This document shows, one piece after another, positions 1 to 64,000 of a DNA stretch of 64,000 nt. The position numbers and the translations under genes were made by a program. The notes under the pieces were generated by a model. It was not told the origin of the DNA, did not search any database, and saw only the letters and a list, made by a program, of their open reading frames with translations. Source of the stretch: an uncultured Verrucomicrobiota bacterium (GTDB lineage: Bacteria > Verrucomicrobiota > Kiritimatiellia > CAIVKH01). The DNA is taken from NCBI GenBank assembly GCA_937872895.1, contig CALMUP010000038.1, positions 1-64,000 on the forward strand. Reading direction: 5' to 3'. Position 1 is the stretch's first letter. Each line of letters opens with the position of its first letter.

Positions 1-11
1 ACCTCGTCTCC

Positions 12-32
12 CTCCGGCGAATATCGCCGGAG
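12..32. repeat. Perfect 9-bp-stem hairpin downstream of pepT
   Basis: CTCCGGCGA at 12-20 pairs with TCGCCGGAG at 24-32 across a 3-base loop. It lies 53 bases past the tripeptidase stop codon. No T-run follows on the minus strand, so it is at best a weak terminator; it may instead be one copy of a dispersed palindromic repeat. Nothing else is recognisable in bases 1-84. Confidence 0.5.
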
Positions 33-84
33 CTACAGGAACCGTCTCGCCGCCACGCGGGCCGACCGGCTGTCGCGTGTGGAA

Positions 85-1344
85 TCAACCCGCCGTCGGC
101 GGCGCGCTGGCCCAGCGCTGCACCAGCTTGAGGCACACCTCGGTCGATGCCGCCATGTCCTGCAGGCTGACCCACTCGAGCGGTCCGTGGATCTCCTGCA
201 TGCCGGTGAACACGTTGGGGGTGGGCAGGCCCAGTTCGGTCAGCCGCGAGCCGTCGGTGCCGCCGCGCACCGGTACGGAAAACGGCTCGACGCCGGCCTG
301 CCGGCACGCCTCGCGTACCAGCTCGACCGGGCGCATGTCGTTCTCCAGCCAGTAACGCATGTTGCGGTACTGCGGGGTGATGGTGCAGGTGATCGTCGCG
401 CGCGGTTCGCCGGCCTGCACGGCGGCGCATACCGACTGGAGCAGTTCGCCCAGGCGGGCCAGTCCGTCGCGTTCGAAGTCGCGCAGGATCAGGTCGATGG
501 TCATCTCGGCGGCGGACCCTTTCATGCCCACGACGTGGAGGAACCCCTGGCGATCCGCGGTGGTCTCGGGGGTGAGGGTGGCCTGGGGCAGGGTGTTCAC
601 GATCCGGGCGGCGAGGTGCGTCGCGTTGACGAGCTTGTCCTTGGCCCAGCCGGGGTGGATGGACACGCCCTTGATGGTGATGCGGGCGGCATCGGCCGAG
701 AAGGTCTCGTAGACGATCTCGCCCCGGTGCGCGCCGTCGAGCGTGTAGGCGACATCGGCCTGGAGGTCGCGGGGAAGGTCGGGGTGCACGCCGCGGCCGA
801 TCTCCTCGTCGGGCGTGAAGGCGATGCGGACCGGGCCGTGCGGCAGGTCGGGGTGTTGCAGCAGGTGCCGCGCCACCGTCATGATGATGGCGACGCCCGC
901 CTTGTCGTCCGCGCCGAGCAACGTCGTGCCCGAGGCGGTCACGATGTCGTCGCCGATCCGCTGCGCGAGGTACGGCAGTTTCGCGGGCGACAACACCTGC
1001 TCCGGATCATCGGGCAGCACGAGGTCGCCTCCGGAGTAGGCGCGGTGCACGATCGGTTTGACGCCGGTGCCGGAAAACTGGGGGGCGGTGTCCACGTGGG
1101 CCAGCAGGGCGATGGTGGGGACATCGGCCGTCACGGTGGCGGGGATGGTGGCGAGCACGGCCCCGTAGCCGGTCAGGCGCACCTCCTTCGCGCCGATCTG
1201 TTTCAATTCCTCCACCAGCAGGTTCAGCAGATCGAACTGGATCGCCGTGCTGGGCGAGGTGGAGGAGGCCGGGTCGGCGGTGGTGTCGATTTGAACGTAG
1301 CGGAGAAAACGATCTTCGAGTTCGGCAACGTGGGACGTGTTCAT
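85..1344 (-). CDS. pepT: Peptidase T (tripeptide aminopeptidase)
   Basis: A 419-residue zinc metallopeptidase of the M20 family, expected to release the N-terminal residue of tripeptides in the cytoplasm. Visible metal-site motifs are AHVDTAP (His83, Asp85), LLGADDKAG (Asp146/147), TPDEEIG (Glu180/181) and DGAHRGE (Asp203). The C-terminal GGTDGSRL and IHGPLEWV segments are typical of PepT. Its length is slightly above the usual 405-410 residues. It is the last gene of a three-gene minus-strand set with arginase (30-bp gap) and glutaminase, which suggests peptide and amino-acid scavenging. The ATG at 1344 is the first plausible start; I see no clear Shine-Dalgarno sequence in front of it. Confidence 0.93.
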   Translation of the reverse strand: MNTSHVAELEDRFLRYVQIDTTADPASSTSPSTAIQFDLLNLLVEELKQIGAKEVRLTGYGAVLATIPATVTADVPTIALLAHVDTAPQFSGTGVKPIVHRAYSGGDLVLPDDPEQVLSPAKLPYLAQRIGDDIVTASGTTLLGADDKAGVAIIMTVARHLLQHPDLPHGPVRIAFTPDEEIGRGVHPDLPRDLQADVAYTLDGAHRGEIVYETFSADAARITIKGVSIHPGWAKDKLVNATHLAARIVNTLPQATLTPETTADRQGFLHVVGMKGSAAEMTIDLILRDFERDGLARLGELLQSVCAAVQAGEPRATITCTITPQYRNMRYWLENDMRPVELVREACRQAGVEPFSVPVRGGTDGSRLTELGLPTPNVFTGMQEIHGPLEWVSLQDMAASTEVCLKLVQRWASAPPTAG

Positions 1345-1374
1345 GGTGCGTTGGTTGCCGGGTGATCCCGGAGG

Positions 1375-2298
1375 CTAGGTGCGCATCAGGGTGCTTTTCC
1401 CGAACAGGCTTTCGATCATGTCGACGGCGGCGATGGCGGTTTGGTTGCGGACATCCAGGATGGGATTCAGCTCGACGACATCGAGCGAGGCCAGGCGACC
1501 GGTGTCGGCGATCATTTCCATGCAGAGCAGGGCTTCGCGGTAGGTGGGGCCGCCGGGGACGGTGGTGCCGACGCCGGGGGCGATCGAGGGGTCGAGGAAA
1601 TCGACGTCGAAGCTCACGTGCAGGTGGGTGTCGGCGTCGACGCTGGCCAGGGCGCGTTCCATGGTCCGGTGCATGCCGGCCTCGTCGATGAAGCGCATGT
1701 CGAACACCTCGAGCCCGGCCTGGTGCACGAGGCGTTTCTCGCCGGGATCGACACAGCGGATGCCGAGCTGGCGCACGACGCCGGGGTGGATCTCCGGGGT
1801 CGTGCCCCCGAGTCCGGTCAGGGCGTGCGGGCCGATGCCGCACAGGCAGGCCACGGACATGCCGTGCAGGTTGCCGGTGGGGGTCAGTTCGTTCGTGTTG
1901 AAGTCGGCGTGGGAGTCGATCCACAGCACGCGCAGTTTCCGGCCGGTTTCGCGGCAGTGGCGCGCCACCGCGCTGATCGAGCCGATGGCCAGGCTGTGGT
2001 CGCCGCCGAGCAGGATGGGCAGGTGGCCGCCGCGCAGTTCCGACCACACCGCGTCGTACACGGCACGGTTCCATGCCACCACCTCGTCGAGGTGGCGGTA
2101 TCCGGCGACCGGCGGAAGCCACGGATTGGCAGGCCCGGCCAGGTTGCCCCGGTCCACCACATGGCACCCGTATTTCTCGAGCGCGGGCTGGATCCCGGCG
2201 ATGCGCAACGCATCCGGGCCGAGGCGGGCGCCCCGGTGTCCGGCCCCCACATCGGTCGGGGCGCCGATCAAGCCAATGCGTGGGGTGGCTTTGGTCAT
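1375..2298 (-). CDS. rocF: Arginase
   Basis: 307 residues, ureohydrolase fold; hydrolyses L-arginine to ornithine and urea using a binuclear manganese centre. The metal ligands are visible in GGDHS (98-102), DSHADFN (128-134) and SFDVDFLDP (Asp231, Asp233). TPTGNLHGM near residue 140 favours true arginase over agmatinase, which usually differs in this substrate loop. Only 13 bp separate it from the upstream glutaminase gene, so the two are probably cotranscribed. Together they would yield ornithine, urea, glutamate and ammonium. No urease gene is present in the window. Confidence 0.92.
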   Translation of the reverse strand: MTKATPRIGLIGAPTDVGAGHRGARLGPDALRIAGIQPALEKYGCHVVDRGNLAGPANPWLPPVAGYRHLDEVVAWNRAVYDAVWSELRGGHLPILLGGDHSLAIGSISAVARHCRETGRKLRVLWIDSHADFNTNELTPTGNLHGMSVACLCGIGPHALTGLGGTTPEIHPGVVRQLGIRCVDPGEKRLVHQAGLEVFDMRFIDEAGMHRTMERALASVDADTHLHVSFDVDFLDPSIAPGVGTTVPGGPTYREALLCMEMIADTGRLASLDVVELNPILDVRNQTAIAAVDMIESLFGKSTLMRT

Positions 2299-2311
2299 GG
2301 TGCGAAGGCGA

Positions 2312-3292
2312 TCAGGTGTGGGCCTTGGAAACGAACAGGTCCATGCCCAGTTGCTGGGAAAGGTACTTGGCGGCGAGTTGTCCCTTCACGCTGTTGCCCG
2401 CCTGGTCCAGCGGGGGGGCGAAGGTGCCCAGCCCGCCCTTGCCGGGGGACACGGCGAGGATGCCACCGCCGATGCCGCTTTTGCCGGGCAGGCCGATCTC
2501 GTAAAGCCAGTCGCCCGAGGTTTCATAGAGGCCCGCAGTGGCCATGACGGCGAGCACGTAGTGGCAGATGACCGGATCCACGACCTGTTCCCGGGTCACG
2601 GGATTGAGTCCGCCATCGGCCAGCGTCGCCGCCATGACCGCGAGGTCGCGGGCGGTGACGTTGAGCGAACATTGTTTGGTGTAGAGGTCCACGGCCTCGG
2701 CGGGATCGCAGTAGATGCTGCCGTAGCTTTGCAGCATGCGCGCGATGCTCTGGTTCCGGAAATTGGTTTCCGAGGCGGAGGCGTAGACCTCCTCGTTGAG
2801 GGAGAGGTCCCGCCCGGCGAAACGGGAGAGGGTCCGGTGCAGCAGGTGCCATTTCTCCTCGCGGTTGGCGCCGGATACGAGGCTGGTGGCGGCGATCGCG
2901 CCGGAATTCACCATCGGGTTGGTGAGGCCCTTCGGATGCCGCTCGATGCCGGCCAGCGAATTGAACGGATAGCCGGTGGCATTCACGCCGAGTTTGGCGC
3001 GCGCCTCCTCGACGCCGACGAGTTCGCACACCAGCGCGAACACAAAGGGCTTGGAGACGCTCATGATCGAGAATTCAACCGAGCAGTCGCCGACGGCATA
3101 GACTTGTCCGCTGATCCCGACAATACAGATGCCGAAGAGGTCGGAGGGAACCCGCGCCAGCGCCGGATACACCTGCGAGTTCACGCCGTCCGAATTGGTG
3201 CGGTAACGGGTGTAGGCCTCGTTCAGGGCCTGCTGGACGAATTCGGGACTCGGCAGCGAGCCGCTCGATACGAAGGGGGCGGGTTGGGCCAT
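2312..3292 (-). CDS. glsA: Glutaminase A
   Basis: 326 residues, serine-dependent beta-lactamase-like glutaminase converting L-glutamine to glutamate and ammonia. The catalytic SxxK motif is Ser78-Val-Ser-Lys81, inside IMSVSKPF. Other family signatures are NPMVNSGAI and a glycine-rich GKSGIGGGI segment near the C-terminus. The length fits the family (about 305-330). It is the promoter-proximal gene of the glsA-arginase-pepT set. The ATG at 3292 places the conserved helix at the expected distance from the N-terminus. Confidence 0.93.
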   Translation of the reverse strand: MAQPAPFVSSGSLPSPEFVQQALNEAYTRYRTNSDGVNSQVYPALARVPSDLFGICIVGISGQVYAVGDCSVEFSIMSVSKPFVFALVCELVGVEEARAKLGVNATGYPFNSLAGIERHPKGLTNPMVNSGAIAATSLVSGANREEKWHLLHRTLSRFAGRDLSLNEEVYASASETNFRNQSIARMLQSYGSIYCDPAEAVDLYTKQCSLNVTARDLAVMAATLADGGLNPVTREQVVDPVICHYVLAVMATAGLYETSGDWLYEIGLPGKSGIGGGILAVSPGKGGLGTFAPPLDQAGNSVKGQLAAKYLSQQLGMDLFVSKAHT

Positions 3293-3391
3293 GGCCTTGC
3301 TCGCGGTTTCCGGTCTGCGCGGTTTCGTTTCGATTCCCGGCCGACAACCCCGGAACGTATCCCGGGTTTGTGCGGGGGGTGCGGGCGAAGG

Positions 3392-3871
3392 TTACTGGAC
3401 GACGCGCACGCCGCCATCGGCGCGGCGGATGACGCGGACTGAATCGCCAACGTCGAAGACTTCATCGGCGGCCTGCACCACGACCACGATTTCGCCGCTT
3501 TCGAGTTCAACGGAGACCTCGACGCCGGCGACGGTGGTGACGCCGCGTTCGATCGCGGTTCCGGCTGCCGCGCCGGCGATCGTTCCGCCCACCCGGGCCA
3601 CGTCGCGTCCGCGTCCGCCGCCGACCAGGTTGCCCAGGGCCAGGCCCATCGCACCACCGGCCAGGCCGCCGAGGCCTTCGGACTCGCCTTCAATGGTGAC
3701 CTGGCGCACGAAGATGACTTCGCCCCGTTCGAAGGTGTGGGCCTGACCCGTTTCGCTGCGGCGTACGGTGTTGGCCGAGGTGGGGCTGGTGGCGCAGCCG
3801 GACAACACGAGGGACGAGCCGATCGCGAGCACCGGGACGAGCATGAGGAACGGACGGATCTTCTGGTTCAT
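3392..3871 (-). CDS. Glycine-zipper outer-membrane lipoprotein (SlyB/Pcp-like)
   Basis: 159 residues. A signal peptide ends in the lipobox LSGC, with Cys26 as the predicted lipidation site. The middle (about 65-110) is a Gly/Ala-rich glycine zipper (GGLAGGAMGLALGNLVGGG, then GGTIAGAAAGTA). A small beta-rich C-terminal domain follows (VSVELESGEIVVVVQAADE). This layout matches small SlyB/Pal-like structural lipoproteins that sit in or near the outer membrane. The exact function is unknown. It stands alone, 99 bp from the glsA start on the same strand, and diverges from the pseudopilin gene. Confidence 0.8.
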   Translation of the reverse strand: MNQKIRPFLMLVPVLAIGSSLVLSGCATSPTSANTVRRSETGQAHTFERGEVIFVRQVTIEGESEGLGGLAGGAMGLALGNLVGGGRGRDVARVGGTIAGAAAGTAIERGVTTVAGVEVSVELESGEIVVVVQAADEVFDVGDSVRVIRRADGGVRVVQ

Positions 3872-4022
3872 GGGGAAACTCCGGGGGTTGTTGAGGATGT
3901 TCTAGAGGAAGGGGTGGTGCATCGTCAAGATGAACAAATGGCGTGCCGCGGCAAAGGCCGTAGAATTCCCCTTTCGCCCGACCCGGCAACGGTGTACGGT
4001 GATTGCTGGAAGGAATCATCCC

Positions 4023-4651
<629 letters not shown>

Positions 4652-4658
<7 letters not shown>

Positions 4659-7093
4659 TCCAGGCGCAGCGGTGTGACGGTGGTCAACTGGGCGTCGCGC
4701 ACGGCGGCGACCAGGGCGCGTGCGGTCTCGTGGTATCCCGCCTCGACCAGGACTCCGCCTGCGGTGTCCTTGATGAAATCGCGCACGGCGGACGGCGGTG
4801 TCGCCATGACCTGGTCGTAGCGGGTGGCGCCGAGTCCGTTGCGTACCCCGATGCCTCCGGCCCCGAAACCCAGCGGCGAAACGGCCACGACATCGTCATT
4901 GACCAGGAACGCCATCTGCTGTGAGTCGACGGCGAGGGCGCTGATTCGAAACGTCGCGCCGGGTTCCACCGGGGCGCCACGGCTGAATACGCGCTCCTCG
5001 TTGCCGTCGCGCTTGCGGACCAGCACCCAGGCGCTGAGCTGGCCATCGAGTCCCCAATACATGTAATTGTTCTCGTCGAGGTAGTTGAAGACGAGGCCGC
5101 CGTGATGGTGGTTGTTTACCGCGTGGCCACCGGCGATGGTGAAGCGGGCGGCCAGTTCGCGCAGGCGGCTGGGTTGGGCGACCGGGTACACGGCGCAGGC
5201 GAGGCGGTTGGTGGCGGCGAAGGTCAGCATGCCGTCCGTGGTGAGGGTGAGGATGTCGCCCGGGTTTGCCACCACCGGGGCGGGTCCCTCCTTGACCAGG
5301 TTCAGGAACCAGAACTTGGTTACCGGATCACCGTCCGGATCGGATACGGTGGAGCTCGCGACGAGCTGGCCCTGTTCGTTGGTGGCGGCACGGGTGGCTT
5401 CGATGACCGGGGCACGGTTGAGCGGCGCGATCTCCAGCAACAGCGGTTCGCTGCGCACCGGCTCCTTGCCGTCGTAGGCGACCACGGCCTGGAACGATAC
5501 CGGGCCGGCACCGACGGCGAGCGGGTGCACCTCGATGGCCATGTCGTTGGTCCAGGCCGCGCGGGCAACGATGCGTTCCTGGACGACCAACGCCACTTCC
5601 TGCGGTTGGCCGGCTGCGGTCACGGTGAAACGCAGTGGGCGGTAGAGGTCCACCTTCTGGCGTGGTTCATACCCGCCGAGCTTGGACCAGCGACCGCGGT
5701 TCCGGGTGGTAAAGCGGAGGATGTCCATGCCCTGGTGGCGCACGTGGTCGTTGGCATAGGCCACCACGCGCAGCTCGTGGTGGCCGTCATGCAGGCGGGT
5801 GGTGTCCATCGACAGCGAGGGTTGGTTGCCGGCATGGTTGACCGGGCGTCCATCGAGGAAAAAGATCATCGTCGGCGGGGGCTGGCCGAGGCCGCCCCAA
5901 CTGCTGGCCAGGAATTCGGCGCGGTCCTTCAGCGGGGCGTTCTCGTCGTCCGCCATGTTGAGCAGGCTGACTCCGGGTGGTCTGCTCCACGGGCTGCACA
6001 GCGCATCGCCGACAAACAGGGTCTGAAGCGGCGACCGGGTGGCGAGGTACAGGCTTTCAATCATCGTGGCTCCGCTCGCGTAATGGGTGAGCAGGCGGGC
6101 GGAGGGGAATTTCGCCCACAGGCGGACCGGGACCTCGAGGCTGCCGGGTTCGGTCACCGTGCCGGATGAGGCGGCGGCGCCACGGGCCAGCCAGGTGGTG
6201 AGTTTTGATTGGTACGGATCGGTGAACAGACCGGCGAAACTGGTCAGGTGATCGGCATAGGCGCCGGGGGCGGGCGTGCCGAAAACAGGATGATGGACCT
6301 CGGCCCGACCGGCAAAGACACCGATCAGGTCGGCGCGGGCGGGCGGCGCGTTGGAGCCGGTGAATGCGGCGATGCCCAACCCGGCCAATTCGCGGGTGGC
6401 CGGGTCGAACTGCCAGGCGCGGGTAGTGGAACGGACATTGTCGTTCAGTTCGAAAAAGGCTGCGGCCGAGGGTTGTGCGGCATCGGCGGCGATCGAGCGG
6501 CGCAATTGTTGTTTGATGGCTTCGACCGTCATGCCGCGGCTGCCCGACCAGCCGAGCATCATCGAGGGGACCGGCATGTTGGTGCCGAGGGGAATGGTGA
6601 ATCGCTCAAAGCTGGCGGGTGGCGAGGTCGGCCCGTCCGGACGGTCGGGGCCGGCGAATAGCGGGCTCAGCCAGTTGCCCGATTGGATGTCGTCGCTCGA
6701 CGGTGGCTGGCCGCGCACGAAGGTGATCCCGGTCAGCGACATGGCGGGCGTGGTGGCCACGGTGGCGGGAAAATCCAGCGAGTACAACCAGACCAGGGTG
6801 TGTCCGAGCAGGCCGCGGTCGCGCAGAACCTTGCGGGTCGGTTCGAGGATGACCGAGCGGAATTCCTCGACGGTGATGGAGGCATCGGCCTGGAGAAACC
6901 GCTCCGGCAGGTCGAGGTGGATGATGTTGGGTGCCGGAATCTGCCGGAGGTCGGCGTACACGTTCGCGAGCTCGATCGAGTCGCGGGAGGCCCGGTTGAC
7001 GAGGATGATGCATTCCTGCGGACCGAGGGCCCGGGCACACGGGGCCAGGGCGATCAGGGCGGCCGCGAGGACCGCGCGCAACGGATGGTTCAT
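4652..7093 (-). CDS. TIGR03790-type secreted protein, function unknown
   Basis: The ATG at 7093 is chosen because it begins a signal peptide (residues 1-24, [12 protein letters not shown]); the frame is open upstream but reads as non-coding there. The 813-residue product opens with [24 protein letters not shown], which I recognise as the uncharacterised TIGR03790 family, typical of exosortase-bearing bacteria. The middle holds the family core ([11 protein letters not shown], then [10 protein letters not shown]). The last 200 residues look like a concanavalin A-like beta-sandwich ([16 protein letters not shown], then [11 protein letters not shown]), which could bind carbohydrate. It lies 17 bp after the EPS-initiating sugar transferase and is probably cotranscribed with it. 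The function is unknown. Confidence 0.78.
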
Positions 7094-7110
7094 GGCGTGA
7101 GGGTTCCTGT

Positions 7111-8574
7111 TCAGTACGCGCCCTTGGCGGAAACCACGGCGCGGATGGTTCGGACGAAAATGACCACGTCCAGCCAGATCGACCAGTTGCGGACGTAATA
7201 GGTGTCCCACTTCGGCATGCCGGCATGGCCGGCCTCGCTGCGGCCGGAGACCTGCCACAGGCCGGTCATGCCGGGGCGGGCGCGCTCGCGCAGTTCGCGG
7301 GCGCGGGCGGGGAGCTCCTCGTGGTGGTAACGCGGCAGCGGGCGCGGACCGACCAGCGACATGTCGCCGCGCAGGATGTTGATGAACTGCGGAATCTCGT
7401 CGAGCGAGGTCCGGCGGAGCAGGCGGCCGACCCGGGTGATCCGCGGATCGTGGCGCAGCTTGAAGTTCGCCTCCCACTCGGCGCGCAGGACGGGGTCCTC
7501 GCGCAACGCCTGCTGCAACACCTGTTCGGCGTTCGGGTGCATGGTGCGGAACTTCCAGGTCTTGAAATGGCGGCCGCGGGTACCCACGCGGTCCTGCAGG
7601 AACAGCGGGTTCCCGCGGTCCTCCAGCCAGATCAGCGTGGCGATGAACAGGCACAGGGGCAGCCACAGGGGCAGGGTCAGCAGCACAAAGGCGAGGTCGA
7701 AGCCGCGCTTGATGAAGCGGGCGAGCGGATCGATCAGGTTGCTGGGGATCTCGAGGCCGAGCATGCCGACGAGATCGCGCGGCTTGACCCACAGCGAGGG
7801 GACATCGGCCATGTCGGGGATGATGACCACGCGACGGTACTGCGAGAGGCAGTGCTCGATCAGGTTTGCGGTGTCCTGGCTGGAGAGGTTGGGCAAGGCG
7901 ATAATGGCGGCATGGGCGATGCCGGATGCATCGCCGAGGCGGCCGAGCACCGGCAGGTCGGCCATGCTTGCGCCGGCCGGATAGGCCGGGTCATTGATCA
8001 TCACCCCGACCGGGATGTAGCCGAGGCCCGGCTCCTGCTGGATCGCGGTGATCACCGGCGGGCCGCTGTGGCGGTCGGTGAAGATCACCGTCGGCGCCCC
8101 CCACAAGCCCTGCCCGATCAGGAACCGCTTCATCTGGATACGGACCAGCGGCACCGAGATGAGCGAGATCAGGAAGCCGAGGGTGAGGGTAAAGCGGCTG
8201 GTCTCGTGCGCGGCCTTGCCCCAGAACAGCATCGCCGTGGTGCCGGCGAATACCCCGACCAGCAACATCACGGTGCGGCGCAATTCCTCGACCGGGCCGA
8301 GGCCCCACCCGGGCAGCAACTTCATCGTGAACGAACCGAGCAACCAGGCCACCACCAGGTAGAGCATCCACGACGAGATCATCGGGTCGCCCTTCAGCAC
8401 ATAGCGGATCACGCCACCGATGAACAGGGAGCTGGTGATCACTACAGCCTCGCCGAGGCCCATGACCAACCCGTTGACCCCGTAGCGGTACGAGAAGGCC
8501 ATCGACGCCTGTTGCTGGAGCAGCGGCGCGGCGACCTGCTCGGAGGCGGCGGGGGTTGAACGTTCCACGGTCAT
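7111..8574 (-). CDS. Undecaprenyl-phosphate sugar phosphotransferase (EPS initiation)
   Basis: Initiates polysaccharide repeat assembly by moving a sugar-1-phosphate from a nucleotide sugar onto undecaprenyl phosphate at the inner membrane. From the ATG at 8574 the product has 487 residues. It has four or so N-terminal membrane helices and a central nucleotide-binding-like domain (TVIFTDRHSG). The C-terminal bacterial sugar-transferase domain covers about 285-487: KRGFDLAF membrane re-entrant helix, KFRTMHPNAE, RRTSLDEIPQFINILRGDM, SLVGPRP and GLWQVSGRSE. This architecture is WbaP/polyisoprenyl GPT-like. An in-frame ATG at 8667 would add 31 poorly conserved-looking residues, so the start is uncertain. 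It is the downstream end of the EPS locus. Confidence 0.9.
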   Translation of the reverse strand: MTVERSTPAASEQVAAPLLQQQASMAFSYRYGVNGLVMGLGEAVVITSSLFIGGVIRYVLKGDPMISSWMLYLVVAWLLGSFTMKLLPGWGLGPVEELRRTVMLLVGVFAGTTAMLFWGKAAHETSRFTLTLGFLISLISVPLVRIQMKRFLIGQGLWGAPTVIFTDRHSGPPVITAIQQEPGLGYIPVGVMINDPAYPAGASMADLPVLGRLGDASGIAHAAIIALPNLSSQDTANLIEHCLSQYRRVVIIPDMADVPSLWVKPRDLVGMLGLEIPSNLIDPLARFIKRGFDLAFVLLTLPLWLPLCLFIATLIWLEDRGNPLFLQDRVGTRGRHFKTWKFRTMHPNAEQVLQQALREDPVLRAEWEANFKLRHDPRITRVGRLLRRTSLDEIPQFINILRGDMSLVGPRPLPRYHHEELPARARELRERARPGMTGLWQVSGRSEAGHAGMPKWDTYYVRNWSIWLDVVIFVRTIRAVVSAKGAY

Positions 8575-8725
8575 GCCCCTACCGTCGCATTGATTCGCAG
8601 GGGATTCAATCCCCAAGCGTGGCGAGGCGGGGGCGGTGGCTGACACCCGGGAAATCCCGGTGGTCATGCACCATCAGGCCTCCGGCGGGTAAACGTCGCG
8701 GCATTCGCTGATCAACCAGACCTGG

Positions 8726-8925
8726 CCCGGATTATTCACGAACGTGAATAATCCGCCGCTTCGCGGCCGTGATGGATGCGGCTATGCCGCATCCAAACGG
8801 GGCTGCCACGTTCGCAGCGCGGTGGAACACCGCGCTGCGTCACGTCCTGGCGCGCGACATGCTTCGCATGGCCGCGTGCCAGGCGGATTACTCATGAACG
8901 CCGGAGCGTTCATGAATAATCCGGG
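8726..8925. repeat. 200-bp multi-hairpin element with 19-bp terminal inverted repeats
   Basis: The left end CCCGGATTATTCACGAACG (8726-8744) matches the reverse complement of the right end (8907-8925) with one mismatch. Inside are five stem-loops: 8729-8740/8743-8754 (12 bp, perfect), 8774-8782/8786-8794 (9 bp, perfect), 8814-8824/8828-8838 (11 bp, perfect), 8846-8856/8873-8883 (11 bp, one G-T) and 8885-8900/8907-8922 (16 bp, one mismatch). The two outermost hairpins are inverted copies of one another, as in REPIN or MITE elements. It ends exactly where the brnA stop codon begins. No open frame of note is inside. The remaining bases 8575-8725 hold the leader of the sugar transferase gene. Confidence 0.75.
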
Positions 8926-9255
8926 CTAGTTCGTCCGAAGGGCGGCATTGGAGGAACGTGCTCGGCTCCTTTTGGGTTTCATGGCCGATCGTTCGGATCG
9001 GATTCCCCACGATAAATAGAGCTTCGCCAGGCTTTGGTAGGGTACATCACGTTTGTTTGCCAATACTTTCAACTCATCAACCATGTCTTCCGGCAACCGA
9101 ATTGAAATGGATTTCAGGGAGGGTTTCACGTTGGGAAACGTGGCCCTTTTTGCCTTGGTGATGTCAAAGTAATCCAGGGGGGAATGGGTGTCCCAGAAAT
9201 CCCGCTCTTCGTCTTCGTTCTTGAAGACCGGTAATGCGTTCTTAGTGGTTTTCAT
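8926..9255 (-). CDS. brnA: BrnA-type CopG-family antitoxin
   Basis: 109 residues. The C-terminal half carries a ribbon-helix-helix DNA-binding unit (KSISIRLPEDMVDELKVLA, then YQSLAKLYLSWGI), as in CopG/BrnA antitoxins. The N-terminal part (FWDTHSPLDYFD) is the segment usually annotated with this family and probably contacts the toxin. Expected to neutralise BrnT and to repress the pair's promoter. It follows brnT with a 14-bp overlap, the usual toxin-first order. A basic tail (KPKRSRARSS) follows the DNA-binding unit. The pair interrupts the EPS gene run and is visibly richer in A and T than its neighbours, suggesting acquisition. Confidence 0.87.
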   Translation of the reverse strand: MKTTKNALPVFKNEDEERDFWDTHSPLDYFDITKAKRATFPNVKPSLKSISIRLPEDMVDELKVLANKRDVPYQSLAKLYLSWGIRSERSAMKPKRSRARSSNAALRTN

Positions 9256-9535
9256 AAAAGCCTCGCGCCCTCTTGTTCATGTCTCTGGCGGATATCACCC
9301 GGATGCGCCGTTTTCTCATGGTGTATACAACGACGAGTAGGCGACCCGCATCCGTGTATCCAAAGGCCGCAAAACGGTCTTCAACCATCGAGTGTTTTGG
9401 ATCATCAAGGACAAGGAGGGGTTCGTTGAAGAAAACCTGCTCGCACGCCCAGGCATGAACGCCATGTTTTTGGTTTTTCTCTCGATTGCCGTCATCCCAA
9501 TCAAAACCTTGAAAATCAGGGTATTCCGTTGCCAT
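9242..9535 (-). CDS. brnT: BrnT-family ribonuclease toxin
   Basis: 97 residues with the compact BrnT (RelE/ParE-like) fold: FDWDDGNREKNQKHGV at the start, EDRFAAFGYTDAGRLLVVVYT in the middle and RIRVISARDMNKRARGFYE at the end. These are the family's diagnostic segments. It acts as a translation-arresting RNase when not bound by BrnA. The ATG at 9535 is preceded by GGTGG. A TTGACA element and a palindrome lie 10-35 bp upstream, suggesting autoregulation by the BrnTA complex. A 218-bp spacer with no gene separates it from the exosortase-EpsI fusion gene. Confidence 0.87.
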   Translation of the reverse strand: MATEYPDFQGFDWDDGNREKNQKHGVHAWACEQVFFNEPLLVLDDPKHSMVEDRFAAFGYTDAGRLLVVVYTMRKRRIRVISARDMNKRARGFYENH

Positions 9536-9544
9536 CCACCAAGC

Positions 9545-9570
9545 GTATATGTGTCATATATACATGTCAA
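9545..9570 (-). promoter_or_regulatory. brnTA promoter with overlapping operator palindrome
   Basis: On the minus strand TTGACA (9565-9570) is a consensus -35 box. Downstream is the inverted repeat GTATAT/ATATAC (arms 9545-9550 and 9558-9563, 7-base centre). The downstream arm overlaps a TATAC-like -10 region. Placement 10 bp before the brnT start and between promoter boxes fits repression by BrnA, which is the known mode of this family. Promoter spacing is not ideal (about 15 bp). Confidence 0.55.
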
Positions 9571-9753
9571 GGGCGAGCCGGCCGCGGCGGGGTTGAGGTG
9601 TGGGGATCTCGAGCGCGCGACACCTCCTCGGATACAAAACCGACGTGCTTCCGCGTCGGTTACGACGTTCGGGCAAGCGAGTCGGACAAGGGTATCCGGG
9701 TAGGTGTGGCGGGTAAGGGTTTGGAGCCGCGGCGCCACCCGGGCCGGGCGGGT

Positions 9754-11460
9754 TCAGCGCGGCTGGATCAGCGCGGGGTGGGCGGCGGCGAGGAAGGCGT
9801 CGACCTCGGCGAGGTAGGCGCGGCCTTCGGGGGGGCGGTGGCCGGCGAGGGAGATGTAGGCCCAGCGGTGGCTGCGGTTGCGGAACAACCGGTCACGCGC
9901 CATCCACCACATGCGTTCGTAGTGGGAGGGCGTTTCCTGGCCGATGCCGGCGAACCAGTAGGCGTAGTAGGATGTGGCGGTGCGGACCTCGCCGCCGCTG
10001 GTCCGGTAGGTCAGCAGCATCTCCAGGACCTTCACGTCGAGCCAGCCGCCGCCCTTCAGCGGGACGCGGTGAACAAAGCGGTGGGCGATCTGGCTGTTGG
10101 GTCCGACGAGGCACACTTCGGGACGGTGGATGCTGGAGCGGTCCTTGCCGCTCAGCACGATGGAGAGGTACACCGGCGAGCCGCCGTCACGCATGTAGCG
10201 GTTCTTGCGCACCGTGGTGTCGGGCGGCAGCAACGAGCGCTCGATCGTGCTCATCTCGTGGAGCGGCTCGCCGCAGTCGGGGCACGCGTCGCCGGGACGC
10301 AGGCCCGGGAGCAGTTTTTCCCCGCCGTCGGCCGGATTGTGGCAGTACAACACCACCGCCCCGCTCCACGCGCCGATTTCCGCAGGCAGGTCGAGGTTCA
10401 CCCCCGCCTCATCGAGATGCACGATGGTGAGGTTGGTCGGGATCCACCAGGTGGCCATGAGCAACAACCCGATGGCAAGGGCCATGGCGGTATCCGCTCC
10501 GGTTGCTGGTTCCTGGGCGGTCAGGGGTCCGGTCATCGTTCGGGGGGAGCGACGGCTCCAGAGCCAACCGAGCGCTGCCGGCAGTGCAAAGGCGATGAGG
10601 AGCACAACCGGGCCCGAGACCGCAGCAAATACCGCCTCGGCGGCGGGACCACCTGCCACCGCCGCAGTGAGCGTTCCGATAAGGCCGCGCACGACGTTGG
10701 CCGCGACGATCAACGGCAGCGACAGGGCGGCGAGCACCCCCTTGCGCAACCACGATACGCGGGCGAGGTGGGCGACGAGGATGCACCAGGCCACCGCCGC
10801 GGTGATCGCGTAGATGCCGCTGCGCGTGTCGGCCAGCGACAGCGTCGCATTCACCGGCTCGGGCAGGGCGAGCACCGCGCCGGACCGGACGAGGTCGATC
10901 CCGAGACCGGCGCTGATCCCGCCGGCCAGGGCCGCCGCGATGATGCGCAACGGGTAGGCCGCCGCATCGAAGAAGTTCAATGGCAGGCTGAAGAACAGGA
11001 ATCCGCACGGGAAGATCAGGCGCCGTGCCACCGCCGGCCCGCAGATGAACAGCGGCAACGCCCAGGTCAGCAGCATCAGGCCGAGGATGCTGAGGCGCGT
11101 CTGCTGCGCCTTCGCGCCGGCCCAGTGGAACACCAGCGCGAGCAGGACCAGCGCGAGGCCGGGCAGGAACATCCGCTTGGGCAGGCGGGCGAGGACGCGG
11201 CGTTCGCGCCAGACCAGCCACAGGCTGATCAACGGAACCAGGTGGCTGTGCGCGAACTTGGTCTGCAGCAGGTCCACGTACCAGCGGTCGTACATCCAGT
11301 CGAACACCGAGCGGGTGGTGTCCTTGATGTCGTACCCGACATCGGTGACCCCGAAGAAGTGGAAGAGCAGGAACACGCAACCGATCAACAGCGAGGCGAG
11401 TCCGAGGTGACGCCAGGTCGCCGGGGAGAAGCGCAGCAGGGATGGAGGGGTGGTGGTCAT
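9754..11460 (-). CDS. Exosortase-like/EpsI fusion with degenerate exosortase active site
   Basis: 568 residues. Residues 1-330 are a polytopic exosortase-like membrane domain (FAHSHLVPLISLWLVWRERR, then AKAQQTRLSILGLM, then RRLIFPCGFLFFSLPLNF). Residues 345-568 are an EpsI-like periplasmic domain (SIHRPEVCLVG, YYAYWFAG, HRWAYISLAG). Compared with the intact paralogue at 34268-35236, the catalytic Cys215 position is Arg213 (ADTRSGIY instead of ADACSGIR) and His281 is Ala279. Arg258 of NVVR is kept. The spacing between the three positions is identical in both proteins, so the alignment is secure. Protease/transpeptidase activity is therefore unlikely; a scaffold or polysaccharide-related role is possible. 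It overlaps the upstream glycosyltransferase gene by 4 bp. Confidence 0.85.
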   Translation of the reverse strand: MTTTPPSLLRFSPATWRHLGLASLLIGCVFLLFHFFGVTDVGYDIKDTTRSVFDWMYDRWYVDLLQTKFAHSHLVPLISLWLVWRERRVLARLPKRMFLPGLALVLLALVFHWAGAKAQQTRLSILGLMLLTWALPLFICGPAVARRLIFPCGFLFFSLPLNFFDAAAYPLRIIAAALAGGISAGLGIDLVRSGAVLALPEPVNATLSLADTRSGIYAITAAVAWCILVAHLARVSWLRKGVLAALSLPLIVAANVVRGLIGTLTAAVAGGPAAEAVFAAVSGPVVLLIAFALPAALGWLWSRRSPRTMTGPLTAQEPATGADTAMALAIGLLLMATWWIPTNLTIVHLDEAGVNLDLPAEIGAWSGAVVLYCHNPADGGEKLLPGLRPGDACPDCGEPLHEMSTIERSLLPPDTTVRKNRYMRDGGSPVYLSIVLSGKDRSSIHRPEVCLVGPNSQIAHRFVHRVPLKGGGWLDVKVLEMLLTYRTSGGEVRTATSYYAYWFAGIGQETPSHYERMWWMARDRLFRNRSHRWAYISLAGHRPPEGRAYLAEVDAFLAAAHPALIQPR

Positions 11461-12614
11461 TCCGGGGAAGGACGCGCGGCGAGGTAGTCGTCGTAGGAGA
11501 CGGCGGGTTCCCTGCGCTTCAGGCGTTCAAACAGGTCGATGTAGAAATCGGTGATCCACTCCCAGTTGTAGTACCCGGTGATCCGGCCGCGCGCCTTCGC
11601 CTTCATCGCGGCGACCCGCTCCGTATCATCCACCAGCTCCTGCAGCACCTCGGCCAGGCTGTCCTCCCCGCGCGTGCGATCAAAGGTGAACCCGGCGTCG
11701 CGCACGACCTCGACGTTGACCGTGCTGTCGCGCACCAGCACCGCGTTGCCGAAGCCGAGTTGGTCGAGCAGGGCCGGCCGCGTGCCATCGATGCCGGACG
11801 GTTGGACCACCAGGTAGGCGTGGCTGCTCAATTGCGCGTAGTCGGCGCCGAAGGCATAGCCGGTGAGCAGCACCCGCGGGTCGGCGGCGGCAAGCTCCTG
11901 GATCTGCTTCTTGTAGTCGTCCATGTACGGGGCGTCGCCGACGATGACCAGGCGGCGCGTGGTGCGGACCCGGCGGAAGGCGCGGATCAACAGGTCGATG
12001 GCGTTCTCCGGCACGAAGCGCCCGACGTAGTAGATGTAGTCCTGCGGCGCGAGGCCCCACTTCGCCAGGGCATCGGTCCGCTCGTCGCCGCCGGCATTGC
12101 CCCCGTAGGGAACAAAGATGCTGTCGGTGCGGTAGAGGTCGCGGTAGCGCCGCTGCACCGCATGCGCATCGGCGATCAGGGTGTGCGCGGTGCGGCAGGC
12201 CACCGCCTCGCACCGGCGCTGGTACCACTGCGCGAAACGCCCCCACTTCTCGCGCGCCCAGTCCTCGCCATCGACGTTGAGCAGCACGCGGCTGCCGGCC
12301 AGGCGCGGGATCCACACCAGCGGGCTGTTGCCGACGATGCAGAAGTAGGCGATGTCGTAGCCCTGGGTCAGGGCATGCAGCGACGACACCAGCGTGTGGG
12401 TCAGGGTGTCGAGGTGCTTGGTCGGGATCGACGGCAGTGTGACCAGCCGGACGCCCCGGTACGAGCCGCGCACATCCTTGATGAAGTGCGAACGGTTGTA
12501 CACCGTGACGTCATGCCCGCGCGCGGCGAGGCGCACCGCGAGCTGTTCGTAGAAGGTCTCGAACCCGCTGTACCGCGCCGGAATGCCGCGCGACCCGATC
12601 AGGGCGATCTTCAT
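11457..12614 (-). CDS. Glycosyltransferase with DUF1972 N-terminal domain
   Basis: 385 residues, GT-B fold retaining glycosyltransferase of family 4 type. The start IALIGSRGIPARYSGFETF is the hallmark of the DUF1972 (rhamnosyl/galactosyltransferase-like) N-terminal domain. The donor-binding C-terminal half contains YYVGRFVPENAIDLLIRAF and PALLDQLGFGNAVLVRDS, the latter replacing the usual E-x7-E motif. It probably adds an early sugar to the lipid-linked EPS repeat on the cytosolic face. The sugar specificity cannot be read from sequence. It lies between the acyltransferase and the exosortase-EpsI fusion, with an ATGA overlap to the latter. Confidence 0.88.
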   Translation of the reverse strand: MKIALIGSRGIPARYSGFETFYEQLAVRLAARGHDVTVYNRSHFIKDVRGSYRGVRLVTLPSIPTKHLDTLTHTLVSSLHALTQGYDIAYFCIVGNSPLVWIPRLAGSRVLLNVDGEDWAREKWGRFAQWYQRRCEAVACRTAHTLIADAHAVQRRYRDLYRTDSIFVPYGGNAGGDERTDALAKWGLAPQDYIYYVGRFVPENAIDLLIRAFRRVRTTRRLVIVGDAPYMDDYKKQIQELAAADPRVLLTGYAFGADYAQLSSHAYLVVQPSGIDGTRPALLDQLGFGNAVLVRDSTVNVEVVRDAGFTFDRTRGEDSLAEVLQELVDDTERVAAMKAKARGRITGYYNWEWITDFYIDLFERLKRREPAVSYDDYLAARPSPE

Positions 12615-12668
12615 GCTGTCTGTCCGTCCGTGTGCATGCGTCGTTCCTACCTGCTCAACCCGGCCACG

Positions 12669-13763
12669 TCAAATCCCGCGTGCCAGGCCGGCGCGCTGCC
12701 GGGACCAGCGGAGCAGCGGGACCTCGATCCACCGGTAGGCGTACCACGAGGCGGCGACCGACACCGCCAGCAGCACCGCGCCGCCGGTGAGCGGCCACGC
12801 GGCCATGGTGTCGCGGCCGAGGGCGAGGTTCATGATCCGGGCGAGGATGAACATCAGCGGGTAGTGCAGCAGGTAGGCGGTGTAGGAGGCATCGCCCAGG
12901 CGCACCAGCCAGTTCGGCGGAGCACGCACCGCGCCGGGTCGCACCTCGAGCGCAACCAGGCCGGTGGTCAGCAGCAGGCCGGCCAGTCCGTACTGCCCGA
13001 GCCGCTGGAGTTGCGAATCGTCGAAGACGATGTCGGACCAGGAGCCCGCGACCAGCACGGCGAGGCCCGCCACCACCATCGACCACGCGACCGTCGCACC
13101 CGGTGGCGCGCGGCGCACCCACCAGCCCGCGAACACGCCGGCGATGAAGGCGACGTTGTACGGGCCGATCCAGTAGGCGTGCCAGGCATGGTCGAACAAG
13201 CCGCCGGTCGCCGTGATCCATGCGGTGACCCCGAGGTTCGCCGCCACCAGTGCACCGGTGATCAGCAGGTTCCACGGACGCCGGAAGGCGAGCAACAGCA
13301 GGAACATCGCGTAGAACTTCACCTCGTGGAACAGCGACCAGCCGGGCGAGATCACCGGCAGCTCGGAGTAGAAGATCGGCACCATGGTGAACGTCTCGAG
13401 CAGACGGAGCGGCTCGAACTTGTGCGGCTTGATCGCACCGTCGATAAGCAGCGCCGCCCCGAGCACCAGCGCGGTGTAGAACCAGTAGAGCGGATAGACC
13501 CGCACGAACCGTTTGCGGGTGTAGGTCCACGCGGTCTCCGGTTGGCCGACATCGTCGAGGTGCAGGTACATCAGGATGAACCCGCTGAGCACGAAGAACA
13601 TGTCGACGCCGCCGCGCCCGAAGCGGAACCAGTCGTAGAGCCGGCCATCGCCGAAGTTCAGTTCAACGATGTTTCCCGCATGGTGCAGCAGGACAATCAG
13701 CACGCTGAAACCGCGCAGGGCCTGCAGCCAGTTGAAGCAACGGATGGGCGGGGCGGTGATCAC
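12669..13763 (-). CDS. Acyltransferase 3 family membrane protein
   Basis: 364 residues starting at a GTG codon (13763) whose GTGA overlaps the stop of the preceding glycosyltransferase gene by 4 bp; this fixes the start. The N-terminus carries the family core LQALRGFSVLIVLLHHAG and GRGGVDMFFVLSGF, followed by about ten membrane helices and the closing LGDASYTAYLLHYP motif near residue 290. Family members move acetyl or other acyl groups from the cytosol onto exported sugars. Here it most likely O-acylates the EPS repeat unit. Confidence 0.9.
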   Translation of the reverse strand: MITAPPIRCFNWLQALRGFSVLIVLLHHAGNIVELNFGDGRLYDWFRFGRGGVDMFFVLSGFILMYLHLDDVGQPETAWTYTRKRFVRVYPLYWFYTALVLGAALLIDGAIKPHKFEPLRLLETFTMVPIFYSELPVISPGWSLFHEVKFYAMFLLLLAFRRPWNLLITGALVAANLGVTAWITATGGLFDHAWHAYWIGPYNVAFIAGVFAGWWVRRAPPGATVAWSMVVAGLAVLVAGSWSDIVFDDSQLQRLGQYGLAGLLLTTGLVALEVRPGAVRAPPNWLVRLGDASYTAYLLHYPLMFILARIMNLALGRDTMAAWPLTGGAVLLAVSVAASWYAYRWIEVPLLRWSRQRAGLARGI

Positions 13764-14923
13764 CGGCGGATGACCTCGTGGTACACCGCGACGAGGTTGC
13801 GGTAGAAGGTGTCGAAGGCGAGGTGGTTTTCGTAATGGGTGCGGGCGCGCCGGCCCATCGCGGCCGCTTCGCCGGGATCGGCGAGCAGGCGCGCCATCGC
13901 ATCCGCCATCGCCGTGTCGTCGCCGGGCGGCACCAGCAGGCCGGTCTCGCCGTCGCGGATCAGTTCCGGGGTGCCGCCGATGCGGGTGCCGATGACCGCG
14001 CGGCCGAGCGCCATCGACTCGATGGTGACATTGCCGAGCGGTTCCGGTTGCACGCTGGCCATGACCGAGATGTCGAGCGCGGCGAGTCCGATCAACGGGC
14101 GGTCGAGGTGGCCGGCGAATCCGACGCGGCCCTCGAGGCCGAGTTCGCGCACCATGTCCTTCAACGTGTCGAGGTGGCTCTCGTTGCCGGTGAACGGGCT
14201 GCCGATGACCACGAAGCGCGCGGAAGGAAAACGGTCCTTGATCCGTGCCGCCGCGCGCACGAAGACATCCTGGCCCTTGCGCACGAGCTTGATGCGCCCG
14301 GCCACGCCGATCAGCGGGCCGTCGCCGGCGAACCGCGCCCGGAACGCTGCGACCTCGGCCGGATCGATCCCCTCGAACTCCTCGCGCGGGATGCCGTTGT
14401 GGATGACCTGCACCGCGCGGCTGCGCTGCGCGGCGGTGAACATCGAGGCGACGAAGCCGGAGATGCAGAGGATGCGGTCGGCCGAGCGCACCAGCCATGC
14501 ACGGTAGGGCGGCCACAGCGGCCCGAAGTCGAGGAACGATTCGCGCAGGTGTTGGATGCGGGCGATGCCGAGACGTCGGGCCACCGCGCCCGCGACCGGC
14601 AGGATCGCCCCGGTGTTGGTGTGGATGACATCAGGATGGAACGACTGCATGACCTCGGTGATGCCGCGGCGAAAGGTCCTTGCATCGCGGAGCAGGCGCA
14701 GCACCCCGGCCGGCGAGGTCAGGCGGTTGCGGTGCAGCACCGGAAGGTCGGGCCGCACGGTCACTCCGACCCCGCGCGTGGCGAGGGCGGCGCACAAGGG
14801 GCCTTGCTCCGGCAACACGACCATGACCGCATGGCCGTCGCGCACCAGGCCGGAGGTCAGGCGCAGCAGCGACTGGCTGGCCCCGTAGATGTCGGCGACG
14901 TGATGAAGGACGAGGATCTTCAT
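13760..14923 (-). CDS. Family 4 glycosyltransferase
   Basis: 387 residues, GT-B fold. The N-terminal acceptor domain starts ILVLHHVADIYGASQSLLRL and contains DVIHTNTGAILPVAG. The C-terminal donor domain has GVAGRIKLVRKGQDVFVRAA and the family motif ASVQPEPLGNVTIESMALG, the E-x7-E equivalent, near residue 280. It is predicted to transfer one sugar during EPS repeat assembly in the cytosol. It overlaps the upstream PaaK-like gene by 4 bp and the downstream acyltransferase gene by 4 bp, so the three are translationally coupled. Confidence 0.9.
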   Translation of the reverse strand: MKILVLHHVADIYGASQSLLRLTSGLVRDGHAVMVVLPEQGPLCAALATRGVGVTVRPDLPVLHRNRLTSPAGVLRLLRDARTFRRGITEVMQSFHPDVIHTNTGAILPVAGAVARRLGIARIQHLRESFLDFGPLWPPYRAWLVRSADRILCISGFVASMFTAAQRSRAVQVIHNGIPREEFEGIDPAEVAAFRARFAGDGPLIGVAGRIKLVRKGQDVFVRAAARIKDRFPSARFVVIGSPFTGNESHLDTLKDMVRELGLEGRVGFAGHLDRPLIGLAALDISVMASVQPEPLGNVTIESMALGRAVIGTRIGGTPELIRDGETGLLVPPGDDTAMADAMARLLADPGEAAAMGRRARTHYENHLAFDTFYRNLVAVYHEVIRR

Positions 14924-16293
14924 GGGGATGGGCGCACGTGCCGGTTGATCACATACTGGAATTTTCCGGTGCCGGTTTCCGCGATGCGGTCCACCACGGA
15001 GACGGTGATGTCTGCATCCTCGCCGAGCACCGGTAGCAGGTCGCGGCGGATCGGATCGGCCAACGTGGCCGCGGTATCCGCGGCCACGCCGGTTTCCGGT
15101 TGCAGGGCGAGGGTGAACGAGACCGGACCTTCCTGCACGAGCTGGAAGCGGCGCACCTTTTCACTGCCGTGCACGACACCGACGAGGTGGCGGATATAGG
15201 TGGGCGAAACGAAGCCGCCGCGCGTGCTGACCAGGAAGTCGACGGCGCGGCCCTCGAGCCGCTCGAGCACCGGGAACGGACGGCCGCACGCACAGGGAGC
15301 GGCCGAGGCAGCCGCGCGGTCGGTGATGTCGAAGCGGATCAGCGGAAATGACGGGTTGCCGAGGAAGGTGACGAGCACGCGGCCGGTCACGCCGGGCGGG
15401 CAGGGACGTCCCTGTTCGTCGACAATCTCGATGATCAGGTGCGGCAGCACGTGCAGCGATCCGTGATCGCAGTCGCACGCGAGTTCGCCCGCATCGCGGC
15501 TGCCGTACTTGTTGTGCACGCGGCACTGGAACACCTTGGCCATGGTGGTGCGCATCGCGTCGGTCAGCGTGCCGCCGGTGGCCATGATCGAAGTGAGCGG
15601 GCGTACGGCGATGCCGTGCCGCCAGGCGAACCGCGCGAGTTGGTACCCGGCATCGGCGTAGGTCAGCAGGTGCTTCACGCGGCTGCGGTGGAGCAGGTCG
15701 AGGTACGCGCGGAGGTGTGCGTCCTCCATCATGAACGCATTGAGCAGCGTCTCGTTGGCCAGCGTGGCGATCACCCTTTGCTGTAGCGAGGCACGGGTGC
15801 GCTGGATGTCGTGCATCGAGCCCCACAGCCGCACGTGCGGGGTGCCGAACGGGAAGCCGGCGAGGTGCAGTTCGTACAGGCGGGCCGCTCGGTCCTTGTC
15901 GCGGAAATCGGCATCGTGGATCACCGTGGTGGGCAGGCCGGTGGTGCCGCCGCTGGTGACCTTCACCCAGGTGTAGCCGCGCGCCGGTCCGCGTTCGTAG
16001 TCGGTGCGCATCGCGTCGGACATCAGCGCCGTGAAGTTCCCGGCAAGTTCGCTCTTGGTGATGATCGGAAACGCGGCGAGGTCGTGGTGCGTGCCTGGTG
16101 CGACGCGTTCGCGGTAGAAGGGCACGTCCTGCACCGCGGCGGCGGCGAGGTGCTGGAACTCCGCGTCCTGCCACGCGGCAAACCGGTCGCGCGGCCAGGT
16201 TTCCTGATCGAGCAACCGGCGGTACGCCGCCTGCGCGTGCGACCCGAGTGCACGTTGCAGGGCGAAGAAGGTTTTCTCGCGGAGTGCGCGCAT
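14920..16293 (-). CDS. PaaK-like adenylate-forming enzyme of a polysaccharide locus
   Basis: 457 residues related to phenylacetate-CoA ligase, in the branch often called CapK in capsule clusters. Visible features are the P-loop-like VTSGGTTGLPT, the YGSRDAGELACDC segment in the adenylate-binding region and a C-terminal CACGRPFPVLERLEGR motif. Such enzymes activate a carboxylate as acyl-adenylate. In EPS loci the acceptor is unknown. It sits 1 bp from a DUF362 gene and 4 bp overlapping a glycosyltransferase gene. A role in attaching an acyl or amino-acid group to sugar is an inference. Confidence 0.82.
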   Translation of the reverse strand: MRALREKTFFALQRALGSHAQAAYRRLLDQETWPRDRFAAWQDAEFQHLAAAAVQDVPFYRERVAPGTHHDLAAFPIITKSELAGNFTALMSDAMRTDYERGPARGYTWVKVTSGGTTGLPTTVIHDADFRDKDRAARLYELHLAGFPFGTPHVRLWGSMHDIQRTRASLQQRVIATLANETLLNAFMMEDAHLRAYLDLLHRSRVKHLLTYADAGYQLARFAWRHGIAVRPLTSIMATGGTLTDAMRTTMAKVFQCRVHNKYGSRDAGELACDCDHGSLHVLPHLIIEIVDEQGRPCPPGVTGRVLVTFLGNPSFPLIRFDITDRAAASAAPCACGRPFPVLERLEGRAVDFLVSTRGGFVSPTYIRHLVGVVHGSEKVRRFQLVQEGPVSFTLALQPETGVAADTAATLADPIRRDLLPVLGEDADITVSVVDRIAETGTGKFQYVINRHVRPSP

Positions 16294-16294
16294 G

Positions 16295-17653
16295 TCAAGT
16301 CGCGGGCGGGGTGCGTTCGAGATGGCCGCGCCAGCCGGGAGAGGGCAGGTAGGTGCGGAGCGGAGCGAGGGATTCGAGGCCGGTGACGGGGGTGCCGTGG
16401 TCGTCGAGGTGCAGCGCGGCCGGATCGACCTGCGACCATTCCGGATCGCCGAGGTCGCGGTAGCGGGCGCAGCAGGGGATCTTCCGGTAATCGAAGCCCA
16501 TCAACTGGGCCATGACGAGGTCGGCGACGAGCGGATTCGCGGCGGTCCACACCACGCCGGAATCGACGGGCAGCGGTTGCAGCGGGCCGTTGCCTTCGCC
16601 GGAGACCACGCCGTCGACGATGGCGAGGTAGGCGCGTTGCGGGGTCGCCGCGAGGTCGCCGCCTTCGGGCGGGGCGAAGCGGATGATCCGGTTCAGGTCG
16701 TACACCATGCGCCAGATCGTGTCGTTGCCGTACCACGCGCCGGCGGCGAGGTAGAAGGTGCCCTTTTTCAGGTTGTCCTGCGTGCCCTCGGTGCGGATGC
16801 CGTAGAGTTTCTTCATCGCGCGCCACACCGGGCGCAACAGCGAAAAGAGCAGGCGCGACCGTTTCTGCAGAGCCTCGCGCACGCGGACCTGGAGCAGGAT
16901 CGGCCAGGCGATCGAGGAGGGGAATTCGTCGCCGCCGGCTTGGTGGCGGCCCTTGAGGTAGTGGACGAGGAAGGCTTTTTCGCCGTTGCAACCGACCAGG
17001 TTCTTCAGCGCTCCGGTGAGGCCGGCCTTCTGGTGGGTCTTCATCTTGGGCAGGTTGATGAAGAGATCGGCGGCAAGCACGGAACCGGCGATCAGGTAGC
17101 GGTGGTGGCCCTGGCGGTGGCTGCTCTGGATGCGCTGGACGTCGTAGTCGGAGACGCGGAACTTCTCGCGCTGGCCGGAGATCGGGTCGAGGAAGCTGGC
17201 GGCGTCGAGCCGCACTTCGCGGTAGCCGAGGGGGTCGCCGTAGTCGCCCGGAGGTTCGGCGACCATGAAACCGTTCTCGAGGCGGAAGCGTTCGCGGCGC
17301 AGGTCGCGGAAGACGATGCGCGGCGCGGTGCGATCGCGCCATTTCGCGATGACCCGGTCCATGCCCGACTGGCGCATCATGGTCTCGAAGTCGCAGCTCT
17401 GCAGCGGCACATCGCCGACGGTGATGGTCTCGGCGTTCGGGTAACGCGCCACGCAGGCCTCGATGACCGCGTCGATCAGGGCGGCGGAGGTGATCAGCGC
17501 GCGGATCGGGAAATCGGGCGAGACCTCGTGGTGGACCCAGTTCGGCTTGAGCATGATCCGCCGGAAGTCGCCGGTGGGCAGGCGCTCGGCGATCCACGCG
17601 ACGGGTGGTGCGGCGGAGGCCACCCCGCGCAGCAGGTGGGCATCGACGGTCAT
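16295..17653 (-). CDS. DUF362 domain protein (first of two paralogues)
   Basis: 452 residues of the DUF362 family, function not established. Core segments are [10 protein letters not shown] (about 38-47), [34 protein letters not shown] and [17 protein letters not shown]. No four-cysteine ferredoxin motif is visible, although many DUF362 proteins carry one. A clear paralogue lies at 31590-33089 at the head of the same cluster, sharing all these segments. Placement between an acetyltransferase and a PaaK-like enzyme, with 4-bp and 1-bp junctions, points to a step in modifying the polysaccharide or its precursor; this is inference. Confidence 0.8.
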
Positions 17654-18402
17654 GGTTCGCCTTTCGGTTCATCCGGCCGGCGTGCGCGGATCACCTTCGC
17701 CGGCACGCCGCCGACCACGGTAAACGGGGGGACGTCGCGGGTGACCACCGCGCCGGCGGCGATGATGCTGCCGCGTCCGACGGTCACGCCGGCGAGGATG
17801 GTCGTGTTCGCGCCGATCCAGCAGTCGTCCTCGATGGTGATGAACGAGCGGGTCACGCCCTGCTCCTTCATGAGCACGTCGGTGCGCTCGAAGTTGTGCT
17901 GCTCGGCGAGCAGGTTCACGCGCGGACCCATCATCACGTGGTTGCCGATGCTGATGAAGCCCGAGCAGCCGATGTAGGCATAGGGTCCGATGTTCGAGTG
18001 GTCGCCGACGTGCAGGCCTTCGCCGGGTTCGCCGAGCAGCGGGTTGCTGGGGGCGATGGTGGCGGAGCGGCCGACGGTGCAGCGGTCGCCGAAGGTGACG
18101 CCGCGCTTGGACAGGGCGATGATCAGGCAGCCGTCCTCGAGGCTGAATTGGCGGCCGGCGCGCAGGTGGCGCGGGAACAGCACGCGGGCGCGGGCATCGC
18201 AGAGCATCCAGCCGTTGATGTGGCGGGCGCGGAGTTTCAGCCACGCGCCGCGGAGCAGGCGGGTACCGGCGACGAGGAAGAAGCCGCACCATTCCGGGAG
18301 GCGCCAGTCGCGCAGCGTCGCGGGGTCCACGCCCTTGGCGCGGGCGAGGCGGTGCTGCAGCCAGCGGCTCAGCGGTCCGGGCGGCGGGGCGTCGGGGGTC
18401 AT
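17650..18402 (-). CDS. Hexapeptide-repeat acetyltransferase (WcaF/MaoC-type sugar O-acetyltransferase)
   Basis: 250 residues from the ATG at 18402, which overlaps the stop of the upstream glycosyltransferase gene by 4 bp. The frame is open for another 600 bases upstream, but that part is the complement of the neighbouring gene. From about residue 110 on, left-handed beta-helix hexapeptide repeats are seen ([55 protein letters not shown]). The usual end motif [11 protein letters not shown] follows. It likely acetylates a sugar hydroxyl using acetyl-CoA in the cytosol. The His of AEQHNF is the expected catalytic base. Confidence 0.9.
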
Positions 18403-19271
18403 GGCGTGGATCCTTTCAATGTGCGCAGGGCGCGGTCGTAGGTAAAGCGGAAGCCGAGCGGCACGCGGTCGAAGGTGCGGTAGGTCGGGGTGGCGTCGAG
18501 GGCGAAGGCGTAGCTCACGGTGTCGGTCGCGTAGCAACCGCGGGCGGCGCGTTCGAGGCAGCGCAGGGCGTGGACGGCGCGGCGCAGCGGTTTGGTTCGG
18601 TAGGCGCCGAAGGCGCGCTGGATGACCTCGCCTTCGCGGGCCATGCCTTCGGACAGGCTGAGGTTGCGGCCGTCCACGCCGAAGAGCGAGAGGTAGCGCG
18701 GGAGGTGCAGGCAGCGGGCGCCGCGGCGAAGGAGGCGGAGGATCAGTTCGAGGTCGCCGGCGACGCGGTAGGTGGTGTCGAAGGCAAGGTCGCCGGCGGT
18801 GCGCAGGCGGCCGCGGAAGAAGATCGTGCAGGAGAGGGCGTAGAGGAACGTGTTGGTGACGTACCAGGCGCGGAGCGGGATCTCGCGGCGGGCGGCGAGG
18901 GGGTTGCCGGAGGGATCGACGATGATGGCGTCGCCGAAGACGATGTCGATGTCGGGGTTGCGGGTGAAGGCGTCGCGCACCGCGGCGAGGGTGCCGGGCA
19001 GGTATTGTTCGTCGGAGTTGAGCCACGAGTAGACGTCGGCGTCGGCACGCGACCAGGCGCGGTTGATGGCGTCGTACATGCCGGCGTCCTTCTCCATCAC
19101 CGCGGCCACGCCGTCGGCGCGGGCCAGCCAGTCGCGGGAGCCGTCGGTCGAGCCGCCGTCCTGCACGAGGTGGGTGCGGTCGATGCCGGTGTCCTGACCG
19201 CGCACCGAGCCGATGCAGGCGGGCAGGTGGGGCATTCCATTGTACACAGGGGTTGCTATGGCAAATCGCAT
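18399..19271 (-). CDS. Family 2 glycosyltransferase
   Basis: 290 residues, GT-A fold inverting glycosyltransferase. It opens with [19 protein letters not shown] and has the nucleotide-binding [26 protein letters not shown] carries the likely metal-binding D-x-D equivalent near residue 83. [15 protein letters not shown] in the middle is typical of WcaA/WcaE-like enzymes. It would add a sugar to the growing EPS repeat. It is the first gene of the downstream half of the locus, after a 430-bp gap holding repeat elements, so it may have its own promoter. No strong Shine-Dalgarno sequence is visible. Confidence 0.88.
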
Positions 19272-19290
19272 ACGCGCTCTATCGTCTTCA

Positions 19291-19323
19291 TCGTAATCGT
19301 AATCCTACTCGTAATCGTAATCG
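19291..19323. repeat. Short CGTAAT-type tandem repeat
   Basis: Four CGTAAT hexamers in two pairs separated by CCTACT, ending 20 bp upstream of the family 2 glycosyltransferase start. It is low-complexity DNA in an otherwise GC-rich gap. It could change length by slippage, and it lies in the 5' leader of that gene. Confidence 0.5.
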
Positions 19324-19344
19324 CCCGCGCAGAATCTTCGCCGG

Positions 19345-19585
19345 TGTGGATGATACCTGGATTCGTCAGGCCGCTTGGCGTGCGGCCGGATTCACGGCGC
19401 TTTCTGCGTTGGAGCCGCGGGGGCGGACGGGAGTCCAGCCCCCGCGGCTCCGCCTTGAAATCACCGCAAATCCGACCACCCACCCGCTACGTTCTTCGCG
19501 CTTCCAGCGCGAAGAACGTACCTGACGAATCCAGGTGGTCACGCATCGTCTCGCTTCGCTCGCCGATTAAACCAAGACATCATCT
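19345..19585 (+). repeat. Cloverleaf-type structured repeat, copy 1
   Basis: First of three related elements. A 15-bp closing stem (19356-19370 with 19521-19535, perfect) encloses three arms: GGCCGC/GCGGCC (about 19369-19387), a 14-bp perfect stem (19411-19424/19438-19451) and a 15-bp perfect stem with a TCC loop (19488-19502/19506-19520). A conserved tail (19536-19585) contains GTCTCGCTTCGCTCGCCGAT and ends in ATCATC, complementary to the GATGAT near the left end. Arms differ between copies but stay complementary. The element fills most of the 19272-19701 gap between two minus-strand EPS genes. Confidence 0.85.
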
Positions 19586-19701
19586 GACACGTTTCCATGT
19601 ATTCTCTGTTCGGTTGGAAGATTCTGATCGTTCAATTTGCTGCGGCGTCATGCCGATGCGTTTTAGATTAGGACGGAGTTGGAACAACGAACCACGCAGA
19701 G

Positions 19702-20561
19702 TTATTTCGGTTTGCGGGCGATGACGAGGAACATGTGGCCGGTGAGGGAAGGGGGTAAAAGGGCGCGGAGGAGGCGGCCGAGCGGGTTGAGGCGGACGCG
19801 GCCGGCGACGTGGTCGTATCCACCGGCGATGGCACCGAAGGTGTGCAGGACGCCCTCGTCGTGGAAGTCGGCGTAGGCGTCGTCGTCGACGAAACCGGCG
19901 GCGCGGATTTCCGCGATGATCTGCGCGGGGGTGAACAGGTATTGGAAGAAACTCCAACGCGTTCCGTCCCGCAGGTAGTCGACCGCCCACGCGGGTTGGT
20001 GGTCGCATTGACCGCGCGGCGGCTGGCCGAGGAAGCGCCATCGCCCTTGACCGCTTCCAGCACCCGGCGCAGTGGCGCCTTGAGGCCGCGCACGATCCGG
20101 CGCATCGGGCTCAAGTACGGCACGGTGATCAGGGCGAGGCCGTCGGGCCGCAGCACGCGCAGGTATTCACGCAGCGAGGCGGCGGGGCCTTCGGAGGCGT
20201 GTTCGACCGCGCTGAGCGACAGGATGCAGCCGATGCTGTTGGCCTCCACCGGCATCGCGCGCATGTCGGTGGCATGGAAGACGCCGCCGGGAATGGTCGT
20301 GCGGGCCTGGGCGCAGAGCGCCTCGCTCCAGTCGATGCCGATCGAGGCCCAGCCCTGCTGCACTGCCCAGGCCACCCACCGCCCGGAACCGCAACCGGCC
20401 TCGAGCATCGGCTGGTGGTCCGGAATGACGCGGCGGAACAGCGGGGCCAGTTCGTAGTGGTCGCAGTTGGCGATCTGTTGCGCGAGCGGGACGGAGAGGA
20501 ACGAGGCCTCGAAGTCGTCGCTGATGCGTTGGGCTTCCTGGTCGAGCGGGGTCGTGGTCAT
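19702..20561 (-). pseudogene. SAM-dependent methyltransferase, interrupted by a -1 frameshift
   Basis: The ATG at 20561 overlaps the upstream glycosyltransferase stop (ATGA). The first frame reads about 173 residues of a class I methyltransferase (MLEAGCGSGRWVAWAVQQG, IGIDWSEALC, then ILSLSAVEHASEG, LRVLRPDGLALITVPYLSP). At a GGG run near 20043-20046 this frame leaves the family pattern. A different frame continues coherently (RWRFLGQPPRGQCDH, then WSFFQYLFTPAQIIAE, GFVDDDAYADFHDEG, GHMFLVIARKPK) to a TAA at 19702. Restoring one base would give about 286 residues. It is either a real inactivating deletion, programmed slippage, or an assembly error. In a polysaccharide cluster it would methylate a sugar or its terminal unit. 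Confidence 0.82.
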
Positions 20562-21559
20562 GCGAGCAGTTCCTTGTAGAGCGCGAGGTAACGCAGGGTG
20601 ATGTCCTTCCAGCTGGCCACCGGGAAGGTCATTTGCGGTCCGCGGTGGGCGGTGGCGTAAAAGGCGGCGAGGTCGCGGGCGATCCGGTCGGGCGAGGCCA
20701 GCGCCGTGAACTGCACCCCGGCGTGGCCGTGGTACACGCGGTTGGCCCAGGGCAGGTCGGAGAGCAGCAGGGGCAGGCCGGCCGCGGCGGCCTCGTAGGC
20801 GGCGAAACAGCCGCTTTCCATCTCGCTCAACAGTACGAACCCGCGGGCGCGCCGGAGCAGTTCGTGTTTGCGTTCGCGGGAGACGAAGCCCTCGTAGCGG
20901 GTCAGGGCGGGATCGAGCGAGGCGAGGAAGGCCTTGAAATACGGATCGTCCTCGCCGTACGGACGCCCGACGAAGCGCACCGGAACCTTCGCGCGGTTGG
21001 CGGCTTCGGCGAGGAGCAGGGGATTCTTGCGCGGGTGGATGGTGGCGAGGCAGACGAGGTAGTCCTCCTCGGTGTCGGGTGCGCGCAGGCTGGCGATGTC
21101 CTCCTCGGGCAGTCCGTGCGGAATCACATGCAGCTTCGCGCGCGGGGCGCCGAACAGCGATGCCGCGACCCCGGCCTCGAGGTCGGTCACGTACACCAGC
21201 GCGTCCATCGACCGGTACACGCCCCAGCCGAGGCGACCGGTCCAGGCGGGCATCAGGTTCGCGGCGACGGTTTTCACCGCGCGCTGGGCGAGCAGGGCGG
21301 CGCGGGAGCGCGAGGCGGTGCGGTCGAGGAACTCGGTCATGACCACGCGGTAGCCCTTGCGCTGGGCGAGTTCGACATGCATGTCGAGCGGACGGCCGAT
21401 GTAGTGGAGGATGTCGCCCTTCTGGTGTTCGTCCCACCAGCGCTCGGGCTCCATGTCGATGCCAAGGGCGGCGGCCTGCTGCATCAGCGACTCGATCAGC
21501 GTCTGCGTGCCGCCGTGGGCGAGGGCGAAGGGGAGTCCGTGGGAGAGGATGATTTTCAT
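20558..21559 (-). CDS. Group 1 glycosyltransferase
   Basis: 333 residues from the ATG at 21559, which forms an ATGA overlap with the preceding gene's stop; the frame runs further upstream but only as a complement of the neighbour. The N-terminus IILSHGLPFALAHGGTQTLIESL is typical of sugar transferases that sense an acceptor in a G-G-x-x-T loop. The donor domain has CLATIHPRKNPLLLAEA and LLSEMESGCFAAYEAAAAGLP, a variant of the E-x7-E motif. It is predicted to add one sugar during EPS repeat assembly. Downstream it overlaps the frameshifted methyltransferase by 4 bp. Confidence 0.86.
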   Translation of the reverse strand: MKIILSHGLPFALAHGGTQTLIESLMQQAAALGIDMEPERWWDEHQKGDILHYIGRPLDMHVELAQRKGYRVVMTEFLDRTASRSRAALLAQRAVKTVAANLMPAWTGRLGWGVYRSMDALVYVTDLEAGVAASLFGAPRAKLHVIPHGLPEEDIASLRAPDTEEDYLVCLATIHPRKNPLLLAEAANRAKVPVRFVGRPYGEDDPYFKAFLASLDPALTRYEGFVSRERKHELLRRARGFVLLSEMESGCFAAYEAAAAGLPLLLSDLPWANRVYHGHAGVQFTALASPDRIARDLAAFYATAHRGPQMTFPVASWKDITLRYLALYKELLA

Positions 21560-22728
21560 GCGGCGTCCAGGAGCGAGCGGTAGAGGTTGTTCCATGCGGC
21601 GAGCACCGGTTCGGCGCCGCAGCGGGCGAGGATGTGGTCGTGTGCGGCGGCGCGCGCGGCCGGTCCGGCGGGATCGCTCCACGAGGACCAGGCGCGTTCG
21701 AGGGCGTCGTCCATCGCCGCGACCGAGCGGCCCGGTACGAGGATGCCATGTCCGTGTTCACACAGCCAGGCGGGTCCGCCGGCCTCGCGCGCGGCGATGA
21801 CCGGGATGCGCAGCGCCATGGCTTCGGCGATGGGTGCACCGAACGATTCCTCGAGCGACGGGTGCAGCAGCACGGTGGCGCGGGTGATCACCTCGAGCGC
21901 GGCCGGGTACGGAATGCGGCCGAGGAACAGCACGCCCTCGGCGAGGCGGTGGCCGATGGCCCAGTGTTCGGCGGGGCCTTCCGGTTCGAAGCCGGGACCG
22001 GCCAGGATATACACGGCGCGCGGATGGCGGCGGCGGAAGCGGGCGAAGGCGCGCAGCGCGGTGGTGGCGTTGCGGAAGTTTGCCCAGGTCAGCAGGCTGA
22101 TCACCTGCGGCTGGTCCGGGTCCGGGGTGAACGGCGGCAGCGCGGGCGGTTCGGGCACGAGGTTCGGGATCACCGGCGAGGCGTCGCGGCGCAGGCGGTT
22201 CACGTAGGCGGCGATGTGGGGCGAGACGGCGGTGCAGCGCGGGGCGCGGGCGATCACCGCGCGGCTCATCAGGTAGTGCGGCGCGTAGCGCCAGCCGAGG
22301 TGGCGCAGCATGCGGGCGGCGTGGTCGTGCACGGTGATCACGGCGGGTGCGGTGGCCTGGGCCAGCGCGGCGCGGCCGTACTCGTAGGTCCAGTTCGCGT
22401 GGCATACCGCGGGTCGGCTTTCGCGCAGCGCGGCGACGAGGCCGGCGACTTCGCTGGCGTAGCCGTCGCGCAGGGCGCGGCGGGTGCGGCGGCGGATGAT
22501 CCACAGGCGGACGAGTTCGCCGTCGATCCGCTGGATTGCGGTGGTCGCCGTGGGATCAAGGGTGATCACATCGGTCGGCCAGCCCCGCCGCAGGCGGGCG
22601 AGGACGAGGTTGACCAGGCAGCTTCCGCCCATGCCGCGCGGCAGGTCGGCGGGCACGCGGCGCGGGTCCAGGAACGGGAGCAGCGGCGCGGTCTCGAACG
22701 GACCGAGGATGGCGATGCGGGGCATCAT
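21556..22728 (-). CDS. Family 4 glycosyltransferase
   Basis: 390 residues beginning MMPRIAILGPFETAPLLPFL at 22728, the ATG overlapping the upstream stop. RGMGGSCLVNLVLARLRRGW is the N-terminal glycine loop, and VCHANWTYEYGRAAL lies in the acceptor domain. The donor domain holds ISLLTWANFRNATTALRAF, LFLGRIPYPAALEVI and HPSLEESFGAPIAEAMALRIP, a classic E-x7-E motif for retaining GT4 enzymes. It overlaps genes on both sides by 4 bp. The sugar specificity is unknown. Confidence 0.9.
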   Translation of the reverse strand: MMPRIAILGPFETAPLLPFLDPRRVPADLPRGMGGSCLVNLVLARLRRGWPTDVITLDPTATTAIQRIDGELVRLWIIRRRTRRALRDGYASEVAGLVAALRESRPAVCHANWTYEYGRAALAQATAPAVITVHDHAARMLRHLGWRYAPHYLMSRAVIARAPRCTAVSPHIAAYVNRLRRDASPVIPNLVPEPPALPPFTPDPDQPQVISLLTWANFRNATTALRAFARFRRRHPRAVYILAGPGFEPEGPAEHWAIGHRLAEGVLFLGRIPYPAALEVITRATVLLHPSLEESFGAPIAEAMALRIPVIAAREAGGPAWLCEHGHGILVPGRSVAAMDDALERAWSSWSDPAGPAARAAAHDHILARCGAEPVLAAWNNLYRSLLDAA

Positions 22729-23918
22729 GCGTGGGCCTTGGCGAAGCGCTCGAGGGTTTCGCGGTAGAGGGTGGTGTAGCGCGCGGCGACGGCCTCGACG
22801 GAAAAAGCGGACTCGGCGCGGGCGCGGGCGGCGGCGCCGATGCGGGCGCGTTGTTCCGGGTTGCGGAGCAGGTCGGTGATGATGCGGACGTAGGTGTCCA
22901 CGTCGTTGCCGGCGACGCGGAAGCCGACAGTTGGGTCCGGGTAGATATCCGACGACACGCCGGGCAGGTCGTTCACCACGCAGGGGAGGCCGCAGGCCAT
23001 GGCCTCGATCTGCACGGTGCCGAAACCTTCCTGCCGCGACGGGAAGAGGAACACGTCGGCGCAGGGCAGGTGGTGGGCGAGGTCGGGCAGTTTGCCGGTC
23101 TGGTGCACGTGGGGATGGTTCGCCCATTCCGGCGGGAGGTCGTGGCGGGCGAGGAATTGTTCGAGGGTGGGATGGTTCGGGTCGACCTGCATGTAGTTGC
23201 CGGCGAGCAGCAGGTGCAGGTCGGGGAACGTGTCGCGCAGGCGGTGCCAGGTGCGGAACAGGATGTCGGTGCCCTTCACCGGGCCGAGGTAACCGGCGTA
23301 GGCGAGGATCGGCTGGTCGGGCGGCAGGCCGAGTTCGATCCGGCGGGCGCGCCGGTCTTCCGGGGCGAGTGGACGGAAGCGGGTGACATCGACCGAGTTC
23401 GGGATCACCTCGATCTGCGCCGGGATGTTGAAGCGCCGGCACGTGTCGGCCTGGCCGGTGGTCATGGCCACCACGGTGGTGAGGCGGCGGTACAGCCACA
23501 GGGCGATGCGGCCGTGGCGGCCGGCCCGCACGCCATCGGGGGTGTCCCAGCCGTCGAGGGTGATCTTCATCAGGGTCGGGCAGCGCAGCACGCATCCGAC
23601 CACCCAGGCCAGCAGCAGGTTCATGTAGGGTCCGCCGTGCACATGGAACAGGTCCACCTGGCCGCGCCGGGTGCGCAGGAAGCGGAGCAGGGCGAGGAAG
23701 CCTTTTAGCTTCCGTCGTTTTCCCGGATGGGTCAGCGGGAACGACTGCACCGGGAAGCCCTCGTAGGTGCCACCGTTGATCCATTCCGGTCCCAGCGCCT
23801 CCACGAGGAAGGCGACCTCCACGCCGCGTTCGCGCAGGCCGCCGGCCAGGCGAAGCGCCGAATGCGAAGCGCCCCGGTCGTGCGGGAAGAAGGAGACGAT
23901 GAAGTGGAGGGTTTTCAT
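22725..23918 (-). CDS. Family 4 glycosyltransferase
   Basis: 397 residues, GT-B fold. The N-terminus reads LHFIVSFFPHDRGASHSALRLAG. The linker region has IEVIPNSVDVTRFRP. The donor domain has LAYAGYLGPVKGTDILFRTW and FPSRQEGFGTVQIEAMACGLP (E-x7-E near residue 290). GT4 members with this pattern often use GDP- or UDP-sugars, but this one cannot be assigned. It overlaps the Wzy-like gene by 4 bp and the next glycosyltransferase by 4 bp. Confidence 0.91.
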   Translation of the reverse strand: MKTLHFIVSFFPHDRGASHSALRLAGGLRERGVEVAFLVEALGPEWINGGTYEGFPVQSFPLTHPGKRRKLKGFLALLRFLRTRRGQVDLFHVHGGPYMNLLLAWVVGCVLRCPTLMKITLDGWDTPDGVRAGRHGRIALWLYRRLTTVVAMTTGQADTCRRFNIPAQIEVIPNSVDVTRFRPLAPEDRRARRIELGLPPDQPILAYAGYLGPVKGTDILFRTWHRLRDTFPDLHLLLAGNYMQVDPNHPTLEQFLARHDLPPEWANHPHVHQTGKLPDLAHHLPCADVFLFPSRQEGFGTVQIEAMACGLPCVVNDLPGVSSDIYPDPTVGFRVAGNDVDTYVRIITDLLRNPEQRARIGAAARARAESAFSVEAVAARYTTLYRETLERFAKAHA

Positions 23919-25450
23919 CGGGTAGGCTGGCGGACGGTGTGTCGAGTGCCGCTGTTCATGCGCGTCGAAGCCGCTTCGCCCTTGGGTGGGGATGCACCTG
24001 ACATTTTCCGGGCCTCGTGTATTGCGGTGGTGCGGATACCCTCAAGGATGGCCAATTGAACGAATAAGGCGATAAACGTCGAGCGGACGTCGCCATGGAT
24101 CAGGAAGTATGAAAAACAACCGAATAACATTTTAACCCGGAATACCGTGTGGGCTCGGCGGATGAACGGTTCGGCATCGACCGGGAGAGGCTTTAACGAG
24201 TAGGCAATACACAGCAGAAGAAACAACGAGCCAAGGACGAGGCCGGGAAGGCCGAGGTCGAGCAGCAGGCTGATTATGCCGCTGTGGTAATTGTGGGTAA
24301 CGTACGCCTCCAGAATCATGTCCATGCGTGTGCCGTATGACATGATCTCGCTGATGTGGAAGGTGAATCCCCGACCGATCCAGAGATACTGAGGCACGAA
24401 CTTCAGCGCATATTCCCAAACCTGCAGTCGCCATTGTGCGGAGCCGGTAGCATCAGCTTGAGCAAGGTAGGAGACTTCGGCGAAGGGTAACCAGGAAAGC
24501 GCGCGCTGTACCGGATAGGGCAAGTGCGGCATCAGCGGGATGGCCAACGCGAACAACAGCAGCACGGCCATCACGAAAAAGGCGAGATACTGGTAACGCA
24601 TGGAGCGTGGCGCTGAGAAGAGAATGTACAGCATGGTTACAACCGTGATTTCCACGACCATGCTGCGGAATCCAGAGAGCAGGCCCATCACCATACAAAG
24701 GCCGATGACGACAAATAGCAGCAATCGTTTATTGCCGCGGAACGGCAACAGGATGAGCGCGGTAACCAGAAGGGTGCTGCTAACGCCGGCTAATCCGTGC
24801 AGTCGGAACGTGCCTGCCCCCGACTCGCCGGCGAGGTTTTCAATCAGGCCGTACACGTAGGGTTGAACAAAGTTGAATTGCTGGTAGATCGTGCCACCGG
24901 AAAGCATGAAGAGCAGTTGGGCGCTGATGGGCATCAAGCTGCCGAGGAACATCAGGATAAACAAGCGACGCCATTGGCGGGGACTCAGCGTATAGTACCT
25001 GGCGCAGAACAAGAAGAACGCCGCGAAGATCAGCTTGATGTACGAGGCGCCGCCGATCAGACCGCTGCCGGTGGCGCGGAGGCCGAGGCCGCGGAAGTAG
25101 ATCACGATCCCCAGCAGGATCAGGAAAAAGTACAGGACCCGATGCGCGGGGGGCACAGATGTGGCCGATGGTTTGGAGATGATATTCCGTGCCACGGTGA
25201 TCCCGACAAACAGGATCATCATGGCGTGTACAACCTGAATACCTTGGGGCAGGCCGGGCATCATTAATCCGCTGTAGAAAAGCGCATAGGTGGTGATCAG
25301 CAATCCGGTCGGATTGTTGACGAAGTAGATGCCGATGGGGGCGGCGAGGAGGAGGAAGTGGACGAGGAAGCCGCGCGAGGTGAAGCCGTAGAAGGCGACC
25401 AGCACGACGGCGATCACGCCGATGATGGGGATGAGGAACTGGGGTATCAT
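23915..25450 (-). CDS. O-antigen ligase/polymerase family protein (Wzy-like)
   Basis: 511 residues with about eleven to twelve hydrophobic helices. A large periplasmic loop near the middle to C-terminal part (about 330-415: LPFAEVSYLAQADATGS, then WIGRGFTFHISEIMSYG) fits the O-antigen polymerase family PF04932. It would join lipid-linked repeat units into chains on the periplasmic face. It is the only such protein in the cluster, so it is the likely polymerase. Base composition is visibly more A/T-rich than its neighbours, a common trait of wzy genes. Both junctions are 4-bp overlaps. Confidence 0.85.
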   Translation of the reverse strand: MIPQFLIPIIGVIAVVLVAFYGFTSRGFLVHFLLLAAPIGIYFVNNPTGLLITTYALFYSGLMMPGLPQGIQVVHAMMILFVGITVARNIISKPSATSVPPAHRVLYFFLILLGIVIYFRGLGLRATGSGLIGGASYIKLIFAAFFLFCARYYTLSPRQWRRLFILMFLGSLMPISAQLLFMLSGGTIYQQFNFVQPYVYGLIENLAGESGAGTFRLHGLAGVSSTLLVTALILLPFRGNKRLLLFVVIGLCMVMGLLSGFRSMVVEITVVTMLYILFSAPRSMRYQYLAFFVMAVLLLFALAIPLMPHLPYPVQRALSWLPFAEVSYLAQADATGSAQWRLQVWEYALKFVPQYLWIGRGFTFHISEIMSYGTRMDMILEAYVTHNYHSGIISLLLDLGLPGLVLGSLFLLLCIAYSLKPLPVDAEPFIRRAHTVFRVKMLFGCFSYFLIHGDVRSTFIALFVQLAILEGIRTTAIHEARKMSGASPPKGEAASTRMNSGTRHTVRQPTR

Positions 25451-26556
25451 GGGGTCCGCCCGTGGGGTGGTGGGGTTGTCGGGGAATCGAGGAGAAAGGC
25501 GAATTCGCGTCGGGCGTCGCGCCGCGACCAGGCGAAGGTGCGGTACCAGGCGAGGCCGCGTTCGCTCTGCCGCCGCCAGGTGGCGTCGTCGGTCAGCAGG
25601 ATACGCAGACGGTCGGCGGCTTCGCCGGGTCCGGCGGGATCGACGAGGAAGCCGTTGCCCTCGTGGTCCACCGCGTCGGGCACGCCGCCGGATCGGCCGG
25701 CCACGACGGGCAGGCCTTCGCGTGCGGCTTCGAGGAACACGATGCCGAAGCCTTCGACATCACCGTTGCCGAGCTGGCGGGGCAGCAGGCAGAAGACGCG
25801 GTGGCGCCGGAGTTCCGCGCGGATCTGCTCGTCGGTCAGGCCGGACCGGATCACGACCTGTGCGCCGAGGCCGAGTTCGGCGGCGCGCTGCATCAGCCAA
25901 TCGCGGTCGGGTCCATCGCCGGCGAAGGTGACCGGGACGTCGAGGCCTTCGCGCCGGAGCCGGGCGGCGGCCTCGAGCAGGGTGTCGAAGCCTTTGCGCC
26001 GGACCAGGCGGCCGACGGCGATGATGCCGTGGCGGTTCCCGAGGCCGGGCACATCCGGTGCGCCTTCCTCGATGCCGGGCGTGATCATCTGCGTGCCGAG
26101 CAGCGGAAGGCGGCGGTGGACGAGGCGGCGGGTTCCCTCGCTGATGACGATGCGGTGCCTCATCAGGGCGGCGGTGGCGTAGAGGCGGGCGTGACCGCGC
26201 GGGGAGCGGTGGAAATTGATGTCCGCGCCGTACAGGAACACGGAACACGGAATGCCGCGCGTGCGGAAGGCGCGCACGGTGCGCGGGCCGGCGAGGTCGA
26301 TGTGGTTGAACAGCACGTGGGTGACGCCGTCGGCCTGCAGGCGCGCGGCGACCCGTTCCGGATGGTCGTGCAGTTCCTGCGGATCGATGCAGCCGTGGTG
26401 CGGATGGTCCGGCCACGGGGCTGGCGGGGTGGTCACGCGGAGGTAGACCCGCCACGCCACCAGGGGGGCGAGGAAGCGCACGATATCGCCGGTGTAGCGG
26501 GCGATGCCGCCGAGCATGGGTGGGTAGTCCACCACGATGAAGCCGAGGGTGCCCAT
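25447..26556 (-). CDS. Family 4 glycosyltransferase
   Basis: 369 residues. The N-terminus FIVVDYPPMLGGIARYTGDI has the glycine loop of GT4 enzymes. The donor half shows IIAVGRLVRRKGFDTLLEAAARL, VTFAGDGPDRDWL and NGDVEGFGIVFLEAAREGLPVVAG (E-x7-E near residue 280). It is close to the PimB/WbaZ-like group that uses nucleotide sugars. It ends in a 4-bp overlap with the polymerase gene and begins 4 bp after a methyltransferase gene. Confidence 0.91.
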   Translation of the reverse strand: MGTLGFIVVDYPPMLGGIARYTGDIVRFLAPLVAWRVYLRVTTPPAPWPDHPHHGCIDPQELHDHPERVAARLQADGVTHVLFNHIDLAGPRTVRAFRTRGIPCSVFLYGADINFHRSPRGHARLYATAALMRHRIVISEGTRRLVHRRLPLLGTQMITPGIEEGAPDVPGLGNRHGIIAVGRLVRRKGFDTLLEAAARLRREGLDVPVTFAGDGPDRDWLMQRAAELGLGAQVVIRSGLTDEQIRAELRRHRVFCLLPRQLGNGDVEGFGIVFLEAAREGLPVVAGRSGGVPDAVDHEGNGFLVDPAGPGEAADRLRILLTDDATWRRQSERGLAWYRTFAWSRRDARREFAFLLDSPTTPPPHGRTP

Positions 26557-26560
26557 GGGG

Positions 26561-27298
26561 TTACGGTGCGGGTTTCCGGGTCCAGCAGATCATGTTCTCC
26601 GACCAGATCGTCTGGGTTTTGCCGGATTCGACCCAGCGGCAGAGGTTGGTGATCGCCTTGATCACCGGCCAGAGTTTCCGGCGGAGCCATTCGCGTTTGC
26701 CGCGGCCGAAGAAGGTGCTTTCGCGGAACACCGGTTCGGTGAATCCGGTCATGGCCAGCAACTGACCGAGCGATCCGGGGTTCAGCATGGTCGTGTGCGT
26801 CACGTCCCCGTACATCACCTGGCCCTTGAACAGGCCCTGTCCGTTCACGGTCTTCACGATCAGCACGCCGCCCGGCTTCAGGGTGCGGAGGGTATGGCGC
26901 AGCAGGTCGATGATTTCGGGCTTGTTGAGATGTTCGATGATGTCGATGGCGACGACGAGGCCGAGGTGGTTGTCGGGCAGGGCGGCGAGGTGCTCGATGC
27001 CGTTCTCCAGGCGTACATCGACCTGGCGTTGCCGGGCGTGTTCGACCATGGGGGCGCTGAGGTCGACCCCGTAGGCGCGGGTAAAGCCCTGGTCGCGCAG
27101 GTAGGCAAGGAAATGGCCTTCGCCGGCGCCGATCTCGAACGCCGGGGCGGCGCGATCCGCCGCGGCCAGCGCATCGCCGTAGAGCGCCGCGCCCAGTTCG
27201 GGCGGCATGGCGTTGGGGGTGTATCCCCGCGCATCGGCATTCTGCGGCCGCTGCAGGTAGTTCGTGTAGGCGATCTGTCGGTAGTCGGTGTTTTTCAT
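26561..27298 (-). CDS. Class I SAM-dependent methyltransferase
   Basis: 245 residues from the ATG at 27298, placed by the 4-bp overlap with the flippase stop. SAM-binding motif I is AFEIGAGEGHFLAYLRD (about 53-69), followed by AYGVDLSAPM and VVAIDIIEHLNKPE; LKPGGVLIVKTVNG is motif III. This pattern is shared with UbiE/COQ5-like and sugar O-methyltransferases of EPS clusters. It may methylate the terminal sugar to stop chain growth, as in some O-antigen systems; that is inference. Confidence 0.87.
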   Translation of the reverse strand: MKNTDYRQIAYTNYLQRPQNADARGYTPNAMPPELGAALYGDALAAADRAAPAFEIGAGEGHFLAYLRDQGFTRAYGVDLSAPMVEHARQRQVDVRLENGIEHLAALPDNHLGLVVAIDIIEHLNKPEIIDLLRHTLRTLKPGGVLIVKTVNGQGLFKGQVMYGDVTHTTMLNPGSLGQLLAMTGFTEPVFRESTFFGRGKREWLRRKLWPVIKAITNLCRWVESGKTQTIWSENMICWTRKPAP

Positions 27299-28779
27299 GG
27301 TGTGACGGGAGCCGGTTCGTCCGCGATCGGTGGTTGGTGGCGGGTGCGCAGGGAAAGCAGGGCGTGCCGGGCTTCGGTGGCGGCGGTGGTGCGGAAGGCG
27401 AACAGGGCGTAGGCCAGGATGCCGGTGATGGTGCTGGCGGCCAGGCGCAGGGTGGCGGAGGAACCGGCCATGGCGGTGTTGACCGCGGTCACCAGGCCGG
27501 CCATGGCCAGTGCGGCGGCGGCGGACCCGGCAAGGCTGGCGACGACGCGGCGGAAGGTCAGCCGGGCCAGCGGGGCGGCGACCACGAAGGCCAACGGGGC
27601 GATGATCAGGCTGCTGCCCGCGTACCAGATGGCGACGCTGTTGATGGATCCAGCCAGGGCGCCGATCACGATCGCCGGGATCGAGATCGCCGCGGCGAGG
27701 ACCGACCAGGCGAGCATACGGCGGGTGCGGCCGGAGGCGAGGTACAGCCAGCCGAGGGTGGACACCGGGGTTTGCAGGAAGCCGGCGATGCAGAGCCATT
27801 GCAGCGGCGCGACGGCGGGTTCCCAGGCCGGGCCGAACACCACGACGACGAAGTCGGGCGCGGTCACGGCGAGGCCGACCATGAACGGGAAGCTGACCAG
27901 GGCGATGATCCGGAGGGTGCGCAGGTAGGCGTCGCGCAAGCGCTCCGGGTCGTGGGCGCAGCGGGACAGGGCCGGCCAGAGCACGCGTTCCAGCGTGCCG
28001 GTGATCTGGGACTGGGGCAGCAGCATCGTGGTGTACGCGCGGTTGTAGTGGCCGAGCGCGACATCGCCGAGCAGTCGGCCGATCAGGAACTTGTCGAGGT
28101 TGCGCAGCCAGTAGTTCAGCAGGTTGAAGGCCTGCAGGTGCAGGCTGAAGTGCAGCAATTCGCGCAGGCTCGCGGCATCGAACCGGAACGACGGACGCCA
28201 CGGGTGCAGGAACAGCATCGACGCGGCCACCGCGGTGGCGAAGACGAGGTTCTGCGCGACCAGGCTCCACGCGCCCCACCCGGCGGCGGCGAGCAGGCAG
28301 GCGGTCAGCCCGGCGAGCAGCAGGGCTGCGGTTTCCTGCACGGCGATCAACCGGAACTGCATCGCCCGGACGAGCAACACGCGGTGCACGCCGGACAGTC
28401 CCTTGATGATGCACTCCGTCGCGGCGACCGCCAGCAGCGGGGCCAGGGCCGGGGTCTTGTAGAAGGCGGCCAGCGGGCCGGCCACGGCCACCATGCCGGC
28501 GGCGAGGGCGATGCCCAGGCCGAGGTTGATCCAGAACACGGTGTCGAGGTGGCGCGGTTCGATCTGCGCGCGCTGGATCAGGGCCGCGCCGAGGCCGACA
28601 TCGCCGAGCAGCGACGCGAAGCCGGTGAACACCAGCGCCATGCCCCACAGGCCGAAATCCGCCGGGGAGATCAGCCGGGCCAGCGCGATCATGAAGCCGA
28701 TGCGCGCGGCCTGGCTGACCACCTGCGAGAGCGCCATCCAGCTGGCGCCGCGTACGGTCTGGTTGCGGAGATCGGTCAT
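27295..28779 (-). CDS. Polysaccharide repeat-unit flippase (Wzx-like)
   Basis: 494 residues, about twelve to fourteen membrane helices, MOP superfamily. It opens with RNQTVRGASWMALSQVVSQ and has the family segments LISPADFGLWGMALVFTGF and YWLRNLDKFLIGRLLG, near residue 215. It would flip the lipid-linked repeat across the inner membrane. The ATG at 28779 is the natural start because the family's first helix begins there. The start is preceded by an 11-base C tract instead of a Shine-Dalgarno sequence (see 28781-28791), so translation or phase variation may depend on it. Confidence 0.9.
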   Translation of the reverse strand: MTDLRNQTVRGASWMALSQVVSQAARIGFMIALARLISPADFGLWGMALVFTGFASLLGDVGLGAALIQRAQIEPRHLDTVFWINLGLGIALAAGMVAVAGPLAAFYKTPALAPLLAVAATECIIKGLSGVHRVLLVRAMQFRLIAVQETAALLLAGLTACLLAAAGWGAWSLVAQNLVFATAVAASMLFLHPWRPSFRFDAASLRELLHFSLHLQAFNLLNYWLRNLDKFLIGRLLGDVALGHYNRAYTTMLLPQSQITGTLERVLWPALSRCAHDPERLRDAYLRTLRIIALVSFPFMVGLAVTAPDFVVVVFGPAWEPAVAPLQWLCIAGFLQTPVSTLGWLYLASGRTRRMLAWSVLAAAISIPAIVIGALAGSINSVAIWYAGSSLIIAPLAFVVAAPLARLTFRRVVASLAGSAAAALAMAGLVTAVNTAMAGSSATLRLAASTITGILAYALFAFRTTAATEARHALLSLRTRHQPPIADEPAPVTP

Positions 28780-28780
28780 C

Positions 28781-28791
28781 GGGGGGGGGGG
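28781..28791 (-). repeat. Poly-C tract of 11 bases just before the flippase start codon
   Basis: Read on the coding strand, eleven consecutive C are followed by one G and the ATG of the Wzx-like gene. The tract occupies the place of a Shine-Dalgarno sequence in a 37-bp gap. Tracts this long slip readily during replication, which is the known basis of phase variation in surface polysaccharide genes of other bacteria. Confidence 0.6.
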
Positions 28792-28816
28792 TGTCGTGCG
28801 GGTGCGGATTTTGCGA

Positions 28817-29593
28817 TCAGGTTTTTTCAAGGGTCGCAACGACCACGCCGGCCGCGCCGAAATTCCGCTGGTCATGGTAGCTGGTGTAGGCCAGCTCCCC
28901 GGAGGGTACCTGGTGCCAGCCACGTTTTTCCGTGTGCTTGAAGTACCATTCAGTAATGCGTACGCGATCGCGTACGACATCCAGGAGGGCGCTCCAGTGT
29001 GCGGCATCGTAGTTGATGAACCATTCGTGGTTCTCGTACCGGCCGAACGGCACGGTCAGCAGCAGCTTGCCGCGGGGTTTCAGCGCGGGGATGATGGCTT
29101 GGAGCGCGTGGCCGGCCAGTCCGGCATCGCGGGTGTACTGGTCGTTGTACATCGCGATGTCCATGCCGAAGTGCTCGAGTGTGGAGATGCACCAGATCGT
29201 ATCGAACGTGTTGTCGGCGAAGGGATGCCGGGTGATATCGGCTCGAATCGACTGCTTGTAGTACGGCGTGGTGTCGTAGATGGGTTCGCCGAGGTCGATG
29301 CCGGTCAGGTTGTCCCTGGTGGTGAACCGGGCGAGGAAGTCGAGGTGGCTTTGCTTCGCGTTGGCATGGCCGATATCGAGTACCTCGGCATCCTTGCGGT
29401 AGAGCAATTGCGCGAAGGTCAGTTCCACGGCGCGCTCGTTCAATCCCCGTGCGAACGGCGAGGGTAGCGTGAAGGTTGCCGGGAACGACCCCTGGTTGGC
29501 TTGCGCGGCCTGCTGGGCGCTAGCCTGGATGGCGCGCTCGCGCTGGCGGGCTTTCCACGGGTGAATCAGGTGGTGGCGGACCATGTTCAGCAT
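28817..29593 (-). CDS. Class I SAM-dependent methyltransferase
   Basis: 258 residues. The ATG at 29593 has GGGAG seven bases upstream and overlaps the end of the amidotransferase gene by 7 bp; a second ATG at 29584 is possible. SAM-binding motif I is AEVLDIGHANAKQSHLDFL (about 69-87), where the usual G-x-G-x-G is weak. IDLGEPIYD, FDTIWCISTLEHFGMD and LKPRGKLLLTVPFGR follow. It belongs to a methyltransferase group common in EPS clusters. The substrate is unknown, probably an EPS sugar or its precursor. Confidence 0.82.
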   Translation of the reverse strand: MLNMVRHHLIHPWKARQRERAIQASAQQAAQANQGSFPATFTLPSPFARGLNERAVELTFAQLLYRKDAEVLDIGHANAKQSHLDFLARFTTRDNLTGIDLGEPIYDTTPYYKQSIRADITRHPFADNTFDTIWCISTLEHFGMDIAMYNDQYTRDAGLAGHALQAIIPALKPRGKLLLTVPFGRYENHEWFINYDAAHWSALLDVVRDRVRITEWYFKHTEKRGWHQVPSGELAYTSYHDQRNFGAAGVVVATLEKT

Positions 29594-31602
29594 ACGGCAA
29601 CTCCCGGGGATGGGGTGGGTGATCGTTGTTTGGATGGCAAGGCGGGCGCATGATGCAGGTCAAACCGCGCCATCCAGCGGGCGACCTGGTGGATGCGCCA
29701 GATCATCGCGGGTTCCATGGTGTCGAAGTCGCGGGCGAGGATGTCGGTGTCGACGAATCCGCGCACGCGTCCTTCGCGGACCTCGGCGAGGATGGCGTCC
29801 TTGCCGGCCCGCATCCAGGCGGCGAGCGGGACGGGGAAGCCCATCTTCTCGCGGCGGCCGGTGATCGCGGCGGGCAGGCGGCTGCGCATCGGTTCGCGGA
29901 GCACGGCCTTGGAGAAACCGTTGCGGATCAGGTAGTCCACCGGGAGATGGAACGCGAACTCGACGAGGTCCGGGTCTAGGAACGGGAAGCGCACCTCGAT
30001 GGGCAGCGACATGGCCAGCTTGTCGCCGTGGGTCATGTACATCGGGATCGGGAAGAAGTTGATGTTGTTGGGCAGGGTGTCGCTCAAGCGCGCGTGCGAC
30101 ATGGCGAGGGCGTCGATCATCAGGCGCTCGTTGTCCTGCAGGTGGCAGGGGCGCAGCACGGAGAACGCGGGCAGGCCGAGCATGCGGTTCAGGTAGAGCC
30201 GGCGGAAGGGTTTGGGCAGGCTGAACAGCAGGTGCCGGCGCATCGCGGTCGGATGGATGTACGGGAGGCCCTGCCAGGCACGGGCTTCGGCGATGGCGCC
30301 GCCGAGGTTGCCGCCGAGGATTTTCTCGAAGATCAGCGGGGGGAGGTGCTGGTGGAGGTAACCGCCGATCAATTCGTCGCCGCCGCCGCCGTTGAGCACC
30401 ACGCGGATGCCCTGGCTGCGGAAGTGTTGCCAGAGGGTCAGGCTGCCGAGCAGGTTGGGGGACTCGTAGGGTTGTTCCTGGATGCGCAGGAGATCGTCGG
30501 CGCTTCTCCAGTAGTCGGCCGCCTCGAGGGTCAGCGCCTGCCAGGGAACGTCGCAGGCGCGGGCGACCTCGGCGGCGAGCGGGGATTCGTCGCAGGCCGG
30601 ATCGTGGTACTTGATGGTGACGGTCTGGAGGGTGGGCAGGGCCTGTTCGCGGATGATGCGGCTGGCGATCTGCACGATCGAGGTGGAGTCGAGGCCGCCG
30701 CTGAGTTCGGCGGCGATCGGGACATCGGCGCGGAGGCGCAGGGCCACGCTACTGGTCAGGCGGTCGAGGAAGCCCGCGCTGGCTTCGTCGAATGAAAGGT
30801 CGCGGGTGGACCAGCGGGTCTCCGGCAGGCGCCAGTACTTCACCAGGTTGCGCGATCCGTCCTGGCGGATGCGCAGGTAGGAGCCGGGCGGGATTTGTTC
30901 GATGTCCTTGAAGAACGAGCCGGAGCGGTGGTCGCGCAGACCGAGGCCGAGGTAGGTGATGACGCGGTCGGGGTCGGGGGCGCGGCGGGCCCAGATCGCC
31001 GGGACGGCGTGCAGGGCGCGGATCTCGGAGGCGAAGTACAGGACGCCGTCCTGCTCGGCGTAGAACAGGGGTTTCTCTCCGATGCGGTCGCGGCAGAGGA
31101 TGGTCTCGCCGCGCCGGAAGTCGGCGAAGGCGAAGCCCCACATGCCGTTCATTTTCGGCAGGGCGTCGACACCCCAGCGGGTCAGGGCGGCGAGCATGAC
31201 CTCGGTGTCCGACTCGGTGCTGAAGGTGTCGCCCGCGGCGGCCAGTTCGCGTTTCAGTTCGCGGTAGTTGTAGAGTTCGCCGTTGAAGCAGAGCAGGGAG
31301 CGTTCGCGGTGGTCGAGCATCGGCTGGTGGGCCCGGGCGGCGGTGTCGATGATGCTGAAGCGCCGGTGGCCGAAGGCCCAGCGGGTGGGGCGGTCGCACC
31401 CGACCTCGGCATCGGGCAGGACGGCGCGCAGGGTCGGGCTGCTGTCGCGGCCGCTGAACAACTTGGCCAGCCCGTTGTTCTCCATGACGTAGCCCTCGTC
31501 GTCGGGACCGCGGTGGGCGAGGGCGCGGGTCATGGCGACGACCGCGGGCATCAGGACGCGCAGGCGTCCGTCGAGGATCAGGGCTCCGGCTATTCCGCAC
31601 AT
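29587..31602 (-). CDS. asnB: Asparagine synthase-like glutamine amidotransferase
   Basis: 671 residues. Starting at the ATG at 31602 puts Cys2 (MCGIAG) at the N-terminus, the required nucleophile of class II glutaminase domains. The frame is open upstream but that part is the complement of the neighbouring gene. The N-terminal glutaminase domain (1-200) shows ALAHRGPDDEG, SLLCFNGELYNYREL and MNGMWGFAF. The synthetase domain has the ATP pyrophosphatase motif ELSGGLDSTSI near 275 and NGGGGDELIGGY. In polysaccharide loci such proteins more likely amidate a sugar uronate or attach nitrogen than make free asparagine; this is inference. It overlaps genes on both sides (13 bp and 7 bp). Confidence 0.88.
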   Translation of the reverse strand: MCGIAGALILDGRLRVLMPAVVAMTRALAHRGPDDEGYVMENNGLAKLFSGRDSSPTLRAVLPDAEVGCDRPTRWAFGHRRFSIIDTAARAHQPMLDHRERSLLCFNGELYNYRELKRELAAAGDTFSTESDTEVMLAALTRWGVDALPKMNGMWGFAFADFRRGETILCRDRIGEKPLFYAEQDGVLYFASEIRALHAVPAIWARRAPDPDRVITYLGLGLRDHRSGSFFKDIEQIPPGSYLRIRQDGSRNLVKYWRLPETRWSTRDLSFDEASAGFLDRLTSSVALRLRADVPIAAELSGGLDSTSIVQIASRIIREQALPTLQTVTIKYHDPACDESPLAAEVARACDVPWQALTLEAADYWRSADDLLRIQEQPYESPNLLGSLTLWQHFRSQGIRVVLNGGGGDELIGGYLHQHLPPLIFEKILGGNLGGAIAEARAWQGLPYIHPTAMRRHLLFSLPKPFRRLYLNRMLGLPAFSVLRPCHLQDNERLMIDALAMSHARLSDTLPNNINFFPIPMYMTHGDKLAMSLPIEVRFPFLDPDLVEFAFHLPVDYLIRNGFSKAVLREPMRSRLPAAITGRREKMGFPVPLAAWMRAGKDAILAEVREGRVRGFVDTDILARDFDTMEPAMIWRIHQVARWMARFDLHHAPALPSKQRSPTPSPGVAVC

Positions 31603-33089
31603 GGTTGGCTTCCTCCCGGATGTTCCGGGGCTGGGTTGATTTCGCAGTGGCCGCGCCATCCGGCGGCGGGTTGGAAGGTGAAGGCACGGGCCCGGGCGAG
31701 GTCCTCGAGGGCGACGGGGGTGCCGCCGCTGGTGACGCGCAGCGCGTCGGGGGGGTGGGCAATCAGGCCGGAATCGACCGGGTCGAAGGCGCGGCGCACG
31801 ATCGGGATCGCGGCGGGATCGAGGCTCATCAGGCGGGTGGTCACCCAGTCGTGGGCGGCGGGATTGAGGGCGGCGACGATGCCGCCGAAGGGCACCGGGT
31901 CGGGCCGCAGCGGGCCTTCGCCGTCGCCGGCGATCACGCCGTCGGTCACGTGCAGGGTGGCGCGTTGCGGGGTGTCGTGCAGCCGGCCATCGGTGTCGGC
32001 GAAGAGCAGGATCTTGTTCAGGTCGAGGCACATCCGCCACACCGTGTCGTTGCCGTGCCAGCCGCCCTCGACGTTCACCGGTTCGCCGCGGATCTTGTCG
32101 AGCCAGAGCAGTTTGTAGGCGAGGCGTGCGCCTCGGCCGTAGAGGCGGGGTTTGTCGAGGTGGTGGCGGTTGAGCCAGTCGAGGATGCCTTCGAGCGCGC
32201 GTTTGGGCAGGGTCTGCCGGGCGTAGTTGTCGCCGCCGCGGTTGGCGGCGCCCTTGCGGTGGTGGGGCAGGAATTCCTTGCTGCCGTTGATGCCGACGAG
32301 GTTCTTGAGGGCGAGGGTCACGCCGGCCTTCATGTGGGTCTTCAGTTTCGGGGCGTTGATGACGAGGTCGGCCTCGAGGATGTCGCGGGCGACCAGGTAG
32401 CGGTGGCGTCCGGGGGCGTGGTGGTCGCGCAGGGCTTCGGGGTTGTACATGGTGACGCGGAACTTCTCGGCGTCGGGGGAGATCGGTTCGAGCAGGCTGC
32501 GGGTGGCGAGGTCGACGAGCACGTAGTCGGAGAGCGGTTTCTGTTCGGTTGAGACTTCGAGGGAACCGGGTTTGCGCGCGGAGACGGTGCGGCGGAAATC
32601 CTTGGTGACCAGGGCGACGCCGCGTGCGCGGTAGAACGCGAACAGGTCGTTGAAGCCGTCGGTCAGCAGGGAGGGCAGGTCGCAGACCTGCACCGGGGCG
32701 TCGCCGACGACGAGTTGGGCGGGGCGGGCTTTGAGGGCGTAGTCGATCAGCGGGCGGACCACCGAGGCGTGGGTGTAGAGGCAGGCGCGGCCGCCGGGGC
32801 CTTCGTTTTCGTGGAGCACCCAGTTCGGTTTGATGACGATCTTCGCGCCGGGGGGGACGAGGGCGCCGATCGGGTTCCACTCCGGGGTGCCGAAGCGGGC
32901 GGTGTCGAGGCCGAGGTCGCGCAGGGCGGCGCGGACGGCGTCGTAGACGCCGTTCGGGGTGGTGGCGACGGGGCCGTCGTACTCCGGGTACGCGCGGTCC
33001 GGGTGGAACGGTGCGGTGCGCGGGTAGGCGGGGTCCGTCCAGGCGACGGCCACGGTGGCACTGGCGCGGGGATCAAGCGTGGGGCTCAT
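31590..33089 (-). CDS. DUF362 domain protein (second paralogue), first gene of the EPS run
   Basis: 499 residues from the ATG at 33089; no clear Shine-Dalgarno sequence is visible. It shares with the paralogue at 16295-17653 the segments IVIKPNWVLHENEG, VVGDAPVQVCDL, INAPKLKTHMKAGVTLALKNLVG and WHGNDTVWRMCLDLNKI. It is about 47 residues longer, mainly at the N-terminus. No ferredoxin-type cysteine motif is present. Function is unknown. It heads the long minus-strand EPS run; the repeat element at 33146-33373 begins 57 bp upstream, where the promoter should be. Confidence 0.8.
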   Translation of the reverse strand: MSPTLDPRASATVAVAWTDPAYPRTAPFHPDRAYPEYDGPVATTPNGVYDAVRAALRDLGLDTARFGTPEWNPIGALVPPGAKIVIKPNWVLHENEGPGGRACLYTHASVVRPLIDYALKARPAQLVVGDAPVQVCDLPSLLTDGFNDLFAFYRARGVALVTKDFRRTVSARKPGSLEVSTEQKPLSDYVLVDLATRSLLEPISPDAEKFRVTMYNPEALRDHHAPGRHRYLVARDILEADLVINAPKLKTHMKAGVTLALKNLVGINGSKEFLPHHRKGAANRGGDNYARQTLPKRALEGILDWLNRHHLDKPRLYGRGARLAYKLLWLDKIRGEPVNVEGGWHGNDTVWRMCLDLNKILLFADTDGRLHDTPQRATLHVTDGVIAGDGEGPLRPDPVPFGGIVAALNPAAHDWVTTRLMSLDPAAIPIVRRAFDPVDSGLIAHPPDALRVTSGGTPVALEDLARARAFTFQPAAGWRGHCEINPAPEHPGGSQPCAE

Positions 33090-33145
33090 GTGCAGGGTTG
33101 GTGTGGGTGAGGCGTTGTTGGCGACGTTTGTGGTCGCGGTGGTTG

Positions 33146-33373
33146 TGGATGATACCTGGATTCTTCGGGCCGCGGAACGGCGGCCGGATTTACCCCGCCT
33201 TCTGCGTTGGAGCAACAGGGGCGGACGGGAGTCCAGCCCCCGCTGCTCCGCCTTGAATTCGGGGCAAATCCGACCACCGCTCCGCTAATCCCGCTTTCAG
33301 CGGGATTACCCGAAGAATCCAGGTGGTCACGCATCGTCTCGCTTCGCTTGCCGATGAAACCAAGACATCATCC
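33146..33373 (+). repeat. Cloverleaf-type structured repeat, copy 2
   Basis: Second copy, same orientation as copies 1 and 3. The closing stem is CCTGGATTCTTCGGG (33155-33169) with CCCGAAGAATCCAGG (33309-33323); three bases differ from copy 1 and all are compensated in the other arm. The B arm is GGCCGC/GCGGCC with a different loop. The C arm (33209-33222/33236-33249) has two A-C mismatches. The D arm is a wholly different but perfect TAATCCCGCT/AGCGGGATTA pair (33286-33295/33299-33308, loop TTC). The rest of the 33090-33501 gap holds small hairpins such as CCCTCCTTCGGAGGG and no gene. Confidence 0.85.
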
Positions 33374-33501
33374 GTAATCTTATCTGTTCCTTTTCCATAA
33401 GGAAAATGTCTAGCCGATCCGACGTGCCGCATTGTCCCTCCTTCGGAGGGCTTGTCCGCCGAGGGCGTGGCCCTCACCATCGGCCGGATTCGGCTTGGCG
33501 T

Positions 33502-33996
33502 TCATTTGAACAGCACGCGGATGAGGGGGCTGTTCCAGAGGTAGTGGGCGCGGTTGCGGAATTCCCGGATTTTCTTTACGCGGTCGGCGAGGAAGTCCAT
33601 GTCGGCGGGGGTGCGGCCGTTTTTCTTTTTGGTGGCCAGCCAGGTTTCCGATTCGGTGAGCAGGCTGTCGGCGGATTCGGTGGTGCGGCCGACGAGGTCG
33701 ATCAGGGCCTTGCGCATGATGCGTCCGAAGTCCTCGCAGGCCTCGTAGAAGTCCTTGCGTTCGCCCTTGATCCAGACGTGTTTCACCGCGCCCCATTGTT
33801 CGAGCTGGCGGACGGACATGCTGGCGCTGCCCTTGCTGATGCCGAGGGATTCGGTCAGGTTGTCGAGCGACTGGGGGTCGCGGCTGAAGTAGATGTGGGC
33901 GAAGATCTGGCCGATGTTGCGGCCATAGCCCAGGGCCTGGGTGAACTCGCCGGCGGCGGCGACGAATCGTTCCCGGATGTCGGTGGCGTCGTTCAT
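33502..33996 (-). CDS. GbsR/MarR-family transcriptional regulator
   Basis: 164 residues from the ATG at 33996, chosen because GGAG lies 9 bases upstream; an in-frame start at 34131 would add 45 residues and run across the palindrome. A winged helix-turn-helix is visible at LTESLGISKGSASMSVRQLEQWGAVKHVWIKGERKDFY (about 43-80). The C-terminal helices (MRKALIDLVGRT, then VKKIREFRNRAHYL) give the dimer interface as in GbsR. It is divergent from the exosortase gene, and the palindrome at 34110-34127 lies between the two. It probably represses or senses a ligand for the exosortase-EpsI genes and possibly its own gene. Confidence 0.87.
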   Translation of the reverse strand: MNDATDIRERFVAAAGEFTQALGYGRNIGQIFAHIYFSRDPQSLDNLTESLGISKGSASMSVRQLEQWGAVKHVWIKGERKDFYEACEDFGRIMRKALIDLVGRTTESADSLLTESETWLATKKKNGRTPADMDFLADRVKKIREFRNRAHYLWNSPLIRVLFK

Positions 33997-34109
33997 CAGG
34001 AAAACTCCGTCCGGGTGCGGGGTGTGAAACGGGCAGACTTCGTCCCGGTCGCGTCCCGTGCGGGTTGCCACCAGGCGAATCCATCCTGTCGGCGCCATGG
34101 TTTCAAGGC

Positions 34110-34127
34110 GTTCAATTTGAATTGAAC
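34110..34127. promoter_or_regulatory. Perfect palindrome, candidate operator for the GbsR-type regulator
   Basis: GTTCAATT and AATTGAAC (8-bp arms, 2-base centre TG) at 114-131 bp upstream of the regulator start and 141 bp before the exosortase start. Symmetry, length and place in a divergent intergenic region fit a MarR/GbsR dimer site. No other full copy was noticed in the window; half-sites such as GTTCAATTTG occur near 19630. Confidence 0.65.
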
Positions 34128-34267
34128 ACAAGGATTGGCCTGGTGGGTAGTAAAAAATCGCGGTGGGAGGGGATATTCGTGGGTCGGCGCGGTCGGGGGG
34201 AGGGGTGCATCGGTATTTGACCGCAACCGGTTCAACGCGTAAGGTCGCCGGACGGTCGAACGAGCTT

Positions 34268-35236
34268 ATGGATCAGGAAATCTGGAATGAGCGGTGGCGA
34301 TTGGCCACCTTGAACAGGGACGATATCATGCGCTCCCTGTTCATCGCCTTGGTCATTGGCTGGGTGTTCCTGCTGTTTCACTATCAGGGTAACTCGCTGG
34401 ATGTGAAGGTGTTCGGCAGGTCGGCGCTGGTTTGGATGGTCGAGCGGTGGACCGATGACATCGAGTATGGCGGTGATTATTCCCATGGGTGGTTGATTCC
34501 GGTGCTGTCCTTGTATGTCGTATGGACGCGGCGCAAGGAGTTGGCGGCGGCTCCGAAATCGGTAAGTTATACAGGTCTGGTGCTGGTGGTGGGGTGTCTC
34601 TTGATGCACTGGCTGGGAGCCAAGGCGCAGCAGACCCGGCTTTCGCTGTTCGCGCTGGTCGGGTTGATCTGGACGATTCCCTATTATTTGTATGGGTGGC
34701 AGGTCGCCAAGCGGCTGATCTTTCCGTGTTCCTACCTGATCTTCTGCATTCCGTTCAACTTCCTGGACAGCGTGACCCATCCGTTGAGGATTTTTGCAAC
34801 GGCGGTGGCGTCGTTCCTCTTGAACGGTGTGGGCATCGGGGTTGAGCAGTCGGGTGCGCGCCTGCACTCGTTGTCGCCGGGTGGTTTTGACCTCGATGTG
34901 GCCGATGCCTGCAGCGGCATCCGCTCGTTGATTGCGATCACGGCGCTCACCGCGATCTACGCCAACCTCACCCAGCGGTCCGCGTGGCGGCAGTGGGTCA
35001 TCTTCTTCATGTCCATCCCGCTTGCCCTGATCGGCAATGTGGTGCGTATCTTCACCACCGGGATCGTGGCCGAGGCCTTTGGCACCGACATGGCCATGCA
35101 GTTGTACCACGACTTTTCGGGATTCATCATCTTCATGGTCGTCTTCATATTGTTGATCAGCATCGGCTCGATGTTGGAGCGAGCCTGGCTGGAGGAGAAG
35201 AAACGATGGTGGCTCGGACATCTGCGCACTACCTGA
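34268..35236 (+). CDS. Exosortase (intact catalytic residues)
   Basis: 322 residues, about eight membrane helices, from the ATG at 34268; the upstream frame is open but looks non-coding. It belongs to the exosortase/archaeosortase family, polytopic transpeptidases that process PEP-CTERM-like C-terminal tails. The proposed catalytic residues are visible: Cys215 in ADACSGIR, Arg260 in GNVVR and His281 in YHDFSG. Other family segments are YSHGWLIPVLSLYVVWTRR, AKAQQTRLSL and AKRLIFPCSYLIFCIPFNF. EpsI follows with a 31-bp overlap. The EPS cluster starts nearby on the other strand. No protein with a clear PEP-CTERM tail is encoded in the window. Confidence 0.93.
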   Translation: MDQEIWNERWRLATLNRDDIMRSLFIALVIGWVFLLFHYQGNSLDVKVFGRSALVWMVERWTDDIEYGGDYSHGWLIPVLSLYVVWTRRKELAAAPKSVSYTGLVLVVGCLLMHWLGAKAQQTRLSLFALVGLIWTIPYYLYGWQVAKRLIFPCSYLIFCIPFNFLDSVTHPLRIFATAVASFLLNGVGIGVEQSGARLHSLSPGGFDLDVADACSGIRSLIAITALTAIYANLTQRSAWRQWVIFFMSIPLALIGNVVRIFTTGIVAEAFGTDMAMQLYHDFSGFIIFMVVFILLISIGSMLERAWLEEKKRWWLGHLRTT

Positions 35237-35964
35237 TCCTGCTGGGATTGCTCGTCTTGACTTCGGTGGCTTTGGCGTTGACGGTGGATACCTCGACGTC
35301 GGACGAGGCCGGCGTCGTTCCGGAATGGCCGGACCTGGTCGGTGACTGGGTCGGCGATGAAATCCGCTTCTGCTGGAACCCCGAACACCAGAAGATCTTC
35401 GGGGCCAGCCAGCTTGAGGACATCAACCAATGCCCGGACTGCGGCGGACAACTCGGCAGCATGACCCTGATCGAGAAGTCGATGCTGCCCGCCGATACCA
35501 TCATCAGCAAGAAACGCTACCGCCACCCCGACGGCCGCCAGATCATCGCCACCGTGGTCATGAGCGGCAGGGAACGCGCCAGCATCCACCGCCCCGAACG
35601 CTGCATGGTCGGCCAAGGCAGCGAAATCGCCCACTCCCATGTCATCGAGGTCCCCTTCGCCGACCGCGAACCCTTCGACGTCCGCATCCTCGACATGCTG
35701 CGCCACGTCCGCGTCCAGGGCATGCCGAAATCGGTCGGCAGCTACTACGCCTACTGGTTCGTCGGCAAGGACCGCGAAACCGCCAGCCACAACGCCCGCC
35801 TGTTCTGGATGGCCGCCGACCGCGTCCTCTACAACAAGTCCCACCGCTGGGCCTACATCGCCTTCAGCGGCGACCGCCACCTCGAAGGCGACACCGAAGC
35901 CTACGTGGACGAAATCAAGGAGTTCGCCTCGTTGGCCTACCCCCAGATGAAGCTTGTGAAGTGA
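35206..35964 (+). CDS. epsI: EpsI family protein
   Basis: 252 residues from the ATG at 35206, behind GGAGGAGAAG and overlapping the exosortase gene by 31 bp. One N-terminal helix (LILLGLLVLTSVALAL) anchors a periplasmic domain. Conserved EpsI segments are SIHRPERCMVG (126-136), SYYAYWFVG and HRWAYIAF. An insertion between residues 56 and 79 contains Cys56, His61, Cys76 and Cys79 (CPDCG), resembling a small metal-binding knuckle; the fused paralogue at 9754-11460 has the same CxxC. EpsI works with exosortases in many EPS/PEP-CTERM systems by an undetermined mechanism. Confidence 0.9.
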   Translation: MVARTSAHYLILLGLLVLTSVALALTVDTSTSDEAGVVPEWPDLVGDWVGDEIRFCWNPEHQKIFGASQLEDINQCPDCGGQLGSMTLIEKSMLPADTIISKKRYRHPDGRQIIATVVMSGRERASIHRPERCMVGQGSEIAHSHVIEVPFADREPFDVRILDMLRHVRVQGMPKSVGSYYAYWFVGKDRETASHNARLFWMAADRVLYNKSHRWAYIAFSGDRHLEGDTEAYVDEIKEFASLAYPQMKLVK

Positions 35965-36107
35965 CGACTTTCTGGGCCTTGATGCGGGTTATTCGTGCGC
36001 TCGGTGCATGGCTGAGCGTTATGGCATTGGTTTGATAGGGACCGTAGCGTTGGGAGCAAGTCTTGCCAACCTGGTGGTCGGCCGATCCGCCTGGGTTGAT
36101 GGTGCGG

Positions 36108-36632
36108 TCAGGGCGCGGCCGGAGCCTTCTCGGCCGGGGCGTCCTTCGGCGTGCTGGCCTTGGTGATCAGGTCGATCAGCTCGTTGGCGTCCTTCAGCTC
36201 CGGCTTGTTGTTGGGCCAGTCGAAGACCGGGATCTTGGTGGGCCAGCCCGACGACTTGACCACATACACCGCCGGGGTCTTGTTGAACTTGAATGCGCCA
36301 AAGGTCTCCAGCTCCTTCTTGCGGAACGGCAACTGCATCTTCACCTTGATGTAGTCGTCGAGGAACTTGCTGACCTTGCCGTTTTGCAACCCGTGCCGCT
36401 CCCACCAGGTGCACAAGCCCTTTTCGTCCTTCTGGTCGGTCCGGAAGAAATACAACAGGATATCCGCCCCGGTGGCGGCCTGGATTTCCTTGGCCTCGAG
36501 GTAACCCCGTTCGCCGTCCAGCCAGCGGCCTTTGGGGACCTTGAGTTCCTTGGGCGGCGGTTGGGCCAGTGTGGAAAGGGCGGTAGCCAAGGCCAGCGTG
36601 GCCGTCATCATCCATCGCATCGATCGCTTCAT
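36108..36632 (-). CDS. Secreted thioredoxin-fold-like protein lacking the CxxC motif
   Basis: 174 residues. The signal peptide is residues 1-23 (MTATLALATALSTLAQ). The mature part has the layout of PVC thioredoxin-like proteins: ADILLYFFRTDQKDEKGLCTWW, VKMQLPFRKKELETFGAFKFN, KTPAVYVVKSSGW (a cis-Pro-like loop). The active-site CxxC is replaced by C-T-W-W, so disulfide exchange is unlikely. It ends in an Ala/Pro/Lys tail (KDAPAEKAPAAP). The start at 36632 has GGGGG upstream. It lies alone between epsI and apt. Confidence 0.65.
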   Translation of the reverse strand: MKRSMRWMMTATLALATALSTLAQPPPKELKVPKGRWLDGERGYLEAKEIQAATGADILLYFFRTDQKDEKGLCTWWERHGLQNGKVSKFLDDYIKVKMQLPFRKKELETFGAFKFNKTPAVYVVKSSGWPTKIPVFDWPNNKPELKDANELIDLITKASTPKDAPAEKAPAAP

Positions 36633-36766
36633 GGTGCATCCCCCGGGGTTGAGCGGAGGCCGGTCCGGTCGCGGGATGCAGCCGGTGGCCGGGACTCCTG
36701 ACGGTTCCCAGTGTAGGCGGTGGTGGTGAACAGGTCAGTCACAAATTCCGGGTGCGCGGCGTCGGG

Positions 36767-37285
36767 TCAATAGACCACGGGGGCGAACAGGTCGTAGCCG
36801 GTGAGCTTCGTGCGGCCGTCAAGGAAGGACAGTTCGACGAGGAACTCGAGGTCGACGACGGTGGCGCCGCATTTTTCCACGAGGTGGGCGGCAGCGAGGG
36901 CGGTGCCCCCGGTGGCGAGCAGGTCGTCGATGATCACCACGCGGTCGTTCCGGCCGACGGCGTCCTCGTGGATCTCCAGCGTGGCGGTACCGTATTCGAG
37001 GGCGTAGCTTTCCTCGAGGGTGCGGTAGGGCAGCTTGCCTTTCTTGCGGATCGGCACCAGCCCGAGGCCGAGGGCGTGCGCCACCGGGGCGCCGAAGAGG
37101 AAGCCGCGCGATTCAATGACCGCGACCTTGGTGGCCTTCTTTTCCCGTACCCGTGCGGTGAAGGCCGCGACGGCCTCGCGGAACAGGGCGGGGTCGTTCA
37201 GGATGGGAGTGATGTCCTTGAACAGGATGCCGGGTTTGGGGAAATCCGGAACATCGCGGATGGCGGAGCGGACGGACTCAAGCAT
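36767..37285 (-). CDS. apt: Adenine phosphoribosyltransferase
   Basis: 172 residues, the usual length. The start at 37285 is chosen for GAGG seven bases upstream and because the family begins VRSAIRDVPDFPKPGILFKDIT. The PRPP-binding motif is VVIIDDLLATGGTALAA (about 118-134). Also diagnostic is VAVIESRGFLFGAPVAHALG. It salvages adenine to AMP in the cytoplasm. It is the same strand and next gene after the sigma factor, separated by a strong palindrome. Confidence 0.95.
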   Translation of the reverse strand: MLESVRSAIRDVPDFPKPGILFKDITPILNDPALFREAVAAFTARVREKKATKVAVIESRGFLFGAPVAHALGLGLVPIRKKGKLPYRTLEESYALEYGTATLEIHEDAVGRNDRVVIIDDLLATGGTALAAAHLVEKCGATVVDLEFLVELSFLDGRTKLTGYDLFAPVVY

Positions 37286-37309
37286 GATGGACCTCGTGAA
37301 CAACGGCGT

Positions 37310-37369
37310 GCCGGGAGGCTCGCCCTCCCTCACGGCCTTGCTGTTGCGCGGGAGGGCGAGCCCCCCGGC
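37310..37369. repeat. 20-bp inverted repeat in the sigma factor-apt gap
   Basis: The left arm 37310-37329 and right arm 37350-37369 are complementary apart from one position and enclose a 20-base loop. The arms read GCCGGGAGGCTCGCCCTCCC and its partner. No T-run follows on either strand, so it is a palindromic intergenic repeat or an attenuator rather than a standard terminator. Confidence 0.7.
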
Positions 37370-37377
37370 GAGCCGTA

Positions 37378-38217
37378 CTAATGAATCGCCAGTACTCGTT
37401 CGTTTTCTTCCATCATTTCGCGCAATTTGGCAATCGCGGAATTCTGGATCTGGCGGACGCGTTCACGGGTGATGTTGAATTTGGCGCCGACATCCTCGAG
37501 GGTTTCCACGCGGCGTTCGCGCAGGCCGTAGCGCATCATCAGGATCTCGCGCTCGCGGTCGTCGAGGCGGTCGAGCAGCAGTTCGAGCTCGTCGCGCAAC
37601 TGGGCGTCGTTGATCAGGTCGTAGGGGGTGCGGGCCTTGTCGTCGCCGATCAGGTCGCCGAATTCCGCGCCATCGCCGTCGCCGATCGGGGCATCGAGCG
37701 AAGCGGGCTTGAGCGAGACGGTCTGCCAGTGGCCGACCACGGTCGGGGAGACACCGAGTTCGGTGGCCAGTTCGTCGGTGGTCGGTTCGCGGCCGAACTC
37801 CTCGGTCAGCCGGTGTTCGGCGCGGCGCAGCTTGGCGATCTTGTCGACGAGGTGGGCGGGCAGCCGGATGGTCTTGCTCTGGTTGGCGAGGGCGCGTTTG
37901 ATGCCCTGCTTGATCCACCAGGCGGCGTAGGTGCTGAGTTTGCCGCCCTTCTTGGGGTCGAAGCGTTCGACGGCCTTCATCAGGCCGATGTTGCCTTCGG
38001 AAATCAGGTCGAGCAGGGGGAGGCCGTAGCGGGCGTAGTCGTGGGCGATCTTCACGACGAGGCGCAGGTTGGCGCGGACCATCAGTTGCCGGGCTTTTTC
38101 ATCGCCCCGCTTGATGCGTGCGGCCAGCTCGATCTCCTGCTGGGGGGTGAGCAGTTCGGTTTGACCGATCTCCCGCAGGTAGATCTTCATGGTTTTGGTG
38201 TCGGATTCCTGCGTCAT
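37378..38217 (-). CDS. Sigma-70 family RNA polymerase sigma factor (RpoD/RpoS-like)
   Basis: 279 residues with regions 1.2 (IYLREIGQTELLTPQQE), 2 (NLRLVVKIAHDYARYGLPLLDLISEGNIGL, then GGKLSTYAAWWIKQGIKRAL), 3 (LRRAEHRLTEEFGREPTTDELA) and 4 (LDDREREILMMRYGL, then ITRERVRQIQNSAIAKLR). Region 1.1 is absent, so it is more likely a group 2 (alternative, RpoS-like) factor than the primary one, although short primary factors exist. It directs core RNA polymerase to promoters. An ATG nine bases further upstream (38226) is an alternative start. Confidence 0.92.
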   Translation of the reverse strand: MTQESDTKTMKIYLREIGQTELLTPQQEIELAARIKRGDEKARQLMVRANLRLVVKIAHDYARYGLPLLDLISEGNIGLMKAVERFDPKKGGKLSTYAAWWIKQGIKRALANQSKTIRLPAHLVDKIAKLRRAEHRLTEEFGREPTTDELATELGVSPTVVGHWQTVSLKPASLDAPIGDGDGAEFGDLIGDDKARTPYDLINDAQLRDELELLLDRLDDREREILMMRYGLRERRVETLEDVGAKFNITRERVRQIQNSAIAKLREMMEENERVLAIH

Positions 38218-38345
38218 GCACCACAAATCGTGGAACCAGGGAAACCCTTACAGAAATAATTGGAACTTTTTTGACACCCTGCCCGGGCTGGGCGGGGGTG
38301 GCTATGTGCCGGAGGGGGCCACGCCTTCGGCGGGTAAACGCCGGG

Positions 38346-39203
38346 TCAGGTGAGGCGTTTGAAGACTTCGTTCAGGCTGCCGCGGCGGTAGCCCTGGAGG
38401 TCGAGGGTGGTGTAGCGGAAGCCGCACGTTTTCATCAGGGTGACGATGCGTTCGCGGAGGTCGGGGTCGGCAGCGCGGGCGATCTGGTCGGCGGGCAGCT
38501 CGATGCGGGCTACGTCGTGGTGGATGCGCACGCGGAGGTGGGTGAAGCCGAGGTCGCGCAGGCCGTTTTCCGCCTGTTCGACCTGGGCGAGGGCGTCGCG
38601 GGTGATGGCGATGCCGTAGGGGAAGCGGGAGGCGAGGCAGGAGAAGGCGGGTTTGTCGTGGGTTTTCAGGCCGAGGCGGCGGGAGGCTTCGCGGATGTCG
38701 GCCTTGGTGAAACCGAGTTCCTGGAGCGGGCTTTCCACGCGTTGTTCGAGGGCGGCCTTGCGGCCGGGGCGGTAGTCGGTCAGGTCGTCGGCGTTGGTGC
38801 CGTCGACGATGTGGGCGTAACCTTCGGCGTCGGCGATGCCGCGGAGCAGGCCGTAGAGCTCCGTTTTGCAGTGGTAGCAGCGGCTGGACGGGTTGTTGGC
38901 GTACGCGGGGTTGGCGAGTTCGTTGGAGGCGATGATGCGGTGGTTCAGGCCGAGGGCGGCGGCGAGGGCGCGGGCTTCCTCCAGTTCGCGGGCGGGGAAC
39001 GACGGCGAGGTGGCGGTGACGGCGAGGGCGCGGTCACCGCATTGTTCGCGGGCGAGGGCGGCGAGCAGGGTGCTGTCCACGCCCGCGCTGAAGGCGACGA
39101 TGACCGAGTCCATGGCGGCGAGGTGGGTACGCAGCCGGGCGAGTTTCTCCTCCGGGCTGGGCGGCCACTCGACGGCGGCTTCGGGTTGTGGGTGCGCGGT
39201 CAT
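38346..39203 (-). CDS. larE: ATP-dependent sacrificial sulfur transferase LarE
   Basis: 285 residues. The ATP-pyrophosphatase motif is IVAFSAGVDSTLLAALA (about 36-52). SSRCYHCKTELYGLL contains a CxxC pair and AFSCLASRFPYG holds the Cys that is the candidate sulfur donor. LarE adds sulfur to pyridinium mononucleotide derivatives in nickel-pincer cofactor synthesis. No larA, larB or larC is visible in the window, so the cofactor's user is elsewhere or the protein has a related role. It follows copy 3 of the structured repeat at a distance of about 94 bp. Confidence 0.9.
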   Translation of the reverse strand: MTAHPQPEAAVEWPPSPEEKLARLRTHLAAMDSVIVAFSAGVDSTLLAALAREQCGDRALAVTATSPSFPARELEEARALAAALGLNHRIIASNELANPAYANNPSSRCYHCKTELYGLLRGIADAEGYAHIVDGTNADDLTDYRPGRKAALEQRVESPLQELGFTKADIREASRRLGLKTHDKPAFSCLASRFPYGIAITRDALAQVEQAENGLRDLGFTHLRVRIHHDVARIELPADQIARAADPDLRERIVTLMKTCGFRYTTLDLQGYRRGSLNEVFKRLT

Positions 39204-39296
39204 GGGGGAACCATACGGCCAACCGGTGGAAAAGTACAAGGGCGAGCGTGGGGCGGGTACGAGCGGGCGGGGGTTGTTGCCGGTCGTGGCGGTGGG

Positions 39297-39536
39297 TGGA
39301 TGATACCAGGATTCGTCAGGCCGCTTGGCGTGCGGCCGGATTCACGGCGCTTTCTGCGTTGGAGCCGCGGGGGCGGACTAGAGTCCAGCCCCCGCGGCTC
39401 CGCCTTGAAATCACCGCAAATCCGACCACCCGCCCGCTACCTTCATCGCGCTTCCAGCGCGATGAAGGTACCTGACGAATCCTGGTGGTCACGCATCGTC
39501 TCGCTTCGCTCGCCGATCAAACCAGGACATCATCCG
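39297..39536 (+). repeat. Cloverleaf-type structured repeat, copy 3
   Basis: Third copy, same orientation. The closing stem CCAGGATTCGTCAGG (39306-39320) with CCTGACGAATCCTGG (39471-39485) shows one T-to-A change against copy 1 with the matching A-to-T change in the partner arm. The C arm (39361-39374/39388-39401) is identical to copy 1. The D arm (39438-39452/39456-39470) differs from copy 1 at two positions, each compensated. Homology reaches a little further right (a CATTCTCT motif near 39550, cf. TATTCTCT near 19600). The rest of the 39204-39663 gap has a 10-bp inverted repeat (39592-39601/39628-39637) and no gene. Confidence 0.85.
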
Positions 39537-39663
39537 GAAGTTTTCCGTGCATTCTCTCTGACATGGAAAACGGCCGGCTGACGCCGCGTGTACGAGTACG
39601 GTTGCGGGGACCGGTTCGGTGATTTGGCCGTACTCGTTAGTGCGGATCGTTTCTCGTGCCGAT

Positions 39664-40755
39664 CTACGCGGGGGTGTCGAGGGCTTGTTCGATCCAGGCG
39701 CCGCCGAGGACGGCGTCGCCGTCGTAGAACACGGCGGCCTGGCCGGGGGTGATGGCGAAGACGGGTTCGTCGAGGGTTACGTGCAGGTGGTCGGGGTCGG
39801 TGGTGCGCACGGTGGCGGGCACGGCTTTCTGGCGGTAGCGGGTGCGGACGAGCAGGCGGGCTTCGGCGGCGGGTGGGTGGCCTTTGACCCAGTAGGTGTC
39901 GTGGGTGGTGAAGGCGCGGCGGAGCAGGTCGGGGCGTTGGGCGACGACGATGCGGTTTTCGGCGGGGAGGATTTCCTTCACGTACACGCGTTCGCCGGTG
40001 GCGATGCCGAGGCCTTCGCGCTGGCCGAGGGTAAAATGGTGGATGCCGCGGTGGGTGCCGAGTTTGCGGCCGGTGGTGTCGGTGATATCGCCGGGGCGGG
40101 CGACCTCGGGGTGGAATTGTTCGATCAGCGGGGCGGGGCCTTTGCCGGTGATGAAGCAGAGGTCGGCGGTTTCGCGGGCGCCGTCGGTCGGGAGTTGTTT
40201 CGCCTTGGCGAGGGCGCGGACCTCGGGTTTGGTCAGGTTGCCGAGGGGAAAGAGGGCGTGGGCGAGCTGGTGCTGGGTCAGGCGGTGGAGGAAGTACGAC
40301 TGGTCCTTGTTGGTATCGCGGCCGACGCGCAGGAAGAAGGAGCCGTCAGCCGGGTCGCGGTCGATGCGCACATAATGGCCGGTGGCCATGTGGGTGCAGC
40401 CGAGTTGGAGGGCGCGTTCGAGCACGGTGCCGAACTTGAACAGGCGGTTGCAGTAGATGCACGGGTTCGGGGTGCGGCCGGTGGCATAGGCCTCGGTAAA
40501 CGGGCCGACCACCTCGTGCATGAAGCGGTCCATCACGTTCAGCACGTAGTGGCGGATGCCGAGGTGGTCGCAGATGCGGCGGGCGCGGTTCACGTCCTCG
40601 ATCGAGCAGCAACGCGATCCTTCCTTGAACATGTGCAGGGTGAAACCGATCACCTCGTAGCCCTGGTCCACCAGCAAGGCGGCAGCGACGGAACTGTCCA
40701 CCCCGCCGCTCAGGCCGATCGCCACCCGCTTTGTAACCTGTTCCTGTTCATGCAT
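39664..40755 (-). CDS. mnmA: tRNA-uridine 2-sulfurtransferase MnmA
   Basis: 363 residues from the ATG at 40755 (a GTG lies one codon before); AGGGTG lies about 8 bases upstream. The PP-loop ATP-binding motif is VAIGLSGGVDSSVAAALL. NPCIYCNRLFKFG carries the first catalytic Cys region and TADLCFITGKG the second Cys. The product thiolates U34 of Lys, Glu and Gln tRNAs in the cytoplasm. The C-terminal beta-barrel has TIGQREGLGI (here as FTLGQREGLGIATG) and VFYDGDAVLGGAWI, both standard. Confidence 0.95.
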   Translation of the reverse strand: MHEQEQVTKRVAIGLSGGVDSSVAAALLVDQGYEVIGFTLHMFKEGSRCCSIEDVNRARRICDHLGIRHYVLNVMDRFMHEVVGPFTEAYATGRTPNPCIYCNRLFKFGTVLERALQLGCTHMATGHYVRIDRDPADGSFFLRVGRDTNKDQSYFLHRLTQHQLAHALFPLGNLTKPEVRALAKAKQLPTDGARETADLCFITGKGPAPLIEQFHPEVARPGDITDTTGRKLGTHRGIHHFTLGQREGLGIATGERVYVKEILPAENRIVVAQRPDLLRRAFTTHDTYWVKGHPPAAEARLLVRTRYRQKAVPATVRTTDPDHLHVTLDEPVFAITPGQAAVFYDGDAVLGGAWIEQALDTPA

Positions 40756-40882
40756 CACGGATCACCCTACTACGCCTTCTAAAAAACGAACAGTCCGCTC
40801 ATACAGAACCAATCAAACGGCTGTACTATTATTCGGGTAAAACGTTTCGATTGCAAACCCTTGATTTACAGGGTGTTGCGGG

Positions 40883-40911
40883 TTGACGTGGCGCTGGTGC
40901 ATCGGTAGGTT
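40883..40911 (+). promoter_or_regulatory. Candidate sigma-70 promoter for the secreted protein gene
   Basis: TTGACG (40883-40888) and TAGGTT (40906-40911) are separated by 17 bases and lie about 50 bases before the gene start. The -10 box is weak. Confidence 0.35.
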
Positions 40912-40959
40912 GCTTCTCTGTTGATGGTGCTGTTGCGGTAAATGTACAGGAGTGTGATT

Positions 40960-43179
40960 ATGAAGAGTCGTATTTTCGGCATGTTGTTCGTTGCTTGGTT
41001 CGTGGTTGGAATCGCCACCTCACACGCGCAGGTTGGAGGTGGTACGGTTATCTTTTCCAATGGCTTCGAGGGTGTGGAGACGTGGGCCTATACCAACTCC
41101 GGTACGACGGGTTCTGGCGCCACCAACATCGTGGACGGCGGCACGGACAATCCCACCAATGCCCGAATTCGCTCCGGCTCGTTCTCCTGGCAGAACCGCT
41201 CGTCCGGCTCGCCGGGAACGGCGTCGAATATACTGACCTTCGCGAGTGTGGATATTTCGGCCTCTACAAACCGCCAGGTTGTTTTGCGTGTCGCATCGAT
41301 CTCCGGTACGGCGGGCAATGGCGCCGAGCAGTCCGATTCATTGTTTGTCTATGTAGCGCTTGATGGCGCGGCCTTTTCGGCGACACCGGAAATCCGGTTG
41401 CAAGGCAACAACAACGCGCGATGGGGTTTTAACGCGACGAACTTCATTCAGATTCTGGCCGGGTCGACGGTTTCAAACAATGCGCCACAAGGCGGTGGGG
41501 CCAATATCAACAATTACGGTTCGCTCGCGATCGATCTTCCGAACAGCGCGACCTCGGTGGCGGTTCGCGTGATTACCCGAAACAATGATGCGGCCGAAAT
41601 CTGGTGCATCGACGATGTGGAGATCCACGCGAATGCCCCCGGCTGGATCGGCCCCTCGGAGAATCCTCCCTCCGTGATTGTCACTACGGCGGACAATACG
41701 GTTCCTTTTGCCACGACAACGTTTGACGTCGAAGGAACGGCGAATACCAACACCGTGGGTGATTTGATCTGGACCAACGCCCTGGCTGGCGCCAGCGGGG
41801 TGGAGCCCGCCGCAGCTTCGTGGACGATCACCGCGGTTCCCTTGGCGGTCGGCACGAACATCATTGTCGTGCGTGGTACCAATACGGCAGGGGTTTCCTC
41901 GCAGGACTCCGTCACGGTGATCCGCCAACCTTCGCCCCCGCCTGCGGTAACGATTACGACGCCGGTGCAATCGGTGGTCAATGCGATCAGCTCCATCGAC
42001 ATCCAGGGAACGGCCAATGCGGAAACCGTCGGCGAGTTGGGTTGGACCAATGCGCTGACCGGTGCGGCGGGAACGATTCCGGTCGCGGCGAGCTGGACCG
42101 TTCCCGGTGTCGCGCTCTCCGTGGGCGCCAATGCGATCACCGTGCGCGGCAGCAACGCCTTCGGCACGGTGGTGAGCTCCAGCGTAACGATCACCCGCGA
42201 TGCCCCGGTCCTTCCGGTTGGCACGAATGTTCAGGTTCGCCAAGGGTTTGAGGTCGGTGATACCTGGCCGATCCTGGCCGGTGGCGGGTTTGCCTCGACG
42301 GAAACCGGTGCGGCCTATACGCCGGCCAATGCCTTGATCCGCACGGGCACCAGCTCGTGGCAGAGCGTTGGTTCGGCCACCAACACCCTGGACCTCGACG
42401 CGATCTCCATCGCCGGCAAAACCGACGTGGTGGTGTCGGTCCGTCTGGCCAGCATATCCGTGAACGGCTCGAATGGCGCGGATGCCGGCGACCAGGTGCG
42501 TGTATTCGTTTCGCTCGACGGCGCGGCTTATGCCGACGCCCAGACGGTGGTGCGCGGCAACTCCAACGCCCGCTGGGGCTACGACGCGGTTTGGGTTGCG
42601 AACCGGATTGTCGAGGCGACCCCGCCCAACACGAACGTCGCTACGGCTGGCACAAGCACGAACAACTACGCGCAGATCCGCCTGTTTGTGCCGTCAACGG
42701 CCACGTCGGTTGCGGTACGCGTGGTGGCGATCAATAACGCCCCGGAAGAGATCTGGGCGATCGACGACATCGAGTTGCTTTCCAGCGACATCGAGACCGG
42801 CGGTAGCGGTTTCAGCCAGGAGCAGGAGGATTGGATCGTGGCGAACTGGGGTTCCATCGGTGCATATCCCGGCGATGGCGTGGACAGCGATCTGGACGGT
42901 TACCTGAACGTCGAGGAATTCATCGCCGGAACCAATCCGACGGATGACACGTCCTTCTTCGAGGTGAGCAACCTGACCGCTTCGGGCAGTCCCTCGGTGG
43001 TGATCACGCCGTCGGTGACCGGCCGCGTGTACGATGTCGAGGCCACCGCGAACCTGATCGCGGGCTCCTGGACGGTGATCGCCACGAACGTGCCCGGCAC
43101 GGGTGCCTCGCTGAACATTCCCGACACGGCCGGAGCCACCTCGCGCGCCTACCGCGTGGTGGTTGAATTGGCCCCGTAA
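40960..43179 (+). CDS. Large secreted modular protein with duplicated beta-sandwich and Ig-like domains
   Basis: 739 residues; the ATG at 40960 is selected because AGGAG lies 8 bases upstream. Signal peptide 1-23, ending ATSHA. Modules: a beta-sandwich of about 190 residues starting IFSNGFEGVETW; two Ig-like domains of about 90 residues (each with TFDVEGTAN or SIDIQGTAN and a VGTNIIVVRGTN-like end); a second copy of the first module from QVRQGFEVGDTW; a calcium-binding loop DGVDSDLDGYLNVEEF near 645; and a 65-residue C-terminal beta domain. No membrane anchor or PEP-CTERM tail is seen. It is probably an extracellular or surface protein, perhaps carbohydrate-binding. An intrinsic terminator follows. 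Confidence 0.82.
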   Translation: MKSRIFGMLFVAWFVVGIATSHAQVGGGTVIFSNGFEGVETWAYTNSGTTGSGATNIVDGGTDNPTNARIRSGSFSWQNRSSGSPGTASNILTFASVDISASTNRQVVLRVASISGTAGNGAEQSDSLFVYVALDGAAFSATPEIRLQGNNNARWGFNATNFIQILAGSTVSNNAPQGGGANINNYGSLAIDLPNSATSVAVRVITRNNDAAEIWCIDDVEIHANAPGWIGPSENPPSVIVTTADNTVPFATTTFDVEGTANTNTVGDLIWTNALAGASGVEPAAASWTITAVPLAVGTNIIVVRGTNTAGVSSQDSVTVIRQPSPPPAVTITTPVQSVVNAISSIDIQGTANAETVGELGWTNALTGAAGTIPVAASWTVPGVALSVGANAITVRGSNAFGTVVSSSVTITRDAPVLPVGTNVQVRQGFEVGDTWPILAGGGFASTETGAAYTPANALIRTGTSSWQSVGSATNTLDLDAISIAGKTDVVVSVRLASISVNGSNGADAGDQVRVFVSLDGAAYADAQTVVRGNSNARWGYDAVWVANRIVEATPPNTNVATAGTSTNNYAQIRLFVPSTATSVAVRVVAINNAPEEIWAIDDIELLSSDIETGGSGFSQEQEDWIVANWGSIGAYPGDGVDSDLDGYLNVEEFIAGTNPTDDTSFFEVSNLTASGSPSVVITPSVTGRVYDVEATANLIAGSWTVIATNVPGTGASLNIPDTAGATSRAYRVVVELAP

Positions 43180-43203
43180 TCGGCGTCGTCCTGATCGATG
43201 CAA

Positions 43204-43240
43204 CCCGCGTCCGGCCTTCTGCCGGGCGCGGGTTTTTTTT
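43204..43240 (+). terminator. Intrinsic terminator after the secreted protein gene
   Basis: CCCGCG (43204-43209) then CCGGC pair with GCCGG and CGCGGG across a short CTTCT loop, followed by eight T. It sits 25 bp after the stop codon. Confidence 0.9.
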
Positions 43241-43494
43241 GGTGTGCGGCGTGTTGACCGTGCGGTGGCGTGCGGGTTAAGCCAGAATTCAGGAATTCAA
43301 ACCGCTGATGTCGCCGATGTGCACGGATGGCTTTGCGTTGCGCGATCATGACCCCGCATCATTTCGTGCACCATCCTTGAATAGATGGGTCTTATCACCC
43401 TTTCCATCTGCGCAATCCGCGGTTCATGAATCCAGGTTTTCGGTTTAAGCGGAGGAGGGTTGATGGAATGGAGCGAACCGCCTAGGATGACCGC
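43241..43494. other. Intergenic spacer with a degenerate repeat remnant
   Basis: No gene is seen. Near 43405-43435 the phrase ATCTGCGCAATCCGCGGTTC resembles the CGCGGATT-type spacer repeats found at 45050-45300 and 49080-49420. AGGA at 43484-43487 is the ribosome-binding site of the glycerol kinase gene. Confidence 0.5.
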
Positions 43495-44973
43495 ATGATG
43501 CGGTACCTGTTGGCCTTGGATCAGGGGACGACGAGTTCACGGGCGGTGCTGGTGGACGAGACCGGGCGGATGTCCACCCCGGCGCAGCGGGAGTTCGCCC
43601 AGCATTTCCCGCAGCCGGGCTGGGTGGAGCATGACCCGGAGGAGATCTGGGCGACCCAGCTCGAAACCGCGCGCCGCGTGGTGGCGGCGATTCCCGGCGA
43701 CCAGCTCGCCGCGATCGGCCTGACCAACCAGCGCGAGACGACGGTGATCTGGAACCGCCGCACCGGTATCCCGGTCGCCCCCGCCATCGTCTGGCAGGAT
43801 CGCCGCACCGCCGAGGTCTGCGCGGCCCTGCGCGCCGAGGGGCACGAGGCGGAGGTCCGCGCTAAAACCGGCCTGCTGCTGGATCCGTATTTCTCCGCGA
43901 CCAAGATCCGCTGGCTGCTGGATCACGTGCCGGGTGCGCGAGCGGCGGCGGAGCGCGGCGAACTCGCCTTCGGCACCATCGACACCTGGCTGGTCTGGAA
44001 GCTCACGCGCGGGGCGCGCCATGTGACCGATCCGTCCAACGCCAGCCGCACGCTGCTGTTCAATATCCATACGATGGACTGGGACGAAACGTTGCTCGAC
44101 GTGTTCGGGGTACCGCGGTCGCTGCTGCCCGAGGTGGTGCCGAACCACGGGGCGATCGGCGTGGCGGACCCGGCGTGGTTCGGCCGCGCGGTACCGATCA
44201 CCGGCATGGCCGGCGACCAGCAAGCGGCGTTGTTCGGGCAGGCGTGTTTCACGCCGGGTCTGATCAAGAACACCTACGGGACGGGGTGTTTCCTGCTGCT
44301 CAACACCGGTGGGCGGCCGATGGATTCGGCGCACCAGCTCCTGACCACGGTGGCGTGGCGCGGCGCGGAGACGGCGTATGCGCTGGAGGGCAGCGTGTTC
44401 ACCGGTGGGTCGGTGGTGCAGTGGTTGCGCGACGGGCTGGGGTTGATCCGGCATTCGTCGGACGTCGAGGCGCTCGCCGCGTCGGTGCCGGATGCGGGTG
44501 GGGTCGTGCTGGTGCCGGCCTTCACCGGGCTCGGGGCGCCAGTGTGGGATCCGACCGCCCGCGGCCTCGTGATCGGATTGACGCGCGGCACCACGGCGGG
44601 ACACCTCGCGCGTGCCGCGGTGGAGAGTATCGCGTTCCAGGTCGCCGATGTGGTCGAGGCGATGGTGCGGGACAGCGCGGTGGAGCTTGCCGAGTTGCGG
44701 GTCGATGGCGGTGCGTCGGTCAACGACCGGCTGATGCAGTTCCAGGCCGACCTGCTCGGACGGCCGGTGGTGCGGCCGGCGGTGGTCGAGTCGACGGCGA
44801 TGGGCGCGGCATTTCTCGCCGGGCTCGGCGCGGGGATCTGGAGCGGGACGGCGGAGCTCGCGGGGTTGTGGAAACCGGCGCGCCGGTTCGAACCCGCGAT
44901 GTGCGAGGCCGAGCGCACCGAGCGACGTGCGCGGTGGTGCAAGGCCCGCGACCGCGCGATGTATTGGGCGTAA
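43495..44973 (+). CDS. glpK: Glycerol kinase
   Basis: 492 residues, FGGY kinase family; phosphorylates glycerol to glycerol 3-phosphate. The N-terminal ATPase signature [20 protein letters not shown] is present. Further motifs are [52 protein letters not shown] and, near the C-terminus, [22 protein letters not shown] and [16 protein letters not shown]. Length matches the family. It stands alone, with no glpF, glpD or regulator next to it. AGGA lies 7 bases before the start. Confidence 0.96.
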
Positions 44974-45333
44974 TGGATGGCCTTCGACGCGCGCCGTGTG
45001 CATGCCGGAATCGAATGCACCACGGATGGACACCGATGGGGGATGAATGCCATGGGACCGTTCAACACGCCACGCCCTGCATCCGTGTTGATGTCTACTG
45101 CCGACAAGGAAGAACCGCGGATTACGCGGAAAACGCGGATGGGAGCGAGATGAAACGCGTCCGGTCATCGGTTTCCGGGGATACCCCTGCGCCAACAGGC
45201 GTGAACAGATAGAATCTCCATCCACGACATTCGCGGTTCCACCATCTGCATCCGTGTTGATCCGTGTGTATCCGTGGTTCCACCTTCTGAATGCGGTGTT
45301 GATCCTTCACCGCGTTCATCCGGCAGCGATGGA
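44974..45333. repeat. Spacer rich in CACGGAT / CGCGGATT repeats
   Basis: No gene is seen in this 360-bp gap. It has phrases such as ACCACGGATGGACACCGATG (about 45016), AACCGCGGATTACGCGG (about 45114) and, in the opposite orientation, GCATCCGTGTTGATCCGTG and TATCCGTGGTTCCACC (45250-45290). The two orientations make an imperfect inverted arrangement. Similar phrases recur at 49080-49420 and 62568-62600. Confidence 0.65.
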
Positions 45334-46641
45334 TCAGACGTGGCCGAAGAGGGGGATCAGCAGGGAGGCCAGGCCGAGGAAAAAGAAGAAGCCGGCCACG
45401 TCGGTCACCGTGGTCAGGAAGATGCTGGAGGACAGGGCGGGATCGAACCGCAGCGCGCGCAGGGCGAGCGGAATGAGCACGCCGGAGGCGGCTGCGGCAA
45501 CCATGTTCAGGAACATGGCGAGGAATACGATCAGGCCGAGCAGGAAACTTCCCTTCCACAGGTAGCCGATCACGCCGACGGTCAGGCCGAAGGCGACGCC
45601 GTTCAGCAGGCCGAGGATCAGTTCCTTCATCAGCACGCGCCGCGCGGCGTCGCCGTCGAGTTCGCCGAGGGCCATGCTGCGGATGGTCACGGTCAGGGCC
45701 TGCATCCCTGCATTGCCGCCCTGGCCGGCGATGATCGGGAGGAACACGGCCAGCGCGGTCCATTGGGCGAGGGTGTTCTCGAACCAGGCGATCACTGCGG
45801 CGGCCATGAAGGCGGTGAGGAGGTTTACGTACAGCCAGGGGGTCCGCTTGCCGATGGCGCGCCGCCACGGGGTGTGGGCGCTTTCCTCGCCGGAGACACC
45901 GACCATGAGCTGCATATCCTCGGTGGCTTCCTCCTGCAGCACGCCGATGACCTGGCTGGCCTCGACGAGGCCGACGAGGCGGCCGTCGCGTTCCACGACG
46001 GGCAGGGCCATGTAGTGGTACTGGGTAAATTGCCGGGCGACTTCTTCCTGGTCGGTATCGACGCGCACGAAGTGGACGCGCGGGTTCATCACCTCGGCGA
46101 GGCGACGGGCGGGCGGACGGAACACGAGGTCGCGGATGGAGACGACGCCGGCGAGTTTTCCATGTTCATCGACGATGTAGACGTAGGTGACGCCTTGGAA
46201 TTCCTCTTCGCCGCGCTGGCGGATCAGGTTCAGGCCCTCGCCGACGGTCAGGCGGGCGGGCAGGGCGATGAAGGTGTCACGCATGATGCCGCCGGCGGAG
46301 TCTTCCGAGTAGCGCATCAGTTCCGAGACCTTGGCGGACTCGGGCGGATCGAGTTGGGCGAGCACGGCGACCTGCTGTTCGGGGGAGAGGTCGGCGGCGA
46401 TGTCGGCGGCGGCATCGTGCGGCAGTTCCGCGAGCAGCGACGAGAGTTCCTCGTTGGAGAGCTGGGCGGCGATGTCGTTGGCGACTTCGGTATCGAGTTC
46501 GGTCAGTACTTCCGAGGCGGTCTCGGCGGGCAGGGCGCGCAACGCGGCGGCGGCTTCGTCGGTGGTCAGCTGTTCAAGTTGGTCGGCGATGTCGGCGGGG
46601 TGCTGCTTGGCGGGCGTGTTCGGTGTGGATTCATCGCTCAT
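45334..46641 (-). CDS. mgtE: Magnesium transporter MgtE
   Basis: 435 residues. The N-terminal helical superhelix (MgtE_N: DIADQLEQLTTDEAAAALRAL, then LLAELPHDAAADIAADL) is followed by two CBS domains (MRDTFIALPARLTVGEGLNLI, MNPRVHFVRVDTDQEEVA) that sense Mg2+. Five C-terminal membrane helices form the channel, including FLPIIAGQGGNAGMQALTV, the conserved pore signature. It is an inner-membrane Mg2+ channel gated by intracellular Mg2+. It is monocistronic and runs against glpK. Confidence 0.95.
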   Translation of the reverse strand: MSDESTPNTPAKQHPADIADQLEQLTTDEAAAALRALPAETASEVLTELDTEVANDIAAQLSNEELSSLLAELPHDAAADIAADLSPEQQVAVLAQLDPPESAKVSELMRYSEDSAGGIMRDTFIALPARLTVGEGLNLIRQRGEEEFQGVTYVYIVDEHGKLAGVVSIRDLVFRPPARRLAEVMNPRVHFVRVDTDQEEVARQFTQYHYMALPVVERDGRLVGLVEASQVIGVLQEEATEDMQLMVGVSGEESAHTPWRRAIGKRTPWLYVNLLTAFMAAAVIAWFENTLAQWTALAVFLPIIAGQGGNAGMQALTVTIRSMALGELDGDAARRVLMKELILGLLNGVAFGLTVGVIGYLWKGSFLLGLIVFLAMFLNMVAAAASGVLIPLALRALRFDPALSSSIFLTTVTDVAGFFFFLGLASLLIPLFGHV

Positions 46642-46727
46642 GACAGGGAAGGTCTATGGGTTTTGCGGCGGAGCGAACAGGAAAAAGTGGCACGATCGGT
46701 GAAAAGGCGCCATGACGCCTTGCGGTG

Positions 46728-47507
46728 TCACGACCAACGAGAGGCCTTCATCTGCGGCGGTGTGGCCGCGACCGCCGCGTCGAAGGTATAGCCGGCGGCG
46801 TGGTCGCAGGGACCGATCAGCGCGACGGCGGCGGCATAGCCGGGGGCGGCGTCGAGGGCGAGCAGGGTCCATGCGGCGAGATCGGCGTGGTCGCGGCGCA
46901 GGGCGAGCAGGGCGGCGTGGTGTTCGTCGAGGCTGACATCGAACGAGGCGAGCGGGCAGGCGAGGCCTTCACCGAGCGCCTTGATGACGGCTTCCTTGCG
47001 GCTCCAGGCGCGGAAGAAGGCGGCGGTGCGTTCGTGGCCGGTGTAGTGTGCGAGTTGGTGTTGCTCGGCGGGCGAGAAGAAGCGTGCGGCGATGTCGTCG
47101 GCGGCGCGGCGCGGGTCGATGTGTTCGATGTCGATGCCGACCTCGGTGCGGCGGGTGATGGCGAGCAGGGCGAGGTCCTCGCTGTGGGAGAGGTTGAAGC
47201 GGAACGGGGAATCGGCGAGGGCCGGTTTACCGTGGGGACCGGTGGTGAAGGCGAGGTCGTGCGGGGGCCGGCCGGTGTAGCGGGCGAGCACGGTGCGCAG
47301 GGCGGCGCGGGCGAGGGTGAAGCGGCGGCGCGGGGCGTCCACGGTGAAGCGGTCGGCGCGGGCGCCTTCGTCCGGGGCGAGCAGGGCGCGTGCGGTGTCG
47401 AGGGTGAGGGCGGGGGCGTCGAGCGGGATCCGCCACACGTGCAGTTCGCGCGTGGGGAGCGACGGGTTCGCCGGGCCGGGTTGCCAGATGGCGAGGGGCG
47501 GAATCAT
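46728..47507 (-). CDS. 4'-phosphopantetheinyl transferase (Sfp type)
   Basis: 259 residues from the ATG at 47507, which forms an ATGA overlap with the upstream protease gene. Sfp-type motifs: FTTGPHGKPAL, FRFNLSHSEDLALLAI, VGIDIEHIDPR (Mg2+ ligands Asp and Glu) and FFRAWSRKEAVIKALGEGL. It transfers phosphopantetheine from CoA to carrier proteins of fatty-acid, polyketide or peptide synthesis. No carrier protein gene is adjacent; the ketosynthase at 53077 is the nearest possible partner pathway. Coupling to a protease gene is unusual. Confidence 0.92.
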   Translation of the reverse strand: MIPPLAIWQPGPANPSLPTRELHVWRIPLDAPALTLDTARALLAPDEGARADRFTVDAPRRRFTLARAALRTVLARYTGRPPHDLAFTTGPHGKPALADSPFRFNLSHSEDLALLAITRRTEVGIDIEHIDPRRAADDIAARFFSPAEQHQLAHYTGHERTAAFFRAWSRKEAVIKALGEGLACPLASFDVSLDEHHAALLALRRDHADLAAWTLLALDAAPGYAAAVALIGPCDHAAGYTFDAAVAATPPQMKASRWS

Positions 47508-48976
47508 GGAGCGAGCAGGCGGTTGACCGCGGCGGCATCGAGGGTGCCGCTGCCGTAGCGGACGGTGGCGGTGGGGGCGGGGCTGGCGGTGCGGAGCAGG
47601 GCCTGTTTCGCCTGGGTCGCGGTGGCGGACGGGTTTTCGCCGAGGTAGAGGGCGACGTTGCGGGCGACGTAGGCGCTGGCGATCGAGGTGCCGGCGTAGC
47701 CGCCAGGCGGGCCTTGGTGGCCGACCGGGAACGACGCGGTGCCGGGGGCGGCGATGGTCACCGAGGCGCCGTGGTTCGACTGGTCCCACGGGGTGCCGTC
47801 GCTGTTCAGCGCGCTCACGCTGATGACACCGGGGTAGGCGGCGGGGTAGACGGGTTTGCCGGTTGGTTCGTTGCCGGCGGAGGCGACGACGACGAGGCCG
47901 CGGGCCTGGGCGGCCTGCATGGCGGTTTCGAGGAACGAGCTGTCGGTCTCGGAGCCCCAGCTCATGTTCAGCACCTTCGCGCCTTGCGAGGCGGCGTAGT
48001 CGATGGCGCGCATCAGGGTGAAGTTCGAGGTGTAGCCGTTGTCGTCGAAGGTGCGGACGGCGATGACCGGTACGCCGTCGGCCGAGCCTTCGGAGCCGTA
48101 GGGGGCGATGGCGCCGGAGGCGATCAGGGCCATCTGGGTGCCGTGGCCGGCGCGGTCCTCGATCGAGCGTTCGGGGCGGATCGCGTCGTAGGCGCCGGCG
48201 ACGAGGCCGTCGAGGCCGGGCACGGCGCGCAGGCCGGAGTCGAACACGGCGACGGGGGGGACGCCGGGTTTGGCGGCGGCGGCGACGGGGGGCGCATCGC
48301 CGATGGCGGCGGCGAGGCTGGGCGCCTGGCCGGGCAGGCGGTAGGCGTAGTTCGGTTCCACGCGGCTGACGATCGGGTTGTTCTTCAGCAGTTCCACGAG
48401 GGCGAGGATGTTGGTGTTCAGCGGGAGGCGGATGCGGTAGATGCCGAGGTCGGGAGCGCTGTCGATCACCGTGCCGCCGATCTGGGCGATCAGGCGGCGG
48501 AAGGCGTCGATGTCGGTGCCGGGCTTGAAGGCGATGAGGATTTCGTCGGCGACGAACTCGGGGCTTCCGGCGGCGGGGCCGCGGGTGATGCGGAAGTTCG
48601 TCTCGGGCATGAACGGTTCGATGCGGCGGGGGCCTTCGCGGCGGAACACCTGGATTTCCTCGAGGCGCTCGAGGTTGCCGAGCGGTCCGGGCACGACATC
48701 GAAGATCAGGGCGTAGCCGAAGGGGCCGAGCAGTTCATCGAGGGCCTGCGAGAGGTCCATGTCCTTCACCGAGCCGGTCACGCGGGCATCGAGGTCGGGG
48801 TCGGCCTTCACGGTCACGCCGGCCTGGACAAAGGCGGCGAGCACGTCCTGCAGCGGGGTGTTGCGGGCCCGCAGGGTCAGGGTATCGCCGTCGATACGGA
48901 CCACGAGTCCGGTCGGCGCGGCGGCCGGCGCGGCGGTCAGCCAGGAAACGGCGAGCAGGGTGAACAGCGATGTCAT
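47504..48976 (-). CDS. Subtilisin-like serine peptidase (S8) with STN-like N-terminal domain
   Basis: 490 residues from the ATG at 48976 (a GTG six codons earlier is less likely). Signal peptide 1-20. Residues 33-95 look like a secretin/TonB short N-terminal domain (NTPLQDVLAAFVQAGVTV, then DMDLSQALDELLGPFGY). Residues 143-212 form an inhibitor I9/fervidolysin-type prodomain (ILIAFKPGTDIDAFRRL, then PIVSRVEPNYAY). The catalytic domain has Asp246 (VAVFDSG), His278 (GHGTQMA), Asn369 (SAGNEP) and Ser431 (GTSIASA), a complete triad. It is expected to be secreted and self-processing. It ends by a 4-bp overlap with the phosphopantetheinyl transferase. Confidence 0.88.
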   Translation of the reverse strand: MTSLFTLLAVSWLTAAPAAAPTGLVVRIDGDTLTLRARNTPLQDVLAAFVQAGVTVKADPDLDARVTGSVKDMDLSQALDELLGPFGYALIFDVVPGPLGNLERLEEIQVFRREGPRRIEPFMPETNFRITRGPAAGSPEFVADEILIAFKPGTDIDAFRRLIAQIGGTVIDSAPDLGIYRIRLPLNTNILALVELLKNNPIVSRVEPNYAYRLPGQAPSLAAAIGDAPPVAAAAKPGVPPVAVFDSGLRAVPGLDGLVAGAYDAIRPERSIEDRAGHGTQMALIASGAIAPYGSEGSADGVPVIAVRTFDDNGYTSNFTLMRAIDYAASQGAKVLNMSWGSETDSSFLETAMQAAQARGLVVVASAGNEPTGKPVYPAAYPGVISVSALNSDGTPWDQSNHGASVTIAAPGTASFPVGHQGPPGGYAGTSIASAYVARNVALYLGENPSATATQAKQALLRTASPAPTATVRYGSGTLDAAAVNRLLAP

Positions 48977-49458
48977 GGGTCTACCGTAGCACACGAAGGG
49001 GCTGCGCCCAACAGAATGCGCGGGTTCTTGTGCTAGACAGGCGCGGGGACCGTCGCGTTCAACCTGAAAACCGGAATGGAAGAACCGCGGATTCCCCGGA
49101 TATCACCGATGGGAATGACGTTATGAAGCTGCATTGGTTAAAGGGCGGTGCACTGAACCCGAATCCGGACGTTGAAACCACGGATACACACGGATCAGCA
49201 CGGATGTACAAGGGGGCGCGCGGTGTTTGCCGGTGCACGGAAAAAGCTTGGTTTTATCGCGGTGGAAATCATCTTCGGAAACCCGCATCCGAGTGCATCC
49301 GTGTCTATCCGTGGTGAAATCAATATCGGTTTTTGGGCTAAAGCAACGACCTGATGATCAGATACCATGAAGCCATCGGCGAACATCAGCGAGATCCGCG
49401 GTTCCGGCTTCTGAATGCGTGTTCAATGAAGGGCTGTATTGGCCGGTCGTTCGCGGGG
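48977..49458. repeat. Spacer rich in CACGGAT / CGCGGATT repeats
   Basis: No gene is seen in this 482-bp gap. GAACCGCGGATTCCCCGGAT lies near 49082, CCACGGATACACACGGATC near 49179, ATCCGTGTCTATCCGTGG near 49297 in the opposite orientation and GATCCGCGGTTCC near 49393. The forward and inverted blocks flank about 100 bp of unrelated sequence, as at 45010-45300. Confidence 0.65.
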
Positions 49459-50253
49459 TCAGGGTTTGCGGCCGCGGGTGATGAAGCCGGTGATGGCGGC
49501 GAAGAAGGTGCCGTTGCGGGTGCGTTCGGCCAGGTCGTGGTTCCAGCGGTCGCGTTCCCCGCCGGTGATGACGCCTTCGGCGACGGCCCGGGTGGTGATG
49601 GCGTCGAGGCCCCAGATCATGGCGGCGAGGGGCCATTCGGTGACGCAGACGGTTTCGCCGTAGGTTTCGACCTCGGCGAGGCCGGCGCGTTGGAGCAGGC
49701 CGTGGAGTTGGATGCCGGCGGAGGCGTTGACGTGGTGGCGGTGGTGGTAATCGAGGATGCGGCGGGTCAGGGTGCGGTCGCCGGCGTCGATCAGCACCGA
49801 GCCCCAATCGACGTCGAGCAGGGAGATCCAGCCGCCGGGGCGGGTCACGCGGATCATGTCGGCGAGGGCGGCGGCGGGATCGGCGAGATGCTGGAACACG
49901 CGGTCGGCGCGGGTGCGGTCGAACGAGGCATCGGGAAACGGCAGGGCGTGGGCCTCGCCGCGGGTGAAGGTGACCGGGGCATTCAGGGCGGCGGCGCGGG
50001 TGGTGGCGGCGGCGAGCATGTTCGGGTCGGGGTCCACGCCGCAGACGCGGCCGGTGGGGCCGGTCAGGCCGGCGAGGGCGAAGGCGTCCTCGCCGGTGCC
50101 GCAGCCGACATCGAGGATGTGCTGGCCGGGGGAGACCTGGAGGAACGTGAAGCCGCGCCGCTTGTAGCCGCCGAACAGCTGGATGATCTTGTTGAGGTAG
50201 GTGACGCCATCCTGCTGGTAGGCGGTCTGGCTCGGTGGTGTCGGCGTTGTCAT
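49459..50253 (-). CDS. Class I SAM-dependent methyltransferase (UbiE-like)
   Basis: 264 residues. Motif I is HILDVGCGTGEDAFALAGL (about 45-63), followed by VCGVDPDPNMLAAA, the acidic loop ALPFPDASFDRTRADRVFQHL and the post-motif IRVTRPGGWISLLDVDWG. The pattern is that of Methyltransf_11/UbiE-like small-molecule methyltransferases. HHRHHVNAS near residue 175 is a histidine-rich stretch. It stands alone between the repeat-rich spacer and the receiver-kinase gene. The substrate cannot be inferred. Confidence 0.87.
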   Translation of the reverse strand: MTTPTPPSQTAYQQDGVTYLNKIIQLFGGYKRRGFTFLQVSPGQHILDVGCGTGEDAFALAGLTGPTGRVCGVDPDPNMLAAATTRAAALNAPVTFTRGEAHALPFPDASFDRTRADRVFQHLADPAAALADMIRVTRPGGWISLLDVDWGSVLIDAGDRTLTRRILDYHHRHHVNASAGIQLHGLLQRAGLAEVETYGETVCVTEWPLAAMIWGLDAITTRAVAEGVITGGERDRWNHDLAERTRNGTFFAAITGFITRGRKP

Positions 50254-50304
50254 GGGCGATCCTTGTGCATTAGCCCACGATGCAAGCGTAGTGCCGCCGG
50301 GGCG

Positions 50305-51507
50305 TCAAGCGTGATCCGGGGATTCCGCCGGTGTCGTGGTGGCATCCGCGGCCTGCGCCTTCAACGCGGGGAGGCGCACGATGGCGCTGGTGCCGCAACC
50401 GGGGGTGCTTTCAATCGCGATCGAGCCGTGGTGATCCTCGATGATCTTCTGGGTGATGAACAGGCCGAGGCCGGTGCCTTTGCCGGAGCCCTTGCTCGAA
50501 TAAAATGGTTTGAAGATGTGGGGCAGGTGTTGCTGGGCGATGCCCTCGCCGTTGTCGGCGATGGTCAGCTCCACCGCGTCGAGGTTGACCGAGCAGGCGA
50601 TGCGGATCATGCCGGAGGATTCGTGGAGGGCATCCAGGGCGTTCACCACGAGGTTCTGCAGGGCGCGGCGCAACTGCACCGCGTTGCCGAGGATGGCCAC
50701 CGCATCGGCGGGGATCTGGCTTTCCACGCGCACCTGCTTGGTCTGGGCGAGAGGGCGGACGGCTTCGAGCACCTCGCCGATCAGCGCGGACAGGTTCAGG
50801 GGGACGAGGGTCATGCGGTTGTTGCGGGAGAGGTCCAGCCACGATTCGATCAGTTCCTTGCACCGTCGCACATTGGACTCGATGGCTTCGACGTACTCCA
50901 CGGTTTCGCCGTTGTTCGCGGCAGGCGGGAGGTTGGCGCCGGTGATATCCTGGGCCAGCAGTTGAACATAGCCGAGGATGATCATCATCGGGTTGCGAAG
51001 GTCGTGGACGAGTTCGGCCGAGGCCTGGCCGAGGGCGGCGAGGCGGTTGGTCTTGTTCATCTCCTCGAGCAATTGCTTGTTCAGTTGTTCGAGGGTCTGC
51101 CGGCTCTGTTCGCGGCGGCGGATCAGCTCGGCGCGTTCGACGTTGCGCCGGATGATCTCCAGCATGTCGGAAGCATCGAACGGCTTCTTCATGTAGTCGT
51201 TCGCGCCGAGCCGGATCGCCTCCTGGGCGGTCTCGAGGGCGCCGTAGCCGGTCAGCATGATGACCGGCACGTCGCTGTTGATCTCGCGGATGCGTTTCAG
51301 CCCCTCGATGCCGTTCACGCCGGGCATGCGGATGTCGGATACGACGACGTCGGGGTTGTGTTCGCGCAGCAGGTCGAGGCCGCGCTGGACCGAGTCGGCG
51401 GTGAGGACATCATACTCCTTCTTCAGGAGGATGCGCAGGCTTTCCCGCGGCCCCAGTTCATCGTCGATGATGAGGACGCGGTGGTTCTTCTGTTCCGGCA
51501 TGATCAT
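50305..51507 (-). CDS. Response regulator-histidine kinase hybrid
   Basis: 400 residues. The N-terminal receiver domain (8-125) has Asp15/16, phosphoacceptor Asp58 (VVVSDIRMPG), Thr86 and Lys107/108. A coiled helix (125-155) leads into the kinase: His168 in ELVHDLRNPMMIILGYVQLL, N-box NLVVNALDALHE, G1 ADNGEGI, F/G2 KPFYSSKGSGKGTGLGLFI. There is no membrane segment, so it is cytosolic. It starts 18 bp after the FadL-like gene and is probably cotranscribed from the sigma-54-type promoter at 52837. AAGGTG precedes the start. Confidence 0.93.
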   Translation of the reverse strand: MIMPEQKNHRVLIIDDELGPRESLRILLKKEYDVLTADSVQRGLDLLREHNPDVVVSDIRMPGVNGIEGLKRIREINSDVPVIMLTGYGALETAQEAIRLGANDYMKKPFDASDMLEIIRRNVERAELIRRREQSRQTLEQLNKQLLEEMNKTNRLAALGQASAELVHDLRNPMMIILGYVQLLAQDITGANLPPAANNGETVEYVEAIESNVRRCKELIESWLDLSRNNRMTLVPLNLSALIGEVLEAVRPLAQTKQVRVESQIPADAVAILGNAVQLRRALQNLVVNALDALHESSGMIRIACSVNLDAVELTIADNGEGIAQQHLPHIFKPFYSSKGSGKGTGLGLFITQKIIEDHHGSIAIESTPGCGTSAIVRLPALKAQAADATTTPAESPDHA

Positions 51508-51525
51508 GGCATCACCTTGGGGCGG

Positions 51526-52788
51526 TTAGAACGAGTAGGCGTAGGAGGCGCCGATCAGGTGGGCCTCGAAGTCGTAGCTGCCGTTGAAGGCGGGGTTGAC
51601 GTTGTTGTCCACGTCGCGCCCGTTGAACAGGCCGTAGGCGTAGGCGACGTCGATCTGGTGCGGGCCGGAGGTATAGCCGGCGCCGATGGAGATGACCGAC
51701 TGGTCCTCCTCGGAGATCGACGGGAGCATGGTCTTCGAGGGGATCGGTGACTCGAGGTAGATGTAGCCGGCGCGCAGGACGAGCTGGTCGTTGAGCTGGT
51801 AATCGAGGCCGATGCCATAGGTCCAGTTGTCATCCCAGTCGGCGGGGATCGTGCTGGCGGGCAGGAACGGGGTATTGCTGCCGGCATCGATGTCGAGCTG
51901 ATCGAAGGTGGAGTGCTCGACCCATTCGATGTTCACTTCGACGCGGAGTTTGTCGGTCAGTTCGATGCCGTAGCCGGCGGCGACGACGCTGGGGAACTCG
52001 ATGGTCGTCTCAAAATCGCTCTGCGAGGTCACGAGGGCCGGGATCGGGCCGGCGATCGGGGTTTTGGTGAATTTTGAGTCGCCCTCGTAGTCCACCTCGA
52101 TCGATGAGCGGTAGGTCAGTACGGCGCGTTGTTTCTCGGTGACGTCCCAGGAAAGGGCGAGGTTGATGCCGATGCCGCTGCCATCGCCTTGGAAATACGA
52201 GGTGCCGTCGGGCGCGGAGGGATTGCCGGTGGCCACGCTCCACGGGTAGATCTGGCGCAGGTCGAGTTCGGAATAGAGCAGGCTGATGCCGCCGCCCACG
52301 GAAAGCCGGTCATTGACCCGGTAACCGAGCGAGGGGTTCAGATTCACCGCGATCAGTTCGGTGAAGTACGGGGTCGAGTAGCGCAACAGGCTATCCTTCG
52401 GGAAGGTGGTGGCGCGGCCATAGGGTGTGGTCAGGCCCACACCGGCGACCAGGCGGTCATTCTCGCCGACCTGCCAGGCCGAGAAAAAATTCGGCAGCAC
52501 GGCCCATGGGTCCTTCGACTCGGCCTTGCCGCCGGTGGACGGTTCAAATTCGCGTTTGCCGTAGCCAACGGTAAACGAGGCCATCAACTGGTTGTTCGTC
52601 ACGTTCGGGAGGTTGGCGGGGTTATGGGTCAGGGTTGAGGCGTCGTCGTTATAAACAATCTTGCCGCCGATCTTGCCGATCGCGGTCATGCCTTCGGGGG
52701 GATTGCGGAAGCCGTCCGCCATTGCCACGCCACCCGCCACCACGAGGGCGGCCACCCAACTGCCAATTTGATGATATGTCTTCTTCAT
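51526..52788 (-). CDS. FadL/TodX-family outer membrane transport protein
   Basis: 420 residues. Signal peptide 1-24 (WVAALVVAGGVAMA). The N-terminal hatch region GFRNPPEGMTAIGKIGGKIVYNDDASTLTHNPANL carries the family's N-P-A segment. Beta-strands follow (GVGLTTPYGRATTF, then LSVGGGISLLYSELDL). The C-terminus ends in aromatic Phe (HLIGASYAYSF), typical for BAM-dependent barrels. FadL members move fatty acids or other hydrophobic molecules through the outer membrane. A sigma-54-type promoter lies about 50 bp upstream of the start, and the neighbouring island encodes a sigma-54 activator and a ketosynthase. Confidence 0.88.
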   Translation of the reverse strand: MKKTYHQIGSWVAALVVAGGVAMADGFRNPPEGMTAIGKIGGKIVYNDDASTLTHNPANLPNVTNNQLMASFTVGYGKREFEPSTGGKAESKDPWAVLPNFFSAWQVGENDRLVAGVGLTTPYGRATTFPKDSLLRYSTPYFTELIAVNLNPSLGYRVNDRLSVGGGISLLYSELDLRQIYPWSVATGNPSAPDGTSYFQGDGSGIGINLALSWDVTEKQRAVLTYRSSIEVDYEGDSKFTKTPIAGPIPALVTSQSDFETTIEFPSVVAAGYGIELTDKLRVEVNIEWVEHSTFDQLDIDAGSNTPFLPASTIPADWDDNWTYGIGLDYQLNDQLVLRAGYIYLESPIPSKTMLPSISEEDQSVISIGAGYTSGPHQIDVAYAYGLFNGRDVDNNVNPAFNGSYDFEAHLIGASYAYSF

Positions 52789-52836
52789 GCCTTACGTGTC
52801 CTTTCCGTGCTGTTCCAGGCTAACGGTGCAGAGGTA

Positions 52837-52854
52837 GAGCACCTTCCGTGCCAC
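52837..52854 (-). promoter_or_regulatory. Sigma-54-type (-24/-12) promoter upstream of fadL-like gene
   Basis: On the minus strand the sequence GTGGCACGGAAGGTGCTC has the TGGCACG -24 element and GTGCT as the -12 element, with exactly 10 bases between the GG and GC dinucleotides. It ends about 50 bases before the fadL-like start codon. Confidence 0.75.
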
Positions 52855-52978
52855 GGGTAGAGGGGATAAATTTCCCGGTGTAAATCCTTGCCAAAGCGCT
52901 TTTCCGGTGTTCAAATACGTACAAGTGAATGCCTCGTGCAGGTTGGGTGCACGGTTTTGTACAGGTGTTCACGGGGGG

Positions 52979-52998
52979 TGTTGATAACGTGTGAATAA
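52979..52998 (-). promoter_or_regulatory. Two DnaA-box-like 9-mers
   Basis: On the minus strand TTATTCACA (52990-52998) fits the TTATNCACA consensus and TTATCAACA (52979-52987) has one mismatch. They lie 2 bp apart in the 288-bp divergent spacer before the ketosynthase gene. No replication genes are near, so an origin is unlikely; DnaA-linked regulation is possible but unproven. Confidence 0.3.
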
Positions 52999-53076
52999 CC
53001 TGGGGTTCAATCTGGTACAGCGAGCGGATGTGCTGGTGATCCGCGGTTTGAGGATTCGGAAGGGAGCGGGGTCGCG

Positions 53077-54324
53077 GTGACGTGGCCGCAACCGCGGGTG
53101 GTGGTTACCGGCATGGGGGTGCTGGCGGCCAATGGGATTGGCGTTGAGGCGTTCTGGGACACGGTTTCCCGCGGGGTGAGTGGCATCGGGCCGATCACCT
53201 TGTTTGACGCGCGTGCGTTCAAGGTGCACGTGGCCGGGGAGGTCAAGGACTTCCATCTTCTTCATTACCTCAACGGTGGCATCAAACCCAAGCGGTATGG
53301 GCGGCACACGCAATTTTCCCTGGTGGCGGCGAAGATGGCGGTGGAGCAGGCCGGTTTGTCGTTGGAGGAATTTGATCATCGGGTGCCGTTGCCGGTGGCG
53401 ATGGGGGTGAGTACGAGTGCGATGGAGGTGATCGAGTCCAACGAGGACCGCTTGCGCGATCGCGGCCCGGAGGCGGTGAGTCCGTACGGGGTAAGTTCCT
53501 GTCAGCCGCATGCGACGGCGCTGGCGGTGGCGGAGGTGCTCGGCCGTTCCGCCCAGCCGATCACCGCCTCGTCGGCCTGTCCGGCGGGGTTGGATGCGTT
53601 GGCCATCGGGTTTGAGTTGATCCGTTCCGGGAAGCACGATGTGGTGGTGGCGGGCGGGGCGGATGCTCCGGTTACGCCACTGGCCATGGCGTCGTTCAGC
53701 CTGGCCGGCCTCGCCCCGGACTTCGAGATCCCGCCGTCGAAGTGTAGCCGGCCGTTTGACCTGCACCGGCGCGGCGGCATCATTGCCGAGGGCGCGGTGG
53801 TCATGGTGCTGGAGAACCTGGCGCATGCCGTGGCGCGAGGCGCGGAGCCGTTGGTGGAAATCCTGGGGTATGCGGCCAACGGGGATGATCCGGGCACGGA
53901 GTCCGGGGCCGGGCTCTACGACACGATGGCGCTGGCCATGGCCAATGCCGGATTGCGCAAGGAGGACATCGATTACATCTCGGCGCATGGGCCCAGCCAT
54001 CCGGTGATCGACCGGGTGGAGACGCGCGAGATCAAGCGACTGTTCGGGGCGAAGGCGCGGACGATCCCGGTCAGTTCGATCAAGGGCGTGGTTGGCAATC
54101 CGTTGGCTGCCGCCGGTCCGATGCAGGTGTTGGCGACCGCGCTGGGCATGCGGCACGGCCTGGTGCCCCCGACCGCGAACTACGAGGTGCCGGATCCGGC
54201 GTGTGATCTCGATTATGTACCGAACCAGGGCTACGCGATGTCGTTCGACGCCGCCTTGGTGAATGTTCACGGACTCGGAGGTGGCAATACGACCATGGCG
54301 CTGGCCAGGGTCGTGAGCGCATGA
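53077..54324 (+). CDS. Beta-ketoacyl-ACP synthase family protein with Cys-His-Asn site
   Basis: 415 residues from a GTG (53077) preceded by GGGAGCGGGG. It has the FabF/KAS II fold: RVVVTGMGVLAANGIGVEAFW, SASSACPAG-type elbow with Cys168, His304 in SAHGPSHPVID and Lys336. The second catalytic His of FabF (in KSMTGHLLGAAG) is Asn341 here (SIKGVVGNPLAAAG). It would make or load a beta-ketoacyl chain, or act as an accessory subunit. It is the first gene of an overlapping operon with two sensor kinases and a sigma-54 regulator (4-bp ATGA overlap). The gene may be part of lipid or secondary-metabolite production rather than primary fatty-acid synthesis. Confidence 0.86.
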   Translation: MTWPQPRVVVTGMGVLAANGIGVEAFWDTVSRGVSGIGPITLFDARAFKVHVAGEVKDFHLLHYLNGGIKPKRYGRHTQFSLVAAKMAVEQAGLSLEEFDHRVPLPVAMGVSTSAMEVIESNEDRLRDRGPEAVSPYGVSSCQPHATALAVAEVLGRSAQPITASSACPAGLDALAIGFELIRSGKHDVVVAGGADAPVTPLAMASFSLAGLAPDFEIPPSKCSRPFDLHRRGGIIAEGAVVMVLENLAHAVARGAEPLVEILGYAANGDDPGTESGAGLYDTMALAMANAGLRKEDIDYISAHGPSHPVIDRVETREIKRLFGAKARTIPVSSIKGVVGNPLAAAGPMQVLATALGMRHGLVPPTANYEVPDPACDLDYVPNQGYAMSFDAALVNVHGLGGGNTTMALARVVSA

Positions 54325-56813
54325 ACCTGTTCCAGTTATGCATCCTGGTGTCGATCGCCGCCACCGCCGCCATGGGCGTGGTGACGTTCTTCAACCAGCG
54401 CACCCGCCGGGTGAACCAGTTTTCGCTGGTGTTGACGGTGGTCTTGTCCATGTGGCTGGTCTCGCTGACCTTTGCCTCGCTGGCCCGGACGGTGTTTGAT
54501 GCGATGTTCTGGATCCGCATGTCCACCGTGACCTCGGCGCTGATCCCGATCGCGATCTACCTGGTGCGCCTGTCGATCATGCGCCCCAAGATCACCTGGC
54601 GCGAGGTTGGCCGCCACGCCGCCGTGTGGATGGTCGGTTACGCTGCGGTGTTCACCTTGTGCCAGACCACCTATTTCCTCGAGTCGGCCACCTTGCCGGA
54701 AACGCGGAACCAGATACCGGTTCCACATTACGGGCCGGGGTTCGTCCTGTTCTCCCTGTACATGGTCATGGCCTGGACGACGCTGGCGATCTTTTTTGTG
54801 CGTGATCTGACGCGGGCCCGCGGGGTGCAACGCGCGGAGTTGCAGTTCATCTTCCTGGGCAGCATCCTTGCCCTGTTCTTCGGCATCCTGCTGCTGATCA
54901 TCCCCAACTTCACCGGCTTGACGGACCTGGTGCAGTTGTTGCCGCTCTCCGTCAACATCTTCGTCGCCGCGATGGCATATGGCGTGGCTACGCGCAACCT
55001 GCTCGACGTGCCCAATGTGATCCGGCGCATCCTCGCCACCGTCGCGTTGCTGGCCTACCTGACGTTGTTGTACTTCATCGCCTGGTATGCTGCGGACCAG
55101 ATCCTGGGCGGGGTTGTCGGCAAGAGCACACCGGTGGCGAACTTCGTGGCGACGGTGGTCGTGGCGCTGGCCATGACCTCGGCCCAGGGCCGGATGAACC
55201 AGATCGCCAACCGGTTGTTTGTGCGGTCGCCGCCAATCGACGTCGGCAAGACGATCCAGGAGGCCAGCCGCATCCTCAACACCATCGCCACGGTGGACGA
55301 GTTGCTCGGCCAGTTCGCCGCGCTGATCACCCGCAAGGTGCAGAGCGAGCACCTGCGCATCATGCTGCTGGAGGACGAGGTGTACCGCACCCGCCAGGTC
55401 GTCAACGCCGACCCCGAACCGGCCGTGATCGATCCCGCGCATCCGCTGGTCCGCATCCTCTTGGAGCAGTCCGAGCCGCTGGTCCGCGAGATGATCCAGC
55501 GCCAACGCCCGACCGACCTGCTGGGTGAGGCGGAGGCCTGTATGCGGGACCTCGGCATTGCTGCGCTGGTCGGGGTGTACGTCAAGGGCCAGCTCATCGG
55601 CCTGATGCTGTTCGGTCCGCGAGCCACCGCGCGCATCTATGGTTCGATCGAGGTGGCCCTGCTGCAGGGCCTGGCCGACCAGTTGGCCATCTCGCTCGAC
55701 AACGCCAAGCTCTACACCGAGGTCCAGAACAGCCGCATCTACAACGACATCCTGCTCGACCGGCTGGTCAGCGGGGTCATCGCGGTGAATCCCGCCCGCC
55801 GCATCACCGTGTTCAACCGCGAGGCCCAGCGCATCACCGGCCTGCGCCACGAGGATGTGATCGGAGGGGGCTTGTCCCGGCTGCCACCGACCATTGCCAG
55901 CGCACTCGACCAGACGTTCGACCTCGGCGGCAGCCGCGATGTGGACACCAGCCTGGTCGTCGGCGACCGCGAAGTCCCGGTACGCTTCGGCTGTACCCTG
56001 TTCCACAGCTACACCGGCAAGGTGCTGGGGGCGCTGCTGGTGTTTACCGACCAGACCGAGATCAAGAAGCTCGAGCAACAGGTGCGCCGGACCGACCGGC
56101 TGGCCAGCCTCGGCACGCTGGCCGCCGGCATGGCCCACGAGATCAAGAACCCGCTGGTTTCGATGAAGACCTTCACCCAGTTGCTTCCGGAGCGGTACGA
56201 CGATCCGGATTTCCGAAACACCTTCTCCGGCCTGCTCGGCGAGGAGGTCTCGCGCATCGACCGGATCGTCAACCAGCTCCTGCGTTTCGCCCGCCCGGCC
56301 AAGCCCAGCCTGTCGCCGGTCAGCCTGCACGCCATCGCCGACAACACGCTCAACCTGGTCAAGCAGCAGCTCCGCCAGCGCAACATTGCCTTGAACCGGC
56401 AGTTCGAGGCTGAACCCGACCTGATCCTGGGCGATCATGACATGCTCGCCCAGGCGCTGTTGAATTTCTTCCTGAATGCGATTGATGCGATGGGCGAACG
56501 CGGAGCGCTGACCGTGACCACGCGTGTCGTTGAAGTGCCGACGAAGCAGCTCGACCTGTGGGGCCATCCGATCACCGTGCGCCGGCTGCGGCTGAGCATC
56601 GAGGATTCCGGTCCGGGGATCGATCCGGAAAACCTCCCGCACGTGTTCGATCCGTTCTTCACCACCAAGGCCTCGGGCACCGGGCTCGGCCTGTCGGTAT
56701 CCCACGGCATCATCCAGGAGCACGACGGTGTCATCGAGCTTGATAGCGAACTCGGCCGTGGCACGGTGTTCCACCTCGAGTTCCCGTTGTTGGCGGAGGA
56801 GGTCCAGGCATGA
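54321..56813 (+). CDS. Membrane sensor histidine kinase (7TM-GAF-PAS-HisKA-HATPase)
   Basis: 830 residues. Residues 1-270 contain about eight hydrophobic helices in a 7TM-type histidine-kinase sensor. A GAF-like domain spans about 315-475 (ILNTIATVDELLGQFAALIT, then GQLIGLMLFGP). A PAS domain follows (LDRLVSGVIAVNPARRITVFN). The phosphoacceptor is His606 in GMAHEIKNPLVSMKTF. The ATPase domain has N-box NFFLNAIDAMGE, EDSGPGIDPENL, FFTTKASGTGLGLSV. The layout recalls PrsK-type kinases linked to exosortase systems in other bacteria, but the sequence alone cannot confirm that. It overlaps genes on both sides by 4 bp. Confidence 0.93.
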   Translation: MNLFQLCILVSIAATAAMGVVTFFNQRTRRVNQFSLVLTVVLSMWLVSLTFASLARTVFDAMFWIRMSTVTSALIPIAIYLVRLSIMRPKITWREVGRHAAVWMVGYAAVFTLCQTTYFLESATLPETRNQIPVPHYGPGFVLFSLYMVMAWTTLAIFFVRDLTRARGVQRAELQFIFLGSILALFFGILLLIIPNFTGLTDLVQLLPLSVNIFVAAMAYGVATRNLLDVPNVIRRILATVALLAYLTLLYFIAWYAADQILGGVVGKSTPVANFVATVVVALAMTSAQGRMNQIANRLFVRSPPIDVGKTIQEASRILNTIATVDELLGQFAALITRKVQSEHLRIMLLEDEVYRTRQVVNADPEPAVIDPAHPLVRILLEQSEPLVREMIQRQRPTDLLGEAEACMRDLGIAALVGVYVKGQLIGLMLFGPRATARIYGSIEVALLQGLADQLAISLDNAKLYTEVQNSRIYNDILLDRLVSGVIAVNPARRITVFNREAQRITGLRHEDVIGGGLSRLPPTIASALDQTFDLGGSRDVDTSLVVGDREVPVRFGCTLFHSYTGKVLGALLVFTDQTEIKKLEQQVRRTDRLASLGTLAAGMAHEIKNPLVSMKTFTQLLPERYDDPDFRNTFSGLLGEEVSRIDRIVNQLLRFARPAKPSLSPVSLHAIADNTLNLVKQQLRQRNIALNRQFEAEPDLILGDHDMLAQALLNFFLNAIDAMGERGALTVTTRVVEVPTKQLDLWGHPITVRRLRLSIEDSGPGIDPENLPHVFDPFFTTKASGTGLGLSVSHGIIQEHDGVIELDSELGRGTVFHLEFPLLAEEVQA

Positions 56814-58821
56814 ACCGTCCGATTACCCTGCTGGTCGCCTCGACGGACGATCGTTTGTTCCGCGTGCTCGGCGCGGCCCGATTCCCCGATCTGGTGGTTG
56901 AGCCGGTCCTCACCTACGCGGACGTGCTTCGCCGGCAGGAGCTCGACGAACCGGCGGCGCTGGTCCTGGACGTGACCAGCGACGAGGTGTACCGCCGGAT
57001 GGATGCCTGGCGCACCCGGTTTCCGGATACGCCGCTGATCCCGGTGGGGCCGCCCCGCTCCGACCGCATCCTCGCCCTCGACCGGTTCAACCTCTTCGCC
57101 GCGCTCGACGCCGGTGCGGATGTGCAGGCGTGGCAGCGTCTGCTCCGGCTGGTGGAGCGCGATTACCGCCACCGTCATGAAGCCCAGCGCTGGAAGGAGC
57201 GTGCCGCCGCCAGCGTCCAACCCGAAGCCGTTGCGCCTTTGCCGGAGATCGCCCCGCCTCGCGCCACCCCGTCGATCATTGCCCATGTCGCTGCGGCCTT
57301 CCGTCATTTCGAACATCTGGACCTGATGCTCGACCGCGTGGTCGAGGGCCTGGCCACCGCCGCCCATACCACGCGCGTCGGTCTGTTCACCTTCGATGAG
57401 ACCGTCGGGCAGTACCGGATGAGCGCGGGCCAGCGCACGTTGCGCGAGACGGCCGGGTTGCGCTATGCGGCGGATGATCCGCTATCGCGCTGGTTCGAGC
57501 GCCATGCCCACATGGTCACCCGCACCATGGCCGGGCAGTTGCCCGATGCCGATCAGCGCCGCCTGCTTACCCGCGCCCTCGAGGAGTGCGGGGCCGAGGT
57601 CATGGTTCCGCTGCAGACCCACGGACGCCTGCTCGGCTGGTTCTTCATCGGTTACCGCGCCACCGGGCAACCCTACGACGTGCACGACCTCGAGGAGCTT
57701 TCCCTCGCCGCCGACTACCTCTCGATGCTGCTCGAGAACGCCACGCTGTACCGCGAGGTGGCGATGCAGAAGTCGCTTGCCGAGACCCTGCTGCACGCAC
57801 TGCCGACCGGCATCATCGCGGTGGACGGCCACGGGGTGGTGCGCTGGTTCAGCACGGCGGCGCAACGCATGTTCGACCGCGCGCCCGGCGACGTGACCGG
57901 CAAGGCGGTCGAGGCCCTCGGTCCACGGTTTGCCGATATCATCCGGCGGGCACTGCAAGGCCAGCCCGCCCCCTCGGTGCGCGCGTGGGAGGAGCCGGTC
58001 TCGCGCCGGTTCCTGCAGATCGAGGTCCAGGCCTTCGGCGCCGGACAGCAACTCGGCGTGGTCGCGGTCATCCAGGACCTGACGTCGGTCCGCCGGTTCC
58101 AGGAGAAACAGGCGCAGGTCGAGCGCACCGCGTTCTGGACCGACCTCGCCGCCGGCCTATCCCACGAGATCCGCAATCCGCTGGTCACCATCAACACCTT
58201 TGCGCAGCTCCTGCCCGAACGCTACCAGGACGAGGAGTTCCGCAGCGAGTTCAGCACGCTGGTCACCCGTGAAGTCGCCCGCCTGGACGGGATCATCAAC
58301 CAGATCAACGATTTCGCCCATCCGGCCGAACTCGTGCAGGGCCGCGTCGATGTCCGTCAGTCGCTGCAGGCCGCGCTGCGCCGCGTGTTCCCGCAGGGAC
58401 CGGAGGCCGCCTCGGTCCAGGTGTCCTCGCGGTTCGACGGCAACCTGCCGCTGGTGCGTGGCGATGACCGCTCACTCGCCGAATGTTTCACCCACCTGTT
58501 GCAGAATGCCGTCGAGGCGCTGGCCGGTTGTCCGGGCCCGTTGATCACCTGCACCGCGCGCGCAGCGGCCGGTCCGGGCAATGAGCCGCTGGTCGAGGTT
58601 GCCATCCAGGATAACGGCCGCGGCATTCCCGCCGAGGTGCTCGACAAGGTGTATTCGCCCTTCTACACGACCAAGGCCCGCGGCATGGGGCTGGGTCTGC
58701 CCATCGTCAAACGGACCGTGGTGGATCACAACGGGCGGCTGTCGATCGACTCGGGCGATCACGGCACCAACGTCGTGATCCAGTTGCCGGTCGCCGAGGA
58801 ATCCACCGCCGGAGGGCAACC

Positions 58822-58825
<4 letters not shown>
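56810..58825 (+). CDS. Cytosolic histidine kinase with degenerate receiver, GAF and PAS domains
   Basis: 671 residues. Residues 1-120 resemble a receiver (LLVASTDDRLFRVLGAA, then ALVLDVTSDEV), but the Lys/Thr pair of the active site is not evident. A GAF-like domain (about 165-325, VGLFTFDETVGQYRMSAGQ) and a PAS domain (335-430, LHALPTGIIAVDGHGVVRWF) follow. The kinase has His452 (GLSHEIRNPLVTINTF), N-box LLQNAVEALAG, QDNGRGIPAE and FYTTKARGMGLGLPI. There is no membrane helix. It is coupled to the membrane kinase before it and the regulator after it. Confidence 0.91.
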
Positions 58826-60438
<1,613 letters not shown>

Positions 60439-60453
60439 GCGGGTGTGCCTGTA

Positions 60454-60479
60454 GGCCGGGTGGTCCGGACCGCCCGGCC
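60454..60479. terminator. GC-rich hairpin after the sigma-54 regulator gene
   Basis: GGCCGGG (60454-60460) pairs with CCCGGCC (60473-60479) around GGTCCGGACC. No T-run follows, so termination would be inefficient or Rho-linked. Confidence 0.4.
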
Positions 60480-60495
60480 ACCCGTGATTTTGCGC

Positions 60496-60524
60496 TTGTC
60501 AGGACCCCTCCTTCCCTCTACCGT
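60496..60524 (+). promoter_or_regulatory. Candidate promoter of rpsB-tsf
   Basis: TTGTCA (60496-60501), 17-base spacer, TACCGT (60519-60524). It would start transcription near 60531 and leave a leader of about 147 bases before rpsB. The leader begins with the hairpin TCCCGC TGT GCGGGA (60537-60551), which could serve in feedback control of S2 as seen in other bacteria; that is inference. Confidence 0.5.
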
Positions 60525-60677
60525 CCGCACCCCTAGTCCCGCTGTGCGGGATGGAAGCGAGTGCCCGGTCCCCTCTGGCCTGGGTCAAAGCGGATTGTAA
60601 CGCCTCAAGGACAAGCGGACCGCGCGTGTGCGCAGGCCGGTGGCTGCGGGGCAGAACGAACAACTGAGGATAGACAC

Positions 60678-61598
60678 ATGGAAACCGGTTCCCTGACCGT
60701 GAAAGTAACCGTCCAGGACCTGCTCGACGCGGGCCTGCACTTCGGCCACCAGACCAAGCGCTGGAACCCGAAGATGAAGAAATACATCTTTGATGCCCGC
60801 AACGGGATCTACATCATCGACCTCGACAAGTCCCTCGACTGCCTCAAGAAGGCCCAGCAGTTCATCTACGACACGATTTCGCTCGGCCGCAGCGTGCTGT
60901 TCGTCGGCACCAAGAAGCAGTCGTCCGGCCCGGTCAAGGCCCTTGCCGAGAAGTACAACCAGCCGTACATCGTCAACCGCTGGCTGGGCGGCACGCTCAC
61001 CAACAGCACGACCATCCGCCGCAGCGTCGCCCGCATGCGCGAGCTCGACGCGATGGAGCAGAGCGGCAACTGGGGCCAGCTCAACAAGCAGGAAGTGTCC
61101 CGCCTCCGCCGCGAACTCGAGAAGCTCCGCTTCAACCTCAGTGGTATCGCCAGCATGGAGCAGTTGCCGGGCGCGCTGTTCATCGTCGACACCAACCGCG
61201 AATCGATCGCGGTGGCCGAAGCCCAGCGCCTCGGCATCCCGCTGATCGCACTGGTCGATACCAACTCCGATCCGGACGCGATCGACTACCCGATCCCGGG
61301 CAACGACGACGCCATCCGCGGCATCCAGCTCATCCTCGATATCACCGGCGAGACGATGGAGAAAGCGGTCGGCGAATATTCCCGCATCGCCGCGGAAGAG
61401 TCCCGCAAGCGCGCCGCCGATGAAGCCGCTGCCGAGGCCAAATCCAAGGCTGCCGCCTCCGCCCGTGCCGAGGCCGCCGCCAAGGCCCTCGCCGCCGTGA
61501 AGGAGAAGAAGGCCAAGGCGAAGGCGAAGGAAGCCGCCGCCGCGACCGAGGTCGCTCCGGCTCCCGAAGCCCCGGCCCCCGACGCCGCCGGCGCCTGA
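60678..61598 (+). CDS. rpsB: 30S ribosomal protein S2
   Basis: 306 residues from the ATG at 60678, with GAGGA 8 bases upstream. Family signatures: [57 protein letters not shown] and [13 protein letters not shown]. The folded core ends near residue 240. A C-terminal extension of about 65 Ala/Lys/Glu-rich residues ([15 protein letters not shown]-like) is longer than the 240-260-residue bacterial standard. S2 binds the 16S platform and anchors S1. It is followed 28 bp later by tsf, as in most bacteria. Confidence 0.97.
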
Positions 61599-61626
61599 TC
61601 CACCCCCTCTCTGCAAGGAAACATTT

Positions 61627-62460
61627 ATGGAAATCACCGCATCGTTAGTGAAGGAACTGCGCGAGGAAACCAACCTCGGCATGATGGAATGCAAACGCGC
61701 GCTGCAGGAAACCGGCGGCGACAAGGAGAAGGCCGTGCGCCTGCTCCGTGAACGCGGCATGGCCATTGCCGGCAAGAAGGCCGAACGCGTGGCCAAGGAA
61801 GGCCGCGTGGCCGCCGAGATCTATGACAACGGCAAAACCGGCGTCATGATCGAAGTGAACTGCGAGACCGACTTCGTCGCCAAGAACGAGAACTTCCAGG
61901 CGTTTGTCGCTAGCCTGGTCAACGATGCCAAGGGCATCGATGGCAGCCTGGCCGAAGCCGCCAAGGACAAGGTCGTGGCCAAGATCGCCGAGATCGGCGA
62001 GAACCTGATCGTGCGCCGCAACGTCAAGTACACCGTTTCCGGCAACGGCGCGGTGGCCGGCTATATCCACCTCGGTGGCAAGGTCGGCGTGCTCCTCGAA
62101 GTCGGCTGCGGCAAGGCGGAAACCGCCTCGGCCGAGCTCTTCAAGGAGACGATCAAGGACGTGACCCTGCACATTGCTGCGGCCAACCCGCAGTTCCTAA
62201 ACCGCTCCGACGTCGCCGCCGAGGTGATCGCCGCCGAGCGTGAGATCTACGCGAAGCAGGTCGAAGGCAAGCCGGCCAACATCGTTGACAAGATCGTCGA
62301 CGGCAAGCTGGAGAAGTACTACAGCCAGATCTGCCTGGTCGAGCAGGGCTTCGTCAAGGATCCCGACCAGACCGTGGCCGACATGCTGGCCGCCCGCGGC
62401 AAGGAACTCGGCGACACGCTGACCATCCGCCGCTTCACCCGCTACCAGGTCGGGGTGTAG
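61627..62460 (+). CDS. tsf: Translation elongation factor Ts
   Basis: 277 residues. The N-terminal UBA-like domain LVKELREETNLGMMECKRALQETGGDKEKAVRLL contains the EF-Ts signature. GMAIAGKKAERVAKEG links to the core domain, which has VEVNCETDFVAKNENF (here IEVNCETDFVAKNE), the second EF-Ts signature. It exchanges GDP on EF-Tu. AAGGAA lies six bases before the start. A strong intrinsic terminator follows the gene. Confidence 0.97.
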   Translation: MEITASLVKELREETNLGMMECKRALQETGGDKEKAVRLLRERGMAIAGKKAERVAKEGRVAAEIYDNGKTGVMIEVNCETDFVAKNENFQAFVASLVNDAKGIDGSLAEAAKDKVVAKIAEIGENLIVRRNVKYTVSGNGAVAGYIHLGGKVGVLLEVGCGKAETASAELFKETIKDVTLHIAAANPQFLNRSDVAAEVIAAEREIYAKQVEGKPANIVDKIVDGKLEKYYSQICLVEQGFVKDPDQTVADMLAARGKELGDTLTIRRFTRYQVGV

Positions 62461-62493
62461 TCACCCGCACGAAGGCCCCCGGGCCGGACGCGC

Positions 62494-62525
62494 AAGGCGG
62501 CGATTCCCTCGCCGCCTTTTTTATT
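62494..62525 (+). terminator. Intrinsic terminator of rpsB-tsf
   Basis: GGCGGCGA (62496-62503) and TCGCCGCC (62509-62516) form a perfect 8-bp stem with a TTCCC loop, followed by TTTTTTATT. It lies 35 bp past the tsf stop. Confidence 0.93.
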
Positions 62526-62824
62526 GCGCGGCCCGGCCCGTTGCCGGATAAACCCGAAAACGAACGTGAAACCACGGATGAACACGGATAGACACGGATT
62601 CGCGGGGGTGTACCCTGAATACCACGGTGTTGAAAAGGACCGGGCTCCTTCCTGTGATGAACCCGTTCCACGGTCTTTATCCGGGTGAATCGGTGTTCAT
62701 CCCCGCCGAAGGCGGATCCGCCTATGGCGGGCGTGGTTCCTTCAACTCCTGTTTTCGGGATAAAGGCTGGACGCCCGGTTTCCGCTCCTGTTATACCTAA
62801 CGCCCGTTTTTTGAGGGACCCGCC
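62526..62824. repeat. Spacer with CACGGAT repeat remnants
   Basis: No gene is seen. Near 62570 the phrase ACCACGGATGAACACGGAT and the following GATAGACACGGATTCGCG are members of the same repeat family as at 45010-45300 and 49080-49420. Near 62700-62730 an inverted GTGTTCATCC / GCGGATCCGCC region occurs. AGGGACC lies before the next gene. Confidence 0.6.
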
Positions 62825-63304
62825 ATGGATGAATTGCTGAAATTGCTGAAGAAAAATGCACTCGAAACCCCCGAGGACCTCGCCAAGATGCTCGATCTGC
62901 CGGTCGCCGCCGTGAAGGCGAAGATCGCCGAGTACGAGAAGTCCGGCGTGATCCGCGGCTACCAGGCCGTGGTCAACCAGGACCAGCTCGACATCAACCT
63001 CGTCACCGCGGTGATCGAGGTCAAGGTCACCCCGGAACGCGAGGGCGGCTTCAACCACATCGCCGAGCGCATCAGCAAGTTCGAGGAGGTCCAGTCGCTG
63101 TACCTCATGTCCGGCACCTTCGACCTGCTGATCTTCATCTCCGGCCAGTCGCTCAAGGACGTGGCCTTCTTCGTCAGCGACAAGCTGGCGACCATCCCCG
63201 GGGTGATCTCCACCTCGACCCACTTCATGCTGAAAACCTACAAGGACCACGGCGTCCTGATGGAGACCGAGGACGAATATGAACGGCTCAAAGTCTCGCC
63301 CTGA
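62825..63304 (+). CDS. Lrp/AsnC-family transcriptional regulator
   Basis: 159 residues. Residues 1-50 hold the helix-turn-helix (NALETPEDLAKMLDLPVAAVKAKIAEYEKSGVIRGYQA-like). The rest is the ligand-binding RAM domain (VTAVIEVKVTPEREGGFNHIA, then SLYLMSGTFDLLIFISGQSL, TIPGVISTSTHFML). Such regulators sense amino acids or related metabolites. It overlaps the start of the aminotransferase gene by 26 bp, so the two are cotranscribed and it may regulate or respond to that enzyme's substrate. Confidence 0.9.
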   Translation: MDELLKLLKKNALETPEDLAKMLDLPVAAVKAKIAEYEKSGVIRGYQAVVNQDQLDINLVTAVIEVKVTPEREGGFNHIAERISKFEEVQSLYLMSGTFDLLIFISGQSLKDVAFFVSDKLATIPGVISTSTHFMLKTYKDHGVLMETEDEYERLKVSP

Positions 63305-64000
63305 CCGCATCGCGTCGCACGTGCGCACGATGCCCCCGTCGGGCATCCGCGATTTCTTCGACATCGTCAGCACGATGAAGGATGTCATCAGCCTCGGCAT
63401 CGGCGAACCCGACTTCGTCACCCCGTGGCACATCCGCGAGTCGGCCATCTATTCGCTCGAGCGCGGCATCACCAGCTACACCTCGAACCTCGGCCTGCTG
63501 AAGCTGCGCCAGGCCCTCGCCGGCTACGTCGAGCGCGTGTTCGGCGCGTCCTACAACCCCGCGAACGAGGTGCTGGTCACCGTGGGCGTCAGCGAGGCGC
63601 TCGACCTTGCCATGCGGGCCATCCTCGAGCCGGGCGATGAAGTGATCTTCCACGAGCCCTGCTACGTGTCCTACGGTCCGGTGATCGCCTTCGCCTACGG
63701 CAAGCCCGTGCCGATCCAGACCGATCCGCAGGGCGGCTTCGTCCTCACCGCCGCGCAGGTCGCCGCCGCGATCACCCCGCGCACCCGCGCGATCATCCTG
63801 AACTACCCGAACAACCCGACCGGGGCCTGCCTGCCCGAGGCGGAGCTGAAGGCGATCTGCGACCTCGCGGTGAAGCACGACCTGATCGTCATCGCCGACG
63901 ACATCTACGCGGAACTGTCCTACGACCACCCGCACACCAGCGCGGCGTCGCTGCCCGGCCTGAAGGACCGCACGATCTTCCTGCACGGCTTCTCCAAGGC
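63279..64000 (+). CDS. Pyridoxal-phosphate aminotransferase, class I/II (partial, runs off the window)
   Basis: At least 240 residues are encoded from the ATG at 63279, with GAGGA just upstream, inside the end of the Lrp-type gene in another frame. The fold-type I core is clear: SLGIGEPDFVTPWHI, SYTSNLGLLKLRQALAGYV, VLVTVGVSEALDLAMRAIL, ILNYPNNPTGACLPEAEL, IADDIYAELSYD. The frame ends at the edge with LHGFSKA, where the Lys of SK is the expected PLP-binding residue. The likely role is aspartate/aromatic-type amino-group transfer; exact substrate unknown. The 3' end is outside the window. Confidence 0.93.
   Translation, partial: MNGSKSRPDRIASHVRTMPPSGIRDFFDIVSTMKDVISLGIGEPDFVTPWHIRESAIYSLERGITSYTSNLGLLKLRQALAGYVERVFGASYNPANEVLVTVGVSEALDLAMRAILEPGDEVIFHEPCYVSYGPVIAFAYGKPVPIQTDPQGGFVLTAAQVAAAITPRTRAIILNYPNNPTGACLPEAELKAICDLAVKHDLIVIADDIYAELSYDHPHTSAASLPGLKDRTIFLHGFSK

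Follow-up and report, generated by a model that had tools for sequence, protein, structure and literature searches.

A branched, strand-specific fold dispersed through Verrucomicrobiota genomes as a candidate mobile element

The msDNA-like repeats of Nannocystis and the HEARO/omega RNAs are dispersed structured RNA modules that carry no protein gene of their own. REP sequences are short units of 20–65 nt that carry a GT[AG]G or CGTC tag, and compensatory changes have been reported in the spacers of the REPINs (PMC3116915). Bacterial MITEs such as ERIC, NEMIS/Correia, CIR and RUP are small, non-autonomous, intergenic sequences that form long imperfect palindromes; some bacterial MITEs act in mRNA, and some show orientation effects (PMC2229807). 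In integron attC sites, structure is conserved over sequence and one strand folds; in sedentary integrons this folded (bottom) strand is kept on the leading-strand template and off the lagging-strand template (PMC5371416).

We analyzed a stretch of 64,000 nucleotides (hereafter the window; contig CALMUP010000038.1) from an uncultured Verrucomicrobiota bacterium (Kiritimatiellia; genome G000, 3.87 Mb in 51 contigs), for which an initial annotation made from the letters alone had described a cloverleaf-type element in three copies of the same orientation. The three copies are present (Table 1), with the closing arms, branching, conserved loops, tail and GGATGAT/ATCATCC ends that had been noticed, and they belong to a set of thirteen in the genome as a whole, comprising 12 full copies and one mini-copy. 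Read on the minus strand, the element runs from a GATGATG end through a 5' hairpin region to the first strand of closing stem A (16 bp), then through arm D (about 7–15 bp) into a long interrupted arm, B-C, tipped by CUGGACUCnnGUCCG, and returns through the second stem A strand to ATCATCC. The fold is branched as proposed, but as a three-way Y, the arms first labeled B and C being one long interrupted helix. The changes in stem A are all compensated, as claimed, amounting to one in copy 3 and to two, rather than three, of the 16 pairs in copy 2, and the differing lengths of stem D were correctly described. Two unpaired motifs are kept within the element, an internal loop that sets CAAGGC opposite AACGC and the bulged T of the terminal hairpin, and both stay unpaired in copies from at least 14 families. 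The element measures about 220–240 nt in G000 and is longer in some relatives.

Table 1. Positions in the window of the three element copies and their parts; conserved cores are covariance-model matches.
Feature	Position	Strand	Remarks
Copy 1, end to end	19348-19585	-	GGATGAT...ATCATCT read on + strand
Copy 1, long B-C arm, phylum-wide conserved core (models R1/R2)	19371-19488	-	97.2 bits, E 5e-22
Copy 1, terminal hairpin CTGGACTCCCGTCCG, conserved bulged T and TCNN loop	19424-19438	-	
Copy 1, stem A, 3' arm of structured strand	19355-19370	-	
Copy 1, stem A, 5' arm of structured strand	19521-19536	-	
Copy 1, arm D hairpin, 15 bp	19489-19520	-	
Copy 1, 5' region of structured strand: hairpin E and end motif GATGATG	19537-19585	-	
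Copy 2 of element	33147-33373	-	
Copy 2, conserved B-C core	33170-33286	-	103.2 bits
Copy 2, stem A, one arm	33154-33169	-	partner 33309-33324
Copy 2, arm D hairpin, 10 bp	33287-33308	-	
Copy 3 of element	39298-39535	-	
Copy 3, conserved B-C core	39321-39438	-	99.1 bits
Copy 3, stem A, one arm	39305-39320	-	partner 39471-39486
Copy 3, arm D hairpin, 15 bp	39439-39470	-	

Other repeats occur in the same window. A short run of CGTAATC-like units lies beside copy 1 (19279-19324), and similar units are found near copies in G004, a genome of the same family but another genus. A further dispersed family, of the CACGGATACACACGGATCA type, is represented at 45239-45296 and 49159-49216 by a pair of 58-nt inverted repeats that are 81% complementary and 3.9 kb apart.

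The copies fold far more stably than chance would allow, and their stems covary strongly. Against dinucleotide shuffles, the minus strand of copy 1, folded as RNA, scores z = -11.8 and its plus strand -9.2; copy 2 folded as DNA also gives z = -11.8. In a within-family alignment of 20 copies, both partners have changed without loss of pairing at 38 of 66 pairs; the double-change cells number 223, as compared to 77 after shuffling and no more than 47 after sliding. Alignment of 39 more distant cores from across the class extends this behavior to 45 of 46 pairs (483 double-change cells versus 149 shuffled and at most 140 slid), although these figures are favored by the fitting of that alignment to the covariance model. 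Compensatory change keeps a branched fold of about 120–190 nt across the class. Covariation had been named at the outset as the decisive test for a selected nucleic-acid structure, whether a structured RNA, a single-strand DNA recombination site or a MITE; its strength here supports such a structure and excludes the alternative that the copies are simply recent duplicates with random stem damage.

Inspection of the mismatches indicates which strand is selected. In stems A, C and D, read on the minus strand in a fixed, strand-neutral register, there are 29 G·T mismatches and a single A·C. A second neutral test, in which each copy was folded with G·U forbidden and single mismatches between Watson-Crick runs were counted, gave 130 G·T versus 15 A·C on the structured strand across 22 genomes; counted by genome, which is the fairer figure because copies inside one genome are not independent, 17 lean in the same direction and one in the opposite. 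Some of the G·T mismatches are kept in 17–18 of 20 copies, and nearly every genome gives the structured strand a lower folding energy than its complement. Because the mismatches on the minus strand of the window are G·T and not A·C, one strand is selected, rather than a symmetric DNA palindrome. Symmetric repair of a palindrome cannot yield this asymmetry, and C-to-T deamination of an exposed strand would be expected to push in the opposite direction wherever the structured strand is the C-rich one. Two marks of a structured RNA, covariation above controls and tolerance of G·U on one strand, are accordingly both found. The outer pairs of the end motif depart from the G·T rule; complementarity between GGATGAT and ATCATCC may therefore mark the ends instead of forming a stem under selection.

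Within G000, the mini-copy (L013) lacks the whole B-C arm, and its stem A continues straight into D. Matches to stem A across the whole genome are confined to the known copies; G000 therefore has no longer element with the same arms, and no autonomous one with the same ends. About ten copies occur in another genus of the family, and both G001, of the same genus, and G004 show an identical architecture with different stem A letters, CTTGCCGCTTCGGG pairing with CCCGAAGCGGCAAG in G004. A search of G001, G002 and G004 for clean empty sites was limited by intergenic divergence, which prevented the ends from being placed. Tandem copies are present at L092 7470-8834 (contig C17 of G000) and at L102 3150-3740 (contig C416 of G004); both pairs have a downstream flank duplicated on the same side, of 119 nt in C17, where it is the start of the downstream gene, and about 115 nt in C416, together with differing 5' end variants. 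A group II intron with a reverse transcriptase (L102 3825-5786) starts about 90 bp from the C416 pair; having been seen at this one locus only, it was rejected as a partner.

Beyond the family, the element is patchy and multi-copy. A covariance model built on the B-C arm (R1) found it in 23 of 346 genomes of the class, in about 14 families, and a model rebuilt from distant cores (R2) in 41 of 388 genomes of the phylum, mostly within the class. Outside the class, genome G487 has five copies that share the internal loop; six other genomes there give weaker R2 matches, one or two each. In-depth searches of four genomes returned 45 matches in G344, 20 in G109, 17 in G032 and 36 in G059; copy numbers are lower bounds because most genomes are drafts. 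Head-to-head pairs of elements about 360–700 bp apart recur in G032 (L225, L256) and occur once in G344 (C1:860772-861467). At the Rfam gathering score, neither the window copies nor 20 related loci matched any family, and a relaxed threshold gave sub-threshold matches only, so a known Rfam family was rejected. Phage, plasmid and viral collections yielded no match (phage and plasmid at BLAST level), and scanning named genomes for the 5'-end pattern gave five matches, with the element absent from the four that were read.

MITE-like ends are found in G059, where nearly identical copies have exact ends, are 393 nt long and bear the 18-bp terminal inverted repeat CAGGGCAGACGCATCTTG at both ends. 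Target duplications of 10 bp match at 10 of 10 positions in three copies, and in a fourth after a 1-bp shift of the end; three further copies match at 7–8 of 10 positions (the chance of at least 8 being 0.2%). The G059 copies are MITEs by their inverted ends and apparent target duplications, and shorter derivatives are present alongside them. Their ends may resemble those of the ISAs1 family. Among the 64 end matches in this draft assembly we recognized no autonomous partner with the same ends, the closely paired matches being separated by no more than about 400 bp and delimiting no recognizable element of kilobase scale. The ends in G000 amount to the 7-bp complementary GGATGAT/ATCATCC, with no target duplication above chance, and none was found in any genome beyond G059.

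No recurrent neighboring protein is linked to the element in the genomes that bear it. Genes of the Y1_Tnp type are present in 12 of 12 element-bearing genomes and in 10 of 12 genomes lacking the element. The RAYT-type transposase that the initial annotation had proposed looking for did not emerge as a linked gene, given that the eight Y1 loci of G000 show no similarity to the element past chance matches of 13–15 nt. G000 also contains two Y1 transposase elements (L085 and L086, about 1403-2420), 95% identical to each other and unrelated to the folded element, whose terminal inverted repeats of about 29 bp place them with the TIR-flanked tyrosine transposases.

In some genomes the orientation of the copies is tied to nucleotide skew. 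Local sequence is C-rich on the structured strand at 36 of 42 copies in G344 and at 14 of 15 in G109, and skew taken from intergenic sequence gives the same result regardless of the direction of neighboring genes. Large contigs of G344 mostly hold copies in one orientation (5/5 in each of C2, C5 and C6), contig concordance being 28/31 after thinning to one copy per 10 kb (p = 0.0004). No orientation pattern is seen in G058, G059 and parts of G032, which have next to no skew. In G000, 11 of 11 copies lie on the C-rich strand, yet along its contigs the sign of the skew switches as gene direction does, and because of this we draw no conclusion about replication for that genome. The placement in G344 and G109 implies a replication-linked constraint, with replication direction taken from GC skew rather than from mapped origins. 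If the leading strand is G-rich, as is usual, the structured strand would be the leading-strand template.

Three explanations fit this body of evidence poorly. The copies might be passive palindromic MITEs whose arms owe their perfect pairing to gene conversion or hairpin-templated repair, the fold having no selected function. Long perfect arms of quite different sequence between copies, the MITE ends in G059 and the ability of template switching to correct palindromes would all suit such an origin, but templated correction is strand-symmetric and removes wobbles, whereas the G·T excess sits on one strand and is partly conserved, and the internal loop and bulge persist unpaired; we regard this account, the repair-perfected MITE of the initial annotation, as improbable on its own. 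Equally improbable is a retroelement RNA that a reverse transcriptase disperses, either retron-like or, through group II intron enzymes, SINE-like. It would draw on the RNA-like fold, on the tandems with their duplicated downstream flanks and differing 5' ends, and on the intron beside the C416 pair; against it, the G059 ends are of DDE type, no reverse transcriptase is linked to the element, and RVT_1 has no match in five element-rich genomes (G344, with 45 copies, G059, G041, G060 and G030), from which it follows that a reverse transcriptase is not required. This absence and the want of a recurrent adjacent gene also led us to reject a retron. Least probable of all is a riboswitch-like leader RNA that regulates the downstream gene in cis. 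As first noted, the window copies do lie upstream of minus-strand genes, although at 113, 58 and 95 bp rather than 57–94 bp (genes called with a simple self-trained model), and 11 of the 13 G000 copies precede a gene whose sense strand is the structured one, most of them by 27–296 bp. This position is a trait of G000 and not of the family, since other genomes are unbiased (21 sense versus 27 antisense), with many G109 copies lying between convergent genes; the downstream genes are unrelated (in the window, those for a glycosyltransferase, a DUF362 protein and a PP-loop protein), and the element is absent at orthologous genes in relatives. Lacking consistency of orientation or gene outside G000, a leader function was rejected. 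An exosortase (EpsH) gene (34328-35236, + strand) adjoins copy 2.

A more serious competitor, to which we attach perhaps a third of the overall weight, is that the fold acts as single-stranded DNA, exposed during replication as a site that either an HUH transposase (Y1/TnpA-REP-like) or an integrase recognizes or recombines, in the manner of REPINs, IS200/IS605 ends or attC. The link between orientation and GC skew in G344 and G109, the Y1_Tnp genes in every element-bearing genome tested, a folded strand held off the lagging-strand template like the attC bottom strands of sedentary integrons (PMC5371416), the conserved bulged T, the G000 copies without target duplication and the strong folding under DNA parameters all speak for it. 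Set against these are the Y1_Tnp genes in 10 of 12 genomes without the element, the Y1 loci of G000 without any piece of it, and the movement of the G059 copies as a DDE-type MITE. The favored strand, moreover, lies on the leading and not the lagging template, the reverse of the active strand of IS608-type elements, and neither the REP guide GT[AG]G nor the attC boxes are conserved: GTGG stands at the opposite-strand foot in only 8 of 13 G000 copies, which excludes a canonical REPIN, no conserved GT[AG]G/CGTC hairpin-foot tag is found in G004, G344, G109 or G345, and an integron attC array was rejected on account of ends that read GGATGAT/ATCATCC, rather than RYYYAAC/GTTRRRY core boxes, and of copies dispersed over many contigs.

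The reading we prefer, and consider about evenly balanced against all others together, is that the window features are copies of an uncatalogued, non-autonomous, protein-free mobile element, and that its core works in single-stranded, folded form. To judge from sequence, that core is more likely RNA than single-stranded DNA, because G·U pairs are abundant and partly conserved, because the unpaired motifs are of a kind that proteins bind, and because one core rides under different transposon ends. The minus strand would thus carry a conserved Y-shaped fold, made up of a 5' hairpin, closing stem A, an optional arm D and the long arm B-C, which would act single-stranded, most likely as an RNA made from this structured strand, and which a protein supplied in trans may bind through the two conserved unpaired motifs. 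Copies would spread by means of borrowed transposition enzymes, putatively of the DDE type in G059, and the skewed orientation could reflect either insertion coupled to replication or loss of the opposite orientation through hairpin-driven deletion. Several observations sit less easily with a mobile RNA-coding element: skew-linked orientation is a DNA-level property that RNA function alone does not predict, G·T wobbles fit single-stranded DNA hairpins too, Y1 transposase genes accompany the element throughout the genomes tested, and target duplications are confined to G059. More tentatively still, and with the balance of probability against it, the element could represent an undescribed, phylum-wide class of mobile elements in which nothing is conserved but a large strand-specific fold (RNA or single-stranded DNA), long kept under several transposon ends, in one orientation relative to replication and with a dedicated protein partner. 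Models R1 and R2 define a searchable family in tens of genomes in which to pursue its function, the choice between RNA and single-stranded DNA, the moving enzyme and the skew-linked orientation.

Comparison with known systems places the element near several of them. Like REPINs and REPs with their RAYTs, it is intergenic, multi-copy, hairpin-forming and, in our reading, mobilized in trans, and the head-to-head pairs of G032 add to the likeness; unlike the far shorter REPs, it is a three-way structure of 220–400 nt with no conserved tag and no link to a RAYT gene, and it has an internal loop conserved across the phylum and one favored strand. It resembles the ERIC, NEMIS/Correia, CIR and RUP MITEs in size class, non-autonomy, intergenic location and imperfect palindromy, but its branched fold is far larger and is conserved over a class and part of a phylum, and it has several unrelated sets of ends, of which those in G059 alone combine classical inverted repeats with target duplications. 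As a dispersed structured module without a protein gene it recalls the msDNA-like repeats of Nannocystis and the HEARO/omega RNAs, from which it differs in having no Rfam match and no linked reverse transcriptase or IscB-type gene. With attC sites it shares conservation of structure over sequence, a single folded strand and, if the leading strand is G-rich, the placement of that strand on the leading-strand template (PMC5371416), whereas its ends have no core boxes and its copies stand singly or in short tandems rather than in a cassette array. Small palindromic bacterial repeats are usually seen as passive DNA; here, a branched fold of one strand is conserved class-wide while the mobile ends around it vary.
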